DNA of 39,344 bases from a virus, in IMG/VR virus record IMGVR_UViG_3300021180_000028, positions 1 to 39,344 of that record, one strand, 5' to 3'. Below, one piece after another: positions 1 through 39,344 of this stretch; position 1 is the first letter of the stretch, and every line of letters begins with the position of its first letter. The position numbers were made by a program, and so were the translations under genes. The notes under the pieces are model-generated. The model worked only from the letters and a program-made list of their open reading frames with translations, had not been told where the DNA came from and made no database searches.

Positions 1-108
1 GTACACACCCTTGGACTTGATCCAGATCGGGGAACCGGGAAGCAGTGCCTCCTTGCAGCCACGGCACCGCACAGGACCGGCAGAGACGCCCCACTCCGGA
101 TAGCTCAC
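1..108 (-). CDS. Partial CxxC protein, cut by window edge
   Basis: The last visible frame of the leftward operon begins at a GTG and leaves the window after 36 codons. A CxxC pair (RCRGCK, C15 and C18) suggests the first knuckle of a zinc ribbon; the second would lie outside. No Shine-Dalgarno site is seen. Instead TAGACT ends 6 bases before the GTG, the arrangement found at other operon heads here, so it may have its own leaderless promoter. Function unknown. Confidence 0.5.
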   Translation of the reverse strand, partial: MSYPEWGVSAGPVRCRGCKEALLPGSPIWIKSKGVY

Positions 109-112
109 AGTC

Positions 113-325
113 TCAGTCTAGGCCGGCGACGTAATCCAGGTAAGCCTTCAGCCCGACCTGGATCGCCGCGATCAGGTCTTCGGCGTGCTCAGGGCTCAGG
201 TGCAGATCGGAATACAGCTTATTGCCCCTGGCGTCCACCGGGGCCTTGACCCAGATGTGGCCGTCCTGAGCCGGCGGGGGCGGGACGTACTGTGCCTGGA
301 AGTTCTCCGTGTTCCGCTCGGTCAC
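113..325 (-). CDS. Small hypothetical protein (70 aa)
   Basis: Not recognised. The GTG start overlaps the stop of the DUF4406 gene by four bases (GTGA), which favours it over the longer upstream extension that would run across that gene. The product has a proline-rich N-terminal stretch (YVPPPP) and a predicted helical C-terminal half (HAEDLIAAIQVGLKAYLDYV). It is probably co-translated with the upstream nucleotide-related genes. Confidence 0.7.
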   Translation of the reverse strand: MTERNTENFQAQYVPPPPAQDGHIWVKAPVDARGNKLYSDLHLSPEHAEDLIAAIQVGLKAYLDYVAGLD

Positions 326-765
326 CCGATTCCTTTCCCCGCCTGTCCGCCTAGTTCCATAATGGGCGGCAGCGCGCAGGCAAGCAAGGACAGCCCCCCG
401 TAGTTCCGCAGGAAGGGGCCGTACTCGTACACGGGCCTGCGCAGAGCCTGAGCACAGGCGACTTCGCTGATAGCGCCGGGACTGTCCGTCCAGCTCGGGC
501 CGGCCACCACGCAGTCCGCGTACCGCGCGATCCACGTCCAGTCCCAGCCGAGCGCGACGTCCTGACGGAAACCCAGTGCCGCCGCCTCTTCCAGGGAGCC
601 GGAGGAGACCCTGAGCGGCTCGAAGCCCAGTTCCCGGTCGTGCTCCACCGGATTGCACACTTCCGTGATGCCGGGCAGGGACCGGAGCTTCACCGTGGCA
701 CCGTCGAACCAGTGCGCGTTGAAATACGGCAGGCCGGTCATCTTGCCGGCGAGATAGATCCTCAC
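322..765 (-). CDS. DUF4406 family protein (nucleoside deoxyribosyltransferase-like fold)
   Basis: The N-terminus MRIYLAGKMTGLPYFN matches the typical opening of DUF4406 proteins, which are small phage proteins related in fold to nucleoside 2-deoxyribosyltransferases. Members are presumed to act on nucleotides or nucleosides in the cytoplasm; the substrate here is unknown. The 147-residue length is usual for the family. A central CVVAGPSW segment followed by SPGAISEVACAQ resembles the family's second conserved block, with the Ser and Glu that face the ligand pocket in deoxyribosyltransferases. It overlaps both neighbours by four bases, so it is in a translationally coupled operon with DUF6378 and DUF3310 genes. 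Family call is by motif recognition; enzymatic activity is inferred. Confidence 0.85.
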   Translation of the reverse strand: MRIYLAGKMTGLPYFNAHWFDGATVKLRSLPGITEVCNPVEHDRELGFEPLRVSSGSLEEAAALGFRQDVALGWDWTWIARYADCVVAGPSWTDSPGAISEVACAQALRRPVYEYGPFLRNYGGLSLLACALPPIMELGGQAGKGIG

Positions 766-1421
766 TTATGGCACCGGGACTCATGCTCGGCGTACGGCGC
801 GGCGGCACTTTCGGTGAGCCGTACCCACCGGTCGCCGCTTTCCTTCAGCCAGGCGCGTCCTGCCGGATCTCGCACCCAGCACACGCCCATGCACTGCATG
901 ACCCTGCCGGGGGGCTGCCAGGGGAGAGCCTGGTCGTAAGCTGGCTCCGGCGCGGGGAAAGACCGGACACGGCCAGGGCACGTATCCCAGTGCATGCCCG
1001 TAGAGGCGAAATAGCCGCACTGGCAGTTCTCCGGTACAGGGTTCTGCGAGCACGCCGGACAGCGGGATTTCCCGTGAGCGGGGCAGCGAGGCTCTGCACA
1101 GTCGCACGCGGATTTGTGCCCGCACGGGGACTCCTCAGCCGCCTCGTCCAGGCGTTCCATCGTCAGCATGTAGCCGACGACATCCACGCGGGAGTCGCGG
1201 TACAGGGGGGAGTTCACCAGGCGCGCCAGCTTGAGCCCGGTCATCAGGACGGCCACCCGGTGCGCGTCCAGTTCCGCGCCGTCCTTCAGCACGTCCTGGA
1301 GAAGACCCGACCACACCCTGGCGATGATCGCGAAATCGGCGCGGGGATGGCCGTAGCTGGCGGCGCGAGCCCCGTATACGAGGTCCCGCGCCTCCTGCTC
1401 GATGCCCTTCTCCTCAGGCAC
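762..1421 (-). CDS. DUF6378 domain protein with Cys-rich C-terminal half
   Basis: Residues 1-95 match the DUF6378 pattern of phage proteins: a conserved YGARAASYGHPRADF motif, an all-helical body and the block RDSRVDVVGYMLTMERL. The fold resembles MazG-like helical bundles, but no pyrophosphatase activity is established. Residues 98-150 are unusual: a dense run of Cys and His (CGHKSACDCAEPRCPAHG, then CPACSQ and CQCG) that could bind two or three zinc ions. The last 60 residues look like a small Trp-rich domain. It sits between DUF4406 and DUF3310 genes with 4- and 8-base overlaps. The fusion of DUF6378 to a zinc-rich tail is the odd feature. Confidence 0.8.
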   Translation of the reverse strand: MPEEKGIEQEARDLVYGARAASYGHPRADFAIIARVWSGLLQDVLKDGAELDAHRVAVLMTGLKLARLVNSPLYRDSRVDVVGYMLTMERLDEAAEESPCGHKSACDCAEPRCPAHGKSRCPACSQNPVPENCQCGYFASTGMHWDTCPGRVRSFPAPEPAYDQALPWQPPGRVMQCMGVCWVRDPAGRAWLKESGDRWVRLTESAAAPYAEHESRCHK

Positions 1422-2040
1422 GATCCTTAGCCTCCAGGCGCGGCAGCACGGCCTCCCAGAAACGCTCGGGCGGCACGTCGTAGGTGTCCCCGACCCTCTT
1501 CTGCTCGTCAGCGTTATTCACCTGCAAAATCAGGCACTTCACGCTGCGCTTGCCCCGGGTCTTGGTCACCTGCTCAACCTGGACCCTGCACTCGTCCGGC
1601 GTCCCGGACTCCCAGGTCCAGGTTGAGTTAACGGACGGGAACACCTCATGCGCCTGCACCGGGACCGTGTCGCCGGCGGACACAGCCTTCAGGGGCGCGG
1701 TTTCCGGCAGCACGCCGGCCCACGCCTCCCCGGCGGCTGTCATCTGGTCGTAGATGCCGGGCGTTTCACCGCCATCGCCGTGGAGCCGGCCAGGGAAGTT
1801 CAGGGAAGCGGCAGCGCGCTCCTCGCGCTCAGCCGCCTCTGCCTCCAGCGCCCCGATCTCCCGGTCCAGGTACCAGCGGGCCTTCCGGAGATCTTCGAGA
1901 TGCGCACCCTTCTGCGGACGGCCGATGTACTTGACCGCGTTACCGAGCCGGAAACCAAGGCCCCACGCCTCGATGACCTTGATGGCTTCATAGGGATTTT
2001 CGTCCCCGCCGTAGTAAGCGGGGTGATCGACGTCAGTCAT
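1414..2040 (-). CDS. DUF3310 domain protein with C-terminal extension
   Basis: Residues 4-52 carry the DUF3310 signature: HPAYYGG, then EAIKVIEAWGLGFRLGNAVK, then DLRKARWYLDREI. DUF3310 occurs in many phages as a short protein, sometimes called SaV-like or nucleotide-kinase-like, whose biochemical role is unproven. The roughly 130-residue C-terminal part is not part of that family; it resembles a small beta-rich domain (TVPVQAHEVFPSVNSTW onward). The ATG overlaps the stop of the 53-residue gene upstream (ATGA). Domain call is firm, function is not. Confidence 0.85.
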   Translation of the reverse strand: MTDVDHPAYYGGDENPYEAIKVIEAWGLGFRLGNAVKYIGRPQKGAHLEDLRKARWYLDREIGALEAEAAEREERAAASLNFPGRLHGDGGETPGIYDQMTAAGEAWAGVLPETAPLKAVSAGDTVPVQAHEVFPSVNSTWTWESGTPDECRVQVEQVTKTRGKRSVKCLILQVNNADEQKRVGDTYDVPPERFWEAVLPRLEAKDRA

Positions 2041-2198
2041 GCGCCCTCCCAGGCAGGACTACAGCCCTCGTGCAGGCAGACCGTTTTCACGCCCGCAGGC
2101 TCGCCCTCATCGTAGCTAACTCGCAAGAACGCGTCCCCGTGCATGAAAAATTCCAGGGCGCTCCGCAGAAGTTCGTCATCGTCCAGGACTTCAGTCAT
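2037..2198 (-). CDS. Small acidic hypothetical protein (53 aa)
   Basis: Not recognised. A clear AAAGGAG site lies just upstream of the ATG, and the stop overlaps the DUF3310 start by four bases. The product starts MTEVLDDDELLRSALEFFMH and ends in a short Cys/His segment (CLHEGC) that might hold a metal. Part of the leftward operon. Confidence 0.75.
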   Translation of the reverse strand: MTEVLDDDELLRSALEFFMHGDAFLRVSYDEGEPAGVKTVCLHEGCSPAWEGA

Positions 2199-2397
2199 GC
2201 GGACTCCTTTCATGCGGTGTCAGCTTGCCATCGAGTACCTGGCCTTCCGCGAACGCCAGCCAGTAGAGCGCGTCCGCGAGACCGCCCCGGACAGCGCCGT
2301 CTCCCTGGGCTTCGCCGTCTTCTTCGATGTGGAGCCCGTACAGGCCCTTGCGCCCTGCGGTCTCCTCTTCGAGGACGGTCATCACGTAAGACTTCAT
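2191..2397 (-). CDS. Small hypothetical protein (68 aa)
   Basis: Not recognised. The protein begins MKSYVMTVLEEETAG and contains a helical segment ADALYWLAFAEGQVLDGK. It starts in a four-base overlap with the gene before it and overlaps the next by eight bases. Acidic and probably cytoplasmic. Confidence 0.7.
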   Translation of the reverse strand: MKSYVMTVLEEETAGRKGLYGLHIEEDGEAQGDGAVRGGLADALYWLAFAEGQVLDGKLTPHERSPHD

Positions 2398-2666
2398 GCG
2401 GTAGCAGCTTGCCGGCGAGCGCCAGCCGTGTACCAGACACCGCCGTGAAACTCGGAAGAGAGCGGATCGTCGTTACCGTCCTGTGCGGCCAGGCGGCGCT
2501 CGAACTCGTGCTTGACCGCCCAGGCGGTGTCCTGCTCGCCCTTGGTGCGCAAATGCGCGTAGGGCTCTACTTTGTCGTCCCCCTCGATCAGCCGGTCGCA
2601 GATGGCATACAGGTAACTGAGGGCGACGTCGTCCAGGGCTTCGGCCCACTGCTCGTCTAGTGACAT
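2394..2666 (-). CDS. First gene of leftward operon, hypothetical (90 aa)
   Basis: Not recognised. The 90-residue product is mostly helical (MSLDEQWAEALDDVALSYLY) with a charged middle. No Shine-Dalgarno site precedes the ATG. TAGGAT stands 6 bases upstream of it, which fits a leaderless transcript. It heads the chain of overlapping genes that includes the DUF3310, DUF6378 and DUF4406 proteins. Confidence 0.75.
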   Translation of the reverse strand: MSLDEQWAEALDDVALSYLYAICDRLIEGDDKVEPYAHLRTKGEQDTAWAVKHEFERRLAAQDGNDDPLSSEFHGGVWYTAGARRQAATA

Positions 2667-2700
2667 GGCGTCATCCTAACGCACCCCCTACCCTGGCAGC
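2667..2700. promoter_or_regulatory. Divergent leaderless promoter pair
   Basis: Only 34 bases separate two divergent start codons. On the minus strand TAGGAT (2678-2673) is followed by 6 bases and ATG. On the plus strand TACCCT (2689-2694) is followed by 6 bases and ATG. Both fit the actinobacterial -10 pattern TANNNT placed so that transcription would begin at or near the start codon. No good -35 boxes are visible. Inferred from sequence only. Confidence 0.5.
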
Positions 2701-3315
2701 ATGAGCGGCGAGACCATGGACAGCGCGAGCGGCTGGACCATCGACACCCTCAGGACGTACCTGGAAACCCTGCTGCGTGACCTGAGCGCCAAGCTGGACG
2801 AACGCTACGCGACGCAGACTAAGGCCACCGACGCCGCGTTCGTCGCTCAGCAGACGGCCATGAAAACAGCGTTCGACGCGGCGGACAAGGCCGTTCAGGC
2901 AGCCCTGACCGCGTCCAAGGAAGCGAGCGACAAAGCGGAGACCGCCGCAGGCGAGCGGTTCAGGGCCGGGAACGAGTTCCGTGGCCAGCTCTCCGACCAG
3001 GCCCGGACGTTCCTGCCGCGCGCCGAATACGAAAGCGCTCACCGGGCACTGGTGGACAAGCTTGACGAGGGGCTGAGCCGGCTTACCGAGCGGATGAACA
3101 CCCTGGAGCTGCGGCTGACTTCCCGGCTCGATCTCGGGGCCGGCAAAGACCAGGGAGTCAGTTCTTCGGTAGAGGACATCCGGTGGCAGACCACGTTTGC
3201 GCAGGCGCAGGACAAGGCCGCGACACAAGGGCGGCACTCACAGATTGCCCTCGTGATCGCGGCCATCTCGGCGCTAGCGGCCCTCGCCACGGTTCTTTTC
3301 GTAACCCTGCATTAG
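2701..3315 (+). CDS. Coiled-coil protein with C-terminal membrane anchor
   Basis: Residues 15-175 are long Ala-, Lys-, Glu- and Asp-rich helices with heptad-like spacing (TDAAFVAQQTAMKTAFDAAD, TASKEASDKAETAAGE). The C-terminal 25 residues form one hydrophobic segment (IALVIAAISALAALATVLFV), giving a tail-anchored membrane protein. Similar architectures occur in actinophage genomes near lysis genes, but no family is certain. A role as a membrane scaffold or holin partner is speculation. It is the only rightward gene in the first 7 kb and overlaps the end of the convergent 49-residue gene by four bases. Confidence 0.75.
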   Translation: MSGETMDSASGWTIDTLRTYLETLLRDLSAKLDERYATQTKATDAAFVAQQTAMKTAFDAADKAVQAALTASKEASDKAETAAGERFRAGNEFRGQLSDQARTFLPRAEYESAHRALVDKLDEGLSRLTERMNTLELRLTSRLDLGAGKDQGVSSSVEDIRWQTTFAQAQDKAATQGRHSQIALVIAAISALAALATVLFVTLH

Positions 3316-3461
3316 CCGTCGAAGTCCCCGCAGCGGGGGCCGTCCAAGCCAAGCCAGCGGCACAGGCGGACATGCTGGTCGGGCTGCACGCAATGCGGGC
3401 GCAGCGGGTTGGCGCGGTAAATGGCGACGAGAATAGTCACGATTGAGTTCATAGCCTGCAT
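3312..3461 (-). CDS. Small hypothetical protein (49 aa) next to tRNA
   Basis: Not recognised. ATG with GAGG four bases upstream. The product has a short hydrophobic N-terminus (MNSIVTILVAIY), then a Cys/His-containing tail (RPHCVQPDQHVRLCRW) and a third Cys. It begins 27 bases downstream of the tRNA gene on the same strand. A longer frame would read through the tRNA and was not chosen. Confidence 0.5.
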   Translation of the reverse strand: MQAMNSIVTILVAIYRANPLRPHCVQPDQHVRLCRWLGLDGPRCGDFDG

Positions 3462-3487
3462 AACCTCGCCGCCTGCGCGATTATTCC

Positions 3488-3564
3488 TGGTGGCGGGGGC
3501 GGGATTTGAACCCGCGATCTGCGACTTATGAGGCCGCCGAGGTGCCGAACTCCTCCACCCCGCT
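3488..3564 (-). tRNA. tRNA with CAT anticodon, initiator-like (tRNA-fMet type)
   Basis: A complete cloverleaf reads on the minus strand: acceptor AGCGGGG with CCCCGCC, D-stem GAGG/CCTC, anticodon stem GCGGC/GTCGC with loop CTCATAA, T-arm GCGGG-TTCAAAT-CCCGC, discriminator A and an encoded CCA. Three traits match bacterial initiator tRNA: the 1-72 pair is mismatched (A-C here, C-A in E. coli), the D-stem has A11-U24, and the body closely follows GCGGGGTGGAG. The three consecutive G-C pairs of initiator anticodon stems are not intact (GGC/GTC). An elongator Met tRNA or an Ile tRNA with modified CAT cannot be excluded. Confidence 0.9.
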
Positions 3565-3570
3565 ATGATC

Positions 3571-3611
3571 CCCGGACGACGACAGCGTGCAGGGCGCTTC
3601 CGCCGTCCGGG
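3571..3611 (-). terminator. Hairpin after the GH12-like gene
   Basis: CCCGGACG and CGTCCGGG form a perfect 8-bp stem around a 25-base loop between the end of the secreted hydrolase gene and the tRNA. There is no T-run, so it may be an RNA-processing or pausing structure rather than an intrinsic terminator. Confidence 0.35.
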
Positions 3612-3627
3612 ACTAGCGTCAAGCCTA

Positions 3628-4854
3628 TCAGCTAGCCGGGTAGCCCGTGATCGTGTACTTGGCCACCGAGAAGTTCTGCGTGCCATTGGTCTGGCAGATC
3701 TCGAAGCCGTAGTTGATCGCGGTGTAACCGCTATTGGCCGGCAGGAGACCATGGCTGATCTCGTACTGGACCATCGCCTGGACATCCACGGAACCGGAAT
3801 CCTGCTGAGCGCCGGGGAGGTACCAGATGTACTCGACGTTGTCATTGACCGCGTCCGCCGCAGCGGGCGTGCCGTTCACGCACAGATCCCAGCTCTCGAC
3901 GGGCACGCCATTGGTGCCGCCGAACGAGACGTTAGTCGCGACGACGCCCATGTAGGTGTCGGACGGGCTGGAGGAATTCGCCGGCTGGCCGGTACCGCAT
4001 GCCAGGCCAGGCGTATCCCCGAGACGATTCTGCTGGTCGGTCCAGATCATCGTCTCGCCGTTCCACGCATTGGTCCACACGTCGTACGCGCTCTCGGCGG
4101 TCACGCCCGAGGCGGCGGCCGGCATCGCGCTGGTGTAGCTCGATGTCACGTCGCTGAAGTCGCTCAGCGGGACCGTGGCCGGCTCGCCCGTGCTCCAGTC
4201 GTTGTTGTTATAGGTATCGCTCTGGGTGGATACGTACGCCGCGACGCAGCCCCCGCACGCACTCGCCTGCGCTGCCGTGACGTTCACTGCCGCCGCCCAG
4301 TCCTCGGGACTGTTCGCGCCAAGGGTGGACGTCCAGCCGTTACCGCCGACCGCCTGGTTCTCCACGGTGGTGGGGCCGTCACCGGTATTACCGGGCGGGA
4401 AGTCGTTCACGCTCGGCGCGACCGCCGGATCGGAATACGGGCCGCAGTCGCCGCCAGGCGCGGGACCGGTCGTACACGAGAACGTGCCGCCTCCGCCGCC
4501 GCCCGACGAGGTCGTGGTGAAGGACTTCCAGCCGGTCCACGCGCCTGTGGGCGTGTAGCTCGACACGCGCCACCGGTAACCGGTGCTGGCGGTAAGCGGG
4601 CCGACATTGTGCGCGTAGGTATTAGCCGTGTTGGCGCTGGCCACCAGGGAATCGTCGCTGCTGCGTTCCACCTGGTAGTGGTACACGCTGCTGCCGGACA
4701 CCGCTGACCAGCCGAGATTCACGTAGGTGGAGTAAGGCGTGTCAGACATGCCGGCCGGTGCCGGCTGACTGGCGAAGGCCGGGCCTGCGACAGCCAGGGT
4801 AAGACCGAAGGCGGCCACAAGGGTGACCAGGATGGCGAGGGTACGCCGCTTCAT
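3628..4854 (-). CDS. Secreted GH12-like glycoside hydrolase with Fn3 domain
   Basis: A Sec signal peptide (MKRRTLAILVTLVAAFGLTL, cleavage near AFA at 26-28) is followed by an Fn3-type domain at about 33-115, a Gly linker and a jelly-roll domain at about 125-408. GH12 family landmarks are visible: YDVW at 257-260, the nucleophile block ETMIW (E267) and the acid/base block YGFEI (E385). GH12 enzymes retain configuration and cut beta-1,4-glucans or xyloglucan. Six Cys suggest disulfides in the exported form. The ATG has GGAGG upstream. A second GH12-like gene lies at 31 kb. Substrate is unknown; cellulose-like exopolysaccharide or host surface glucan are reasonable guesses. The family call rests on motif order, not a search. 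Confidence 0.75.
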   Translation of the reverse strand: MKRRTLAILVTLVAAFGLTLAVAGPAFASQPAPAGMSDTPYSTYVNLGWSAVSGSSVYHYQVERSSDDSLVASANTANTYAHNVGPLTASTGYRWRVSSYTPTGAWTGWKSFTTTSSGGGGGGTFSCTTGPAPGGDCGPYSDPAVAPSVNDFPPGNTGDGPTTVENQAVGGNGWTSTLGANSPEDWAAAVNVTAAQASACGGCVAAYVSTQSDTYNNNDWSTGEPATVPLSDFSDVTSSYTSAMPAAASGVTAESAYDVWTNAWNGETMIWTDQQNRLGDTPGLACGTGQPANSSSPSDTYMGVVATNVSFGGTNGVPVESWDLCVNGTPAAADAVNDNVEYIWYLPGAQQDSGSVDVQAMVQYEISHGLLPANSGYTAINYGFEICQTNGTQNFSVAKYTITGYPAS

Positions 4855-4877
4855 GGAACCTCCAGGGATCGGGGCGG

Positions 4878-5303
4878 TTAAAGGATACCGCGCGCGTGCT
4901 TTTCCCGGGCGGCAGCGCGCTTCCGGGCGAATTCCAGCTCCCGCATGCGCTCGTCAGCGAGCCGGCCGGCCTTCGAGCTGCGGAAACCCTGCCGGATGCG
5001 CGCGATCTGCCGCGATAGCTCCAGGCGCATCCCCTCATCACGAGGCCCGCAGGTTTCGCGTGCGTCGAGCAGGATCTCGAACGCTTCGAGGCCCCGCGCG
5101 TCTTCTTTGCCCAGCTCAGCCCGGTTTGCCTCGATTTTGCGCCGGAACTCGGCAAAACGGGCCTTCCGGCGGGCCTGCATCGCCCTGATCGGGCCGTGAC
5201 AGGGGCAGAACACCTGGTCACCGACCTGTTGCCAGCCTTCGCGCAGCGCCGCGTCCTGATCGAACCGGAACTCCGGGCAGCCGTCCTCCGCACACTCTCC
5301 CAT
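4878..5303 (-). CDS. Helical protein with Cys/His N-terminus (141 aa)
   Basis: Not recognised. An N-terminal metal-binding pattern (C4, C9, then VFCPCHG at 32-37) precedes a long, strongly charged helical region rich in Arg, Glu and Ala. It might bind nucleic acid through a zinc site, but this is a guess. TAGAAT ends 6 bases before the ATG and no Shine-Dalgarno site is present, so its transcript may be leaderless and would continue into the secreted hydrolase 23 bases downstream. Confidence 0.75.
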   Translation of the reverse strand: MGECAEDGCPEFRFDQDAALREGWQQVGDQVFCPCHGPIRAMQARRKARFAEFRRKIEANRAELGKEDARGLEAFEILLDARETCGPRDEGMRLELSRQIARIRQGFRSSKAGRLADERMRELEFARKRAAAREKHARGIL

Positions 5304-5309
5304 GGCCCG

Positions 5310-5315
5310 ATTCTA
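5310..5315 (-). promoter_or_regulatory. Leaderless-type -10 (TAGAAT)
   Basis: TAGAAT on the minus strand is followed by CGGGCC and the ATG of the 141-residue gene. This is the closest match to the sigma-70 -10 consensus among the leaderless sites in this window. CTGTCA stands 16 bases further upstream and could act as a -35. Confidence 0.5.
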
Positions 5316-5425
5316 GCGGGCGGGTTTACACTGACAGCCGGTCTTGGGGCGCAGTTCAGGGGAAGTACACCTTCGATACCCAGGCTGAGCGCATCTTCCG
5401 CAAAATCGCGTAAACCGCGCTAAAC

Positions 5426-5440
5426 CGGCGAAAAGCGCCG
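5426..5440 (-). terminator. Weak hairpin downstream of the HNH gene
   Basis: CGGCG and CGCCG pair around a five-base loop, with a short T-containing tail (GGTTTAG) on the minus strand. The neighbouring sequence also holds two direct copies of TAAACCG. A weak terminator for the HNH gene is possible. Confidence 0.3.
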
Positions 5441-5456
5441 CATACCGTGTAAAACT

Positions 5457-6254
5457 CTAAGAATGCGCTTGATGCTCCGTGAGCCCTGAAGCCGCCCACC
5501 ACGGGTCCGGCGGAGTCAAGCCCCGCTTGAGGTAATAATACTGCTGCGCGCGATGCCGGTTAACTGTCACAGCGCAATCAGGGCATACGCGTCGCTGGCA
5601 GACCGCGTCACAGCCCTCACAACAGCAGACCCGGACTGGTTTCGGCGGTTTCGGAGGCTTAGGCTCCCGTTTCTTGCGCGGGGGCAGCAGCGCCAGCCGC
5701 GCTTTCGCCAGCAGCAGCTCGGGATGCTCGCGCATGAACAGTTTCTCGCCATCTGTCATGCGATTGTTCCGGCTCTGGTTGCAGGCGCGGTGAGCAGCCC
5801 GCTTATTGCCCTCGGCATCCAGGCCGCCGTAACTGAGCGGGATAATGTGGTCGATTTCAGGCGCGAGCGGGGTGTTCCACGGCGCGTCAGCGGAAATAGG
5901 GCGATCAGGGGTCTTACACCACGGCCCGAGCTGGCAAGCCCAGGCCGCGCGCTCGAAAATCTCGCGATCGGGGATGCCGTCCCACGTCTTCTGCTTGGCA
6001 AGCTTACGTGCACGGGACGAAGCTTTACGGGCTTCTCGCGGATCAACGCGCTGCGGGCGCGATTCGTTAAAGCATTTACGCGAGCAGAACTTGCCCTTCC
6101 GCTTCTGCGGCTTAAACAGGTTCCCGCACTGAGCGCAGGGCCTGTATCCCATCTTACGGCGGCACGGCTGACAGATCGGTTTGGCGCGTGAAGTCGCCGT
6201 GATCCAGAGCAGCCGGCCGCAAGCGAAGCAAGGCGTATTGGGTTTACTGGGCAT
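5457..6254 (-). CDS. HNH endonuclease with zinc knuckles
   Basis: The core EIDHIIPLSYGGLDAEGNK, followed by AAHRACNQSRNN, is a clear HNH (His-Me finger) motif at about residues 150-185. Upstream, CFACGR and CQPCRR form one zinc site and CAQCG with FCSRKC a second, and CEGCDAVC with CPDC lies near the C-terminus. HNH proteins nick or cut DNA; in phages they occur as homing endonucleases or packaging partners. The start was set at the ATG at 6254 because TACTGT ends 7 bases before it; the longer frame back to 6371 has no ribosome site. It borders the repeat-rich gap, which could suit a free-standing homing enzyme. Confidence 0.85.
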   Translation of the reverse strand: MPSKPNTPCFACGRLLWITATSRAKPICQPCRRKMGYRPCAQCGNLFKPQKRKGKFCSRKCFNESRPQRVDPREARKASSRARKLAKQKTWDGIPDREIFERAAWACQLGPWCKTPDRPISADAPWNTPLAPEIDHIIPLSYGGLDAEGNKRAAHRACNQSRNNRMTDGEKLFMREHPELLLAKARLALLPPRKKREPKPPKPPKPVRVCCCEGCDAVCQRRVCPDCAVTVNRHRAQQYYYLKRGLTPPDPWWAASGLTEHQAHS

Positions 6255-6261
6255 GGCGCAA

Positions 6262-6267
6262 ACAGTA
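6262..6267 (-). promoter_or_regulatory. Leaderless-type -10 (TACTGT) for the HNH gene
   Basis: TACTGT on the minus strand is followed by TTGCGCC and ATG. A GGGGAG stretch lies about 21 bases from the ATG, too far to be a ribosome site. Confidence 0.4.
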
Positions 6268-6329
6268 GCCGATTTCTCCCCCCGATCGCGAACTCGTCGT
6301 GAATTGTCGAGACGTGAACTCGCGTAACA

Positions 6330-6348
6330 GACGTTTTCGCAGGTCAGC
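6330..6348. repeat. 19-bp inverted repeat, left arm (partner at 7210-7228)
   Basis: GACGTTTTCGCAGGTCAGC is the exact reverse complement of 7210-7228, 860 bases away. A 14-bp partial copy (TTTTCGCAGGTCAG) stands at 7873-7886 in the same orientation as this arm. The spacing argues against one RNA hairpin and for a repeated protein-binding site. Confidence 0.8.
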
Positions 6349-6552
6349 GGCGCTTTTCGAGACTCGAACACGCGTTCGTCTCTTGGGTAATCCGACCCGG
6401 GGAGGGAATTGAGTCAGCAGGACGTCCTGCGTGGGAATGTCATAAAAAATCACCCTAAATTATGACATAGTACGATAAATCGTCTTTAATGGTGCTTTAA
6501 TGGTAAATATCGGACATATCGTATTATACCATCCTTTAATGGTACATAGCGT

Positions 6553-6609
6553 GCCATGGTGGGAATGTCATGCCATGGTGGGAATGTCATGCCATGGTGG
6601 GAATGTCGC
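6553..6609. repeat. Three tandem copies of a 19-bp unit
   Basis: The unit GCCATGGTGGGAATGTCAT is repeated three times head to tail (6553, 6572, 6591), the third diverging in its last bases. Each copy contains the palindrome CCATGG. GGGAATGTCAT also occurs once at 6433, and GGACATTCC appears in reverse at 6629. Confidence 0.9.
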
Positions 6610-6734
6610 ACAATGTCATGACATAACGGACATTCCACACTATGTCAGCATATAGCGTGACACTGCGCAGGTCGGCGGTCCGCGTGTCCGGTATGTCCTG
6701 ATATGTGCTGGTATGCGAGGTATGTCCGCAGTAG

Positions 6735-6746
6735 TGGTCTAGACCA
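6735..6746. repeat. 12-bp perfect palindrome
   Basis: TGGTCTAGACCA is a perfect palindrome centred on CTAG, 10 bases before the 22-bp array, whose units also centre near CTAG. Confidence 0.6.
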
Positions 6747-6756
6747 TACGACCGTC

Positions 6757-6910
6757 AGTAGTTAGCCTAGCTAACCATAGTAGTTAGCCTAGCTAACCAT
6801 AGTAGTTAGCCTAGCTAACCATAGTAGTTAGCCTAGCTAACCATAGTCGTTAGCCTAGCTAACCATAGTCGTTAGCCTAGCTAACCATAGTAGTTAGTTA
6901 GCCTAAGTAA
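6757..6910. repeat. Six-copy 22-bp iteron-like array, plus a decayed copy
   Basis: Six head-to-tail 22-bp units start at 6757, 6779, 6801, 6823, 6845 and 6867. Each contains the inverted repeat GTTAGC-CTA-GCTAAC. The first four are identical; the last two share one change (A to C at the fourth base). A degenerate seventh copy follows from 6889. A 22-bp period is about two helical turns, so the sites lie on one face of the DNA, as in iteron arrays bound by plasmid or phage initiator or partition proteins. Confidence 0.9.
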
Positions 6911-7209
6911 CGAATATGGCCGATGTCCGGAATGTCCGTATTGCAAGCAAACCACACCTATACGGTCGGCATTACCTACATACCGCGTATCCGCTGGTCA
7001 ACCGTACGATTAGAACAATCTAGCGAAGCCCCTTACACTATACCTGTACATGCTAGTACATGCCTGTAGGTTCAGCCCTGTGACCTGCGCGAATACACAA
7101 ACCGGACAAATGCTACGAAATTGACAGAATGCCGATAGGGTCATCCGCTACCCAGAACCGGGTTGAGTGCCTGAGAATCGCTCTCCGGACCGTACAGAGG
7201 GTATTGGGT

Positions 7210-7228
7210 GCTGACCTGCGAAAACGTC
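7210..7228. repeat. 19-bp inverted repeat, right arm
   Basis: GCTGACCTGCGAAAACGTC, exact reverse complement of 6330-6348. CTGAC before and GTCAG after the core also let this copy fold on itself (GCTGAC with GTCAGC), which the other copies do not share. Confidence 0.8.
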
Positions 7229-7381
7229 AGCAGCCGGATACCATATATCCCCGCAAACCCGGGCAAACCGGACAAATGCGAATTATGCGGGTAACTTGCC
7301 AGTAATGTAGACCGGATTTGGCGCGCCGACTAGGATCGGTGCCAGCACAACCCGCGCACCGATACGGAAGGATTCAAGATC

Positions 7382-7549
7382 ATGTCGATTCTAGGCCACA
7401 AGGTGATCGTTTTCAGCGATGCCGACTTCTCAGTCGCACTCACGCGCGCGAATGACCTGCTAGACCGTGGATACGAATTGGACGTCTACCCGCCCGAACG
7501 TGACGGTCTGGACAACTACGGGTTTACAGCACGCGCAGACGCGCGCTAG
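7382..7549 (+). CDS. Isolated small gene inside the repeat region (55 aa)
   Basis: A 55-codon frame starts at ATG with GGAAGG 12 bases upstream and ends just before a strong terminator. The product MSILGHKVIVFSDADFSVAL, then TRANDLLDRGYELDVYPPE, looks like a compact alpha/beta protein, with no recognised family. It stands alone between two repeat fields, so it is a monocistronic unit with its own promoter. It could be a regulator or protein that acts on the surrounding sites, but nothing in it is a known DNA-binding motif. The bases after its stop (GCTAGCCACCGCCC) recur exactly at 12339, after another small gene. Confidence 0.75.
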   Translation: MSILGHKVIVFSDADFSVALTRANDLLDRGYELDVYPPERDGLDNYGFTARADAR

Positions 7550-7558
7550 CCACCGCCC

Positions 7559-7598
7559 GCGCCGGCCCTTGGGATCGATCCCAAGGGCCGGCGCTTTT
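7559..7598 (+). terminator. Perfect 36-bp palindromic intrinsic terminator
   Basis: 7559-7594 is a perfect palindrome: an arm of 18 bases ending CCTTGGGATC followed directly by its reverse complement, then TTTT. The RNA would form a very stable hairpin with a four-base GATC-derived loop. It directly follows the isolated 55-codon gene and is among the strongest terminators in the window. Confidence 0.9.
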
Positions 7599-7603
7599 GC
7601 GTA

Positions 7604-7678
7604 CCCCGACCTGGTGGCCTGGTGGCCCCGACCTGGTGGCCCCGACCTGGTGGCCCCGACCTGGTGGCCTGGTGGCCC
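7604..7678. repeat. CCCGACCTGGTGGC repeat array
   Basis: Four copies of the 14-bp unit CCCGACCTGGTGGC. After the first and fourth copies an extra CTGGTGGC is inserted, giving a symmetrical pattern. It directly follows the palindromic terminator and is GC-rich, unlike the AT-richer arrays to the left. Confidence 0.85.
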
Positions 7679-7776
7679 TATGTCACGGAACGGTAACTTG
7701 CCTACCGGCTAGTAATTTAGAGAACGATTCTAAGCGGCTCAATACCGCGCGCGTGTCCGTGCCCGATCTCTCCCGA

Positions 7777-7809
7777 GTACGGTCCGCAGCGTGGCGCTCC
7801 GGACCGTAC
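7777..7809. repeat. 10-bp perfect inverted repeat
   Basis: GTACGGTCCG and CGGACCGTAC flank a 13-base spacer. The right arm is part of the 16-bp sequence that recurs at 7183-7198. Could be an RNA hairpin or an operator. Confidence 0.6.
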
Positions 7810-8493
7810 AGACGGCGTTGGGCGTTACCTCGCTACACACCAAATCACCTGGTCAGCTACCGAACGGCCGCATTTTCGCAGGTCAGACACAGTGTCAACG
7901 GTCGTTATCAACTCGTTACATCCAACATGGTGCACCTGGTGTACGGTTGGCCTTACAACTTCAATTACCCGACCGGCCGCCGGGCGGAACGTCGCCTGGC
8001 ATGTCGCAACCGATGCGCGTGTCTTGTGCTAGGTGTGGTCGGCAATGCTTGCGGTTTAGCCGCTAGCGTCTCGTTACGCAAGATGGGGAATGGGTAGGTC
8101 CTAGGGTCTACCGGTCTGAACCTTAATCGCCTCAACCGCGTATCGCCGCTAGTGCATTACATTGACATGATTGCGCGTGCATGATGTAAGGCAACGCGTA
8201 GCGAAGGGTAGCGTTACAGCGATAATCTGTACGGACCGCGCCTAGGCGCATACTTTGACCGACTGATTATCATCCGCGTATAGCTACCGCGATTACCTAG
8301 GTGTTCAAATAGGCAGGTTTATTCCAGTTGCCACCCACCTAGGGAAAGCGGTTAGTGCGGGTAACGTGAGAGTGTATAGCTACTGCCGGCGATACTGCAC
8401 ACACCATCATGGGGTACGCGACTAACCTCGTAATGAGTCGCCTCTGTTTCAGGAGTCGGACACACTGACCTTTGGACCCTAGAGATAAGCCGA

Positions 8494-8602
8494 CGATCAA
8501 TCGGAGTTGTGTACGCGAAAGCGATCAATCCGAGTTGTGTACGCGGTAACGATCAATCCGAGTTGTGGACGCGAATAGCGATCAATCGGAGTTGTGTACG
8601 TA
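8494..8602. repeat. Four-copy 24-bp array, 28-29 bp apart
   Basis: Units start at 8494, 8522, 8550 and 8579. Shared core: CGATCAATC, then C or G, then GAGTTGTGTACG. The outer copies have GGAG and the inner two have CGAG, so the array is symmetric in its variants. Gaps between units are only 4-5 bases. The array resembles iterons or a clustered operator. Confidence 0.9.
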
Positions 8603-8940
8603 TCTCGATACGGCTACACGCCGTATAACAGGCCAGAGTAATTACCGGACTGGCAACCCGGTAGTCAGAAGATGTTTCACTGAAATAGCCAATTCAAATC
8701 GTCACTTTTGAAAGTTTCGGACGTTAACTGAAACAGTCATTTTGCTTTAAGGATTCGGCAATAGACGTGTGACATTCGGACGGACGATTTAACCGGTCAC
8801 TTTCCGCGCTTGACGTGCTTGGAAACCTATTCAGTTAGGTATACAACAACAGCACGTGCGCCTAGCGCTTACGGTAACCACCTAATCGCCCGTCCGGACT
8901 ACGGACACAGGCAATGGGTTTAGACCCCACCGAATCCCCT

Positions 8941-9044
8941 AAGGGCCGGGATTGAACGTCGCATGAGTGATATAAGCCACGGGTAACGCTCCGTTGCGCT
9001 ATGCCCCGCGCTATCTCTCCTCATAAGCCTCAATTCCGGCCCTT
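8941..9044. repeat. 15-bp inverted repeat around 74 bases
   Basis: AAGGGCCGGGATTGA and TCAATTCCGGCCCTT pair with one mismatch, enclosing a segment with GATTGAAC and D-arm-like words. It ends 63 bases before the first gene of the rightward array. It may be a structured leader or an attenuator; a tRNA was considered and rejected. Confidence 0.6.
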
Positions 9045-9107
9045 GCAGACTGGCTACGGTGCTACCGCGATAACGCGTAAGCCGTAGCCTGTAAACGGAG
9101 GTATCAA

Positions 9108-9233
9108 ATGAGTCAGTTTCCGTCGCTAGCTAATCCCTGGCCAGAAATGGAAGCAATAGATGAGTTGCTTCCGAATATGCCGTATCTGGCCCCGACGTAC
9201 CCGCGCACGTCTCTGTGGGCATGGCGTCCGTAG
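9108..9233 (+). CDS. First gene of the rightward array (41 aa)
   Basis: Not recognised. CGGAGG lies 7 bases before the ATG, one of the better ribosome sites of this part. Product: MSQFPSLANPWPEMEAIDEL, then a Pro- and Trp-containing tail. Short and acidic at first. Confidence 0.6.
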   Translation: MSQFPSLANPWPEMEAIDELLPNMPYLAPTYPRTSLWAWRP

Positions 9234-9235
9234 TC

Positions 9236-9487
9236 ATGCGGTCCACTCGCGGGAAGACGCGCGGTAGCCGGATAGCGGCTACCGCGCATTTCACGGCGCA
9301 AGCGCGCGTTACCCAAGCGCGCAAGTCAACCGAACGTGCCCGTTACGGTGCAGCGGATGACACTCTGTCCGGAATAGCTTCGGACACGCGCAAGCGCGCG
9401 GAATATCCGTCGCTTAACACAATGGCGAATCGCAAGCATGGCGGTCCGTCAATGTACTACCGCATGAGGGAAGGCATAGGGCAGTGA
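9236..9487 (+). CDS. Small basic protein (83 aa)
   Basis: Not recognised. Arg- and Lys-rich (MRSTRGKTRGSRIAATAHFT; TQARKSTERARYG), which suggests nucleic-acid binding. The ATG is 3 bases after the preceding stop and has no ribosome site, so it would need translational coupling; the start is uncertain. Confidence 0.5.
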   Translation: MRSTRGKTRGSRIAATAHFTAQARVTQARKSTERARYGAADDTLSGIASDTRKRAEYPSLNTMANRKHGGPSMYYRMREGIGQ

Positions 9488-9681
9488 AAATCGCTGTTTA
9501 CACGTCACGGTTGCAAGCCGGCGACAAATTCCTAGACGGACGTCTCGCCGGCGCGACGGTCACGGAAACCAAAACCACCTATACGGACACCATTAACGTG
9601 TTCGCTGTTCACAGTGGCGGAACGCGCGTTCACGCGGGTTGGGGTGCCGCGTGGCTTCACTACATCCAACGGGAAGGCTAA
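9484..9681 (+). CDS. Small hypothetical protein (65 aa)
   Basis: Not recognised. GTG start overlaps the previous stop (GTGA). Beta-rich sequence (MKIAVYTSRLQAGDKFLDGR; TINVFAVHSGGTRVHAGWG). Confidence 0.65.
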   Translation: MKIAVYTSRLQAGDKFLDGRLAGATVTETKTTYTDTINVFAVHSGGTRVHAGWGAAWLHYIQREG

Positions 9682-9686
9682 ATCCC

Positions 9687-9935
9687 ATGCCCATTACCGC
9701 TTTCTCTGACCCTGCCGAGATGACGCGCCGGCAGTACCGCACGTTCATCGGGCGGGTGTTCCCGGACACGCCACCTGGTGGCGTCCAAGTGCTCATAGAC
9801 GCGTTCACGGTGCGGGATTCCGCTGTCTGCACAGTGGATAGCGACACCACATACGTGATCCACGTAACCGCGCGGTCCGTCGCCAGTCGCCGGCCCACGC
9901 TTTGGGGGATCACCACCATAGCCACCATTTGGTGA
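9687..9935 (+). CDS. Small hypothetical protein (82 aa)
   Basis: Not recognised. ATG with GGGAAGG about 10 bases upstream. Starts MPITAFSDPAEMTRRQYRTF; the second half is beta-rich. Followed at once by the first start-associated repeat. Confidence 0.65.
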   Translation: MPITAFSDPAEMTRRQYRTFIGRVFPDTPPGGVQVLIDAFTVRDSAVCTVDSDTTYVIHVTARSVASRRPTLWGITTIATIW

Positions 9936-9940
9936 CGTGT

Positions 9941-9996
9941 CCGCCCATCGCTGGTAAGCCCAGACTGCCAACGCCAACAGCGGCACAAACGAGAGG
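9941..9996 (+). repeat. Start-associated repeat 1 (type A)
   Basis: First of five near-identical elements of about 55 bp between genes. Conserved order: CGCCCATCG, GCTGGTAAGCCCAGACTGCC, AACGCCAACAGCGGCAC, then GAGAGG as ribosome site 8 bases before the ATG of the next gene. CGCTGG and CCAACG can pair with one mismatch, extended by T-G and A-T. Confidence 0.9.
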
Positions 9997-10004
9997 ATTC
10001 GCGA

Positions 10005-10277
10005 ATGACCAGGAACGCGCGCATAGTGAGACTTACCACGCCCATGCCGAGACGGCCGGAATACCGCGTCACGGACGCGGACGGCAACGTCATCACGCGG
10101 GGAAGCACTGTCACGGACTTTCGCGGCGACGTCGCGACCTTTGACCTGGTGACGCGCGGACCGGAGTACAACGGCACTGCAAGGGTGTGCGTCACATGGG
10201 ATGACGGCAAACCGTCCGAATACACGCAAGAATACTACGCCAACGTCTTTGACCTTACGGTCGTTACCGTCGCCTAG
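10005..10277 (+). CDS. Small hypothetical protein (90 aa)
   Basis: Not recognised. Beta-rich: RVTDADGNVITRGSTVTDFR, then ARVCVTWDDGKPSEY and a hydrophobic end (VFDLTVVTVA). It resembles small single-domain beta-barrel proteins common in actinobacterial mobile elements. Translation start sits 8 bases after the GAGAGG of a start-associated repeat. Confidence 0.75.
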   Translation: MTRNARIVRLTTPMPRRPEYRVTDADGNVITRGSTVTDFRGDVATFDLVTRGPEYNGTARVCVTWDDGKPSEYTQEYYANVFDLTVVTVA

Positions 10278-10288
10278 AGCGAGTGTCT

Positions 10289-10342
10289 GCCTATCGCTGG
10301 TAAGCCCAGACTGCCAACGCCAACAGCGGCACAAACGAGAGG
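10289..10342 (+). repeat. Start-associated repeat 2 (type A)
   Basis: Matches copy 1 almost base for base from ATCGCTGG to GAGAGG; one difference at the start (CCTATCG for CCCATCG). ATG follows 9 bases after GAGAGG. Confidence 0.9.
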
Positions 10343-10351
10343 TAATCCAAA

Positions 10352-10639
10352 ATGAGCATCTACCGATCAACCGAAGTGCTAGCGGCGGGCGTCAACCTAA
10401 ATGACGCGTGCACTGAACTGCTGTCACAGACGCACGGGCTGACGGACTTCAAACTCACAATCGATGAAGTCATAGACATAATGAACGCCGCGCTTATCGG
10501 CGAAAAGACGCACACTCCCGCGCGTTACACCGTGCCCAACGCACCGAACGTGGAATACGAGGTAACGGCGTATTTCGTCAACCCGCCTTTCCCGTTCTGT
10601 GACCAGTTCCTGTACAACGTCATCCGCAACCTGATCTGA
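10352..10639 (+). CDS. Small hypothetical protein (95 aa)
   Basis: Not recognised. N-terminal helical half (VNLNDACTELLSQTHGLTDF) and a C-terminal part with an aromatic cluster (AYFVNPPFPFCDQFLY). Uses CTA leucine codons, typical of this segment but rare later in the window. Confidence 0.7.
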   Translation: MSIYRSTEVLAAGVNLNDACTELLSQTHGLTDFKLTIDEVIDIMNAALIGEKTHTPARYTVPNAPNVEYEVTAYFVNPPFPFCDQFLYNVIRNLI

Positions 10640-10651
10640 GGAGACACGGCC

Positions 10652-10849
10652 ATGCCGGTAAGCAGAATGATATGGGTAGCCAATGCCGAGAGATCACACG
10701 TCGCCACCGCCGGCGAACTAGGCGTCATGGTAGCGGCGACGGTCACGGACGGTCCGGCTAGCGTCAAAGGCCGAAAGGCTATCATCACCCTAGACGCGGC
10801 TACCGTTGCCGAGATCACCCGCCTCTGGGCGGACAAAGACGCCAAATAG
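10652..10849 (+). CDS. Small hypothetical protein (65 aa)
   Basis: Not recognised. ATG with GAGGAG 11 bases upstream. Beta-rich start (MPVSRMIWVANAERSHVATA), then TLDAATVAEITRLWADKDAK, probably a C-terminal helix. Confidence 0.7.
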   Translation: MPVSRMIWVANAERSHVATAGELGVMVAATVTDGPASVKGRKAIITLDAATVAEITRLWADKDAK

Positions 10850-10852
10850 GGT

Positions 10853-10908
10853 CGCCCATCGGGAGTAAGTCTGGACTGCCCCCGCCAACAGCGGCACCAA
10901 TCGAGAGG
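10853..10908 (+). repeat. Start-associated repeat 3 (type B)
   Basis: Same frame as copies 1 and 2 but with ATCGGGAGTAAGTCTGGACT, then GCCCCCGCCAACAGCGGCAC. The changes fall in the proposed stem: a T-A pair becomes G-C and a C-A mismatch becomes G-C, while one G-C becomes A-C. The middle CCCAGA becomes TCTGGA. Confidence 0.9.
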
Positions 10909-10915
10909 ATTCACA

Positions 10916-11131
10916 ATGACTGCCTACCGGGCCGGCAACGGCAAATTCGTATCGCGCGATAACCCCGTAGCGGTTATCGGCAAACTCAATGCCCGCAAGC
11001 AAGCGGAACGGGCAGAGAGCGAACGTAAGGCTATGGAAGCGCGCAAGCGTAACGCGCGCCGGCGCGGCTACTCCGGTCCGCTCACGCGTGCGGAACTAGC
11101 CGCACAAGGCTACGTGCCTACGGTCAGGTAA
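10916..11131 (+). CDS. Small very basic protein (71 aa)
   Basis: Not recognised. The central helix is dominated by Arg, Lys, Ala and Glu (ARKQAERAESERKAMEARKR), followed by RRGYSGPLTRAELAAQGY. A nucleic-acid or ribosome-associated role is possible, from charge alone. Start is set by a start-associated repeat. Confidence 0.7.
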   Translation: MTAYRAGNGKFVSRDNPVAVIGKLNARKQAERAESERKAMEARKRNARRRGYSGPLTRAELAAQGYVPTVR

Positions 11132-11146
11132 GGGAGACTAGACGCC

Positions 11147-11299
11147 ATGACTGCCCCGGTTACGCGATTCAGCCGCACGGCGCTGTACCGTGCGATGCAA
11201 CGCGATGACGACTACCCAGACCCCCGCGCGCGGTCCGTCCGCAAGCGCGCCACCCGACGTATGGTCCGCAAGGCCACGCCGCAAGAGAGCGGGAAGTAG
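11147..11299 (+). CDS. Small basic protein (50 aa)
   Basis: Not recognised. AGGGAG lies 11 bases before the ATG. Arg-rich C-terminal half (RSVRKRATRRMVRKATPQ). Follows another basic protein gene after 15 bases. Confidence 0.6.
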   Translation: MTAPVTRFSRTALYRAMQRDDDYPDPRARSVRKRATRRMVRKATPQESGK

Positions 11300-11303
11300 C
11301 GAC

Positions 11304-11540
11304 ATGCCAGGAACGGACGCGTGGTATGACGACGCCAGTTACGCGCGCTATCAAGCCGATACCGGCGACGATATCGTGACCGTGCCTTACGACCCCACGC
11401 GCGGCGAGAACCCCGCCGGGGAGGATTGCCCGTGGTGCCTGGACCCAGACAGTGATGTCATACCGGAGGATACCGACGACGCGGCTTACCTTCTCTGCCT
11501 TACTCACCTGCTGGAATATACGGGAGAATCACGCTCATGA
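11304..11540 (+). CDS. Small zinc-ribbon-like protein (78 aa)
   Basis: Not a named family. CPWC followed about 25 residues later by LLCLTHLLEY gives a CxxC...CxxH pattern. This recalls short actinobacterial zinc ribbons, here acidic rather than basic. Four-base overlap with the next gene. Confidence 0.7.
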   Translation: MPGTDAWYDDASYARYQADTGDDIVTVPYDPTRGENPAGEDCPWCLDPDSDVIPEDTDDAAYLLCLTHLLEYTGESRS

Positions 11541-11818
11541 AAACCGGAATACCGCTCACGCCGGACATGATCCAAGCGGCCATTCACGCGCTAAAGGAGG
11601 ATGGCTATCACGTGGCAACGTGGCGCAACGCCGCAAAGCGCGCGGCGTGTACGTCCGATGCCGACCTTCCCGCAGACTGGGTGACGGCGACCAATGAGGC
11701 GAAAAAGATTGAAGCGCGTGCCGCTGGTATCCTCGCGGAACTAGCGCGGCTAGCGCCCGATCGTATGGCCGAAGCCGTAACGGCTTACAGCTACGCACTG
11801 CACGCGAACGCGTCTTGA
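11537..11818 (+). CDS. Small helical protein (93 aa)
   Basis: Not recognised. Mostly helical: TPDMIQAAIHALKEDGYHVA and EARAAGILAELARLAPDRMA. Could be a small DNA-binding or adaptor protein; no motif proves it. Start overlaps the zinc-ribbon gene (ATGA). Confidence 0.7.
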   Translation: MKTGIPLTPDMIQAAIHALKEDGYHVATWRNAAKRAACTSDADLPADWVTATNEAKKIEARAAGILAELARLAPDRMAEAVTAYSYALHANAS

Positions 11819-11821
11819 TCA

Positions 11822-11880
11822 CCGCCCATCGCTGGTAAGCCCAGACTGCCAACGCCAACAGCGGCACACCAAACGAGAGG
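11822..11880 (+). repeat. Start-associated repeat 4 (type A)
   Basis: Type A copy starting 4 bases after a stop codon, with three extra bases (ACC) between CGGCAC and AAACGAGAGG. ATG 8 bases after GAGAGG. Confidence 0.9.
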
Positions 11881-11888
11881 TTACAGAA

Positions 11889-12164
11889 ATGCTGATCACT
11901 CCCAAGCTCGATACCTACAATGCCGGATATCAGATTATCGCGGCTACCCCCGTATCGGTAGGCGAATACGTCGTCATGGGAATGGACCCTGCCGGTAATT
12001 GCGTCACGTGGCGAACGCACGCCCATGACCGCTATGCGTCCTACTATTCAGGCCGCTACTTCCCTGTCTTCCGCGCCGACACGGACGATTGCGCGTTTGA
12101 CCGCGCGCGGCGAGACATGGCGGAACGCGCCGGAATCTGGCTGAACCTTCCCCTTAGCAAGTAA
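11889..12164 (+). CDS. Small hypothetical protein (91 aa)
   Basis: Not recognised. Beta-rich with aromatic residues (YQIIAATPVSVGEYVVMG; RYASYYSGRYFPVF) and a helical end with two Cys overall. Start defined by start-associated repeat 4. Confidence 0.7.
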   Translation: MLITPKLDTYNAGYQIIAATPVSVGEYVVMGMDPAGNCVTWRTHAHDRYASYYSGRYFPVFRADTDDCAFDRARRDMAERAGIWLNLPLSK

Positions 12165-12169
12165 CCGCC

Positions 12170-12343
12170 ATGAGCCGCATCATGTTTCTCTCTCTGCTAG
12201 CCGGCCTGTTTCTTCTCATGTTTGCGGCAGGGTTGCTAACAGGCCGCACAATGCCCCGCCCGGCATCGCGCACGGCACAAATCCAAGTATGCGCTTACTC
12301 TGACAACGGTCAGGTCTACCTGTACACAGCAGCACACTGCTAG
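12170..12343 (+). CDS. One-helix membrane or exported protein (57 aa)
   Basis: The N-terminus MSRIMFLSLLAGLFLLMFAA is a signal anchor or signal peptide, followed by a short polar domain with two Cys (VCAY and AHC at the end) that could form a disulfide outside the cell. No good ribosome site; the start is five bases after the preceding stop. Confidence 0.6.
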   Translation: MSRIMFLSLLAGLFLLMFAAGLLTGRTMPRPASRTAQIQVCAYSDNGQVYLYTAAHC

Positions 12344-12346
12344 CCA

Positions 12347-12402
12347 CCGCCCATCGGGAGTAAGTCTGGACTGCCCCCGCCAACAGCGGCACAAAACGAG
12401 AG
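12347..12402 (+). repeat. Start-associated repeat 5 (type B)
   Basis: Type B copy matching repeat 3 through its core. It begins within the same GCTAGCCACCGCCC sequence that precedes the palindromic terminator at 7.55 kb. ATG follows 8 bases after GAGAGG. Confidence 0.9.
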
Positions 12403-12410
12403 GTAATCCA

Positions 12411-12749
12411 ATGACAGCACTGCACCCTAGCGACACGCTAGCCAATCTCGCGAAAGCGTTCCCCGCCGGCGTAAAGGGCAAACTGCCCGTGGACAGTTAC
12501 CACGCGCGTCCGACACGTATCGTGATCCTGCCGCGTGGCGCGGCGGGGTACCCAACCCCCTACGCGCTATGCAAGCGCACGCTCAACAAGCGGTCGTTCT
12601 ATGAGGCTACGTGGCTCGACACGGGCAACGTAGGCCGCTTCACGAGCAAGCGTGACGCGACGGCGTTCCTGGACATGCATCGTTACGCGGTGGGTTACCG
12701 CCGGATTACCGGCGAACTGCCCACGTGGGCATCGGAGTACGCGCGATGA
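12411..12749 (+). CDS. Hypothetical protein (112 aa)
   Basis: Not recognised. Basic and mixed alpha/beta, with a conserved-looking block FYEATWLDTGNVGRFTSKRD. Start set by start-associated repeat 5. Overlaps the next gene by four bases. Confidence 0.75.
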   Translation: MTALHPSDTLANLAKAFPAGVKGKLPVDSYHARPTRIVILPRGAAGYPTPYALCKRTLNKRSFYEATWLDTGNVGRFTSKRDATAFLDMHRYAVGYRRITGELPTWASEYAR

Positions 12750-13048
12750 CTAGCGGCTACCTTGGCGTGAGCACATCCCACGCCCACAACGATCGCGGTC
12801 CGGATTACACGTGCGCCGACTGTCCGGACAGGGCGGAATCCCCGCATACGCTCTCATGGGATGAGACAAAGGCACTCCTCACGCGGCTACTCGACATGAG
12901 CGACGATGAGGCGGGAGACGTGCTGACCGATGCCAGCAACCACGGGTACATGCGCGTATGGGGCGGACAGTACCGCGCGCGGGTGGATCACGCCGGCGAT
13001 AGCGGCTTCACCTTCACAGTGGTGTCCGTGCGCCGGCGACGTGCCTAA
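12746..13048 (+). CDS. Hypothetical protein with CxxC (100 aa)
   Basis: Not recognised. YTCADCPDRAES near the N-terminus may be half a zinc site. A helical segment (ETKALLTRLLDMSDDEAGDV) precedes a beta-rich end. ATGA overlap with the gene before supports this start over the longer one 21 bases upstream. Confidence 0.7.
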   Translation: MTSGYLGVSTSHAHNDRGPDYTCADCPDRAESPHTLSWDETKALLTRLLDMSDDEAGDVLTDASNHGYMRVWGGQYRARVDHAGDSGFTFTVVSVRRRRA

Positions 13049-13062
13049 AGAGAGGCGAGAAC

Positions 13063-13335
13063 ATGGCTACCATGCACGTATCCGAGATCACTATCGAGCG
13101 GGACAGTCCCGAAACGGACACGCCGCTCGCTATCAACCTGCCCGATGGGCGTCAGCTAGTCCTGTACGCTAGCGGGCACTTCACTGTGAGGCTTCCCCTC
13201 TATGCAGGGGACAAAGCGGCAGAGACGGAAAGGCCGGCGGAGATAGACATCGTACTACCCGTGCCGGCGGATCTTTCCTCGTGCTGTAACGAGGAAACAG
13301 GGGACTTCACTATCACTGCCTGGCATCGGCACTAG
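13063..13335 (+). CDS. Small beta-rich protein (90 aa)
   Basis: Not recognised. Alternating hydrophobic pattern (INLPDGRQLVLYASGHFTV; EIDIVLPVPADLSS) suggests a beta-barrel. Preceded by GAGAGGCGAGAAC, a ribosome-site block repeated exactly before the next gene. Confidence 0.7.
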   Translation: MATMHVSEITIERDSPETDTPLAINLPDGRQLVLYASGHFTVRLPLYAGDKAAETERPAEIDIVLPVPADLSSCCNEETGDFTITAWHRH

Positions 13336-13347
13336 AGAGGCGAGAAC

Positions 13348-13695
13348 ATGTCGAGATATTTCGCAACTGCGCAGAATGGGCGCGGCAACAACGTCAGCCT
13401 AGGCGGGCGGAGTAACGCCGGCCCGATCCATCTCAGAGGATGGGATGCCGGCGTGAAGGTGATTCCGGTCACGGACAAAAACCAGCCGGATACCCTCCTG
13501 ATCTACATGACGTGGGGGTCGCACGCGGCGGGCAGTGACATCCTCATCGGGCGGGTGGTCAGCACGCCGGACGGACCGGAATTCGTGCGGGAGTCTCCCG
13601 ACGACACGGGAGGGGACATGGCAACATCCATCTTTACCCCGGACGCGCGGAGTGACCGAATCCCGGACACCGCCTATCACCCCGGACACCCGTAA
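13348..13695 (+). CDS. Hypothetical protein (115 aa)
   Basis: Not recognised. Starts MSRYFATAQNGRGNNVSLGG with beta strands such as DTLLIYMTWGSHAA. Shares the GAGAGGCGAGAAC leader with the gene before it. Confidence 0.7.
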   Translation: MSRYFATAQNGRGNNVSLGGRSNAGPIHLRGWDAGVKVIPVTDKNQPDTLLIYMTWGSHAAGSDILIGRVVSTPDGPEFVRESPDDTGGDMATSIFTPDARSDRIPDTAYHPGHP

Positions 13696-13720
13696 TGCGG
13701 GAAGAGGGCGAGAGGGAACC

Positions 13721-14005
13721 ATGAAGTACATCACGAACCACGTGCCGCGTCCCCTGATAGACGCGTACACGCTCACGCCCACCGAACGGGAAGAATTCGA
13801 CTATCTCGACTGGCCTGCGATCGATCGCGGCGAGGATAGCGCGACATTCTTCCGCTACCGGGGCGACCTGTACGATCTAGGCACGTTCACCCGCATGACG
13901 GCCACGCCGGGATGGGACGGGGGCAGTGCCGATACGGTGTTCTCGGCGACACTGGTCAAGATCATCGATGACGAAACAGTCATCGTCGGGAGGTGTTACG
14001 AATGA
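13721..14005 (+). CDS. Hypothetical protein (94 aa)
   Basis: Not recognised by name. Acidic, with REEFDYLDWPAIDRGEDSAT and a strand-rich end (TLVKIIDDETVIVGRCYE). CGAGAGGGAACC precedes the ATG. ATGA overlap with the next gene. Confidence 0.75.
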   Translation: MKYITNHVPRPLIDAYTLTPTEREEFDYLDWPAIDRGEDSATFFRYRGDLYDLGTFTRMTATPGWDGGSADTVFSATLVKIIDDETVIVGRCYE

Positions 14006-14358
14006 ACGAGATTACGGTGGGCACATTCACCCGCACATACGAGGTACTTACCCACATGACCGGCGATGCGGATACCGCGCTGACCATGATGGATCACGCG
14101 GAAGAACACGGGCAGTCCCCTTGGATTAACGGGGTAACGGTAGCGTTCTCTCCAGAAACCCTGGCCTACACGATCATGTGGGAGAACGGCCACGGCACGC
14201 CCGGACCTACCGACGCGCACTTGCAGCTCATCGCAGACTTCCACGCGATAGTGCGAGCGGATATCGCGCCTTCGGAAGAGGCGATATGGGAAGCACGCGC
14301 GCGCATCGGCGCGACCGATCACCCGCGCGGCTACCGCAACCAGTACGGAAACGAGTAA
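14002..14358 (+). CDS. Hypothetical protein (118 aa)
   Basis: Not recognised. Mixed alpha/beta, acidic; a block LAYTIMWENGHGTPGPTDAH stands out. GGGAGG is well placed upstream and the ATG overlaps the previous stop. Confidence 0.75.
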   Translation: MNEITVGTFTRTYEVLTHMTGDADTALTMMDHAEEHGQSPWINGVTVAFSPETLAYTIMWENGHGTPGPTDAHLQLIADFHAIVRADIAPSEEAIWEARARIGATDHPRGYRNQYGNE

Positions 14359-14370
14359 GGACAACGGCAA

Positions 14371-14889
14371 ATGACCGATGAACTGTACGACCACGAAACA
14401 ATCAACGGACACGAGACGGGCGAATACGTGCAGGATGCGGCGGTGGCGTTTCTCACCGCTGCACTTGACGATCTCACGTGGGACGGCGACGAAAAGGGGA
14501 CGGGGGAAAATCCCCTGGACTTGCGCGCGTCGGCGTGGGCACCCGTGGCGCTCTCGGATATCGCCGGCGCGTACACCGATCCCGCCCAGTCGCCTGAGAC
14601 GCAAGTGGAGAACGCGCTAGGCATCGATCGGGTCCGCGAGATCGTGAACGCCCTTCACATCGGGCCTGAGACGTTCGGTGACCGGCTGTACCTGGACCTT
14701 AACGGGACGGGGACGGGATTTTGGGACATGGTGATCCACGCGTCCCCCGAACGCCCGGAAAACTGGACTAGCCTGCTCTCGGAACTGTCCGACGCTATCG
14801 GCTACGGACACTGGGCAATCGAGTACCACTACGATCCGGTGGCCGATCCCGAAGGGGACGATGTTACTCTCCAAGTGCAGGCCGGCTAG
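14371..14889 (+). CDS. Acidic hypothetical protein (172 aa)
   Basis: Not recognised. The largest protein of the CTAG-rich module, rich in Asp and Glu, with few Lys or Arg. Predicted helical middle (VENALGIDRVREIVNALHIG) and a C-terminal part WTSLLSELSDAIGYGHWAI. The strong negative charge is seen in DNA-mimic proteins, but no such family is recognised. Confidence 0.75.
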   Translation: MTDELYDHETINGHETGEYVQDAAVAFLTAALDDLTWDGDEKGTGENPLDLRASAWAPVALSDIAGAYTDPAQSPETQVENALGIDRVREIVNALHIGPETFGDRLYLDLNGTGTGFWDMVIHASPERPENWTSLLSELSDAIGYGHWAIEYHYDPVADPEGDDVTLQVQAG

Positions 14890-14910
14890 GGCAAGAGGAG
14901 AACGCAAACC

Positions 14911-15096
14911 GTGAACGACACCGAACGAATGCAATGGGTAGAGAACGATGAGTATCTCTACCTGCAATACCAGCGTGCCGCTAACAAGCGTAAGTGGCTA
15001 CGCGCCAACAGGGGCGAGATCGACGCGCTGATAAGCGCCACGATTAGCGGCGAACGCCGGCTGTCCTCCGGACCTACAGGAAGGTACCTCACATGA
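14911..15096 (+). CDS. Small hypothetical protein (61 aa)
   Basis: Not recognised. GTG start with AGAGGAG 9 bases upstream. Charged helix, with YLQYQRAANKRKWLRANRG in the middle. ATGA overlap with the next gene. Confidence 0.7.
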   Translation: MNDTERMQWVENDEYLYLQYQRAANKRKWLRANRGEIDALISATISGERRLSSGPTGRYLT

Positions 15097-15497
15097 GCAG
15101 TAACGGGCACGTCGTCACGCTGACCGACGCGGAAGCGTTTTTCTTCGAGCACGCAGGCTACAGCCACGACCCGGCGCGGGAGACGCGCACAAGCGGGCGG
15201 ACCCGGGGGGCAATCCGGCTAGCGATGGCAAAAGAGATAGCCGACGAACGCGGGTGGAAAGTGCGGTGGAGTATCGATCATGACGCGGACATCACGCCGG
15301 GCGAGAACTATTTCGTGAGCGGGGCGCAACACTGGCAAGCGTGCCTAGTCAACAACGTGGGCGAGATACTAGCCTCTCTCGGATCGATCGATCTCGGATA
15401 TTCGGTCAGGCCGATACCGGCATGGCCTGAGAGCGTACCCTACGCGCGCGTGGTGGAAGCCGAACTGGCCTATGGGGCACTAAGGGAAGGGTACTGA
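15093..15497 (+). CDS. Conserved actinobacterial mobile-element protein (134 aa)
   Basis: The opening TDAEAFFFEHAGYSHDPARE and the closing ARVVEAELAYGALREGY resemble a family seen repeatedly in actinobacterial plasmids and phages, with a central WSIDHDADITPGENYFVSGA. No biochemical function is known to me. Coupled on both sides by overlaps. Confidence 0.75.
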   Translation: MSSNGHVVTLTDAEAFFFEHAGYSHDPARETRTSGRTRGAIRLAMAKEIADERGWKVRWSIDHDADITPGENYFVSGAQHWQACLVNNVGEILASLGSIDLGYSVRPIPAWPESVPYARVVEAELAYGALREGY

Positions 15498-15799
15498 TGG
15501 GCAAGAATTCAGAGCGCCAGCTAGCGCTAGAAGACTTCATAGCCACGCATTCCAGTGTCCTGCTTACGGCGCTAGAAGTGTACGCGGGCAACATGCGCGA
15601 CGTCTCGGCTGAGATCTTGGGCGCGTACAACTTGATCAAGGATGATCCGGTCAGGAGTGCGGCGCAAGACAAAACCATCATGACCACGCGCGGCCTGCGG
15701 TCCACGTCACAGATCCTGGCCGACTCGGCACGCCGTGCGGCGGAAGCGCATAACGCGCTGCAAGAGATCCGGGAATGGAGTGAGGATGACGACGCGTAA
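15497..15799 (+). CDS. Helical hypothetical protein (100 aa)
   Basis: Not recognised. Almost all helix (QLALEDFIATHSSVLLTALE; ILADSARRAAEAHNALQEIR) with an acidic end. The ATG shares one base with the preceding stop. Confidence 0.7.
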   Translation: MGKNSERQLALEDFIATHSSVLLTALEVYAGNMRDVSAEILGAYNLIKDDPVRSAAQDKTIMTTRGLRSTSQILADSARRAAEAHNALQEIREWSEDDDA

Positions 15800-16112
15800 G
15801 CCGTGGACATATGGCGGCGAGAACATCTGGCCGTGCGAACTGAACAGTTCGGGCATGCGCTGGTATGCGCTCACGGAGAAATCCGGCATCCTCAGGGCCG
15901 ACACCAAAGAGGGGATGCGAGAACTGATCCGGGAATACGTCGGCGTACGGGGCAGGGGCATTTTCCTGCTGGAAATCAACAGCGGGGGAGGGTGGTTCAT
16001 AGCGCAAGGTCCGATGTCGCGGCGTGAGGCTTACCGCATGCGCAAGTGGTACCGGGAGAACGTCACGGACGAATTGCCCGCCATGCGCGTCGTCCCGGTG
16101 ACAAACCGGTAA
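15786..16112 (+). CDS. Hypothetical protein (108 aa)
   Basis: Not recognised. Features WTYGGENIWPCELNSSGMRW and a basic helix YRMRKWYRENV. Overlaps the previous gene by 14 bases. The longer upstream frame lacks a ribosome site. Confidence 0.65.
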   Translation: MTTRKPWTYGGENIWPCELNSSGMRWYALTEKSGILRADTKEGMRELIREYVGVRGRGIFLLEINSGGGWFIAQGPMSRREAYRMRKWYRENVTDELPAMRVVPVTNR

Positions 16113-16115
16113 CCG

Positions 16116-16217
16116 TTGCTTCACCGTATCCACGATTGGGCGTGGTGGCGGATATACCTGCCCTACCGCGCCCTGCGAATGCAGCTCAACACCGCAAGAG
16201 AGGAATTTAGCAAATGA
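16116..16217 (+). CDS. Very small aromatic-rich peptide (33 aa)
   Basis: A TTG-initiated frame directly after the previous stop, ending in an ATGA overlap with the next gene. The peptide LHRIHDWAWWRIYLPYRALR has three Trp and two Tyr in its first half. No ribosome site is visible. The coupling overlap is the main support. Confidence 0.4.
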   Translation: MLHRIHDWAWWRIYLPYRALRMQLNTAREEFSK

Positions 16218-16468
16218 ATTCAGAACCACGGACCGGTCCGCGAGGCGAGATCCATTTCTCACGCGGCCAGACCGTTCGTCAGGGCGATAGCCGGCATTGG
16301 CGGCGAACGATCATGGGCAAAGACTACGCGTTCACTGCCGTAACCATGCGGGACGGCGAACGCCGCTATTTCGCGAGCAGGTTCAACGGCTACCCCGGCG
16401 GTCGCCGGTTCGGGTGCGCGTGGACCCCTTGCTTTGAGTACATCGTGCCGGCGAGAGAGGAAAGGTAA
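16214..16468 (+). CDS. Small basic hypothetical protein (84 aa)
   Basis: Not recognised. Arg-rich with beta character (YAFTAVTMRDGERRYFASRF). AGAGAGGAA 9 bases before the ATG; the block AACACCGCAAGAGAGG looks like a worn remnant of the start-associated repeat. Confidence 0.65.
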   Translation: MNSEPRTGPRGEIHFSRGQTVRQGDSRHWRRTIMGKDYAFTAVTMRDGERRYFASRFNGYPGGRRFGCAWTPCFEYIVPAREER

Positions 16469-16475
16469 CACGCCA

Positions 16476-16820
16476 ATGAACCCGGCTACACGAGCAAAAC
16501 TGGCCGACGCGATTGAGCGTGATCACCCGTGCGACGACTACGGGTGCGACATCGCGATGGCGCTCAAACACGGCTACACGGAAGCAGCGGCTACCCTGCT
16601 CACGAGTGCGACCGAAACACCCGCCGTAGATGAAGTGATCCGGCGCTACAACCTGAACATCGGCAACATCAAGTCTCCCGGGTGCGAGGGTTTCTCCTAC
16701 TGGGACGACGACTACAGGCCGGCGACGTGTTCCAACTGCCTCGCGGCACTACCGGGAGAGGACACGCCCGACCCCGGCGACGACAGCGACTATCAAGAGG
16801 AGGACTGCGAATCATGCTGA
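16476..16820 (+). CDS. Cys-containing acidic protein (114 aa)
   Basis: Not recognised. Cys residues occur at HPCDDYGCD, SPGCEG, CSNC and the final CESC, enough for one or two zinc sites. The final 25 residues are strongly acidic. GAGAGGAAAGG precedes the start at 16476. Confidence 0.7.
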   Translation: MNPATRAKLADAIERDHPCDDYGCDIAMALKHGYTEAAATLLTSATETPAVDEVIRRYNLNIGNIKSPGCEGFSYWDDDYRPATCSNCLAALPGEDTPDPGDDSDYQEEDCESC

Positions 16821-17074
16821 TGATCATCGAATCGGACGGCAAGACGGTAGCACGGCTGGAAGACTGGGACGGACCTATCCCGCGCGTCGGAGAATGGTTC
16901 ATTCACCCCGCGTTCAGTGCGACGCCCGGCGTGGACTACTCCGACCAGACCGCTGCCCGCTACGACACAGCAGGGTGCGTGCGCCAGGTCTTGTGGGGCA
17001 TCTACGCCCGTCCCGTCAACGGCGAAGAGCATTTCGTCCCGTCTCATCACCCATTCGTGATGGTGACCATCTGA
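16814..17074 (+). CDS. Small hypothetical protein (86 aa)
   Basis: Not recognised. Beta-rich, starting MLMIIESDGKTVARLEDWDG; contains VGEWFIHPAF. AGAGGAG upstream. It overlaps the gene before by 7 bases and shares one base with the next. Confidence 0.7.
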   Translation: MLMIIESDGKTVARLEDWDGPIPRVGEWFIHPAFSATPGVDYSDQTAARYDTAGCVRQVLWGIYARPVNGEEHFVPSHHPFVMVTI

Positions 17075-17421
17075 TGCCGGACCTGTACGCGGGTGAATGG
17101 GACGCCGGTCCGGACGACGACGAGCAAGAGGAGAACGGAAGGGAACTGCACATTCAGTTCTGCGGAGACGAATGGTACAGCGCGGACGGTCCCGAAGCGG
17201 CAGAGATTCGTCTCTGGGACGGCGACGACGCTATCGCGGTCGTGATCTACAACGATCACGGCCAGCCAAGCACGCGCGGCACCTACACAATCGAGCACGC
17301 TGCCGGCGACCTGAAAACGGAAGCGGAAGCGGCCGGCTGGCGTGACTGGCACGCCGCCATAATCCACGCCGCCACCAACAGCGGCCACTACACCACGGAA
17401 GAGGTAACCAATGCCTTCTGA
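17074..17421 (+). CDS. Acidic hypothetical protein (115 aa)
   Basis: Not recognised. N-terminal acidic run (WDAGPDDDEQEENGRELH), then a beta domain (AIAVVIYNDHGQPSTRGTYT). One-base overlap with the preceding gene (TGATG). Confidence 0.7.
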   Translation: MPDLYAGEWDAGPDDDEQEENGRELHIQFCGDEWYSADGPEAAEIRLWDGDDAIAVVIYNDHGQPSTRGTYTIEHAAGDLKTEAEAAGWRDWHAAIIHAATNSGHYTTEEVTNAF

Positions 17422-17902
17422 CCACATCCACTACCACGTCGCCCGCCACAGCGGCGACGACGACGTGTACGTCACTGCCAGCATCTTCGGCGCGCTCGAC
17501 TACGCGGCGGAAGAACTAGGCACCCTCGCGGACTTCGAGTGGGAGTACGTCGCGGAAATCGCACGGCGCGTGGCCGAAGAGCCGCGTCCTCTCGCGGGCG
17601 AAACCAGCATGCCCGCCGGCGAGATGGCGGATGCCCTGCGTGCCCTGGTACGGAGTGAGACGTACGCCAATCTCAAAGCCAACGCGGAGAACATGAGCAA
17701 ACAGCACGGCCTTCCCAATGACAAACGCGCGCCGTTGTACGTCAACCACCCGGACAGGTGCGGCGACAACCTGCTGCTGGAGTCTGCCCGCCGCGTGACG
17801 GGGAATATCAACGACGACTCGCCGCTGACAATCGGAGAGTGCAGCGGCGAACTGCTCGATGAAGATTCCGACGACGGTCCGCGCTGCTCATACGATGCCT
17901 GA
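17411..17902 (+). CDS. Hypothetical protein (163 aa)
   Basis: Not recognised. His-rich start (MPSDHIHYHVARHSGDDDVY), central helices and a Cys-containing acidic tail. From about here the CTAG-rich composition gives way to GGC/CTG-rich codon use. Overlaps the previous gene by 11 bases. Confidence 0.7.
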   Translation: MPSDHIHYHVARHSGDDDVYVTASIFGALDYAAEELGTLADFEWEYVAEIARRVAEEPRPLAGETSMPAGEMADALRALVRSETYANLKANAENMSKQHGLPNDKRAPLYVNHPDRCGDNLLLESARRVTGNINDDSPLTIGECSGELLDEDSDDGPRCSYDA

Positions 17903-18218
17903 CGCCGGACGATTCGCCGCCGCACGCGAGGCGAACAGACGCCAGGTGCCGCTGTACACGGACGGCACGCCCGTCGCCATCGGAGACGTCGTGCGCTACA
18001 GGCAGGCACCCGGCGGCCTGCTGCCGCGCAATGAGTCGTGGCGGCACGGGACCGTGGTCACGCACAACGACGAGATCGTCCTGGAAAGCCAGGGGCGGTA
18101 CTTCCACCTGATCGGACACGAGATTATGCGGTGTTCCTGCGATGAGTTACCAGGTTCTGGTAGACGGCATCCCGTGGGAGAACGCGGACGGAATAGATGT
18201 CTGGGATACCCAGGTTGA
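17895..18218 (+). CDS. Hypothetical protein (107 aa), long overlap with next gene
   Basis: Not recognised. Middle part TPVAIGDVVRYRQAPGGLLP resembles SH3-like small barrels. Its last 25 codons lie over the start of the next gene in another frame and are low-complexity (RRHPVGERGRNRC), so the C-terminus may be unselected or the result of a frameshift near 18140. Confidence 0.6.
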   Translation: MPDAGRFAAAREANRRQVPLYTDGTPVAIGDVVRYRQAPGGLLPRNESWRHGTVVTHNDEIVLESQGRYFHLIGHEIMRCSCDELPGSGRRHPVGERGRNRCLGYPG

Positions 18219-18321
18219 GGCAGAAGACATCGCCGAACACGCCGAAGACCAGGGGTACGACGACATCGAGATCGTTAACATCGGGGGGACGCCGGCACCC
18301 CGGAGAAGGAGATTGCGATGA
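18142..18321 (+). CDS. Small acidic protein (59 aa)
   Basis: Not recognised. MSYQVLVDGIPWENADGIDV, then VEAEDIAEHAEDQGYDDIEI. It looks like a compact alpha/beta fold. Starts 77 bases before the upstream gene ends, and its stop overlaps the next ATG by four bases. Confidence 0.7.
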   Translation: MSYQVLVDGIPWENADGIDVWDTQVEAEDIAEHAEDQGYDDIEIVNIGGTPAPRRRRLR

Positions 18322-18548
18322 ACACCGCGACCACGACCCCGCGACCCGTGCCCGTCCGGATCGACGCGCCCAACGCCAAGGACGAGTGTGACCGCTGCAT
18401 GCAGCCGGCGCTCTGGCGCGTGATGTTCGCCACCGGTAAGGAACTGCTGTTCTGCGGGCACCACGCGCAGAAGTACGGCTTCGCCGGCAAGGACGAGTCG
18501 CACGCTCACTACCAGAACGAGAACAAGCAGAAAGGATCTGATCACTGA
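18318..18548 (+). CDS. DUF7455-like zinc-ribbon protein (76 aa)
   Basis: CDRC, followed about 20 residues later by LLFCGHH, fits the short actinobacterial zinc-ribbon family DUF7455, in which ELLFCxHH is diagnostic. One zinc ion is expected, bound by the CxxC and CxHH ligands. Function unknown; the family is common in actinobacteria and their phages. The TGA shares one base region with the next gene start. Confidence 0.75.
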   Translation: MNTATTTPRPVPVRIDAPNAKDECDRCMQPALWRVMFATGKELLFCGHHAQKYGFAGKDESHAHYQNENKQKGSDH

Positions 18549-18946
18549 TGACTATCAGGACATCCACGCCGCAAGACACGTTCACCCACATCTTCGGGTC
18601 CGGGTGCCTCTCCTACGACTGGTGGCAAAAGGCGGACACCACGCCATACCGCGACTGGGACAGCATCCCGGACGACTGGTCGGTGGAGGTGTGGGCGTAC
18701 GACGGCGAAAACACGCACGCCACTCACGTCACCCACAAGAGAGTCATGGAGATGGCGAAACACGTCCTGGACAACCAGGGCAAGATGGAGACCACGCCGC
18801 GCGGCACCGAATACCCCGCATGGAGTGACGCGCTCGAACAGCAGTGCGTCAACCTGCTGTACAACCCCGACGACGCCGACCTGGACGCCCCGTGTGCCGA
18901 TGAACTGCTACAGCTCATAGTCATCGGGTCCGTCATCTACAGCTAA
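18548..18946 (+). CDS. Conserved hypothetical protein (132 aa)
   Basis: No function known. The Trp-rich N-terminus (SYDWWQKADTTPYRDWDSIP) and TYPE of C-terminal helical half recall a family carried on actinobacterial plasmids. AAAGGA 13 bases upstream of ATG. Confidence 0.7.
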   Translation: MTIRTSTPQDTFTHIFGSGCLSYDWWQKADTTPYRDWDSIPDDWSVEVWAYDGENTHATHVTHKRVMEMAKHVLDNQGKMETTPRGTEYPAWSDALEQQCVNLLYNPDDADLDAPCADELLQLIVIGSVIYS

Positions 18947-18955
18947 GAGAAAAAC

Positions 18956-19111
18956 ATGGCACCCGAAACGCTACAGGAAATGATTTCCCTCCTGAATGAT
19001 TACGGGAACGCGAAATTCGGAGACGACTGGTGGCCTGGCGACGCATACGGTTACCTATCCGATAAGCAAGCCGCGAGGCTAAGCGAACTAATCGCGCGCA
19101 ACGACGAATAA
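18956..19111 (+). CDS. Small hypothetical protein (51 aa)
   Basis: Not recognised. MAPETLQEMISLLNDYGNAK, then FGDDWWPGDAYGYLSDKQAA. AAGAGA lies 8 bases before the ATG. Short and acidic. Confidence 0.65.
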   Translation: MAPETLQEMISLLNDYGNAKFGDDWWPGDAYGYLSDKQAARLSELIARNDE

Positions 19112-19124
19112 AAGGAGAACTACC

Positions 19125-19583
19125 ATGCGACTGCACACTGACCTTCCGCAAACCGAAGTGGCGAGGGCACTTCACTGCGCGAAGCTAAAAGGCTACATCA
19201 CCGCCGACGTGGAACTGATGGCGTTCAGCGTCCACCAGTCCCGCACCCGCCCGCACGGGTACGAGATCTCGCTCGGCACCTACGACAAGCACAGTCTTCC
19301 GCCCGGCTACCGGGATCAGCGCGGAAAGGTCATGCGCGTCCGCAAGTACGCCAATGGCGGCGACGTGGGAGCTTCCAGCGAATACTACGGACGCGAGGGA
19401 GCGCGCTACGCGGCCACCTGGGACGAATGGGGGTGGTTCATGGCGGAGATCTTCTGCGCGGACGCGGACGCCCGGTTCGGCCCGTACAAGAACTCGGCGC
19501 ACTTCCACAGGCTGACCGAAAACAGGTACCGGCTGACCGTGCCTGACGACGCCGGCCTGTACCGCACGCCGAACCACCCGTGA
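19125..19583 (+). CDS. Conserved actinobacterial mobile-element protein (152 aa)
   Basis: The pattern LKGYITADVELMAFSVHQSR, RPHGYEISLGT, AATWDEWGWFMAEIF and HFHRLT matches a family seen often in actinobacterial plasmids and phages. No function is established. AAAGGAG 10 bases before the ATG. Its last 29 bases are duplicated 251 bases downstream inside another gene and read there in a different frame. Confidence 0.8.
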   Translation: MRLHTDLPQTEVARALHCAKLKGYITADVELMAFSVHQSRTRPHGYEISLGTYDKHSLPPGYRDQRGKVMRVRKYANGGDVGASSEYYGREGARYAATWDEWGWFMAEIFCADADARFGPYKNSAHFHRLTENRYRLTVPDDAGLYRTPNHP

Positions 19584-19832
19584 ACAGCACCCGAAAGCGG
19601 CTGGAATACTTGCGCGGCGAAATCCGGGCCGAACGCATAAGCTACAGCGAAATCGCGGAACTGCAATCCCTGACCGCGCACATAGACGCCGACGACGCCG
19701 AACTGCTCCAGTGGGCCGACCCAGATGGCTTGCGGGGCAAGCCGTGAATCCCGAAGTAGCCGAATGGCTTCATTCACCCGAAGGGGAAGAATGGTCGCGG
19801 CGGCGGCCTGTACCGCACGCCGAACCACCCGT
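19553..19832 (+). repeat. 29-bp direct repeat (19553-19581 and 19804-19832)
   Basis: The two identical copies begin CGGCCTGTACCGCACGCCGA. The first encodes the C-terminus GLYRTPNHP of the 152-residue protein; the second is read in another frame as RPVPHAEPPV in the 81-residue protein. Confidence 0.9.
19580..19747 (+). CDS. Small helical protein (55 aa)
   Basis: Not recognised. Charged coiled helix (TRKRLEYLRGEIRAERISYS). GTGA overlaps on both ends. Its final codons (GLRGKP) belong to a 78-bp duplication that recurs at the end of the next gene. Confidence 0.7.
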   Translation: MNSTRKRLEYLRGEIRAERISYSEIAELQSLTAHIDADDAELLQWADPDGLRGKP

Positions 19833-20047
19833 AATGCAATACGCCATCACCCTGGACGTCCCGCCGGACGAATCAGGCGAGGTTGAGGCGACGGTAGACC
19901 ACCCAAGCGGGGAACAGTCCCACTGGGCAGCGCCTTCGGTCCTGGCAGTCCTGGCCTGCATCGCAGATAGCTTGCGGGGTAAGCCGTGAATCCCGAAGTA
20001 GCCGAATGGCTTCATTCCCCCGAAGGGGAAGAATGGTCGCGGCGGCG
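19728..20047 (+). repeat. 78-bp direct repeat (19728-19805 and 19970-20047)
   Basis: Two copies 242 bases apart differ at two positions. Each spans a gene junction: a hairpin GCTTGC-GGG-GCAAGC, a GTGA overlap and the first 21 codons of the next gene. One of the differences is C to T inside the hairpin, which still pairs as G-T. A second fold (CATTC, CCCC, GAA loop, GGGG, GAATG) is also present. Confidence 0.95.
19744..19989 (+). CDS. Composite small protein (81 aa), duplicated N-terminus
   Basis: Not recognised. The first 21 residues (NPEVAEWLHSPEGEEWSRRR) are shared with the next gene. Residues 22-31 come from the 29-bp duplication read out of frame. The rest (MQYAITLDVPPDESGEVEAT) looks like an independent small beta protein, which could once have started at its internal ATG. 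Confidence 0.7.
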   Translation: MNPEVAEWLHSPEGEEWSRRRPVPHAEPPVMQYAITLDVPPDESGEVEATVDHPSGEQSHWAAPSVLAVLACIADSLRGKP

Positions 20048-20240
20048 CATACGGGGGGCAAGAGCTGGAAGCCGCAGCATCATGATTGACGCGCAATGCG
20101 GCACACATACCTACCTCGGATTTTTCAGCCTCAAAGGGGACAACATAGACCCCTTCATGCCAGAGATGATCCAGACCGAATATACGGGCGACCTCTGGTG
20201 GGGCGATCTCCCGGGGGATGAAAAGGTGGAAGTGAAGTAA
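19986..20240 (+). CDS. Composite small protein (84 aa), duplicated N-terminus
   Basis: Not recognised. Shares its first 21 residues with the preceding gene, then diverges (IRGARAGSRSIMIDAQCGTH). The portion from MIDAQCGTHTYLGFFSLKGD looks like the original protein. GTGA overlap at the start, TAATG at the end. Confidence 0.7.
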   Translation: MNPEVAEWLHSPEGEEWSRRRIRGARAGSRSIMIDAQCGTHTYLGFFSLKGDNIDPFMPEMIQTEYTGDLWWGDLPGDEKVEVK

Positions 20241-20398
20241 TGGCGGCCATGAAAAACCTGCTGCTTAACGTGGCGGCACAGATCCTCGCTTACTGCGAGA
20301 AGTACGGGACGACGCGGGCGAAACTCAGGTTCGGGACTGCCGAAGTGGAGTACGTACTGACCCACCGCAACGAGCTAGAGAAGGACGGGATGACATGA
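20240..20398 (+). CDS. Small helical protein (52 aa)
   Basis: Not recognised. MAAMKNLLLNVAAQILAYCE, then a basic middle and helical end. It shares a base with the previous stop and overlaps the next gene by four. Confidence 0.65.
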   Translation: MAAMKNLLLNVAAQILAYCEKYGTTRAKLRFGTAEVEYVLTHRNELEKDGMT

Positions 20399-20571
20399 CA
20401 CAGGTATCCGAGCACAAGGTGGTCATCGGATCGCCCAACCGGATCACTATCCACTGGTCGGACGACCCCAACGACGCGGCAGTGATCCGGGACCTCCGGA
20501 CAAAGCGCGAAACACAGGTGTCGCTTGCGGCCCTGATCGCGCTGGCGAACAGAGAGCAGGGGTACGAATGA
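20395..20571 (+). CDS. Small hypothetical protein (58 aa)
   Basis: Not recognised. MTQVSEHKVVIGSPNRITIH, then an acidic loop and a C-terminal helix (TQVSLAALIALANREQGY). ATGA overlaps on both sides. Confidence 0.7.
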   Translation: MTQVSEHKVVIGSPNRITIHWSDDPNDAAVIRDLRTKRETQVSLAALIALANREQGYE

Positions 20572-20957
20572 GCTTCACCGGAGAACGCGAGATCGACGCG
20601 GGCAGCATCCTGTACACACACAACGTCGAGATGCGCATCCGCTACCTGGACGGCCTGTACGCCCGCACCGAGGACAGCGCCGAATGGGAAGACGAACACA
20701 GCGACGAGTATGCAGCGCTGATGACCTTCCGCGACGAGTGCGTGGGCCAATGGGGTCAGAAAGCCTGGGACGAGGGACTGTCCCTGGTGGCTGACAGCCA
20801 CTGGACCACGTACGCGGCACAGACCGCACACGACATCTACGGCGAGGCCACCGAAACCGGTTTCTGGGACGACGACCAGTGGGCGGAAGCCGCTCAGGGA
20901 GGCTACATGTCAGTCACTTACAACGGAGAGGAATACTGGGGCAATGGGCAGGCTTAG
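20568..20957 (+). CDS. Conserved acidic mobile-element protein (129 aa)
   Basis: The C-terminal region YAAQTAHDIYGEATETGFWD, then QGGYMSVTYNGEEYW, resembles the end of a family found on actinobacterial plasmids, some members of which have been called antirestriction-like. That label is uncertain. Strongly acidic, which would suit a DNA mimic. Overlaps its neighbours. Confidence 0.7.
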   Translation: MSFTGEREIDAGSILYTHNVEMRIRYLDGLYARTEDSAEWEDEHSDEYAALMTFRDECVGQWGQKAWDEGLSLVADSHWTTYAAQTAHDIYGEATETGFWDDDQWAEAAQGGYMSVTYNGEEYWGNGQA

Positions 20958-21219
20958 GAGTAGAAGGAAGCTAGCGGAGAAGAGGATCGGCCCGAGGATG
21001 ACTGAGGTGACCGCGTACGTGGCGGCGCATCCCGGCTGCCCGAAGATCAAGCCAGCGTGGCGCGTGTCACCCCGGCACGAGAACCAGGTCCATCTCAGGT
21101 TCGGATACCAGTCCGTGGACCGTGCCATGGACGCCGGCCTGATCGACGGCGTGCGCCTGCCCCGCCGCTGGTCGCTCACCGTCACGGACAAGGGCAGACA
21201 GCTACTCAAGGGAGAATGA
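20944..21219 (+). CDS. Small basic winged-helix-like protein (91 aa)
   Basis: Arg-rich N-terminus (MGRLRSRRKLAEKRIGPRMT) followed by a pattern typical of winged helices: TEVTAYVAAHPG, a middle helix with YQSVDRAMDAGLI, and a wing RRWSLTVTDKGRQLL. Likely a DNA-binding protein. It stands right before the ATPase gene, with no gap, so the two may act together. Confidence 0.65.
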   Translation: MGRLRSRRKLAEKRIGPRMTEVTAYVAAHPGCPKIKPAWRVSPRHENQVHLRFGYQSVDRAMDAGLIDGVRLPRRWSLTVTDKGRQLLKGE

Positions 21220-22431
21220 ATGCCTAACCGCCTGCCAGATGACTACGTGCCGAACAAGGTCAGGGGGTTCATAGACCAGCTCGCGTACGCGCCGGACCAC
21301 TACAAGGACGTCATGACCGGAATGCTGTTCGTCTCGCACGTCCGGCGCGCGTTCACGACCATCCCGCACTGTCTCGCCACGGCCGACACGCCGGCGTCGG
21401 GCAAGACCACGTTCGCGTGCGATATCCCGATGATGCTGGCGTACAGCCCGTGGCGCGTCGGACGCCAGACAACCGAGCCGGCGCTGTCGCACAAGTACCT
21501 CGAACGGGAAGTCCCGAACCTGGTATGCGACGACATCGGCAAGATCTTCGGCGACTCCGGGATGAACGGCCGGAACACCAAGATCTATGCCATCCTGATC
21601 GACTGCTACAGGCAGGACGCGACAACATCGATGTCCGTCAACAGGGTCACTCAGGACGTCCCGACCTACGGCATGGCCTTCATGAACGGGCTGAGAACTG
21701 CCGTGCCGAACGACCTGTACACCCGCTCGATCTGGTTCAAGATGGAGGAGGCCCCGAGCGGCCTGGCGCTGCGGGACACCCTGGAAGACAGCGTACGGGC
21801 GGACGCCAAGATCCTGCACGAGGCGATTCACGCGTGGGCGGGGTCGCGGGCCGACGCCATGACCGCGTACATGCGCGGACCGGTGCGGTTCGTCCACCCC
21901 AAGCTGGAGAAGCGCAAGAGGCAGATCTGGGGACCGCTGTTCGCGTGGGCGTCGTGCGCCGGCGGAGACTGGCCGCGCCGGATCTACGACGCGTTCGTGA
22001 CAATGGCGCTCAGCGCCGGCGAGAAACCCGTCCCCGTGGCCGAACAGCGCTGCCTGCTCGATACCGCTGACCTGATCATGCGGCGCGGCCTGGACCGGAT
22101 CTTCCTGTCCGATCTGCTCGCCGCACTGCGCGAGATGCCGAGCGGGAACTACTACCGGGAGGCGGAAGACAGCCACCTGATCAGGCGCATCTTCCCTGAA
22201 GCACTCGGAGAAGCCAGGGTAATCTCCGGGACCATGCTGTACGGCGCGCACAAGGGGCAGCGAGGCCGCGCGAAGGGGTGGGACGCCGTTCCCGTCCTGG
22301 ACGCGGCTTCCGGGCTGCACGACATGCTCTGGCCGCCGATGGAGACGGTACCAGACGACACCGAAGCGGACCTGGCGTTCACGCCATCGGCCCGCGCCGT
22401 ATCCAACCTGCCAGGAATAGGAGTGAAATGA
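21220..22431 (+). CDS. DUF3631-like P-loop ATPase (403 aa)
   Basis: ATADTPASGKTTFA at 53-66 is a Walker A motif with a divergent first position; NLVCDDIGK at 100-108 fits Walker B. LRTAVPNDLYTRSIWFKMEE at 158-177 matches the sensor/arginine-finger block of DUF3631 proteins, with R169 as the probable finger. DUF3631 is the C-terminal domain of many mobile-element primase-helicase proteins. Here no primase domain is attached, so a stand-alone replication ATPase or helicase loader is the best guess. GGGAG precedes the ATG. The residues after about 330 are poorly conserved. Confidence 0.8.
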   Translation: MPNRLPDDYVPNKVRGFIDQLAYAPDHYKDVMTGMLFVSHVRRAFTTIPHCLATADTPASGKTTFACDIPMMLAYSPWRVGRQTTEPALSHKYLEREVPNLVCDDIGKIFGDSGMNGRNTKIYAILIDCYRQDATTSMSVNRVTQDVPTYGMAFMNGLRTAVPNDLYTRSIWFKMEEAPSGLALRDTLEDSVRADAKILHEAIHAWAGSRADAMTAYMRGPVRFVHPKLEKRKRQIWGPLFAWASCAGGDWPRRIYDAFVTMALSAGEKPVPVAEQRCLLDTADLIMRRGLDRIFLSDLLAALREMPSGNYYREAEDSHLIRRIFPEALGEARVISGTMLYGAHKGQRGRAKGWDAVPVLDAASGLHDMLWPPMETVPDDTEADLAFTPSARAVSNLPGIGVK

Positions 22432-22688
22432 GCGCTTATCACGAGATCTTCGCGCCGGACCGGCCCGCACGGCTGGGGTTCGTCTTCTACACGATCCGGG
22501 CCGAAGACGTCGGTAAGTCCGTCATCGAGACAGAAAAAGGACCGATCAGCCTGTCGGCCGTCATCGTCCGCGTCAGCAAGGGGGACATCGGCAAGCGGGT
22601 CTACCACGTCCTGAACGAGGCCGGAGACACCTGGTTCTGGCAAGTGGAGAACGACGCACAGAGAGACAAGAGGGTCAGCCATGGATAA
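22428..22688 (+). CDS. Small hypothetical protein (86 aa)
   Basis: Not recognised. Beta-rich: ARLGFVFYTIRAEDVGKSVI and KRVYHVLNEAGDTWFWQVEN, perhaps an SH3- or OB-like barrel. Four-base overlap with the ATPase suggests a functional link. Confidence 0.75.
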   Translation: MSAYHEIFAPDRPARLGFVFYTIRAEDVGKSVIETEKGPISLSAVIVRVSKGDIGKRVYHVLNEAGDTWFWQVENDAQRDKRVSHG

Positions 22689-22983
22689 ATGGCAGGAAGA
22701 CGCCATCAGGGAATCGGCGTTCGGGACGATGGAATTCCAGATCGCGCAAGCAGTCGCCGCCGGAATCGACCCGGACGCGGCGCGAAGCGCGCTGGAAGCT
22801 GAAGCCGAAGAGCGCCGGCACCGCGAGTACGACAAGCGATTCCGGGAACTGAACCGCAGGTCCAAGCCATTTCTCGCCGACCTGCACGTGCGGAAAGGCG
22901 GCCTGATGGGCTATTTCACCTACATCAGGTGGACCAAGGAAGAACTGATCAAAGCCATACTGGAAGACGAGGGATTCAAATGA
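22681..22983 (+). CDS. Small helical protein (100 aa)
   Basis: Not recognised. Long charged helices: ARSALEAEAEERRHREYDKR and KEELIKAILEDEG. AGAGGG lies 5 bases before the ATG. Overlaps its neighbours. Confidence 0.7.
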   Translation: MDKWQEDAIRESAFGTMEFQIAQAVAAGIDPDAARSALEAEAEERRHREYDKRFRELNRRSKPFLADLHVRKGGLMGYFTYIRWTKEELIKAILEDEGFK

Positions 22984-23333
22984 GAGTAACTGACGAATGG
23001 ATGGTGACCGGCATCGACAGCAAGGGCAACCCCGGCCGGATGGTCATCCATCACCAGCCGGAAGACGGCTTCGCCGCCGTAGCCGCGCACGCGGCTGAAA
23101 CAGCCGCAATATCCTGGGGCGACAGCGCTCAGGTCGTGTCCGTCGTCAACCAGGCGGATAGCCGGGAGATCACTGTCGATCCCAGGGTCTACTACGCCCT
23201 GGAAGAGCAGGTGAAGGCCCTCCACCAGGAACTGCGGGACCTGCGCGGGCGTATCCAGGGTGACCTGCACGCGTCAGCCCAATCCCATGAGCACCTCTAC
23301 AACGTCTACAAGCTACGGCTGGAGGCCGAATAA
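22980..23333 (+). CDS. Hypothetical protein with C-terminal coiled helix (117 aa)
   Basis: Not recognised. Beta N-terminal half (MRVTDEWMVTGIDSKGNPGR), then EEQVKALHQELRDLRGRIQG, which looks like a coiled coil. ATGA overlap at the start; the next ATG follows directly. Confidence 0.7.
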   Translation: MRVTDEWMVTGIDSKGNPGRMVIHHQPEDGFAAVAAHAAETAAISWGDSAQVVSVVNQADSREITVDPRVYYALEEQVKALHQELRDLRGRIQGDLHASAQSHEHLYNVYKLRLEAE

Positions 23334-23807
23334 ATGGGCGTATATGTCTTCCGGCTACCCAAAGACACGCCGGACATGACCTACGCGAACCTGTCCCGGC
23401 TGCTCTGGGAATCCCAGAGAACAGGCCAGGACCCGGACATCAAGGTGGGCACGACCGTGCGCATATCGTGGCTACATCACCTGCCTGATTACCACGTGAT
23501 CGTGATATGGCTGTACGACCTGGCCATCGCGCACATCCGCGAGGACAGCGTGACATTCATGCCGAAAGGCGACGACGGCCACAAGGCGACAAACCACTGG
23601 CTCTCGGTGATCGCGCGGCACAATGGCATCGCGTTCGGCACCGGCAGGATCAAGCGGCTCAAGGCAGACGGTCCCGGGCCGGAGGTAGCGCGCGGTCAGG
23701 CCGGCCTGCTGGTACTCGACTGGAATCGCGAGTGCCCTGTCGTCGGCAAGACTTACCAGGTACGGCTGGAGAACCGCGCCAGGACGCTGTGGGCGTACGA
23801 GCGGTGA
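23334..23807 (+). CDS. Hypothetical protein (157 aa)
   Basis: Not recognised. Contains WLHHLPDYHVIVIWLYDLAI, then HIREDSVTFMPKGDDGHKAT, and a C-terminal beta part. The sequence is soluble in character despite the hydrophobic stretch. GTGA overlap with the next gene. Confidence 0.75.
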   Translation: MGVYVFRLPKDTPDMTYANLSRLLWESQRTGQDPDIKVGTTVRISWLHHLPDYHVIVIWLYDLAIAHIREDSVTFMPKGDDGHKATNHWLSVIARHNGIAFGTGRIKRLKADGPGPEVARGQAGLLVLDWNRECPVVGKTYQVRLENRARTLWAYER

Positions 23808-24244
23808 AGGGCTATGACGACCATCTCGACAACTACGGCGACCCCGGCCCGAGCGGCGAGCTTACTCCCGATTACCTGCCTGCCGGCGAAGAAGAGGCAT
23901 GGCGGGACGAACCGGATTACGAGGCACTCGGCGAGCCTCTCGACTGGGAGAAGGACCTGACGGCACCTATCCCGCAATTCGTCATCCTGTACGACACAGG
24001 CGAACTGCACCTCGCGTCGGGCACGGACGTAAGCACGATGTACGACCTGGCCGACTGCGACCTGATGGACGGCGTGAAAGCCATCCTGGCAGTCGATGAG
24101 GATGGCGACCTCGTGCCCGTCACGACCGGCAAGCAAGAATTCGCCACCGCCGGCGACGAGGCGGAAAATTCTCTCGTATGGGCTTACACGCCCATCATGG
24201 CGGGCACCCGCCGGGTCGGCACCATCGCACACACAGATCATTAG
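23804..24244 (+). CDS. Acidic hypothetical protein (146 aa)
   Basis: Not recognised. GTG start overlapping the previous stop. Asp/Glu-rich N-terminal half with little secondary structure, then PQFVILYDTGELHLASGTDV and a beta-rich end. Confidence 0.7.
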   Translation: MKGYDDHLDNYGDPGPSGELTPDYLPAGEEEAWRDEPDYEALGEPLDWEKDLTAPIPQFVILYDTGELHLASGTDVSTMYDLADCDLMDGVKAILAVDEDGDLVPVTTGKQEFATAGDEAENSLVWAYTPIMAGTRRVGTIAHTDH

Positions 24245-24253
24245 GAGGCAGTC

Positions 24254-25000
24254 ATGATCTTCGGCTTGTTCCGCGCCGCGCGGATGCTCGGGCCGCCGCA
24301 ATTCAAGGGGGGAATCCCGGCCAGGGATGTCAGGCCCACGCCGGCCGGGCCGTTCGTCGTCGGCGCGCTGCTGGCGATCGTCGGCGCTGTGGTGTTCGAG
24401 AACGAGACCACGGGCCTGACCGCCGGGTTCGTGAACACCCTGGCCGTGGCAGGCGGCGTCCTGGTGGTCGGCGGCATCCTGGTAGCCGGCGCGCGGCAGG
24501 CACCGAAGAAACAGGCCGCTGTCCGGGCGCTGGACATCCCGGTCACGCCGCACCATGAGGCACCGGAAGACATGCGCGCCCGCGCGGCCCAGCTATCGGC
24601 GTACACGCCGCGCCACGCCGCGACCCTCCCGATGGAACAGCCGGCACGACCGCCGGCCTCGCCGCGCCACGCCGCGACCGCCACGATGGAGCGGCCGGCG
24701 CAGCCGGGAGCGCGCATCACCACCGTTGCCCGGCTACGCGATGACGTGCTGGAAGACGTGCGCCTGCGCCGCGTAGCGGCCATCCTGGTGGCGGCCTGCC
24801 CCTACTGCGGTGCGGATGAGGCCGAATTCTGCGTGCCCGTCGAGAACATCACCTGGTACCAGCTCGATCGCACGCGGGGCATCTTCGCGCACGGCGAGCG
24901 CATCGCGGCGTCGGTCACGGCCGGCATCGCCAAGATACAGGATGTCGTCGGGCAATTCGACGGCAATATCCCCGACCAGATCTGGAGCCTGATCCTGTGA
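24254..25000 (+). CDS. Two-helix membrane protein with cytoplasmic zinc motif (248 aa)
   Basis: Two hydrophobic segments at about 32-48 (GPFVVGALLAIVGAVVF) and 61-80 (NTLAVAGGVLVVGGILVAGA) are followed by a Pro/Ala/His linker with two copies of PRHAAT. Then comes a soluble domain with CPYCGADEAEFCVP at about 187-200. The C-terminal part WYQLDRTRGIFAHGERIA is helical. The zinc-containing end resembles the small Cys motifs of actinobacterial phage proteins, but the whole is not recognised. Excellent ribosome site (AGGAGG, 6 bases). Confidence 0.75.
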   Translation: MIFGLFRAARMLGPPQFKGGIPARDVRPTPAGPFVVGALLAIVGAVVFENETTGLTAGFVNTLAVAGGVLVVGGILVAGARQAPKKQAAVRALDIPVTPHHEAPEDMRARAAQLSAYTPRHAATLPMEQPARPPASPRHAATATMERPAQPGARITTVARLRDDVLEDVRLRRVAAILVAACPYCGADEAEFCVPVENITWYQLDRTRGIFAHGERIAASVTAGIAKIQDVVGQFDGNIPDQIWSLIL

Positions 25001-25170
25001 ATGAATTCACCGTGGCACCCGCCGTTTCCCCCACCTACGGGAACTGGAATGTGGTATGCACTACGCCGGACGGCGTAAGCGCGCCCATTCTCTGCCTTGT
25101 CTCCCGCGAGGCGGCCGATGCTATTGCCGGAGCGCTCAGCGCCGACGATAAACTGAGGAATGAGCAATGA
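24997..25170 (+). CDS. Small hypothetical protein (57 aa)
   Basis: Not recognised. GTG start in a GTGA overlap. NWNVVCTTPDGVSAPILCLV, then a C-terminal helix EAADAIAGALSADDKLRNEQ. Confidence 0.7.
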   Translation: MNEFTVAPAVSPTYGNWNVVCTTPDGVSAPILCLVSREAADAIAGALSADDKLRNEQ

Positions 25171-25442
25171 GAAGCTCGAACCCGAACAGCGACCCCAATT
25201 CACCGCCGCGCCCTGAATACGACTGGTGGTACTGGGAATCCATATACGGCCCGCAGCCCGGCGACCACGGTAACCTGAAGCACCACTCAGGCTACCTGTG
25301 GGGCCTTCCGGTCCTCGGCATCACAGGCGGCCACCCGCACCGGGTACGCCCCCACCAGCGGCCCCTCCGGCTCGTGATCATGCTGGGCATCGCCCTGGCC
25401 AGCGCCGGCGGCCTCGTGCTGCTGGCGGCAACATGGCTATGA
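25167..25442 (+). CDS. Single-helix membrane protein (91 aa)
   Basis: Aromatic, Pro-rich N-terminal half (PRPEYDWWYWESIYGPQPGD) and one C-terminal helix (LVIMLGIALASAGGLVLLAA). Likely N-terminus in the cytoplasm given Arg residues just before the helix. Function unknown. Confidence 0.7.
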   Translation: MRSSNPNSDPNSPPRPEYDWWYWESIYGPQPGDHGNLKHHSGYLWGLPVLGITGGHPHRVRPHQRPLRLVIMLGIALASAGGLVLLAATWL

Positions 25443-25537
25443 GCAACGCGATGATGCTCTTCGTGATCCTCTGCGCGCTCGAAATCCAGATCTGGGCAGT
25501 CTTCCTCCTTCTCATCCATCACGACAGGAACACATGA
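25439..25537 (+). CDS. Tiny membrane peptide (32 aa)
   Basis: MSNAMMLFVILCALEIQIWA is a single hydrophobic helix ending in a charged tail (HHDRNT). ATGA overlaps on both sides make it a genuine translated unit. Unknown role. Confidence 0.65.
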   Translation: MSNAMMLFVILCALEIQIWAVFLLLIHHDRNT

Positions 25538-25824
25538 GCAACTCAACGTACAGGTGGTACGTCCTCCTGCCGATCCCGAAGGCCGACCGGCGAGTCATCG
25601 GCGGCGAGATCCCCGAGACGCACGAGATCGCCTGCTGGACCAAAAACGAAGAACGCGCTGTATTCCTGACAAAATCGCAGTCCTGCGTCTCAGGTATCAG
25701 CATGTTCGGCCCAGCCGGCTACGCGGTCTGGGCGTCCACCCGGGAAAGCGCGGCATACCGGGCGTACATCTGGTTCAGCATCCGCGTCGAGTACCGCAAG
25801 AACTGGAGGCTCCTGGACAAATGA
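25534..25824 (+). CDS. Hypothetical protein (96 aa)
   Basis: Not recognised. Aromatic and basic, with strands such as YRWYVLLPIPKADRRVIGGE and ending in IRVEYRKNWRLLDK. Overlaps its neighbours by four bases. Confidence 0.7.
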   Translation: MSNSTYRWYVLLPIPKADRRVIGGEIPETHEIACWTKNEERAVFLTKSQSCVSGISMFGPAGYAVWASTRESAAYRAYIWFSIRVEYRKNWRLLDK

Positions 25825-25955
25825 ACTGCGGCCACACCGCCGGAGAGCACGCGGCTATCATAAGCGCGCTGCTGGCCCGGCACCCCGAAGCGCAGCCCGA
25901 CCCCGCTGAGGCACAAGCCGTCGCGGAAGCGCGCCTTGAAATGGAGAAACTGTGA
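25821..25955 (+). CDS. Small helical peptide (44 aa)
   Basis: MNCGHTAGEHAAIISALLAR followed by an acidic Ala-rich helix. C3/H5/H10 could be a metal site. GTGA/ATGA overlaps both ways. Confidence 0.65.
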   Translation: MNCGHTAGEHAAIISALLARHPEAQPDPAEAQAVAEARLEMEKL

Positions 25956-26158
25956 AGTCACGTAACTTTGTCCTGGTCATCACCGAGACCCCGGGCCTTA
26001 GCTTCGGCGAGCTGACCGCCGCGCTGTCCCGGACAGCGGCCAATCTCAGCGCCGGCCGCGCCCTCATCTCAGGTGGCCTTGTCCGGAACTCCCAGGGCAA
26101 GATCATCGGATCGTACGACTGGCAGGACCGCGAGCTGGACCCCGGGGAAACAGGGTAA
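25952..26158 (+). CDS. Small hypothetical protein (68 aa)
   Basis: GTG start. SRNFVLVITETPGLSFGELT, then AALSRTAANLSAGRALISGG. The arrangement of TPGLSFGELTAALS, with its short turn, recalls a winged-helix DNA reader, but this is not proven. Confidence 0.65.
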   Translation: MKSRNFVLVITETPGLSFGELTAALSRTAANLSAGRALISGGLVRNSQGKIIGSYDWQDRELDPGETG

Positions 26159-26207
26159 TCCCCTGCTCAGGGGGGAATACAGAACTGAGATGAGAGAAGG
26201 CAAATCC

Positions 26208-26486
26208 GTGAACATCATCTTCCCGGTCATCATCGGAAGCGCTCTCGGCGCTGCCACGCTCCTGATCTCCGCCTGGATGGCGCGCGGCGTCTACCGGGAA
26301 TGGCAGGCCAGGCAGCGCTACAGGCAGGACATAACGCCCGTGAAGTCACCTCACAGGTGCGGGCGCTGCCGGGGCATAGCCACGGAACTGCGCCGCGACC
26401 CCCTGAGCGCGCAGATGGTCTGCAAAGACAGCGTCACCTGCGAAGAGACGATGCGCTTCAAGAAAATGCTAGATTCAATGGCATGA
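26208..26486 (+). CDS. Membrane-anchored protein with Cys motif (92 aa)
   Basis: N-terminal helix (NIIFPVIIGSALGAATLLIS), then a basic juxtamembrane part and HRCGRCRGIATEL with two later Cys (MVCKDSVTCEE), likely a zinc ribbon in the cytoplasm. The GTG at 26208 was chosen because GAAGG stands 7 bases upstream. A tight hairpin (CCCCTG-CT-CAGGGG) lies at 26160-26173. Confidence 0.7.
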   Translation: MNIIFPVIIGSALGAATLLISAWMARGVYREWQARQRYRQDITPVKSPHRCGRCRGIATELRRDPLSAQMVCKDSVTCEETMRFKKMLDSMA

Positions 26487-26719
26487 CCCGACCGGCTGAC
26501 CGGTACGTACGGCGAGGGTGCCCTGTCCCCCAGATCTACCCGGGCACGCTCCCCGGCTTGCAGCACGCGATAAAGGACTGCCTCACGTCCAGCCGCCTGC
26601 TGCCCGGCCGGCCGGTCCGCCTCCTTGCTGTCTACGGGCGGCTCGGCAAGCTCCTCCGCATTTTCGAGAACGGAGAGTGCACATGGATGCCGGACTCCCA
26701 GGAGGAGACGGAACCCTAG
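26483..26719 (+). CDS. Small basic hypothetical protein (78 aa)
   Basis: Not recognised. TRPADRYVRRGCPVPQIYPG, then LLPGRPVRLLAVYGRLGKLL, a basic beta-like segment. Overlaps the GIY-YIG gene by 37 bases, an unusually long overlap for this window. Confidence 0.65.
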   Translation: MTRPADRYVRRGCPVPQIYPGTLPGLQHAIKDCLTSSRLLPGRPVRLLAVYGRLGKLLRIFENGECTWMPDSQEETEP

Positions 26720-26991
26720 GCACGGTCTACCTGATTCATTTCAGCGAGCCCTACAAGCACGCCCGGCACTACACCGGGTGGAGCACCAACCTGAAAGCCC
26801 GGCTCCGCGACCATGGCAACGGCCATGGCGCGCGGCTAATGGAAGTCCTCAAGGACGCGGGCATCGGCTGGGAGCTATCCCGCACATGGGAAAATGTCGA
26901 TCGCAATTTCGAGCGGAGACTCAAGCGCCGTGGCGGCGCGGCAAGAATCTGCCCGATTTGCGTGGCATCCGGGAATGCGCCGAAACACTAG
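26683..26991 (+). CDS. GIY-YIG superfamily protein (102 aa)
   Basis: TVYLIHF at about 13-19 and YTGWS at 31-35 are the family's GIY and YIG strands (YTG here). R42 in NLKARLRDH, WENVDRNFERRLKRRGG and the final CPIC complete the pattern of a compact, single-domain form that is frequent in actinobacteria. These proteins are related to GIY-YIG nucleases that cut or nick DNA; catalysis by this shorter form is not shown. It stands 283 bases before the Ku gene, consistent with a DNA-processing group. Confidence 0.85.
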   Translation: MDAGLPGGDGTLGTVYLIHFSEPYKHARHYTGWSTNLKARLRDHGNGHGARLMEVLKDAGIGWELSRTWENVDRNFERRLKRRGGAARICPICVASGNAPKH

Positions 26992-27040
26992 CGCGTTACC
27001 ACGCCATGAGAGACAGTAACGACAATCAAAGGAGAACGCA

Positions 27041-27262
27041 TTGAGCAAGATCAAGCTCACCTATCTGGACTCAGGCGAAAAGTGCGAAGAGATCTTCGAT
27101 GACCTGAACGCGCTGCGCGCGGACCTCGACGGCAGCGCTGCCCCCGAGTACGCCCGCGTGGTGCTCGACGGCCTGGCCGGCGGCGGGATAGGCGCTTCCG
27201 TGTCCGTCCGCAACGGCAAGATCACCGACACCTACACCATCGTCACGAACGACGACGAGTAA
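27041..27262 (+). CDS. Small acidic protein (73 aa)
   Basis: TTG start with AAAGGAG 8 bases upstream. A 12-codon frame (27006-27044) overlaps the TTG in a TTGA arrangement and might couple translation. IKLTYLDSGEKCEEIFDDLN and VSVRNGKITDTYTIVTNDDE suggest an alpha/beta fold. Function unknown. Confidence 0.7.
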   Translation: MSKIKLTYLDSGEKCEEIFDDLNALRADLDGSAAPEYARVVLDGLAGGGIGASVSVRNGKITDTYTIVTNDDE

Positions 27263-27273
27263 GGAGACTGAAT

Positions 27274-28101
27274 ATGCGATCGATCTGGACGGGAGCCATC
27301 ACGCTCTCGCTCCTGAACATGCCGGTCAAGCTCGGCAGTTCCACCAAGGACAACCAGCTCGGACTGCACATGGTCCGCAAGAGCGACGGCTCGCGCATCC
27401 GCTTCACGCGGGTGGCTGAGGCGGACGGGCAGGAAGTCCAGTGGAATGACATCGCCAAAGGCTACGACGCCCCGGACGGCTCCCTGGTCATCCTGGACGA
27501 CGAGGACTTCAAGGCAGCCTACGGCCCGAAGAACCGCGTGGCGTCGATCCTCATGTTCACGAACGCGGCGAGCGTGCCCCGGACGGCGATCAAGACGTCC
27601 TACCACGTGCAGCCCGACAAGGGGGGCGAGAAGACCTACGCCCTGCTGGCGGGCGCGCTCCAGGCGTCGGGCAAGGTCGCGATCCTGACCTTCGCCATGC
27701 GGCAGCGGGTAGCCCTGGCCGTGCTTGCCCCGCAGGACGGCTACCTGATCCTGGAGTCGCTCGAATGGCATGCCGACGTGCTCACGCCCGACTTCGCGGC
27801 CCCGCCGATGACGGCGAGCGAGGACGAGCAGGCACTGGCTGCCAGGCTCATCGAGCAGATGACCGGCGACTTTGACTACGCCGCCCAGAAGGATGTCTCG
27901 ACTGAGGCGGTCGCCGCCGTGATCCAGGCGAAGATCGAGAAGGGCCACGTCATCGCGGCCCCCAAGCCCGCCGAACCGGGCGGCGCGGCGATCGTGAACA
28001 TGATGGACGCGATCCAGGCGTCGCTGAAGGCCACCAGGCCGGAAGAGAAGCCGAAGGCCCGCGCTCCCCGCCGCCGTGCTGCCGCTAAGGAAACCGCGTG
28101 A
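27274..28101 (+). CDS. ku: Ku protein (non-homologous end joining)
   Basis: The N-terminus RSIWTGAITLSLLNMPVKLG is the hallmark of bacterial Ku, followed by the beta-barrel ring domain and helical arm (residues 1-255) and a Lys/Arg/Ala-rich tail (KPKARAPRRRAAAKE). Ku forms a homodimeric ring on double-strand DNA ends and recruits the ligase LigD. The 275-residue length is normal for bacterial Ku. No ligase gene is visible in the window. Mycobacteriophages Omega and Corndog encode Ku and use host LigD to join their genome ends; the same role is likely here. AAGGAG upstream of ATG. The basic tail is typical of Ku forms that bind internal DNA. Confidence 0.97.
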   Translation: MRSIWTGAITLSLLNMPVKLGSSTKDNQLGLHMVRKSDGSRIRFTRVAEADGQEVQWNDIAKGYDAPDGSLVILDDEDFKAAYGPKNRVASILMFTNAASVPRTAIKTSYHVQPDKGGEKTYALLAGALQASGKVAILTFAMRQRVALAVLAPQDGYLILESLEWHADVLTPDFAAPPMTASEDEQALAARLIEQMTGDFDYAAQKDVSTEAVAAVIQAKIEKGHVIAAPKPAEPGGAAIVNMMDAIQASLKATRPEEKPKARAPRRRAAAKETA

Positions 28102-28310
28102 TGCCGCCGTACCCCACGGTGGACGCGGGGGACTTCGCCCGCAGGCTCCGCAGCGCGATCTTTACCGGCCGCGTGCAGCTCGGGCCGGCCAGCCAGGAAT
28201 GGTCGATGACCGCCCTCAGCGATACACCGCCGACGTCGGACTTCCAGGTAGTCATGCCCGGCGTGGGTACCTTCCGCATCACCGTCCAGTACTTCAGGGA
28301 GAACGCGTGA
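28101..28310 (+). CDS. Small hypothetical protein (69 aa)
   Basis: Not recognised. MPPYPTVDAGDFARRLRSAI, then a beta-rich end with FQVVMPGVGTFRITVQYF. ATG shares a base with the Ku stop, so it is coupled to Ku. Confidence 0.7.
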   Translation: MPPYPTVDAGDFARRLRSAIFTGRVQLGPASQEWSMTALSDTPPTSDFQVVMPGVGTFRITVQYFRENA

Positions 28311-28498
28311 AAGCCGTCGAGTACGAAGTCGTGTGGCGCTGGGCACACGAGGACTACAACCACCTGGAAACCGTCAGCGCCACCACGGCACCCCGTGCGA
28401 TCAGCAAGGTGCGCAAGCTCCTGACCCAGGAGTACTGTTTCAAGGCTCCTGAGCTGATCGTGCTCGCCGCCTCCCCGAAGTGGGGGGTGGGACCGTGA
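28307..28498 (+). CDS. Small hypothetical protein (63 aa)
   Basis: GTG start in a GTGA overlap. KAVEYEVVWRWAHEDYNHLE, then basic helix RAISKVRKLLTQEYCFKAPE. Not recognised. Confidence 0.7.
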   Translation: MKAVEYEVVWRWAHEDYNHLETVSATTAPRAISKVRKLLTQEYCFKAPELIVLAASPKWGVGP

Positions 28499-28695
28499 AA
28501 GCCTTCAAGCGCTTCCTGACCCTGGCGCTGCAACCCGCCACCATCCTCCTTGCGCTGGTCATGGCCTGCATCCTGTACGCCGCAAGCCACGAGCACGGGG
28601 CAGCGGATTTCTGGCTGACATTCGCCGAGACTTACGGCGGGGCCGTCACCGGGCATGCCCTGTACGCGCTCTACAAATGGGCGGCCGGCCGGTGA
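28495..28695 (+). CDS. Small membrane protein, holin-like shape (66 aa)
   Basis: GTG start. Two candidate membrane helices (PATILLALVMACILYAAS and AETYGGAVTGHALYALYKWA) with a short His/Glu loop. The shape fits a class II holin, but the position within non-lysis genes gives no support. Confidence 0.65.
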   Translation: MKAFKRFLTLALQPATILLALVMACILYAASHEHGAADFWLTFAETYGGAVTGHALYALYKWAAGR

Positions 28696-28907
28696 AGCCC
28701 CGGACCAACGTCGTGGAAAACAAGTTCGTGATCGCTATCACGGATCACCCCGAGCGCATTCCCGAGGGAATGGACCCGGAAGCCGTCGCTCGCAAGATGG
28801 AGCGAGTCCTCAACGCCGAGCTGCTGTTTCACTGGCGGATCGGCGTCCGTGTATCACCCGTTTTCACCCGCGCATCGCGCACCAACATCAAAAAGGAGGC
28901 AACCTGA
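28692..28907 (+). CDS. Small hypothetical protein (71 aa)
   Basis: GTG start, GTGA overlap. RTNVVENKFVIAITDHPERI, then helix PEAVARKMERVLNAELLFHW. Not recognised. Confidence 0.7.
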   Translation: MKPRTNVVENKFVIAITDHPERIPEGMDPEAVARKMERVLNAELLFHWRIGVRVSPVFTRASRTNIKKEAT

Positions 28908-29101
28908 TGGCTGTCAAGAAGGAAACCAGAGAACTCGTTGTCAAGTTCACCAAGGAGCGCGCCACCAAGAACACCGTCCGCTTCAACGAGGACACCCCTC
29001 CGGATCAGGACGTCGCGGTCGGCGCGCTATACGTGAAGAAGGCCGCGTACGCGGCGCTCGGCAACCCCACCGCCCTGACAGTCACCATCGCGGTCGGCTA
29101 G
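28907..29101 (+). CDS. Small conserved phage protein, strong ribosome site (64 aa)
   Basis: AAAAGGAGG ends 7 bases before the ATG, the best ribosome site in this half, so high expression is expected. AVKKETRELVVKFTKERATK, then TVRFNEDTPPDQDVAVGALY resembles a family of short basic proteins found widely in actinobacterial phages and plasmids; function unknown. One-base overlap with the gene before. Confidence 0.75.
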   Translation: MAVKKETRELVVKFTKERATKNTVRFNEDTPPDQDVAVGALYVKKAAYAALGNPTALTVTIAVG

Positions 29102-29104
29102 CGT
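29099..29104 (+). promoter_or_regulatory. Possible leaderless -10 (TAGCGT) over a stop codon
   Basis: The TAG stop of the preceding gene begins TAGCGT, followed by TTAACCC and the ATG of the next gene, which has no ribosome site. It fits the leaderless pattern seen elsewhere. Confidence 0.35.
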
Positions 29105-29111
29105 TTAACCC

Positions 29112-29558
29112 ATGAAGCTCAGTCACCGCGCCCTGGCGCTCCTCATCGCCCTGGCCATCCTCGGCTTCGGCATCACCCTGGTACTGACCCAGGTCGTGTT
29201 CCGGCCCGCCCCCGCGCAACAGCCCGTGACCGTAACGCTGAACTCCTGGCTGGCGGGCAACGCCGGCGCGGACTACAGCGCCACGGTCACGGCCCTGGGA
29301 GCATGGGATGACTGCCTGAAAACAGCGGTCGCCTACACCCAGTGCGACGCCCAGGCGACTCAGGTCAGTACCGACGCCGCGACAGCCTCCGCCTACCCTC
29401 CCCCGGTGGACGGCGCGCTGTACCGGTCGGCGATGACAGACCTGAGCACCTCCGCCCTGGAATTCACGGCGGGGAACTACCAGGTCGCGGTGGCCGGACT
29501 CCAGAGCACCCTCTCCGATTTCACCGCTCTCAGCAACGCCCTAGGAGGCAAATCCTGA
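29112..29558 (+). CDS. Membrane-anchored or secreted protein (148 aa)
   Basis: MKLSHRALALLIALAILGFG is an uncleaved anchor or signal peptide. The extracellular part is Ala/Thr/Ser-rich and helical (ATAS..., SAMTDLSTSALEFTAGNYQV), with two Cys. It resembles small secreted proteins of actinobacteria; no family name. No ribosome site; see the TAGCGT site. One-base overlap with the next gene (TGATG). Confidence 0.75.
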   Translation: MKLSHRALALLIALAILGFGITLVLTQVVFRPAPAQQPVTVTLNSWLAGNAGADYSATVTALGAWDDCLKTAVAYTQCDAQATQVSTDAATASAYPPPVDGALYRSAMTDLSTSALEFTAGNYQVAVAGLQSTLSDFTALSNALGGKS

Positions 29559-30202
29559 TGCACTTCTTCACTGACGACAACGACACCATCACCAAGCACG
29601 ACCTGCGGAACGCCCTCCGGCACCACGCGCTCCGGACAGGCGGCCTCGCGTCAGGGCAGAGCCAGCTTACGTTCGCTTTCCATGACTGCACCACCCTGAC
29701 GGAGGCCCTCTTCCGCCGCACCGCCGCGCAGCTCGCAACGAGCCGCGCCATGGACGCCGGCAACGCCGAAGCGGGGACCGGCCTTTTCCGCGTCACCGTG
29801 GAGCGCACGGACGGCACCCGCAGCGCGGCGCACACCCGGACCCTGAGAGAAGGAAGCTGGGTAGCCGCGCTGCGGAACGCCGGACGCGAGCCGGAGCACT
29901 TCACCTATCAGCAGACCGCCCCTGCCCCTGATCACCCGGCGGCGATCACCCTGGACGAGCTGAGGGCAGCACTGATCCGCAAGGGCTACCGGGTCCTGAA
30001 CGCCCAGGAGATCTACGAGGACGCGGTCGCGCACCGCGAGCCTGAGTGGGCCGAAGGGGACGTCGTGGAAGACGCCGATGGTCATTTCTGGGAGCGGACT
30101 GGCCGCACGGACCTGCCCTGGACCGGTTTCGGGAGCGCGATGGCATACGCGCACGGACGGCCGGAACGCCCGCTGGTCAAGCGCGGCACATGCGCACCCT
30201 GA
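29558..30202 (+). CDS. Hypothetical protein (214 aa)
   Basis: Not recognised. Two parts: residues 1-110 (MHFFTDDNDTITKHDLRNAL) with His/Thr-rich strands, and residues 125-214 with LDELRAALIRKGYRVLNAQE, then a Trp-rich end. AGGAGG lies 8 bases before the ATG. The last 13 bases overlap the next membrane peptide gene. Confidence 0.7.
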   Translation: MHFFTDDNDTITKHDLRNALRHHALRTGGLASGQSQLTFAFHDCTTLTEALFRRTAAQLATSRAMDAGNAEAGTGLFRVTVERTDGTRSAAHTRTLREGSWVAALRNAGREPEHFTYQQTAPAPDHPAAITLDELRAALIRKGYRVLNAQEIYEDAVAHREPEWAEGDVVEDADGHFWERTGRTDLPWTGFGSAMAYAHGRPERPLVKRGTCAP

Positions 30203-30315
30203 CCGGCTGCCTCAGCGTCCTGGGGCTCCTGTACGTTCTCGCCGCCGCCGTCCTGCTGGCCGCCATCACGATCGACGCCCTGTACCACCTCGGGCACTGG
30301 CTGACAGGCTGGTAA
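30190..30315 (+). CDS. Tiny membrane peptide (41 aa)
   Basis: Single helix (LSVLGLLYVLAAAVLLAAIT) with a short aromatic tail (YHLGHWLTGW). The ATG lies 13 bases inside the gene before. Confidence 0.65.
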   Translation: MRTLTGCLSVLGLLYVLAAAVLLAAITIDALYHLGHWLTGW

Positions 30316-30318
30316 CGG

Positions 30319-30453
30319 ATGACTCCGCACGCGGCTATCCGCGTCGTTGAGCGCGAACTGGACCCCGGCAAGCGCACGGGAGACGCGGACGAACAGCGAG
30401 AAGCCCTCAACGTCCTGTGGGAGCTTGTCCTCGGCGTCAACCCGCGACTGTGA
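30319..30453 (+). CDS. Small hypothetical protein (44 aa)
   Basis: Charged helix (AAIRVVERELDPGKRTGDAD). ATG three bases after the previous stop, weak GGTAACGG upstream. Not recognised. Confidence 0.6.
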   Translation: MTPHAAIRVVERELDPGKRTGDADEQREALNVLWELVLGVNPRL

Positions 30454-30486
30454 AATAAGGTAACATCACCATGACCTCGCCATGGC

Positions 30487-30499
30487 ATCACACTGTGAT
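30487..30499 (+). promoter_or_regulatory. Palindromic operator candidate ATCACACTGTGAT
   Basis: A perfect 6-bp inverted repeat around one base, 12 bases before the ATG of the HTH gene and just before its AGGAGG. A repressor dimer here would block transcription or translation; autoregulation by the HTH protein is a natural guess. Confidence 0.45.
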
Positions 30500-30511
30500 A
30501 GGAGGTAACAC

Positions 30512-30799
30512 ATGCCGAACGTCCACAAGGTCGATCTAGTCGGCCAGGAAGTAGTGGCCCTGGAACTGGGGGTCACGTCACAGGCCATCTCGAACTGGTA
30601 CAAGCGGGAAGCCACGTCCGGGGAATCCTGGGGGATGCCGGTCCCCACGCTGATCCAGTACAGGCCGGGCAAGACCCCGCTGAAGTGCTGGCGGCGCGCT
30701 CAGCTCGCTACCTGGGTGAAGTGGCATAACGCCCACCTGGCTGAAGCCAGCCTGCACATCCCGGCCAAGCTCCGCAAGCGGCAGAAGGCAGCAGCATGA
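30512..30799 (+). CDS. Small helix-turn-helix protein (95 aa)
   Basis: VGQEVVALELGVTSQAISNW at about 9-28 is a helix-turn-helix like those of AlpA/excisionase or Cro-type proteins, followed by a basic stretch (YKREATSGESWG), a Trp-containing middle and a Lys/Arg-rich tail. Consensus AGGAGG ribosome site. Likely a phage transcription regulator. The palindrome just upstream could be its own operator. It lies near the end of the rightward array, before the secreted GH12-like gene. Confidence 0.8.
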   Translation: MPNVHKVDLVGQEVVALELGVTSQAISNWYKREATSGESWGMPVPTLIQYRPGKTPLKCWRRAQLATWVKWHNAHLAEASLHIPAKLRKRQKAAA

Positions 30800-31023
30800 C
30801 CGGCATGACCAGCGACGGCAACAGGGACATCACCGTGGTGACCGGCTCGCTTCTCGCGTTCGAGGTGAGCGGCATCCGGTGGCATTACCTCCAGGAAAGC
30901 GGCGGGGCGGACATCGTGCGCATAGGGCCGGGCGGGGCGACACAGATCGTCGCCACCTTCGCGGACGTGCACGCGGTCTTCTTCAGCGAGCACTGCAAGC
31001 CCATCACGCCCGAAGACCACTGA
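30796..31023 (+). CDS. Small hypothetical protein (75 aa)
   Basis: Not recognised. Overlaps the HTH gene (ATGA). DITVVTGSLLAFEVSGIRWH, then a beta-rich end containing HAVFFSEHCKPI. Possibly a small beta-sandwich. Confidence 0.7.
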   Translation: MTGMTSDGNRDITVVTGSLLAFEVSGIRWHYLQESGGADIVRIGPGGATQIVATFADVHAVFFSEHCKPITPEDH

Positions 31024-31035
31024 AAGGAGATTTGC

Positions 31036-31878
31036 ATGATCAGGACACTGAGCGCCGCTATCACCGGCGCGGTCACCACCCTGGCCGTACTGCTGACCGG
31101 GATGAGCTTCGCGCAGGCTGCTGTAACCCATCCCGTGACAGCGGCGCGGTCCACGTACTCCCATAACGGCGAGCACGAGTACTTCGGCATCTACACCGAG
31201 ACGTCCGGGAACATCTGGAGCACCCTGAGGCTGACGGAGAGCGGTAACGTCTACCTGCCGGCGTTCCAGGTGGTCCAGGCGTCGCAGGGGGGCTGGGTCT
31301 ACCCCAACATCGGGCAGGGAGCCGAGCACGGCATGGTGCCGTACGAGGGCGGCCGGAAGACCTGGTATCCCGTGCCCGCAGCCCATGACGGCAATCCCGT
31401 CGTGAACCTGCGGACAGCGCTCACGCGCGGCGGGAGCTGGAACGCGGGCTTCGACGTGTGGTTCGAGCCGGGCTACGACGCGGCCGGCACGCACCAGGGC
31501 CAGGGCGGGACCGAAGTCATGGTCTGGACCGCAGCGATGCGCAACGGCCGGTGGGCCAGCAGGGGGCCGGGAACCTCCTACGGTGTCGTGTACGAGGACG
31601 GCATCTGGTGGAACGTCAACGGCGGCTACGTCTGCCAGCACGGCGACTGCTGGCACCGGATCTACTTCGCCGCCCAGCGGCCGATGGCAGATTTCCACGG
31701 CAGCCTCAACCCGTTCTTCGGCCAGGCGATGCACTTCCACGCGCTGGCGCACGCCTGGTGGCTGACGGGCCTGGACTACGGCTTCGAGATCAACAGCGGG
31801 GGCGGCGGCCTGGCCGTGACCTCCTACCTGCTGAACGGCGTGCAGAACGCCCGTGCCCAGGAGGAATACGGGTCTTAG
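31036..31878 (+). CDS. Secreted GH12-like glycoside hydrolase (280 aa)
   Basis: A Sec signal peptide (SAAITGAVTTLAVLLTGMSF, cleavage near AQA at 26-28) precedes a single catalytic domain with no Fn3 module. GH12 landmarks: FDVW at 139-142, nucleophile block TEVMVW (E160), acid/base block YGFEI (E251), in the same order and similar spacing as in the first GH12-like protein at 3.6 kb. The two are clearly divergent, so the pair is not a recent duplication. GH12 enzymes cut beta-1,4-glucans. AAAGGAG upstream. Last gene of the rightward array, before a strong terminator. Confidence 0.75.
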   Translation: MIRTLSAAITGAVTTLAVLLTGMSFAQAAVTHPVTAARSTYSHNGEHEYFGIYTETSGNIWSTLRLTESGNVYLPAFQVVQASQGGWVYPNIGQGAEHGMVPYEGGRKTWYPVPAAHDGNPVVNLRTALTRGGSWNAGFDVWFEPGYDAAGTHQGQGGTEVMVWTAAMRNGRWASRGPGTSYGVVYEDGIWWNVNGGYVCQHGDCWHRIYFAAQRPMADFHGSLNPFFGQAMHFHALAHAWWLTGLDYGFEINSGGGGLAVTSYLLNGVQNARAQEEYGS

Positions 31879-31909
31879 GTCACACATCCTGTCTCTCACC
31901 ACAGGAACT

Positions 31910-31942
31910 CCCGCAGGAGCCGGCAAGACCGTGGCCTGCGGG
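31910..31942 (+). repeat. Hairpin CCCGCAGG/CCTGCGGG
   Basis: An 8-bp perfect inverted repeat around 17 bases, just before the main terminator and followed by AAAA. It may help stall or protect the transcript. Confidence 0.5.
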
Positions 31943-31946
31943 AAAA

Positions 31947-31984
31947 GGGCAGGGCCTCACCTTGGCGAGGCCCTGCCCGGTTTT
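31947..31984. terminator. Bidirectional intrinsic terminator
   Basis: GGGCAGGGCCTC and GAGGCCCTGCCC form a perfect 12-bp stem with an 8-base loop, followed by GGTTTT on the plus strand and preceded by AAAA, which reads as TTTT on the minus strand. It separates the convergent GH12-like and transglycosylase genes. Confidence 0.95.
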
Positions 31985-32010
31985 ATACACCCTACGTAAT
32001 CGCGTGATTA

Positions 32011-32670
32011 CTATAAACATCCATCGTAGGGACTCCAGTTGAACTGGCCGCCCGCTGCCATGGCAGCATCGAAGACCGCATTCTGCTGCGCCACGGTGGC
32101 GTTGCCGAAGTCCGCCGGGTTACCGCCGTAGGCGGCCCAGGTGGAGGCGCTGAACTGGTAAAGCCCGTAGTGCCCGGTGGAATTCATCACCTGGGGATTG
32201 CCGCCGGACTCGCGGCTGATCACGCATGCCTGGAACGCGCCGTCGCCGGCCGTGGACACGTCAGCCGTGTCGTGCAGCGGAGCGGCGGCGGTCGTGACCT
32301 CAGAGGGAGCCGTGCCCTGCCCGGTACCCGTTCGGGTGTCGGCAACGGACGGAGCGGCGGCTCCCGCAGGCAGGCTGACGCGCTCGCCCGGGTAGATGTA
32401 GTTCGGGTTGGTGATGGCCGGGTTGGCGGACTCGATCGCGGCGAGCGCGAAACCGTGCGCGGCGGCGATTCCCGACAGGGTATTCCCCGGCTCTACGAGC
32501 ACGTCGTCGGCGAGCTGGATCTTCTCACCGGGGAAAATAAGGTCCGGGTCCGTGATGCCCGGGTTGAGCCGCTCCACGGCAGCCAGCGGGACGCCGTGCG
32601 AAGCGGCAAGGCCGGAGAGCGTATCACCCGAGGTGACGGTGATAGCGGCGAGTAGCGCCGCCCCGATCAC
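32011..32670 (-). CDS. LysM and lytic transglycosylase-like protein (219 aa)
   Basis: Two LysM repeats at about 10-53 (ITVTSGDTLSGLAASHG) and 57-100 (VLVEPGNTLSGIAAAHG) bind peptidoglycan. A linker follows, then a compact Rpf/transglycosylase-like domain at 143-219 with ISRESGGNP (E154 as the catalytic Glu) and GLYQFSASTWAAYGG. Such domains cut glycan strands. The GTG at 32670 has AGGAG 7 bases upstream. No in-frame ATG, GTG or TTG lies further upstream, although the frame there (RGLRSLH) would complete a signal peptide; export may rely on a CTG start or on the short hydrophobic N-terminus. It could be an endolysin or secreted wall enzyme. Confidence 0.85.
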   Translation of the reverse strand: MIGAALLAAITVTSGDTLSGLAASHGVPLAAVERLNPGITDPDLIFPGEKIQLADDVLVEPGNTLSGIAAAHGFALAAIESANPAITNPNYIYPGERVSLPAGAAAPSVADTRTGTGQGTAPSEVTTAAAPLHDTADVSTAGDGAFQACVISRESGGNPQVMNSTGHYGLYQFSASTWAAYGGNPADFGNATVAQQNAVFDAAMAAGGQFNWSPYDGCL

Positions 32671-32715
32671 GTGCAGGCTCCTGAGGCCACGACAGCACTC
32701 CTTCCTTGTTGAGAA

Positions 32716-33147
32716 TTAACGACCAGGAAACATTAACATGACGTAGCCGTCAGGAGCAATACCCGTGAGTAACCAGCAATCACGGCCCTCGGGCACGGTC
32801 GCGGTATCGCCGATGGGCAGCCGCAGGCCCGTGCGCTCCTCGATCTTGCGCCGGGCGCGCTCGACGGACCCGTACTGGCGAATCTCATTGCAGTAGACCG
32901 GCTTGCCGCCGCGCTTCACCGCCGCGATCGTGCAGTCCGGGCAGCCCTTCGGGTAGCCGTGCGCGGCCTTGAGGTTCTTCACGTCCCATTCCAGCGACGG
33001 GTCTTCCGTCACGGGGATAAGGTGGTCCGCTGAATGCGCAGCCCAGTGCCCGCAGATCCAGCAGCGGCCGAAATCACGGTTAACGACGAACGCGACGAGC
33101 CGTCGCCAGCGAGCGCCTTGCGCGTTCCGCTTGGGCCTCGGCGTCAT
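32716..33147 (-). CDS. HNH endonuclease (143 aa)
   Basis: CWICG, then ADHLIPVTEDPSLEWDVKNL and AHGYPKGCPDC form an HNH core with a zinc knuckle between residues 29 and 72. A downstream charged helix (SVERARRKIEERTGLRLP) likely contacts DNA. HNH proteins of this length are typical of phages. TAGTGT ends 6 bases before the ATG and there is no ribosome site. It precedes the transglycosylase gene by 45 bases, an unusual pairing. Confidence 0.85.
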   Translation of the reverse strand: MTPRPKRNAQGARWRRLVAFVVNRDFGRCWICGHWAAHSADHLIPVTEDPSLEWDVKNLKAAHGYPKGCPDCTIAAVKRGGKPVYCNEIRQYGSVERARRKIEERTGLRLPIGDTATVPEGRDCWLLTGIAPDGYVMLMFPGR

Positions 33148-33153
33148 GCTTAC

Positions 33154-33159
33154 ACACTA
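33154..33159 (-). promoter_or_regulatory. Leaderless-type -10 (TAGTGT)
   Basis: TAGTGT is followed by GTAAGC and the ATG of the HNH gene. It lies in the 34-base divergent gap with the rightward gene at 33182. Confidence 0.4.
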
Positions 33160-33181
33160 CACATACACCGAAGGAGACAGC

Positions 33182-33388
33182 ATGCCAGACAGCACCTGCG
33201 GGGAGAGCGCCGGCCTGATCCTGCTGACGCAGGACGGGAAGCACGCGGCGTTCGCCTGCCGCCGGCACTACGACCTGATGCTCAGCCGGATGACGACGGC
33301 CAGCGGGAGCATGGCCCAGGCATTCGCGTGCGCAGACGGCCCGGGACCTTACTGTGAAATCTATTCACAGATGGCGGACGTGAACTGA
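33182..33388 (+). CDS. Small Cys/His protein (68 aa)
   Basis: AAGGAG precedes the ATG by 7 bases. STCGESAGLILLTQDGKHAA, then FACRRHYDLM and FACADG suggest a zinc-binding fold related to the short CxxC proteins nearby. Function unknown. Lone rightward gene in a leftward stretch. Confidence 0.65.
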   Translation: MPDSTCGESAGLILLTQDGKHAAFACRRHYDLMLSRMTTASGSMAQAFACADGPGPYCEIYSQMADVN

Positions 33389-33391
33389 TCC

Positions 33392-33592
33392 TCAGCAGCC
33401 CGTGACGATGCAGAGCGGCCCTGCGGGAAAGATGAGTGAATCGAAGTAACGCCGCTCGAACTCTTCGATGCGCCAGCGGCTGTACCCCGGGCCGTCCCCG
33501 AAATCGAACGGGGGACTTCCTGCCGGGGGCGCAGAAGGCCCGGGAGACGCTTCAGCGTCCTCCGGGCCGGCTGCGGGACTGCTAGAGCCCAT
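33392..33592 (-). CDS. Small hypothetical protein (66 aa)
   Basis: The N-terminal half is Pro/Ser/Gly-rich (MGSSSPAAGPEDAEASPGPS) and the C-terminal half has an aromatic basic helix (SRWRIEEFERRYFDSLIF). Overlaps the preceding gene by 11 bases. Confidence 0.55.
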   Translation of the reverse strand: MGSSSPAAGPEDAEASPGPSAPPAGSPPFDFGDGPGYSRWRIEEFERRYFDSLIFPAGPLCIVTGC

Positions 33593-33809
33593 GCGCGGCA
33601 AGCGCGGCCTCGATGGCCTGCTCGACAGCCTTGGCCCCGGACTGGAGCGCGGCGAGGACCGCCGGCTCGTCAGCCGTGATGGCCGCCTCGGCGGACTGCA
33701 CGGCGGAACGCACGTCAGCGGCGACCGTGGCGGTAGCCCGCTCGACGGCGACCCTGGCGTGGTGGATAACGTTCTCGATGTCAGTCTCGACGGTCTGGAC
33801 AATTCCCAC
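33582..33809 (-). CDS. Small all-helical protein (75 aa)
   Basis: Ala- and Val-rich amphipathic helices (TATVAADVRSAVQSAEAAIT). GTG at 33809 chosen because GGAG is 5 bases upstream; the GTG at 33815 is too close to it. Resembles phasin-like or membrane-surface helical proteins in composition only. Confidence 0.6.
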   Translation of the reverse strand: MGIVQTVETDIENVIHHARVAVERATATVAADVRSAVQSAEAAITADEPAVLAALQSGAKAVEQAIEAALAAHGL

Positions 33810-33849
33810 GTGCACTCCTAGCTAGGGGGATACTTCGCGCGCCTTCAGG

Positions 33850-34542
33850 CTACCACCAGTAGTCCGGCCAGCCCGGCAGGAGGCCCTTCGCCTTCGGGTC
33901 GCCGCGCCCGACCCAGCCCTCGGCGCAGTAGCGGCTGTACCACTCCACGGGCAGGAGCGTGCACAGGTAGCCGGCTCTCGCCCACCAGAAGTTGCCGCCG
34001 GGCATCGGCCTGCCCTTGCTGATCCGGTCCGGGAACTCATCATGCGTCAGCCAGTGCAGCCCGAGCACGTCGTAGTCACGAAGCTCTTCCACGCGGTCGC
34101 GCCAGCCTGACACCAGGTGCGCGGTCATGGCCCTGCGGTAGCGGATGTTGCCCGGGTCGTGGTTGAACGCGCCCTTGGCGTGGGCGTAGAGCACGGGCGT
34201 ATCCGCCACCCGGTTGCCGGAGTCCTTCCACAGGGCGTCAATGGTGGGCATCTCGAAGCCCTCCCCGAACGCCATGATGTTCGCTACCGCAGGCCAGCGC
34301 TTCTCCGCCCAGTCCCATGCCCGCGCGGCCTGCTCATGACCGCCGGTGATGCCGACGTGCACGTCCCCGCCGAACTCGGCGGCTTCCAGGGCAGCGAAAT
34401 GCTCTTCGGCGGCTTCCCGCCACAGCGATCCGTGATGGTCATCCCCGGCCCAGATGTGGTACCAGTGAACTGGCCGTACAGTCACAGCCGGCACCGCCGC
34501 CTGCGTGGCGCTGTCCGGCACCGGGCCGTTGGCATAGGTCAC
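33850..34542 (-). CDS. Glycosyltransferase-like protein (230 aa)
   Basis: The sequence matches the pattern of phage-encoded glycosyltransferase-like proteins: an N-terminal [20 protein letters not shown], a middle [20 protein letters not shown] and a C-terminal [17 protein letters not shown] and [11 protein letters not shown]. The block YAHAKGA...W...M and GNFWWA recur in this family, which is thought to act on surface sugars or phage structural proteins. No DXD motif is obvious. GTGA overlap with the cell-wall hydrolase before it. Substrate unknown. Confidence 0.7.
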
Positions 34543-35711
34543 TTGACGTCTACGGTCTTCACTGAGGTGCCGTACCCCTCGGCCTCGGAGCGGACGAGGT
34601 AAGGGCCGGCGGCCGGAACGGAAGCGCGGAACGAGGCGATCGAGCCCTTGCTGCTGAAGACCGTCTTGCCCGTGCGGTCGCTGATAACCGTGGTGTAGGT
34701 GCCCTTATAGCCGGCGATGCCACGGCCGACGTCGATATAGCGCTGGATGCCCGGCGTGCAGGACAGCGGCGCGAACGGGAGCGGGGGCGGCGGGGGCGGC
34801 GGCGGGGTGACGGGCGGCGTGGCGTTAAGGTCGCCCCAGGTGACCGGACCGACCGTGCCGTCCGTGGTGATCTTCTTCGCGGCCTGGAAGGACTTGACCG
34901 CCGCCTGGGTGAGCGGCCCGAACGAGCCGTCCACGGTGACCGTGGCGTTGGTGTGCAGCGGGGAGGCCGCCCACACATTGAGCCGCGCCTGCGCGGTGTG
35001 CACGGCGTCCACGCCCCCGATGGGATCGGTCATGGGCGGCACGGTCAGCGACAGCACCGGGAACTGATCGACAGTGAACATCGCCACGGAGAAGATATCG
35101 GAGTCAAAATTCCCGTTGTCCTGGTACTGGGTGGCGTCGGCGGCGGGGTAACCGCAGACGGCGGGAGCGCAGATGTGCCTGCCGATCCAGTGCGCGGTCC
35201 ACAGGAAGTACGTGTCCCGGGCGAAGCCGGCCCCTGCCAGGGCGCTGATGACCGCCTGGGCGTCCCCGGCTGAGCAGTAGTACCAGGGCTTGAGCGCGCC
35301 GGCGTGATTGCCCTGCCGCTGGAACTCGGGAGCCTGGGCGGGCGAGGCGTTGCCGGGCTCGATGTCCAGGCACATGGACGCGGCGGTGCCCTGCACGACG
35401 GGCGTGATCGACACGAGCTTCGCGACAGCGCCGAACCGGGCGCTCAGGGCAGTCCAGTTACTGAACGTGCCGTAGTTGTAGCCGGCGTACACGGGCAGGC
35501 CGCCCAGCAGGAGGCTGACGTAGATCGAGTCCTCGCCCAGCAGGGTCGCGCCGGAACCCGTGGCACGGGCACTCGCCCCGAAGACGTTGTGCTTGATCCG
35601 CCACGCCTTCGTGAACAGCACCGTGCCGGGGCGGCCGAACGGCTTGCCCGTGTACTCCGCCGCCGAATGCACCGGCTGCGGGGGGCTGGAAGGCGTCATG
35701 CCGTCACTCAT
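34539..35711 (-). CDS. Glycosidase (GH25/DUF1906-like) with peptidoglycan-binding domain
   Basis: Residues 15-215 resemble a TIM-barrel glycosidase of the GH25/DUF1906 type: [25 protein letters not shown] (Asp/Glu pair at the barrel end), [17 protein letters not shown], and WTAHWIGRH. Residues 228-290 form a peptidoglycan-binding domain ([34 protein letters not shown]). A Pro-rich linker leads to a C-terminal beta domain ([16 protein letters not shown]). Likely endolysin or tail-associated wall hydrolase. It has no signal peptide. Adjacent to a glycosyltransferase-like gene and to small membrane peptides. Confidence 0.75.
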
Positions 35712-35725
35712 GGTGTTACCTCAGT

Positions 35726-35893
35726 TCACGCATAGGGGAGGTTGTGCCCGCAGAGCCGCAGCCCGCAGACCGGGCATGATAGACCCCCGGGGGCGGCCTG
35801 GCCCTCAGGCTCGTCCTGCGCCTCCGGCTCATCCTGGAGGTCATCGTCGGTGGCGTCGGCGCGCAGCAGCGGGATTTTCTTGTCCTCAGGCAC
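35726..35893 (-). CDS. Small CxxC protein (55 aa)
   Basis: GTG start with AAGGAG upstream. Acidic N-terminus (PEDKKIPLLRADATDDDLQD) and a C-terminal zinc motif, CPVC with LRLCGH. Overlaps the next gene by eight bases. It also contains one arm of a 17-bp inverted repeat. Confidence 0.6.
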   Translation of the reverse strand: MPEDKKIPLLRADATDDDLQDEPEAQDEPEGQAAPGGLSCPVCGLRLCGHNLPYA

Positions 35894-36188
35894 TGGTCAG
35901 CTCCTTCGCCTTGGCCTCGGCGTCCGCGAGCGGGAACGGCCCGGCGACTTCGAGCCACTGCGGAATCCAGTGGAAGTACTCGTCGTCGGTTTCCGAGGGC
36001 GGCTTCCCGAAGCGGTACACGACCAGCATAGCCCGCTCTTCCCCGAGGGGAACCCCGATGGCGAACTTCCGCATCGGGTCATCCAGGTGCTCGGGCTCCA
36101 GGCGCGCGGCGAAGATCCGGCCCACCAGGTCCTCGTCGGCACCTGCCACGGTCAGCGCGCCGCAGACGTCCTCAGTGCTCATGCTCAT
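35886..36188 (-). CDS. Hypothetical protein (100 aa)
   Basis: Not recognised. MSTEDVCGALTVAGADEDLV, then beta-like FAIGVPLGEERAMLVVYRFG and a helical end. TAGACT ends 7 bases before the ATG and no ribosome site is seen. It heads the leftward cluster that includes the glycosidase. Confidence 0.75.
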   Translation of the reverse strand: MSMSTEDVCGALTVAGADEDLVGRIFAARLEPEHLDDPMRKFAIGVPLGEERAMLVVYRFGKPPSETDDEYFHWIPQWLEVAGPFPLADAEAKAKELTSA

Positions 36189-36195
36189 GGGCGCG

Positions 36196-36201
36196 AGTCT
36201 A
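36196..36201 (-). promoter_or_regulatory. Leaderless-type -10 (TAGACT)
   Basis: TAGACT, seven bases (CGCGCCC), ATG. Head promoter of the leftward cluster. Confidence 0.4.
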
Positions 36202-36262
36202 CATCAGGTGTCATGATCACTACAGCGCCGGCACGCTCCCGGTTATTCCTGGCCCGGCAAGT

Positions 36263-36279
36263 CCCGGGGGTCTATCATG
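36263..36279. promoter_or_regulatory. 17-bp repeat with a TATCAT -10-like core
   Basis: CCCGGGGGTCTATCATG upstream of the membrane peptide gene is the exact reverse complement of 35775-35791, inside the small CxxC gene. TATCAT is close to a -10 box. Either an operator pair or two copies of a promoter. Confidence 0.5.
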
Positions 36280-36326
36280 AGACTGGGCCGCCTGTCTGCA
36301 CCCGGCCCGCAGGGAAGGAACTCCAA

Positions 36327-36497
36327 ATGTTCGCAATCTTCGCCTTCGTCGTCTTCCTGATCGGGGCCATCCTGTCCTGGGTAGACAAGACCGTCTCCCT
36401 GGAGCACCTGATGACCTGCGCCTTCATCGGCCTGGCCCTCCTGGCGGCTCACTTCATCTGGGGCTGGTGGGGCACGGGGCATCACGGGGGTGCCTGA
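36327..36497 (+). CDS. Small two-helix membrane protein, holin candidate (56 aa)
   Basis: Two hydrophobic helices (FAIFAFVVFLIGAILSWV and LMTCAFIGLALLAAHFIW) with a charged loop and a His-rich tail, a holin-like shape. GGAAGGAA precedes the ATG. It stands close to the glycosidase and LysM transglycosylase, which supports a lysis role, though the strand differs. Confidence 0.65.
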   Translation: MFAIFAFVVFLIGAILSWVDKTVSLEHLMTCAFIGLALLAAHFIWGWWGTGHHGGA

Positions 36498-36499
36498 CC

Positions 36500-36577
36500 G
36501 TGCGCACGGACCTGCTGTACGTCCTCCTGGTAATCATCGCCATCCTCATCATCCTGCTGCTCCTGGGCATCCTGTAG
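36500..36577 (+). CDS. Tiny membrane peptide (25 aa)
   Basis: GTG start 3 bases after the preceding stop. Almost pure helix: LLYVLLVIIAILIILLLLGI. A companion to the two-helix protein; could modulate it. Confidence 0.5.
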   Translation: MRTDLLYVLLVIIAILIILLLLGIL

Positions 36578-36588
36578 CCCGCCGCCGG

Positions 36589-36620
36589 AGGCCCTCCCGC
36601 GCACCGCGCAGGGGGGCCTT
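36589..36620. terminator. Hairpin between convergent membrane and polymerase genes
   Basis: GGCCCTCC pairs with GGGGGGCC (one G-T) around CGCG-CAC-CGCG. Only two T follow, so it is a modest terminator that could serve both strands. Confidence 0.5.
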
Positions 36621-36627
36621 CGCCATG

Positions 36628-39123
36628 TCAGCTCGAATCCGGCCAGCTCACGAAGGGCTCATCCACGTCCGCGCCGATGCGGATCTCGAACCCGGGCGAG
36701 GACAGGACCGTGGTCTCCATCGCGCCGGCCAGGGCGGCGGTCGCCTCGCGGGCCTCGTGCCCGGGGACGAACGCGATGATCTGGTCATGGACGGGCAGCA
36801 GCGGCAGGTGCCCCCAGCGCGTCCTGCGCCAGCGCAGCGTCCCGTCCACCAGCAGCTCCCGGGCGGTGCCCTGGATAGCCCCGTTCCCGGCCGCGTGCGC
36901 CCCGTTGGCGATGTAGACGGGCCGCCCTGAGTACGTCTGGTAGATCATCCGGTTCACGCCGTCGATGGGCTGGCTGTAGTTGGTCCCGGTGGCGTAGTCG
37001 CGCCAGACCATGGAACCCTCCTTGTAGCACTGGCGCATCCACTTGTCCCAGGCGGTGAACTCCGGCGCGTTCTCATCGAAGGCCGCGAAGATCGCCTGCA
37101 TGTCCTTCACCTCAGCGCCCACCTGGTCAGCCGCCGTCTCGGGGCCGCCGCCGAAGAGGCGGGTGAACGTACCGCGCTTGGCCATGTAGCGGTGTTCCTT
37201 GGTGGCGTCCTGCTTGTGCGCGCCGTGCGCCGTGCGCCAGTGCAGCCCCAGGTGCCGTTTCCCGCACCCGCAGGGGTCCTCCCGGCAGTAGTAGCAGAAC
37301 GTGGACACCTCGGCCTCGTACAGGCCCGCATCGCCGCTCAGCGCCGCCGCCACGCGGATCTCGCAGCCCTCGAAGTCGGCGCTGATACCGCGCATCTCGC
37401 AAGCCTGTGCCCCGGGAACTACCTCCCACTGCCCGCCGACGAGTTCCAGGGTCATGGTCCCGGCGGTCACGCAGGCACGCACGCCGCCTTGCCGGCTGAA
37501 CTGCTGCCCGTTAGGCCGGCGGCAGCTCGTGCGCCCGGTGGACGCCTCGATCGTGTACACGGTGGGCCGCATGCGCCCGTCGCCGTAGTCGCAGAGATTC
37601 TCCAGCGGGCGCAGCAGCAGCCCGAGAGTCGTGTCATGGTGCCGGTAGGCGAGAATCTGCTTTACCAGGTGATGAGTGAGCGGGTCATCGGTACGGGCGA
37701 CCTTTTCCAGCGACCCCTTGTCCGCGCTTACCCGCTTTGTCTTGCGGTTGACGCCCAGCTCGATCCCGGGAATAACCTCGGGCAGCAGCTTGATGACAGC
37801 CGGCGACTTCGGGTTGGTGATCTTCCCGTCGCTGAGAACCAGGACGTTATGCGCGGCCTCCTCGCGGGCCGCCTCCTCCCCGGCGATCTTAGCCTTGATA
37901 TGCGCGGCATCCAGGGCGAATCCAGTCCAGGTGACGGAAGCGCACGCGGCCTGGAATTCGCGCTCGCGGTCCATTACCGCCTCCGTGACCGGTACGGGCG
38001 GCAGGACGCGCAGTACGGCGGCCAGGTCGAGAACGTCAGATCCGGCATAACGTGTCATTACGACGGAATTGGGATTTACGCGGTACCAGCCGTTTTTCTC
38101 CGGAGGCGTCGTGAGCGTCGTATCGACAAGGCAGCCCATTTCCCGGAAAAGCGCGTTCTTGTCTTCTTCGGCTTTTGGCGAAACGGCGTATTCCCGGAGA
38201 AGATCGGCCGCGAGCGCTTTCAGCGCGTCAGCGTCAGATCCGCTCATTTTCGGGTCGTTCAGTTTCGCGTTAAGGACGGAATCCTGCGTTTTGGCCCATG
38301 CCTGATCCCAGCCGATAAGGCCGGCCGCCACGCAGGGGATGATATCGGCGGTAGCGGAATGGGCACGCAGTTTCCCCGCCATCGTGAGGGCGAGAGAGGC
38401 GATTTCCATCTGCCCCGGCGAACTCGCGTCAAAGACGATAGCGGCCTTCTCGCCTCCAGCCTGGACAGTGCGCAGTTCATAGAGCCGGTGCCCGAGCGGA
38501 TAGCCGGATGTCTCGCAGTCCAGGCAGAGATCCTCCAGGTACATCTCGATAACAGCCCACGCGTCCTTATCGCTGACATGGCGGACGGTGCCGTCACGGA
38601 GGACCACGGCGGGAAGATCGGTCCAGCCGCCTTCGGCCTCGCGGATCTTCTCCGCCTTCTCGGCGTTTTTCGCCTTCAGGCGCTCCGCCGCCCTCTCGGC
38701 CTTTTTCCTCTCGCGCTCGGCCGCGCGCTCCGCTGCCTTAGCCGCCTTCTCCTCAGGAGTCATGCGCGCGCTCCGCTTCTTCTTCACGGGAGGCTGGGGA
38801 ACGGGCGCGGGAGCGGCCTCGTGCACCAGGGCAGGCTCGGCGGCCAGCAGCATCCTGACGCTCGGCAGCTCCGCGACATCGACGGGGGCGACCGCCTCTG
38901 CGGGCTCGTGGCCCAGGAGCATGAGCCTGCCCTCCCCGTGCGTCCGGCACCACCAGCTTCCCTTGATGACAGGATCGGGCACCAGCTCGCAGTCCTCATG
39001 GGACAGCCCGGGATTTTCAGCCCCGGGGGAGGATTCGGGCTCTGGGTGTTCCAGCGCCATGGGCACGTGCCTGTCCGCGAATTTCATTGCCTCTTGCCGG
39101 GCCAGCTCGTCCTCATCACTCAC
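36628..39123 (-). CDS. polA: Phage family A DNA polymerase with N-terminal extension (831 aa)
   Basis: Residues 1-165 are an unrelated extension: a Cys/His piece, then a Lys/Ala/Glu coiled region (AAKAAERAAERERKKAERAA). The 3'-5' exonuclease motifs follow: D202/E204 (LDCETSG), D260, and Y359/D363 (RYAGSDVLD). Polymerase motifs: TGR at 529, motif A at 583 (DFEGCEIR), motif B R645/K649 to FGG at 657, motif C VHDQ at 778-781. Two oddities: HDQ instead of the usual HDE, and a Cys-rich insert (FCYYCREDPCGCGKRH, 609-624) between motifs A and B that may bind zinc. No 5' nuclease domain. The GTG start follows TAGGCT and 6 bases, without a ribosome site. Probably the replicative polymerase of the element. 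Confidence 0.97.
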   Translation of the reverse strand: MSDEDELARQEAMKFADRHVPMALEHPEPESSPGAENPGLSHEDCELVPDPVIKGSWWCRTHGEGRLMLLGHEPAEAVAPVDVAELPSVRMLLAAEPALVHEAAPAPVPQPPVKKKRSARMTPEEKAAKAAERAAERERKKAERAAERLKAKNAEKAEKIREAEGGWTDLPAVVLRDGTVRHVSDKDAWAVIEMYLEDLCLDCETSGYPLGHRLYELRTVQAGGEKAAIVFDASSPGQMEIASLALTMAGKLRAHSATADIIPCVAAGLIGWDQAWAKTQDSVLNAKLNDPKMSGSDADALKALAADLLREYAVSPKAEEDKNALFREMGCLVDTTLTTPPEKNGWYRVNPNSVVMTRYAGSDVLDLAAVLRVLPPVPVTEAVMDREREFQAACASVTWTGFALDAAHIKAKIAGEEAAREEAAHNVLVLSDGKITNPKSPAVIKLLPEVIPGIELGVNRKTKRVSADKGSLEKVARTDDPLTHHLVKQILAYRHHDTTLGLLLRPLENLCDYGDGRMRPTVYTIEASTGRTSCRRPNGQQFSRQGGVRACVTAGTMTLELVGGQWEVVPGAQACEMRGISADFEGCEIRVAAALSGDAGLYEAEVSTFCYYCREDPCGCGKRHLGLHWRTAHGAHKQDATKEHRYMAKRGTFTRLFGGGPETAADQVGAEVKDMQAIFAAFDENAPEFTAWDKWMRQCYKEGSMVWRDYATGTNYSQPIDGVNRMIYQTYSGRPVYIANGAHAAGNGAIQGTARELLVDGTLRWRRTRWGHLPLLPVHDQIIAFVPGHEAREATAALAGAMETTVLSSPGFEIRIGADVDEPFVSWPDSS

Positions 39124-39129
39124 GGCGCG

Positions 39130-39135
39130 AGCCTA
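39130..39135 (-). promoter_or_regulatory. Leaderless-type -10 (TAGGCT) for DNA polymerase
   Basis: TAGGCT, six bases (CGCGCC), GTG. It differs by one base from the site before 36188, and the spacer matches it except for one missing C. Confidence 0.45.
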
Positions 39136-39191
39136 CCACGGCCAGCTTCCAGCCCTCCTTCTCATCGAGCCGGAAGAGCCCGGAAGAGCCA

Positions 39192-39341
39192 GGGGGGGTC
39201 AGGTCAACAGCGGGGGGTCAAGGGTCAGGGGGTTCACGGCCCCCTTAAAAGGGTGCCGTGTTGACCCCCCCTTGACCCAGTTGGCGCTGCTCCTGTTTGA
39301 CCCCCCTTTGACCCCCCTTGACCCCCCTATTCTGACCCCCC
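39192..39341. repeat. Mirror-image TTGACCCCCC arrays around a palindrome
   Basis: Rightward copies TTGACCCCCC start at 39261, 39297, 39308 and 39318, with a shortened one at 39272 and CTGACCCCCC at 39332. Leftward copies (GGGGGGTCAA/A) lie at 39192-39201 and 39212-39221 with shorter GGTCAA and GGGTCA between. In the centre, CACGGC and GCCGTG with CCCTT-AA-AAGGG form an 11-bp stem (39235-39260). The array runs on past the window end. Confidence 0.9.
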
Positions 39342-39344
39342 CTT

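Follow-up and report, generated by a model that had tools for sequence, protein, structure and literature searches.

The stretch of DNA analyzed here (the window) comprises the 39,344 bases of an IMG/VR virus record and probably represents a fragment of a larger uncultured phage genome. Among its gene products are a family A DNA polymerase, a Ku-like protein, an HNH endonuclease and a LysM/transglycosylase protein, along with many small proteins belonging to no family. The only close relatives found for it, at polymerase identities of approximately 60%, were two IMG/VR contigs (181 and 163 kb in length). A search for further relatives with the polymerase alignment returned the same two contigs (181 and 163 kb) and nothing more, and a pattern scan with the proteins of genes g2 and g5 (see below) and a 403-aa DUF3631 protein found no relatives. 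Known phages gave weak matches, mostly to actinophages, and homologues of Ku, DNA polymerase I and the product of gene g1 were found mostly in phages of Mycobacterium, Microbacterium, Arthrobacter, Streptomyces and Gordonia. Judged from these sequence matches, the window phage probably infects actinobacteria.

Five near-identical elements lie between positions 9942 and 12403, all on the plus strand and each in front of a small gene, and their two sequence types follow each other in the order A, A, B, A, B. Element E1 (type A; 9942-9996), counted with the Shine-Dalgarno (SD) sequence GAGAGG at 9991-9996, follows a TGA stop codon at 9933-9935 and precedes the ATG at 10005 of gene g1 (10005-10277; 90 aa, family phrog_35924), whose homologues occur in the relatives G001 and G002 and in Gordonia Ronaldovirus phages. 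E2 (10288-10342; SD at 10337-10342), a type A copy with TGCCT replacing CGCCC, leads g2 (10352-10639; 95 aa), and E3 (type B; 10853-10908; SD at 10903-10908) leads g3 (10916-11131; 71 aa). The last two are E4 (type A; 11823-11880; SD at 11875-11880) before g4 (11889-12164; 91 aa) and E5 (type B; 12348-12403; SD at 12398-12403) before g5 (12411-12749; 112 aa). Relatives of the element-led genes were searched for and found for g1 only, with none for g2, g4 and g5 and no significant family for g3. The cassettes headed by the five elements comprise 1, 2, 4, 2 and at least 2 genes, respectively.

The elements are a real, position-specific repeat that is not due to chance. The window contains exactly five occurrences of the 15-mer CGCCAACAGCGGCAC and, when up to three mismatches were allowed, 12 matches to it, a total that no shuffle reached. 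A nhmmer profile built from the elements recovered exactly these five copies in the window (E values of 1.7e-18 to 1.8e-17, with the next match at E=2), and a covariance model of the elements agreed with this result. The proteins encoded downstream were mutually dissimilar, with a best BLASTP E value of 0.4. A preliminary description of this DNA had noted five near-identical start-associated elements in front of unrelated genes, and the profile search, the 15-mer count and the protein comparison bear out both observations.

The placement of the elements is strict. Distances from the upstream stop codon to the start of the element (CGCCC or TGCCT) are 3-10 nt, those from the end of the element core to GAGAGG are 4-7 nt, and those from GAGAGG to the ATG are 7-9 nt in all five copies. 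The gaps before the element-led genes measure 66-74 nt, whereas the remaining genes in the block are spaced by -4 to 15 nt, and all five elements sit in the approximately 3% of gene-block positions that have room for 45 nt between genes. GAGAGG is also the ordinary SD sequence of this phage, and the starts at 13050 and 13335 use it without an element; the element proper is thus the stretch of approximately 45 nt upstream of GAGAGG. This refines the initial description of a 55-bp unit ending in GAGAGG. The 16-nt start context of the genes at 13050 and 13335 is the same, GAGAGGCGAGAACATG (13050-13065 and 13335-13350). In relative G002, the g1 homologue reads TAA-CTGAGAGGTACGACC-ATG and starts 15 nt after the stop codon, with GAGAGG present and the element missing. 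Since this homologue has the SD sequence alone, the element is an insert of about 50 nt between stop codon and SD sequence, as judged from this single comparable homologous gene.

Types A and B differ at eight positions within ATCG...GGCAC, which are grouped in three blocks. On the 3' side of GAGAGG, TAATCCA is common to E2 (type A) and E5 (type B), and ATTC.C is common to E1 (type A) and E3 (type B). The flanks are thus sorted across the two types, which makes exchange inside the invariant core likely; the reassorted flanks are the pattern that exchange between copies would leave. This lends some support to an earlier suggestion that the elements are recombination seams. Given the near identity of the five copies, their conservation cannot tell selection from recent copying.

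The stem that had been proposed within the elements can be formed as described, with seven of eight pairs in type A and seven of eight in type B, and it is enclosed by an outer helix, YYGC/GCGG. The accompanying suggestion of a partly conserved structure, or RNA switch, was not supported. Single copies folded no better than their dinucleotide shuffles (z from -1.0 to +0.7), and the retention of pairs between types A and B was at chance level, being matched by random substitutions at the same sites with P of ~0.20 and at random sites with P of ~0.11. RNAalifold on column shuffles gave 53/500 and 112/500, such that consensus folding was not significant, and the Rfam covariance models, riboswitches included, did not match the elements. 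With two sequence types only, no covariation test can decide. The RNA-structure argument for the elements is weak.

Signals that would act at the DNA level were also sought. A TAnnnT box was absent from four of the five copies and from the conserved part of the fifth, and no TTGnnn box lay in the conserved part of any copy. Matches of the region to the sigma-70-like (SigA-like -35/-10) promoter consensus were at chance level, and none fell on an element. The conserved parts of E1 and E3 contained no inverted repeat of at least 6 bp, imperfect 17-bp inverted repeats being sought there only through exact 6-bp seeds, and the short dyads that can be read from the sequence differ between types A and B. 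With neither a conserved dyad nor a sigma-70-like box, the operator reading of the preliminary description is unsupported, although the elements may still be a non-standard DNA site for a phage-specific factor. T4-type phages carry cassettes in which an early promoter and a stem-loop lie between shuffled genes. Host promoters or terminators were rejected for the elements, as predictions were at chance level with none on an element. An upstream open reading frame was likewise rejected, as a frame ending in TAA (GTAAG) is present in all copies but its start codon is inconsistent, and so was a coding role, as E1, although in frame with g1, lacks a start codon and E2 is not in frame.

Searches for copies elsewhere were negative. 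Neither the element nor degenerate copies of it were found in G001 and G002, the two distant relatives; three patterns run against IMG/VR gave no copies beyond scattered single chance matches; the phage collection, distant blastn included, held no copies beyond chance; matches in a scan of GTDB contigs did not exceed chance; and a search of 395 actinobacterial genomes, run without a positive control, found none. The preliminary description had held that many copies before unrelated starts, with covariation, would support an RNA element, and that copies in the window alone together with a lack of covariation would refute its reading. For the collections searched, the outcome comes close to the latter, but these collections include only two distant relatives and the window is fragmentary.

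Start-associated repeats recur in actinophages and have been described in clusters K, DJ, DR and EF (PMC3203893, PMC11373665, PMC12699233, PMC9671010, PMC9753669, PMC9302106, PMC12859693). Cluster K mycobacteriophages carry SAS and ESAS repeats (PMC3203893, PMC11373665, PMC12699233), the ESAS being a 46-47 bp sequence directly before the SAS/RBS that is described as promoter-bearing (PMC11373665). Like these, the window elements are repeats of approximately 50 bp before the starts of unrelated small non-structural genes in one main orientation. They differ in having no GGGATAGGAGCCC motif and no SigA-like -10/-35 boxes, in that no 17-bp inverted repeat was found, and in their spread, all five being packed into a single 2.4-kb block of the 39-kb fragment, compared with copies over a 60-kb genome in cluster K. 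The 13-bp SAS GGGATAGGAGCCC, searched in the window with up to two deviations, gave two matches, none near the elements, for a chance level of 1.34. The likeness in placement to cluster K and the difference in sequence, both noted initially, were thus confirmed.

In Gordonia cluster DJ, repeats lie upstream of ATG starts (PMC9753669), and phage Vardy has a 50-bp intergenic motif with TATAAT that was proposed as a promoter (PMC9671010). This family resembles that of the window in having five copies of an approximately 50-bp intergenic repeat, grouped in one genome region and placed before ATG starts, whereas the TATAAT of the DJ motif has no counterpart in the window element. For cluster EF, a 12-bp motif has been reported (PMC12859693), and Gordonia cluster DR phage CaiB has repeated intergenic regions with GAGAGGAC (PMC9302106). 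The DR repeats also precede several gene starts and share the SD word GAGAGG with the window, but they carry a leader hairpin as well as promoter-like boxes that overlap an inverted repeat. Read by eye in CaiB, NHagos and Yago84, TTGCGC-17-TAnnnT overlaps the ACAACACC/GGTGTTGT inverted repeat, and the GCGGG/CCCGC leader hairpin lies 3' of both. Such features make it probable that some start-associated repeats are promoters. The DR repeats showed no significant match to the window elements. In the broad sense of near-identical copies directly before unrelated starts in the same orientation, the window elements belong with these repeats; judged by placement, they are a new sequence family of an already known kind, with no sequence or box in common with those tested.

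All g1 homologues in the phage collection belong to Gordonia Ronaldovirus phages, Fryberger 71 being one of them. In Fryberger, Ronaldo, Guey18, Ziko and Volt, about ten consecutive small genes each have a leader of 74-88 nt, in which a long hairpin is followed by a second hairpin before an A/G-rich SD sequence (GAGAGAGG in most). Gordonia phage Keelan has such leaders too. In a covariation scan of an alignment of 15 distinct leaders, the top covarying helix joined a 5' strand overlapping or following the upstream stop codon to the loop of the pre-SD hairpin, forming a pseudoknot. When loops were permuted amongst the leaders, the observed pairing was reached in 0 of 2000 permutations. Across the three helices, 76.8% of cells pair, compared with 31-50% in slid versions. 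Of the 21 pairs, 19 are altered at both positions in some sequence, and the score for covariation was 0.498 against a shuffled mean of 0.244. One Fryberger stretch had no credible match in Rfam, no published description of these structured leaders was found in the literature, and 297 actinobacterial genomes, scanned without a positive control, contained no leaders of this type.

The window elements share with the Ronaldovirus leaders their occurrence in a series of small genes and a position bounded by a stop codon on one side and an A/G-rich SD sequence on the other, in addition to the homology of g1 and Fryberger 71. They differ in that the Ronaldovirus leaders vary and covary, with three helices including a pseudoknot, whereas the window elements are nearly invariant. 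The Ronaldovirus covariance models R1 and R2 did not match the structured part of any window element, and for this reason homology is not claimed; with covariance models run in both directions, the best matches rested on the SD sequence.

We favor, with a probability of roughly 0.4, a reading of the elements as start-associated leader repeats, that is, cis-acting sequences of approximately 45 nt that act in the mRNA and control a set of small genes. The element, placed between a stop codon and the next SD sequence, would head five small cassettes in a rightward operon of a large phage and, within a polycistronic mRNA, would form the 5' leader of each of these cassettes. There it may serve as a common handle for an RNA-binding protein of phage or host, for a processing cut or for a weak fold beside the SD sequence, such that the cassette genes would be translated as a set, partly independently of the preceding gene. 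The feature recognized would probably be the kept sequence and not a particular fold. Arguing for this reading are the sense-strand orientation of all five copies, the SD spacing, the 66-74 nt gaps, the SD sequence standing alone in G002 and the lack of a host-type promoter in or near the copies, and the covarying Ronaldovirus leaders on the g1 homologue and its neighbors offer a precedent at the RNA level. Arguing against it are folds no better than shuffles and the lack of matches to the Ronaldovirus models or Rfam. The description of the ESAS and the DJ motif as promoter-bearing also counts against it, as it points to a role at the DNA level (PMC11373665, PMC9671010). Such a role, in which a sigma factor, polymerase or repressor encoded by the phage would recognize an internal promoter or operator repeated before each cassette, as in the promoter-bearing repeats of clusters K, DJ and DR, is somewhat unlikely: the length and placement of the elements equal those of the ESAS (PMC11373665) and of the 50-bp DJ motif (PMC9671010), and the DR boxes over an inverted repeat, read by eye, also speak for it, but the conserved part of the window elements has neither these boxes nor an inverted repeat of 6 bp or more, promoter matches are at chance and off the elements, the short dyads change between types, and an operator would need neither a single orientation nor a position beside the SD sequence.

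We consider it unlikely that the repeat has little or no regulatory role and spreads and persists as shared homology through which recombination between copies swaps small-gene cassettes. The flanks that E2 shares with E5 and E1 with E3 fit such a process, as does a second gene-boundary repeat in the same rightward gene run (84 nt at 96% identity, 19722/19964), whereas a function is suggested by the strict stop-to-SD placement, the constancy of the SD distance and the near identity of the core, and all five copies lie within 2.4 kb with none in the other 37 kb. A bistable RNA switch, in which helices P0+P1 (YYGC/GCGG enclosing CGNNGGTA/TGCCNNCG) free the SD sequence and an alternative helix, CC..TCG/CGA..GG, covers it, appears very improbable. 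In E1, E2 and E3, the energy of P0+P1 comes to within 0.1-0.2 kcal/mol of the minimum, 91.7% of its cells pair compared with at most 60% in slid versions (9 of 500 shuffles reach 91.7%), and the SD-covering helix was itself proposed by RNAalifold. Set against this, single-sequence energies equal those of shuffles, the alifold column shuffles (53/500 and 112/500) and the A/B pair retention (P ~0.2) are as given above, and P1 exceeds the minimum by 1.6 kcal/mol in E4 and by 4.1 kcal/mol in E5. We also give a low probability to the proposal that the window element and the Ronaldovirus leaders form an undescribed class of actinophage start-associated leader RNAs, the former as a compact relative or by convergence, in which a strand at the upstream stop codon would pair with the pre-SD segment (P0 or the pseudoknot) and a terminating ribosome would open the next leader.

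Phages often carry many small genes of unknown function, and little is known of how such genes are controlled as sets. Small genes under joint control are marked by start-associated repeats, which may also be points of recombination, and the window family, with two subtypes and visible flank reassortment, provides a further test case. Following the g1 homologue additionally led to a leader RNA supported by covariation in Gordonia phages.

Other repeats were observed in the window. The 84-nt repeat (19722-19805 and 19964-20047) spans the end of one gene (..LRGKP and its stop) and the start of the next (VNPEVAEWLHSPEGEEWSRRR); it is coding, with stop and start overlapping. Positions 6372-9108 form a mostly non-coding 2.7 kb that separates leftward from rightward genes and contains an array of 22-bp units with GTTAGCCTAGCTAAC hairpins (6757-6888), 14-bp repeats (7604-7678), four 28-bp repeats (8494-8606) and a perfect 16-bp terminator-like hairpin (7559-7594). 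In the relatives, AGTTA-rich repeats lie near the corresponding ends of their records. The 2.7-kb stretch is possibly an origin or genome-end region. The identical 14 bases GCTAGCCACCGCCC, whose TAG is the stop codon of a gene, occur ahead of the terminator-like hairpin at 7559 (7545-7558) and again ahead of element E5 (12339-12352).
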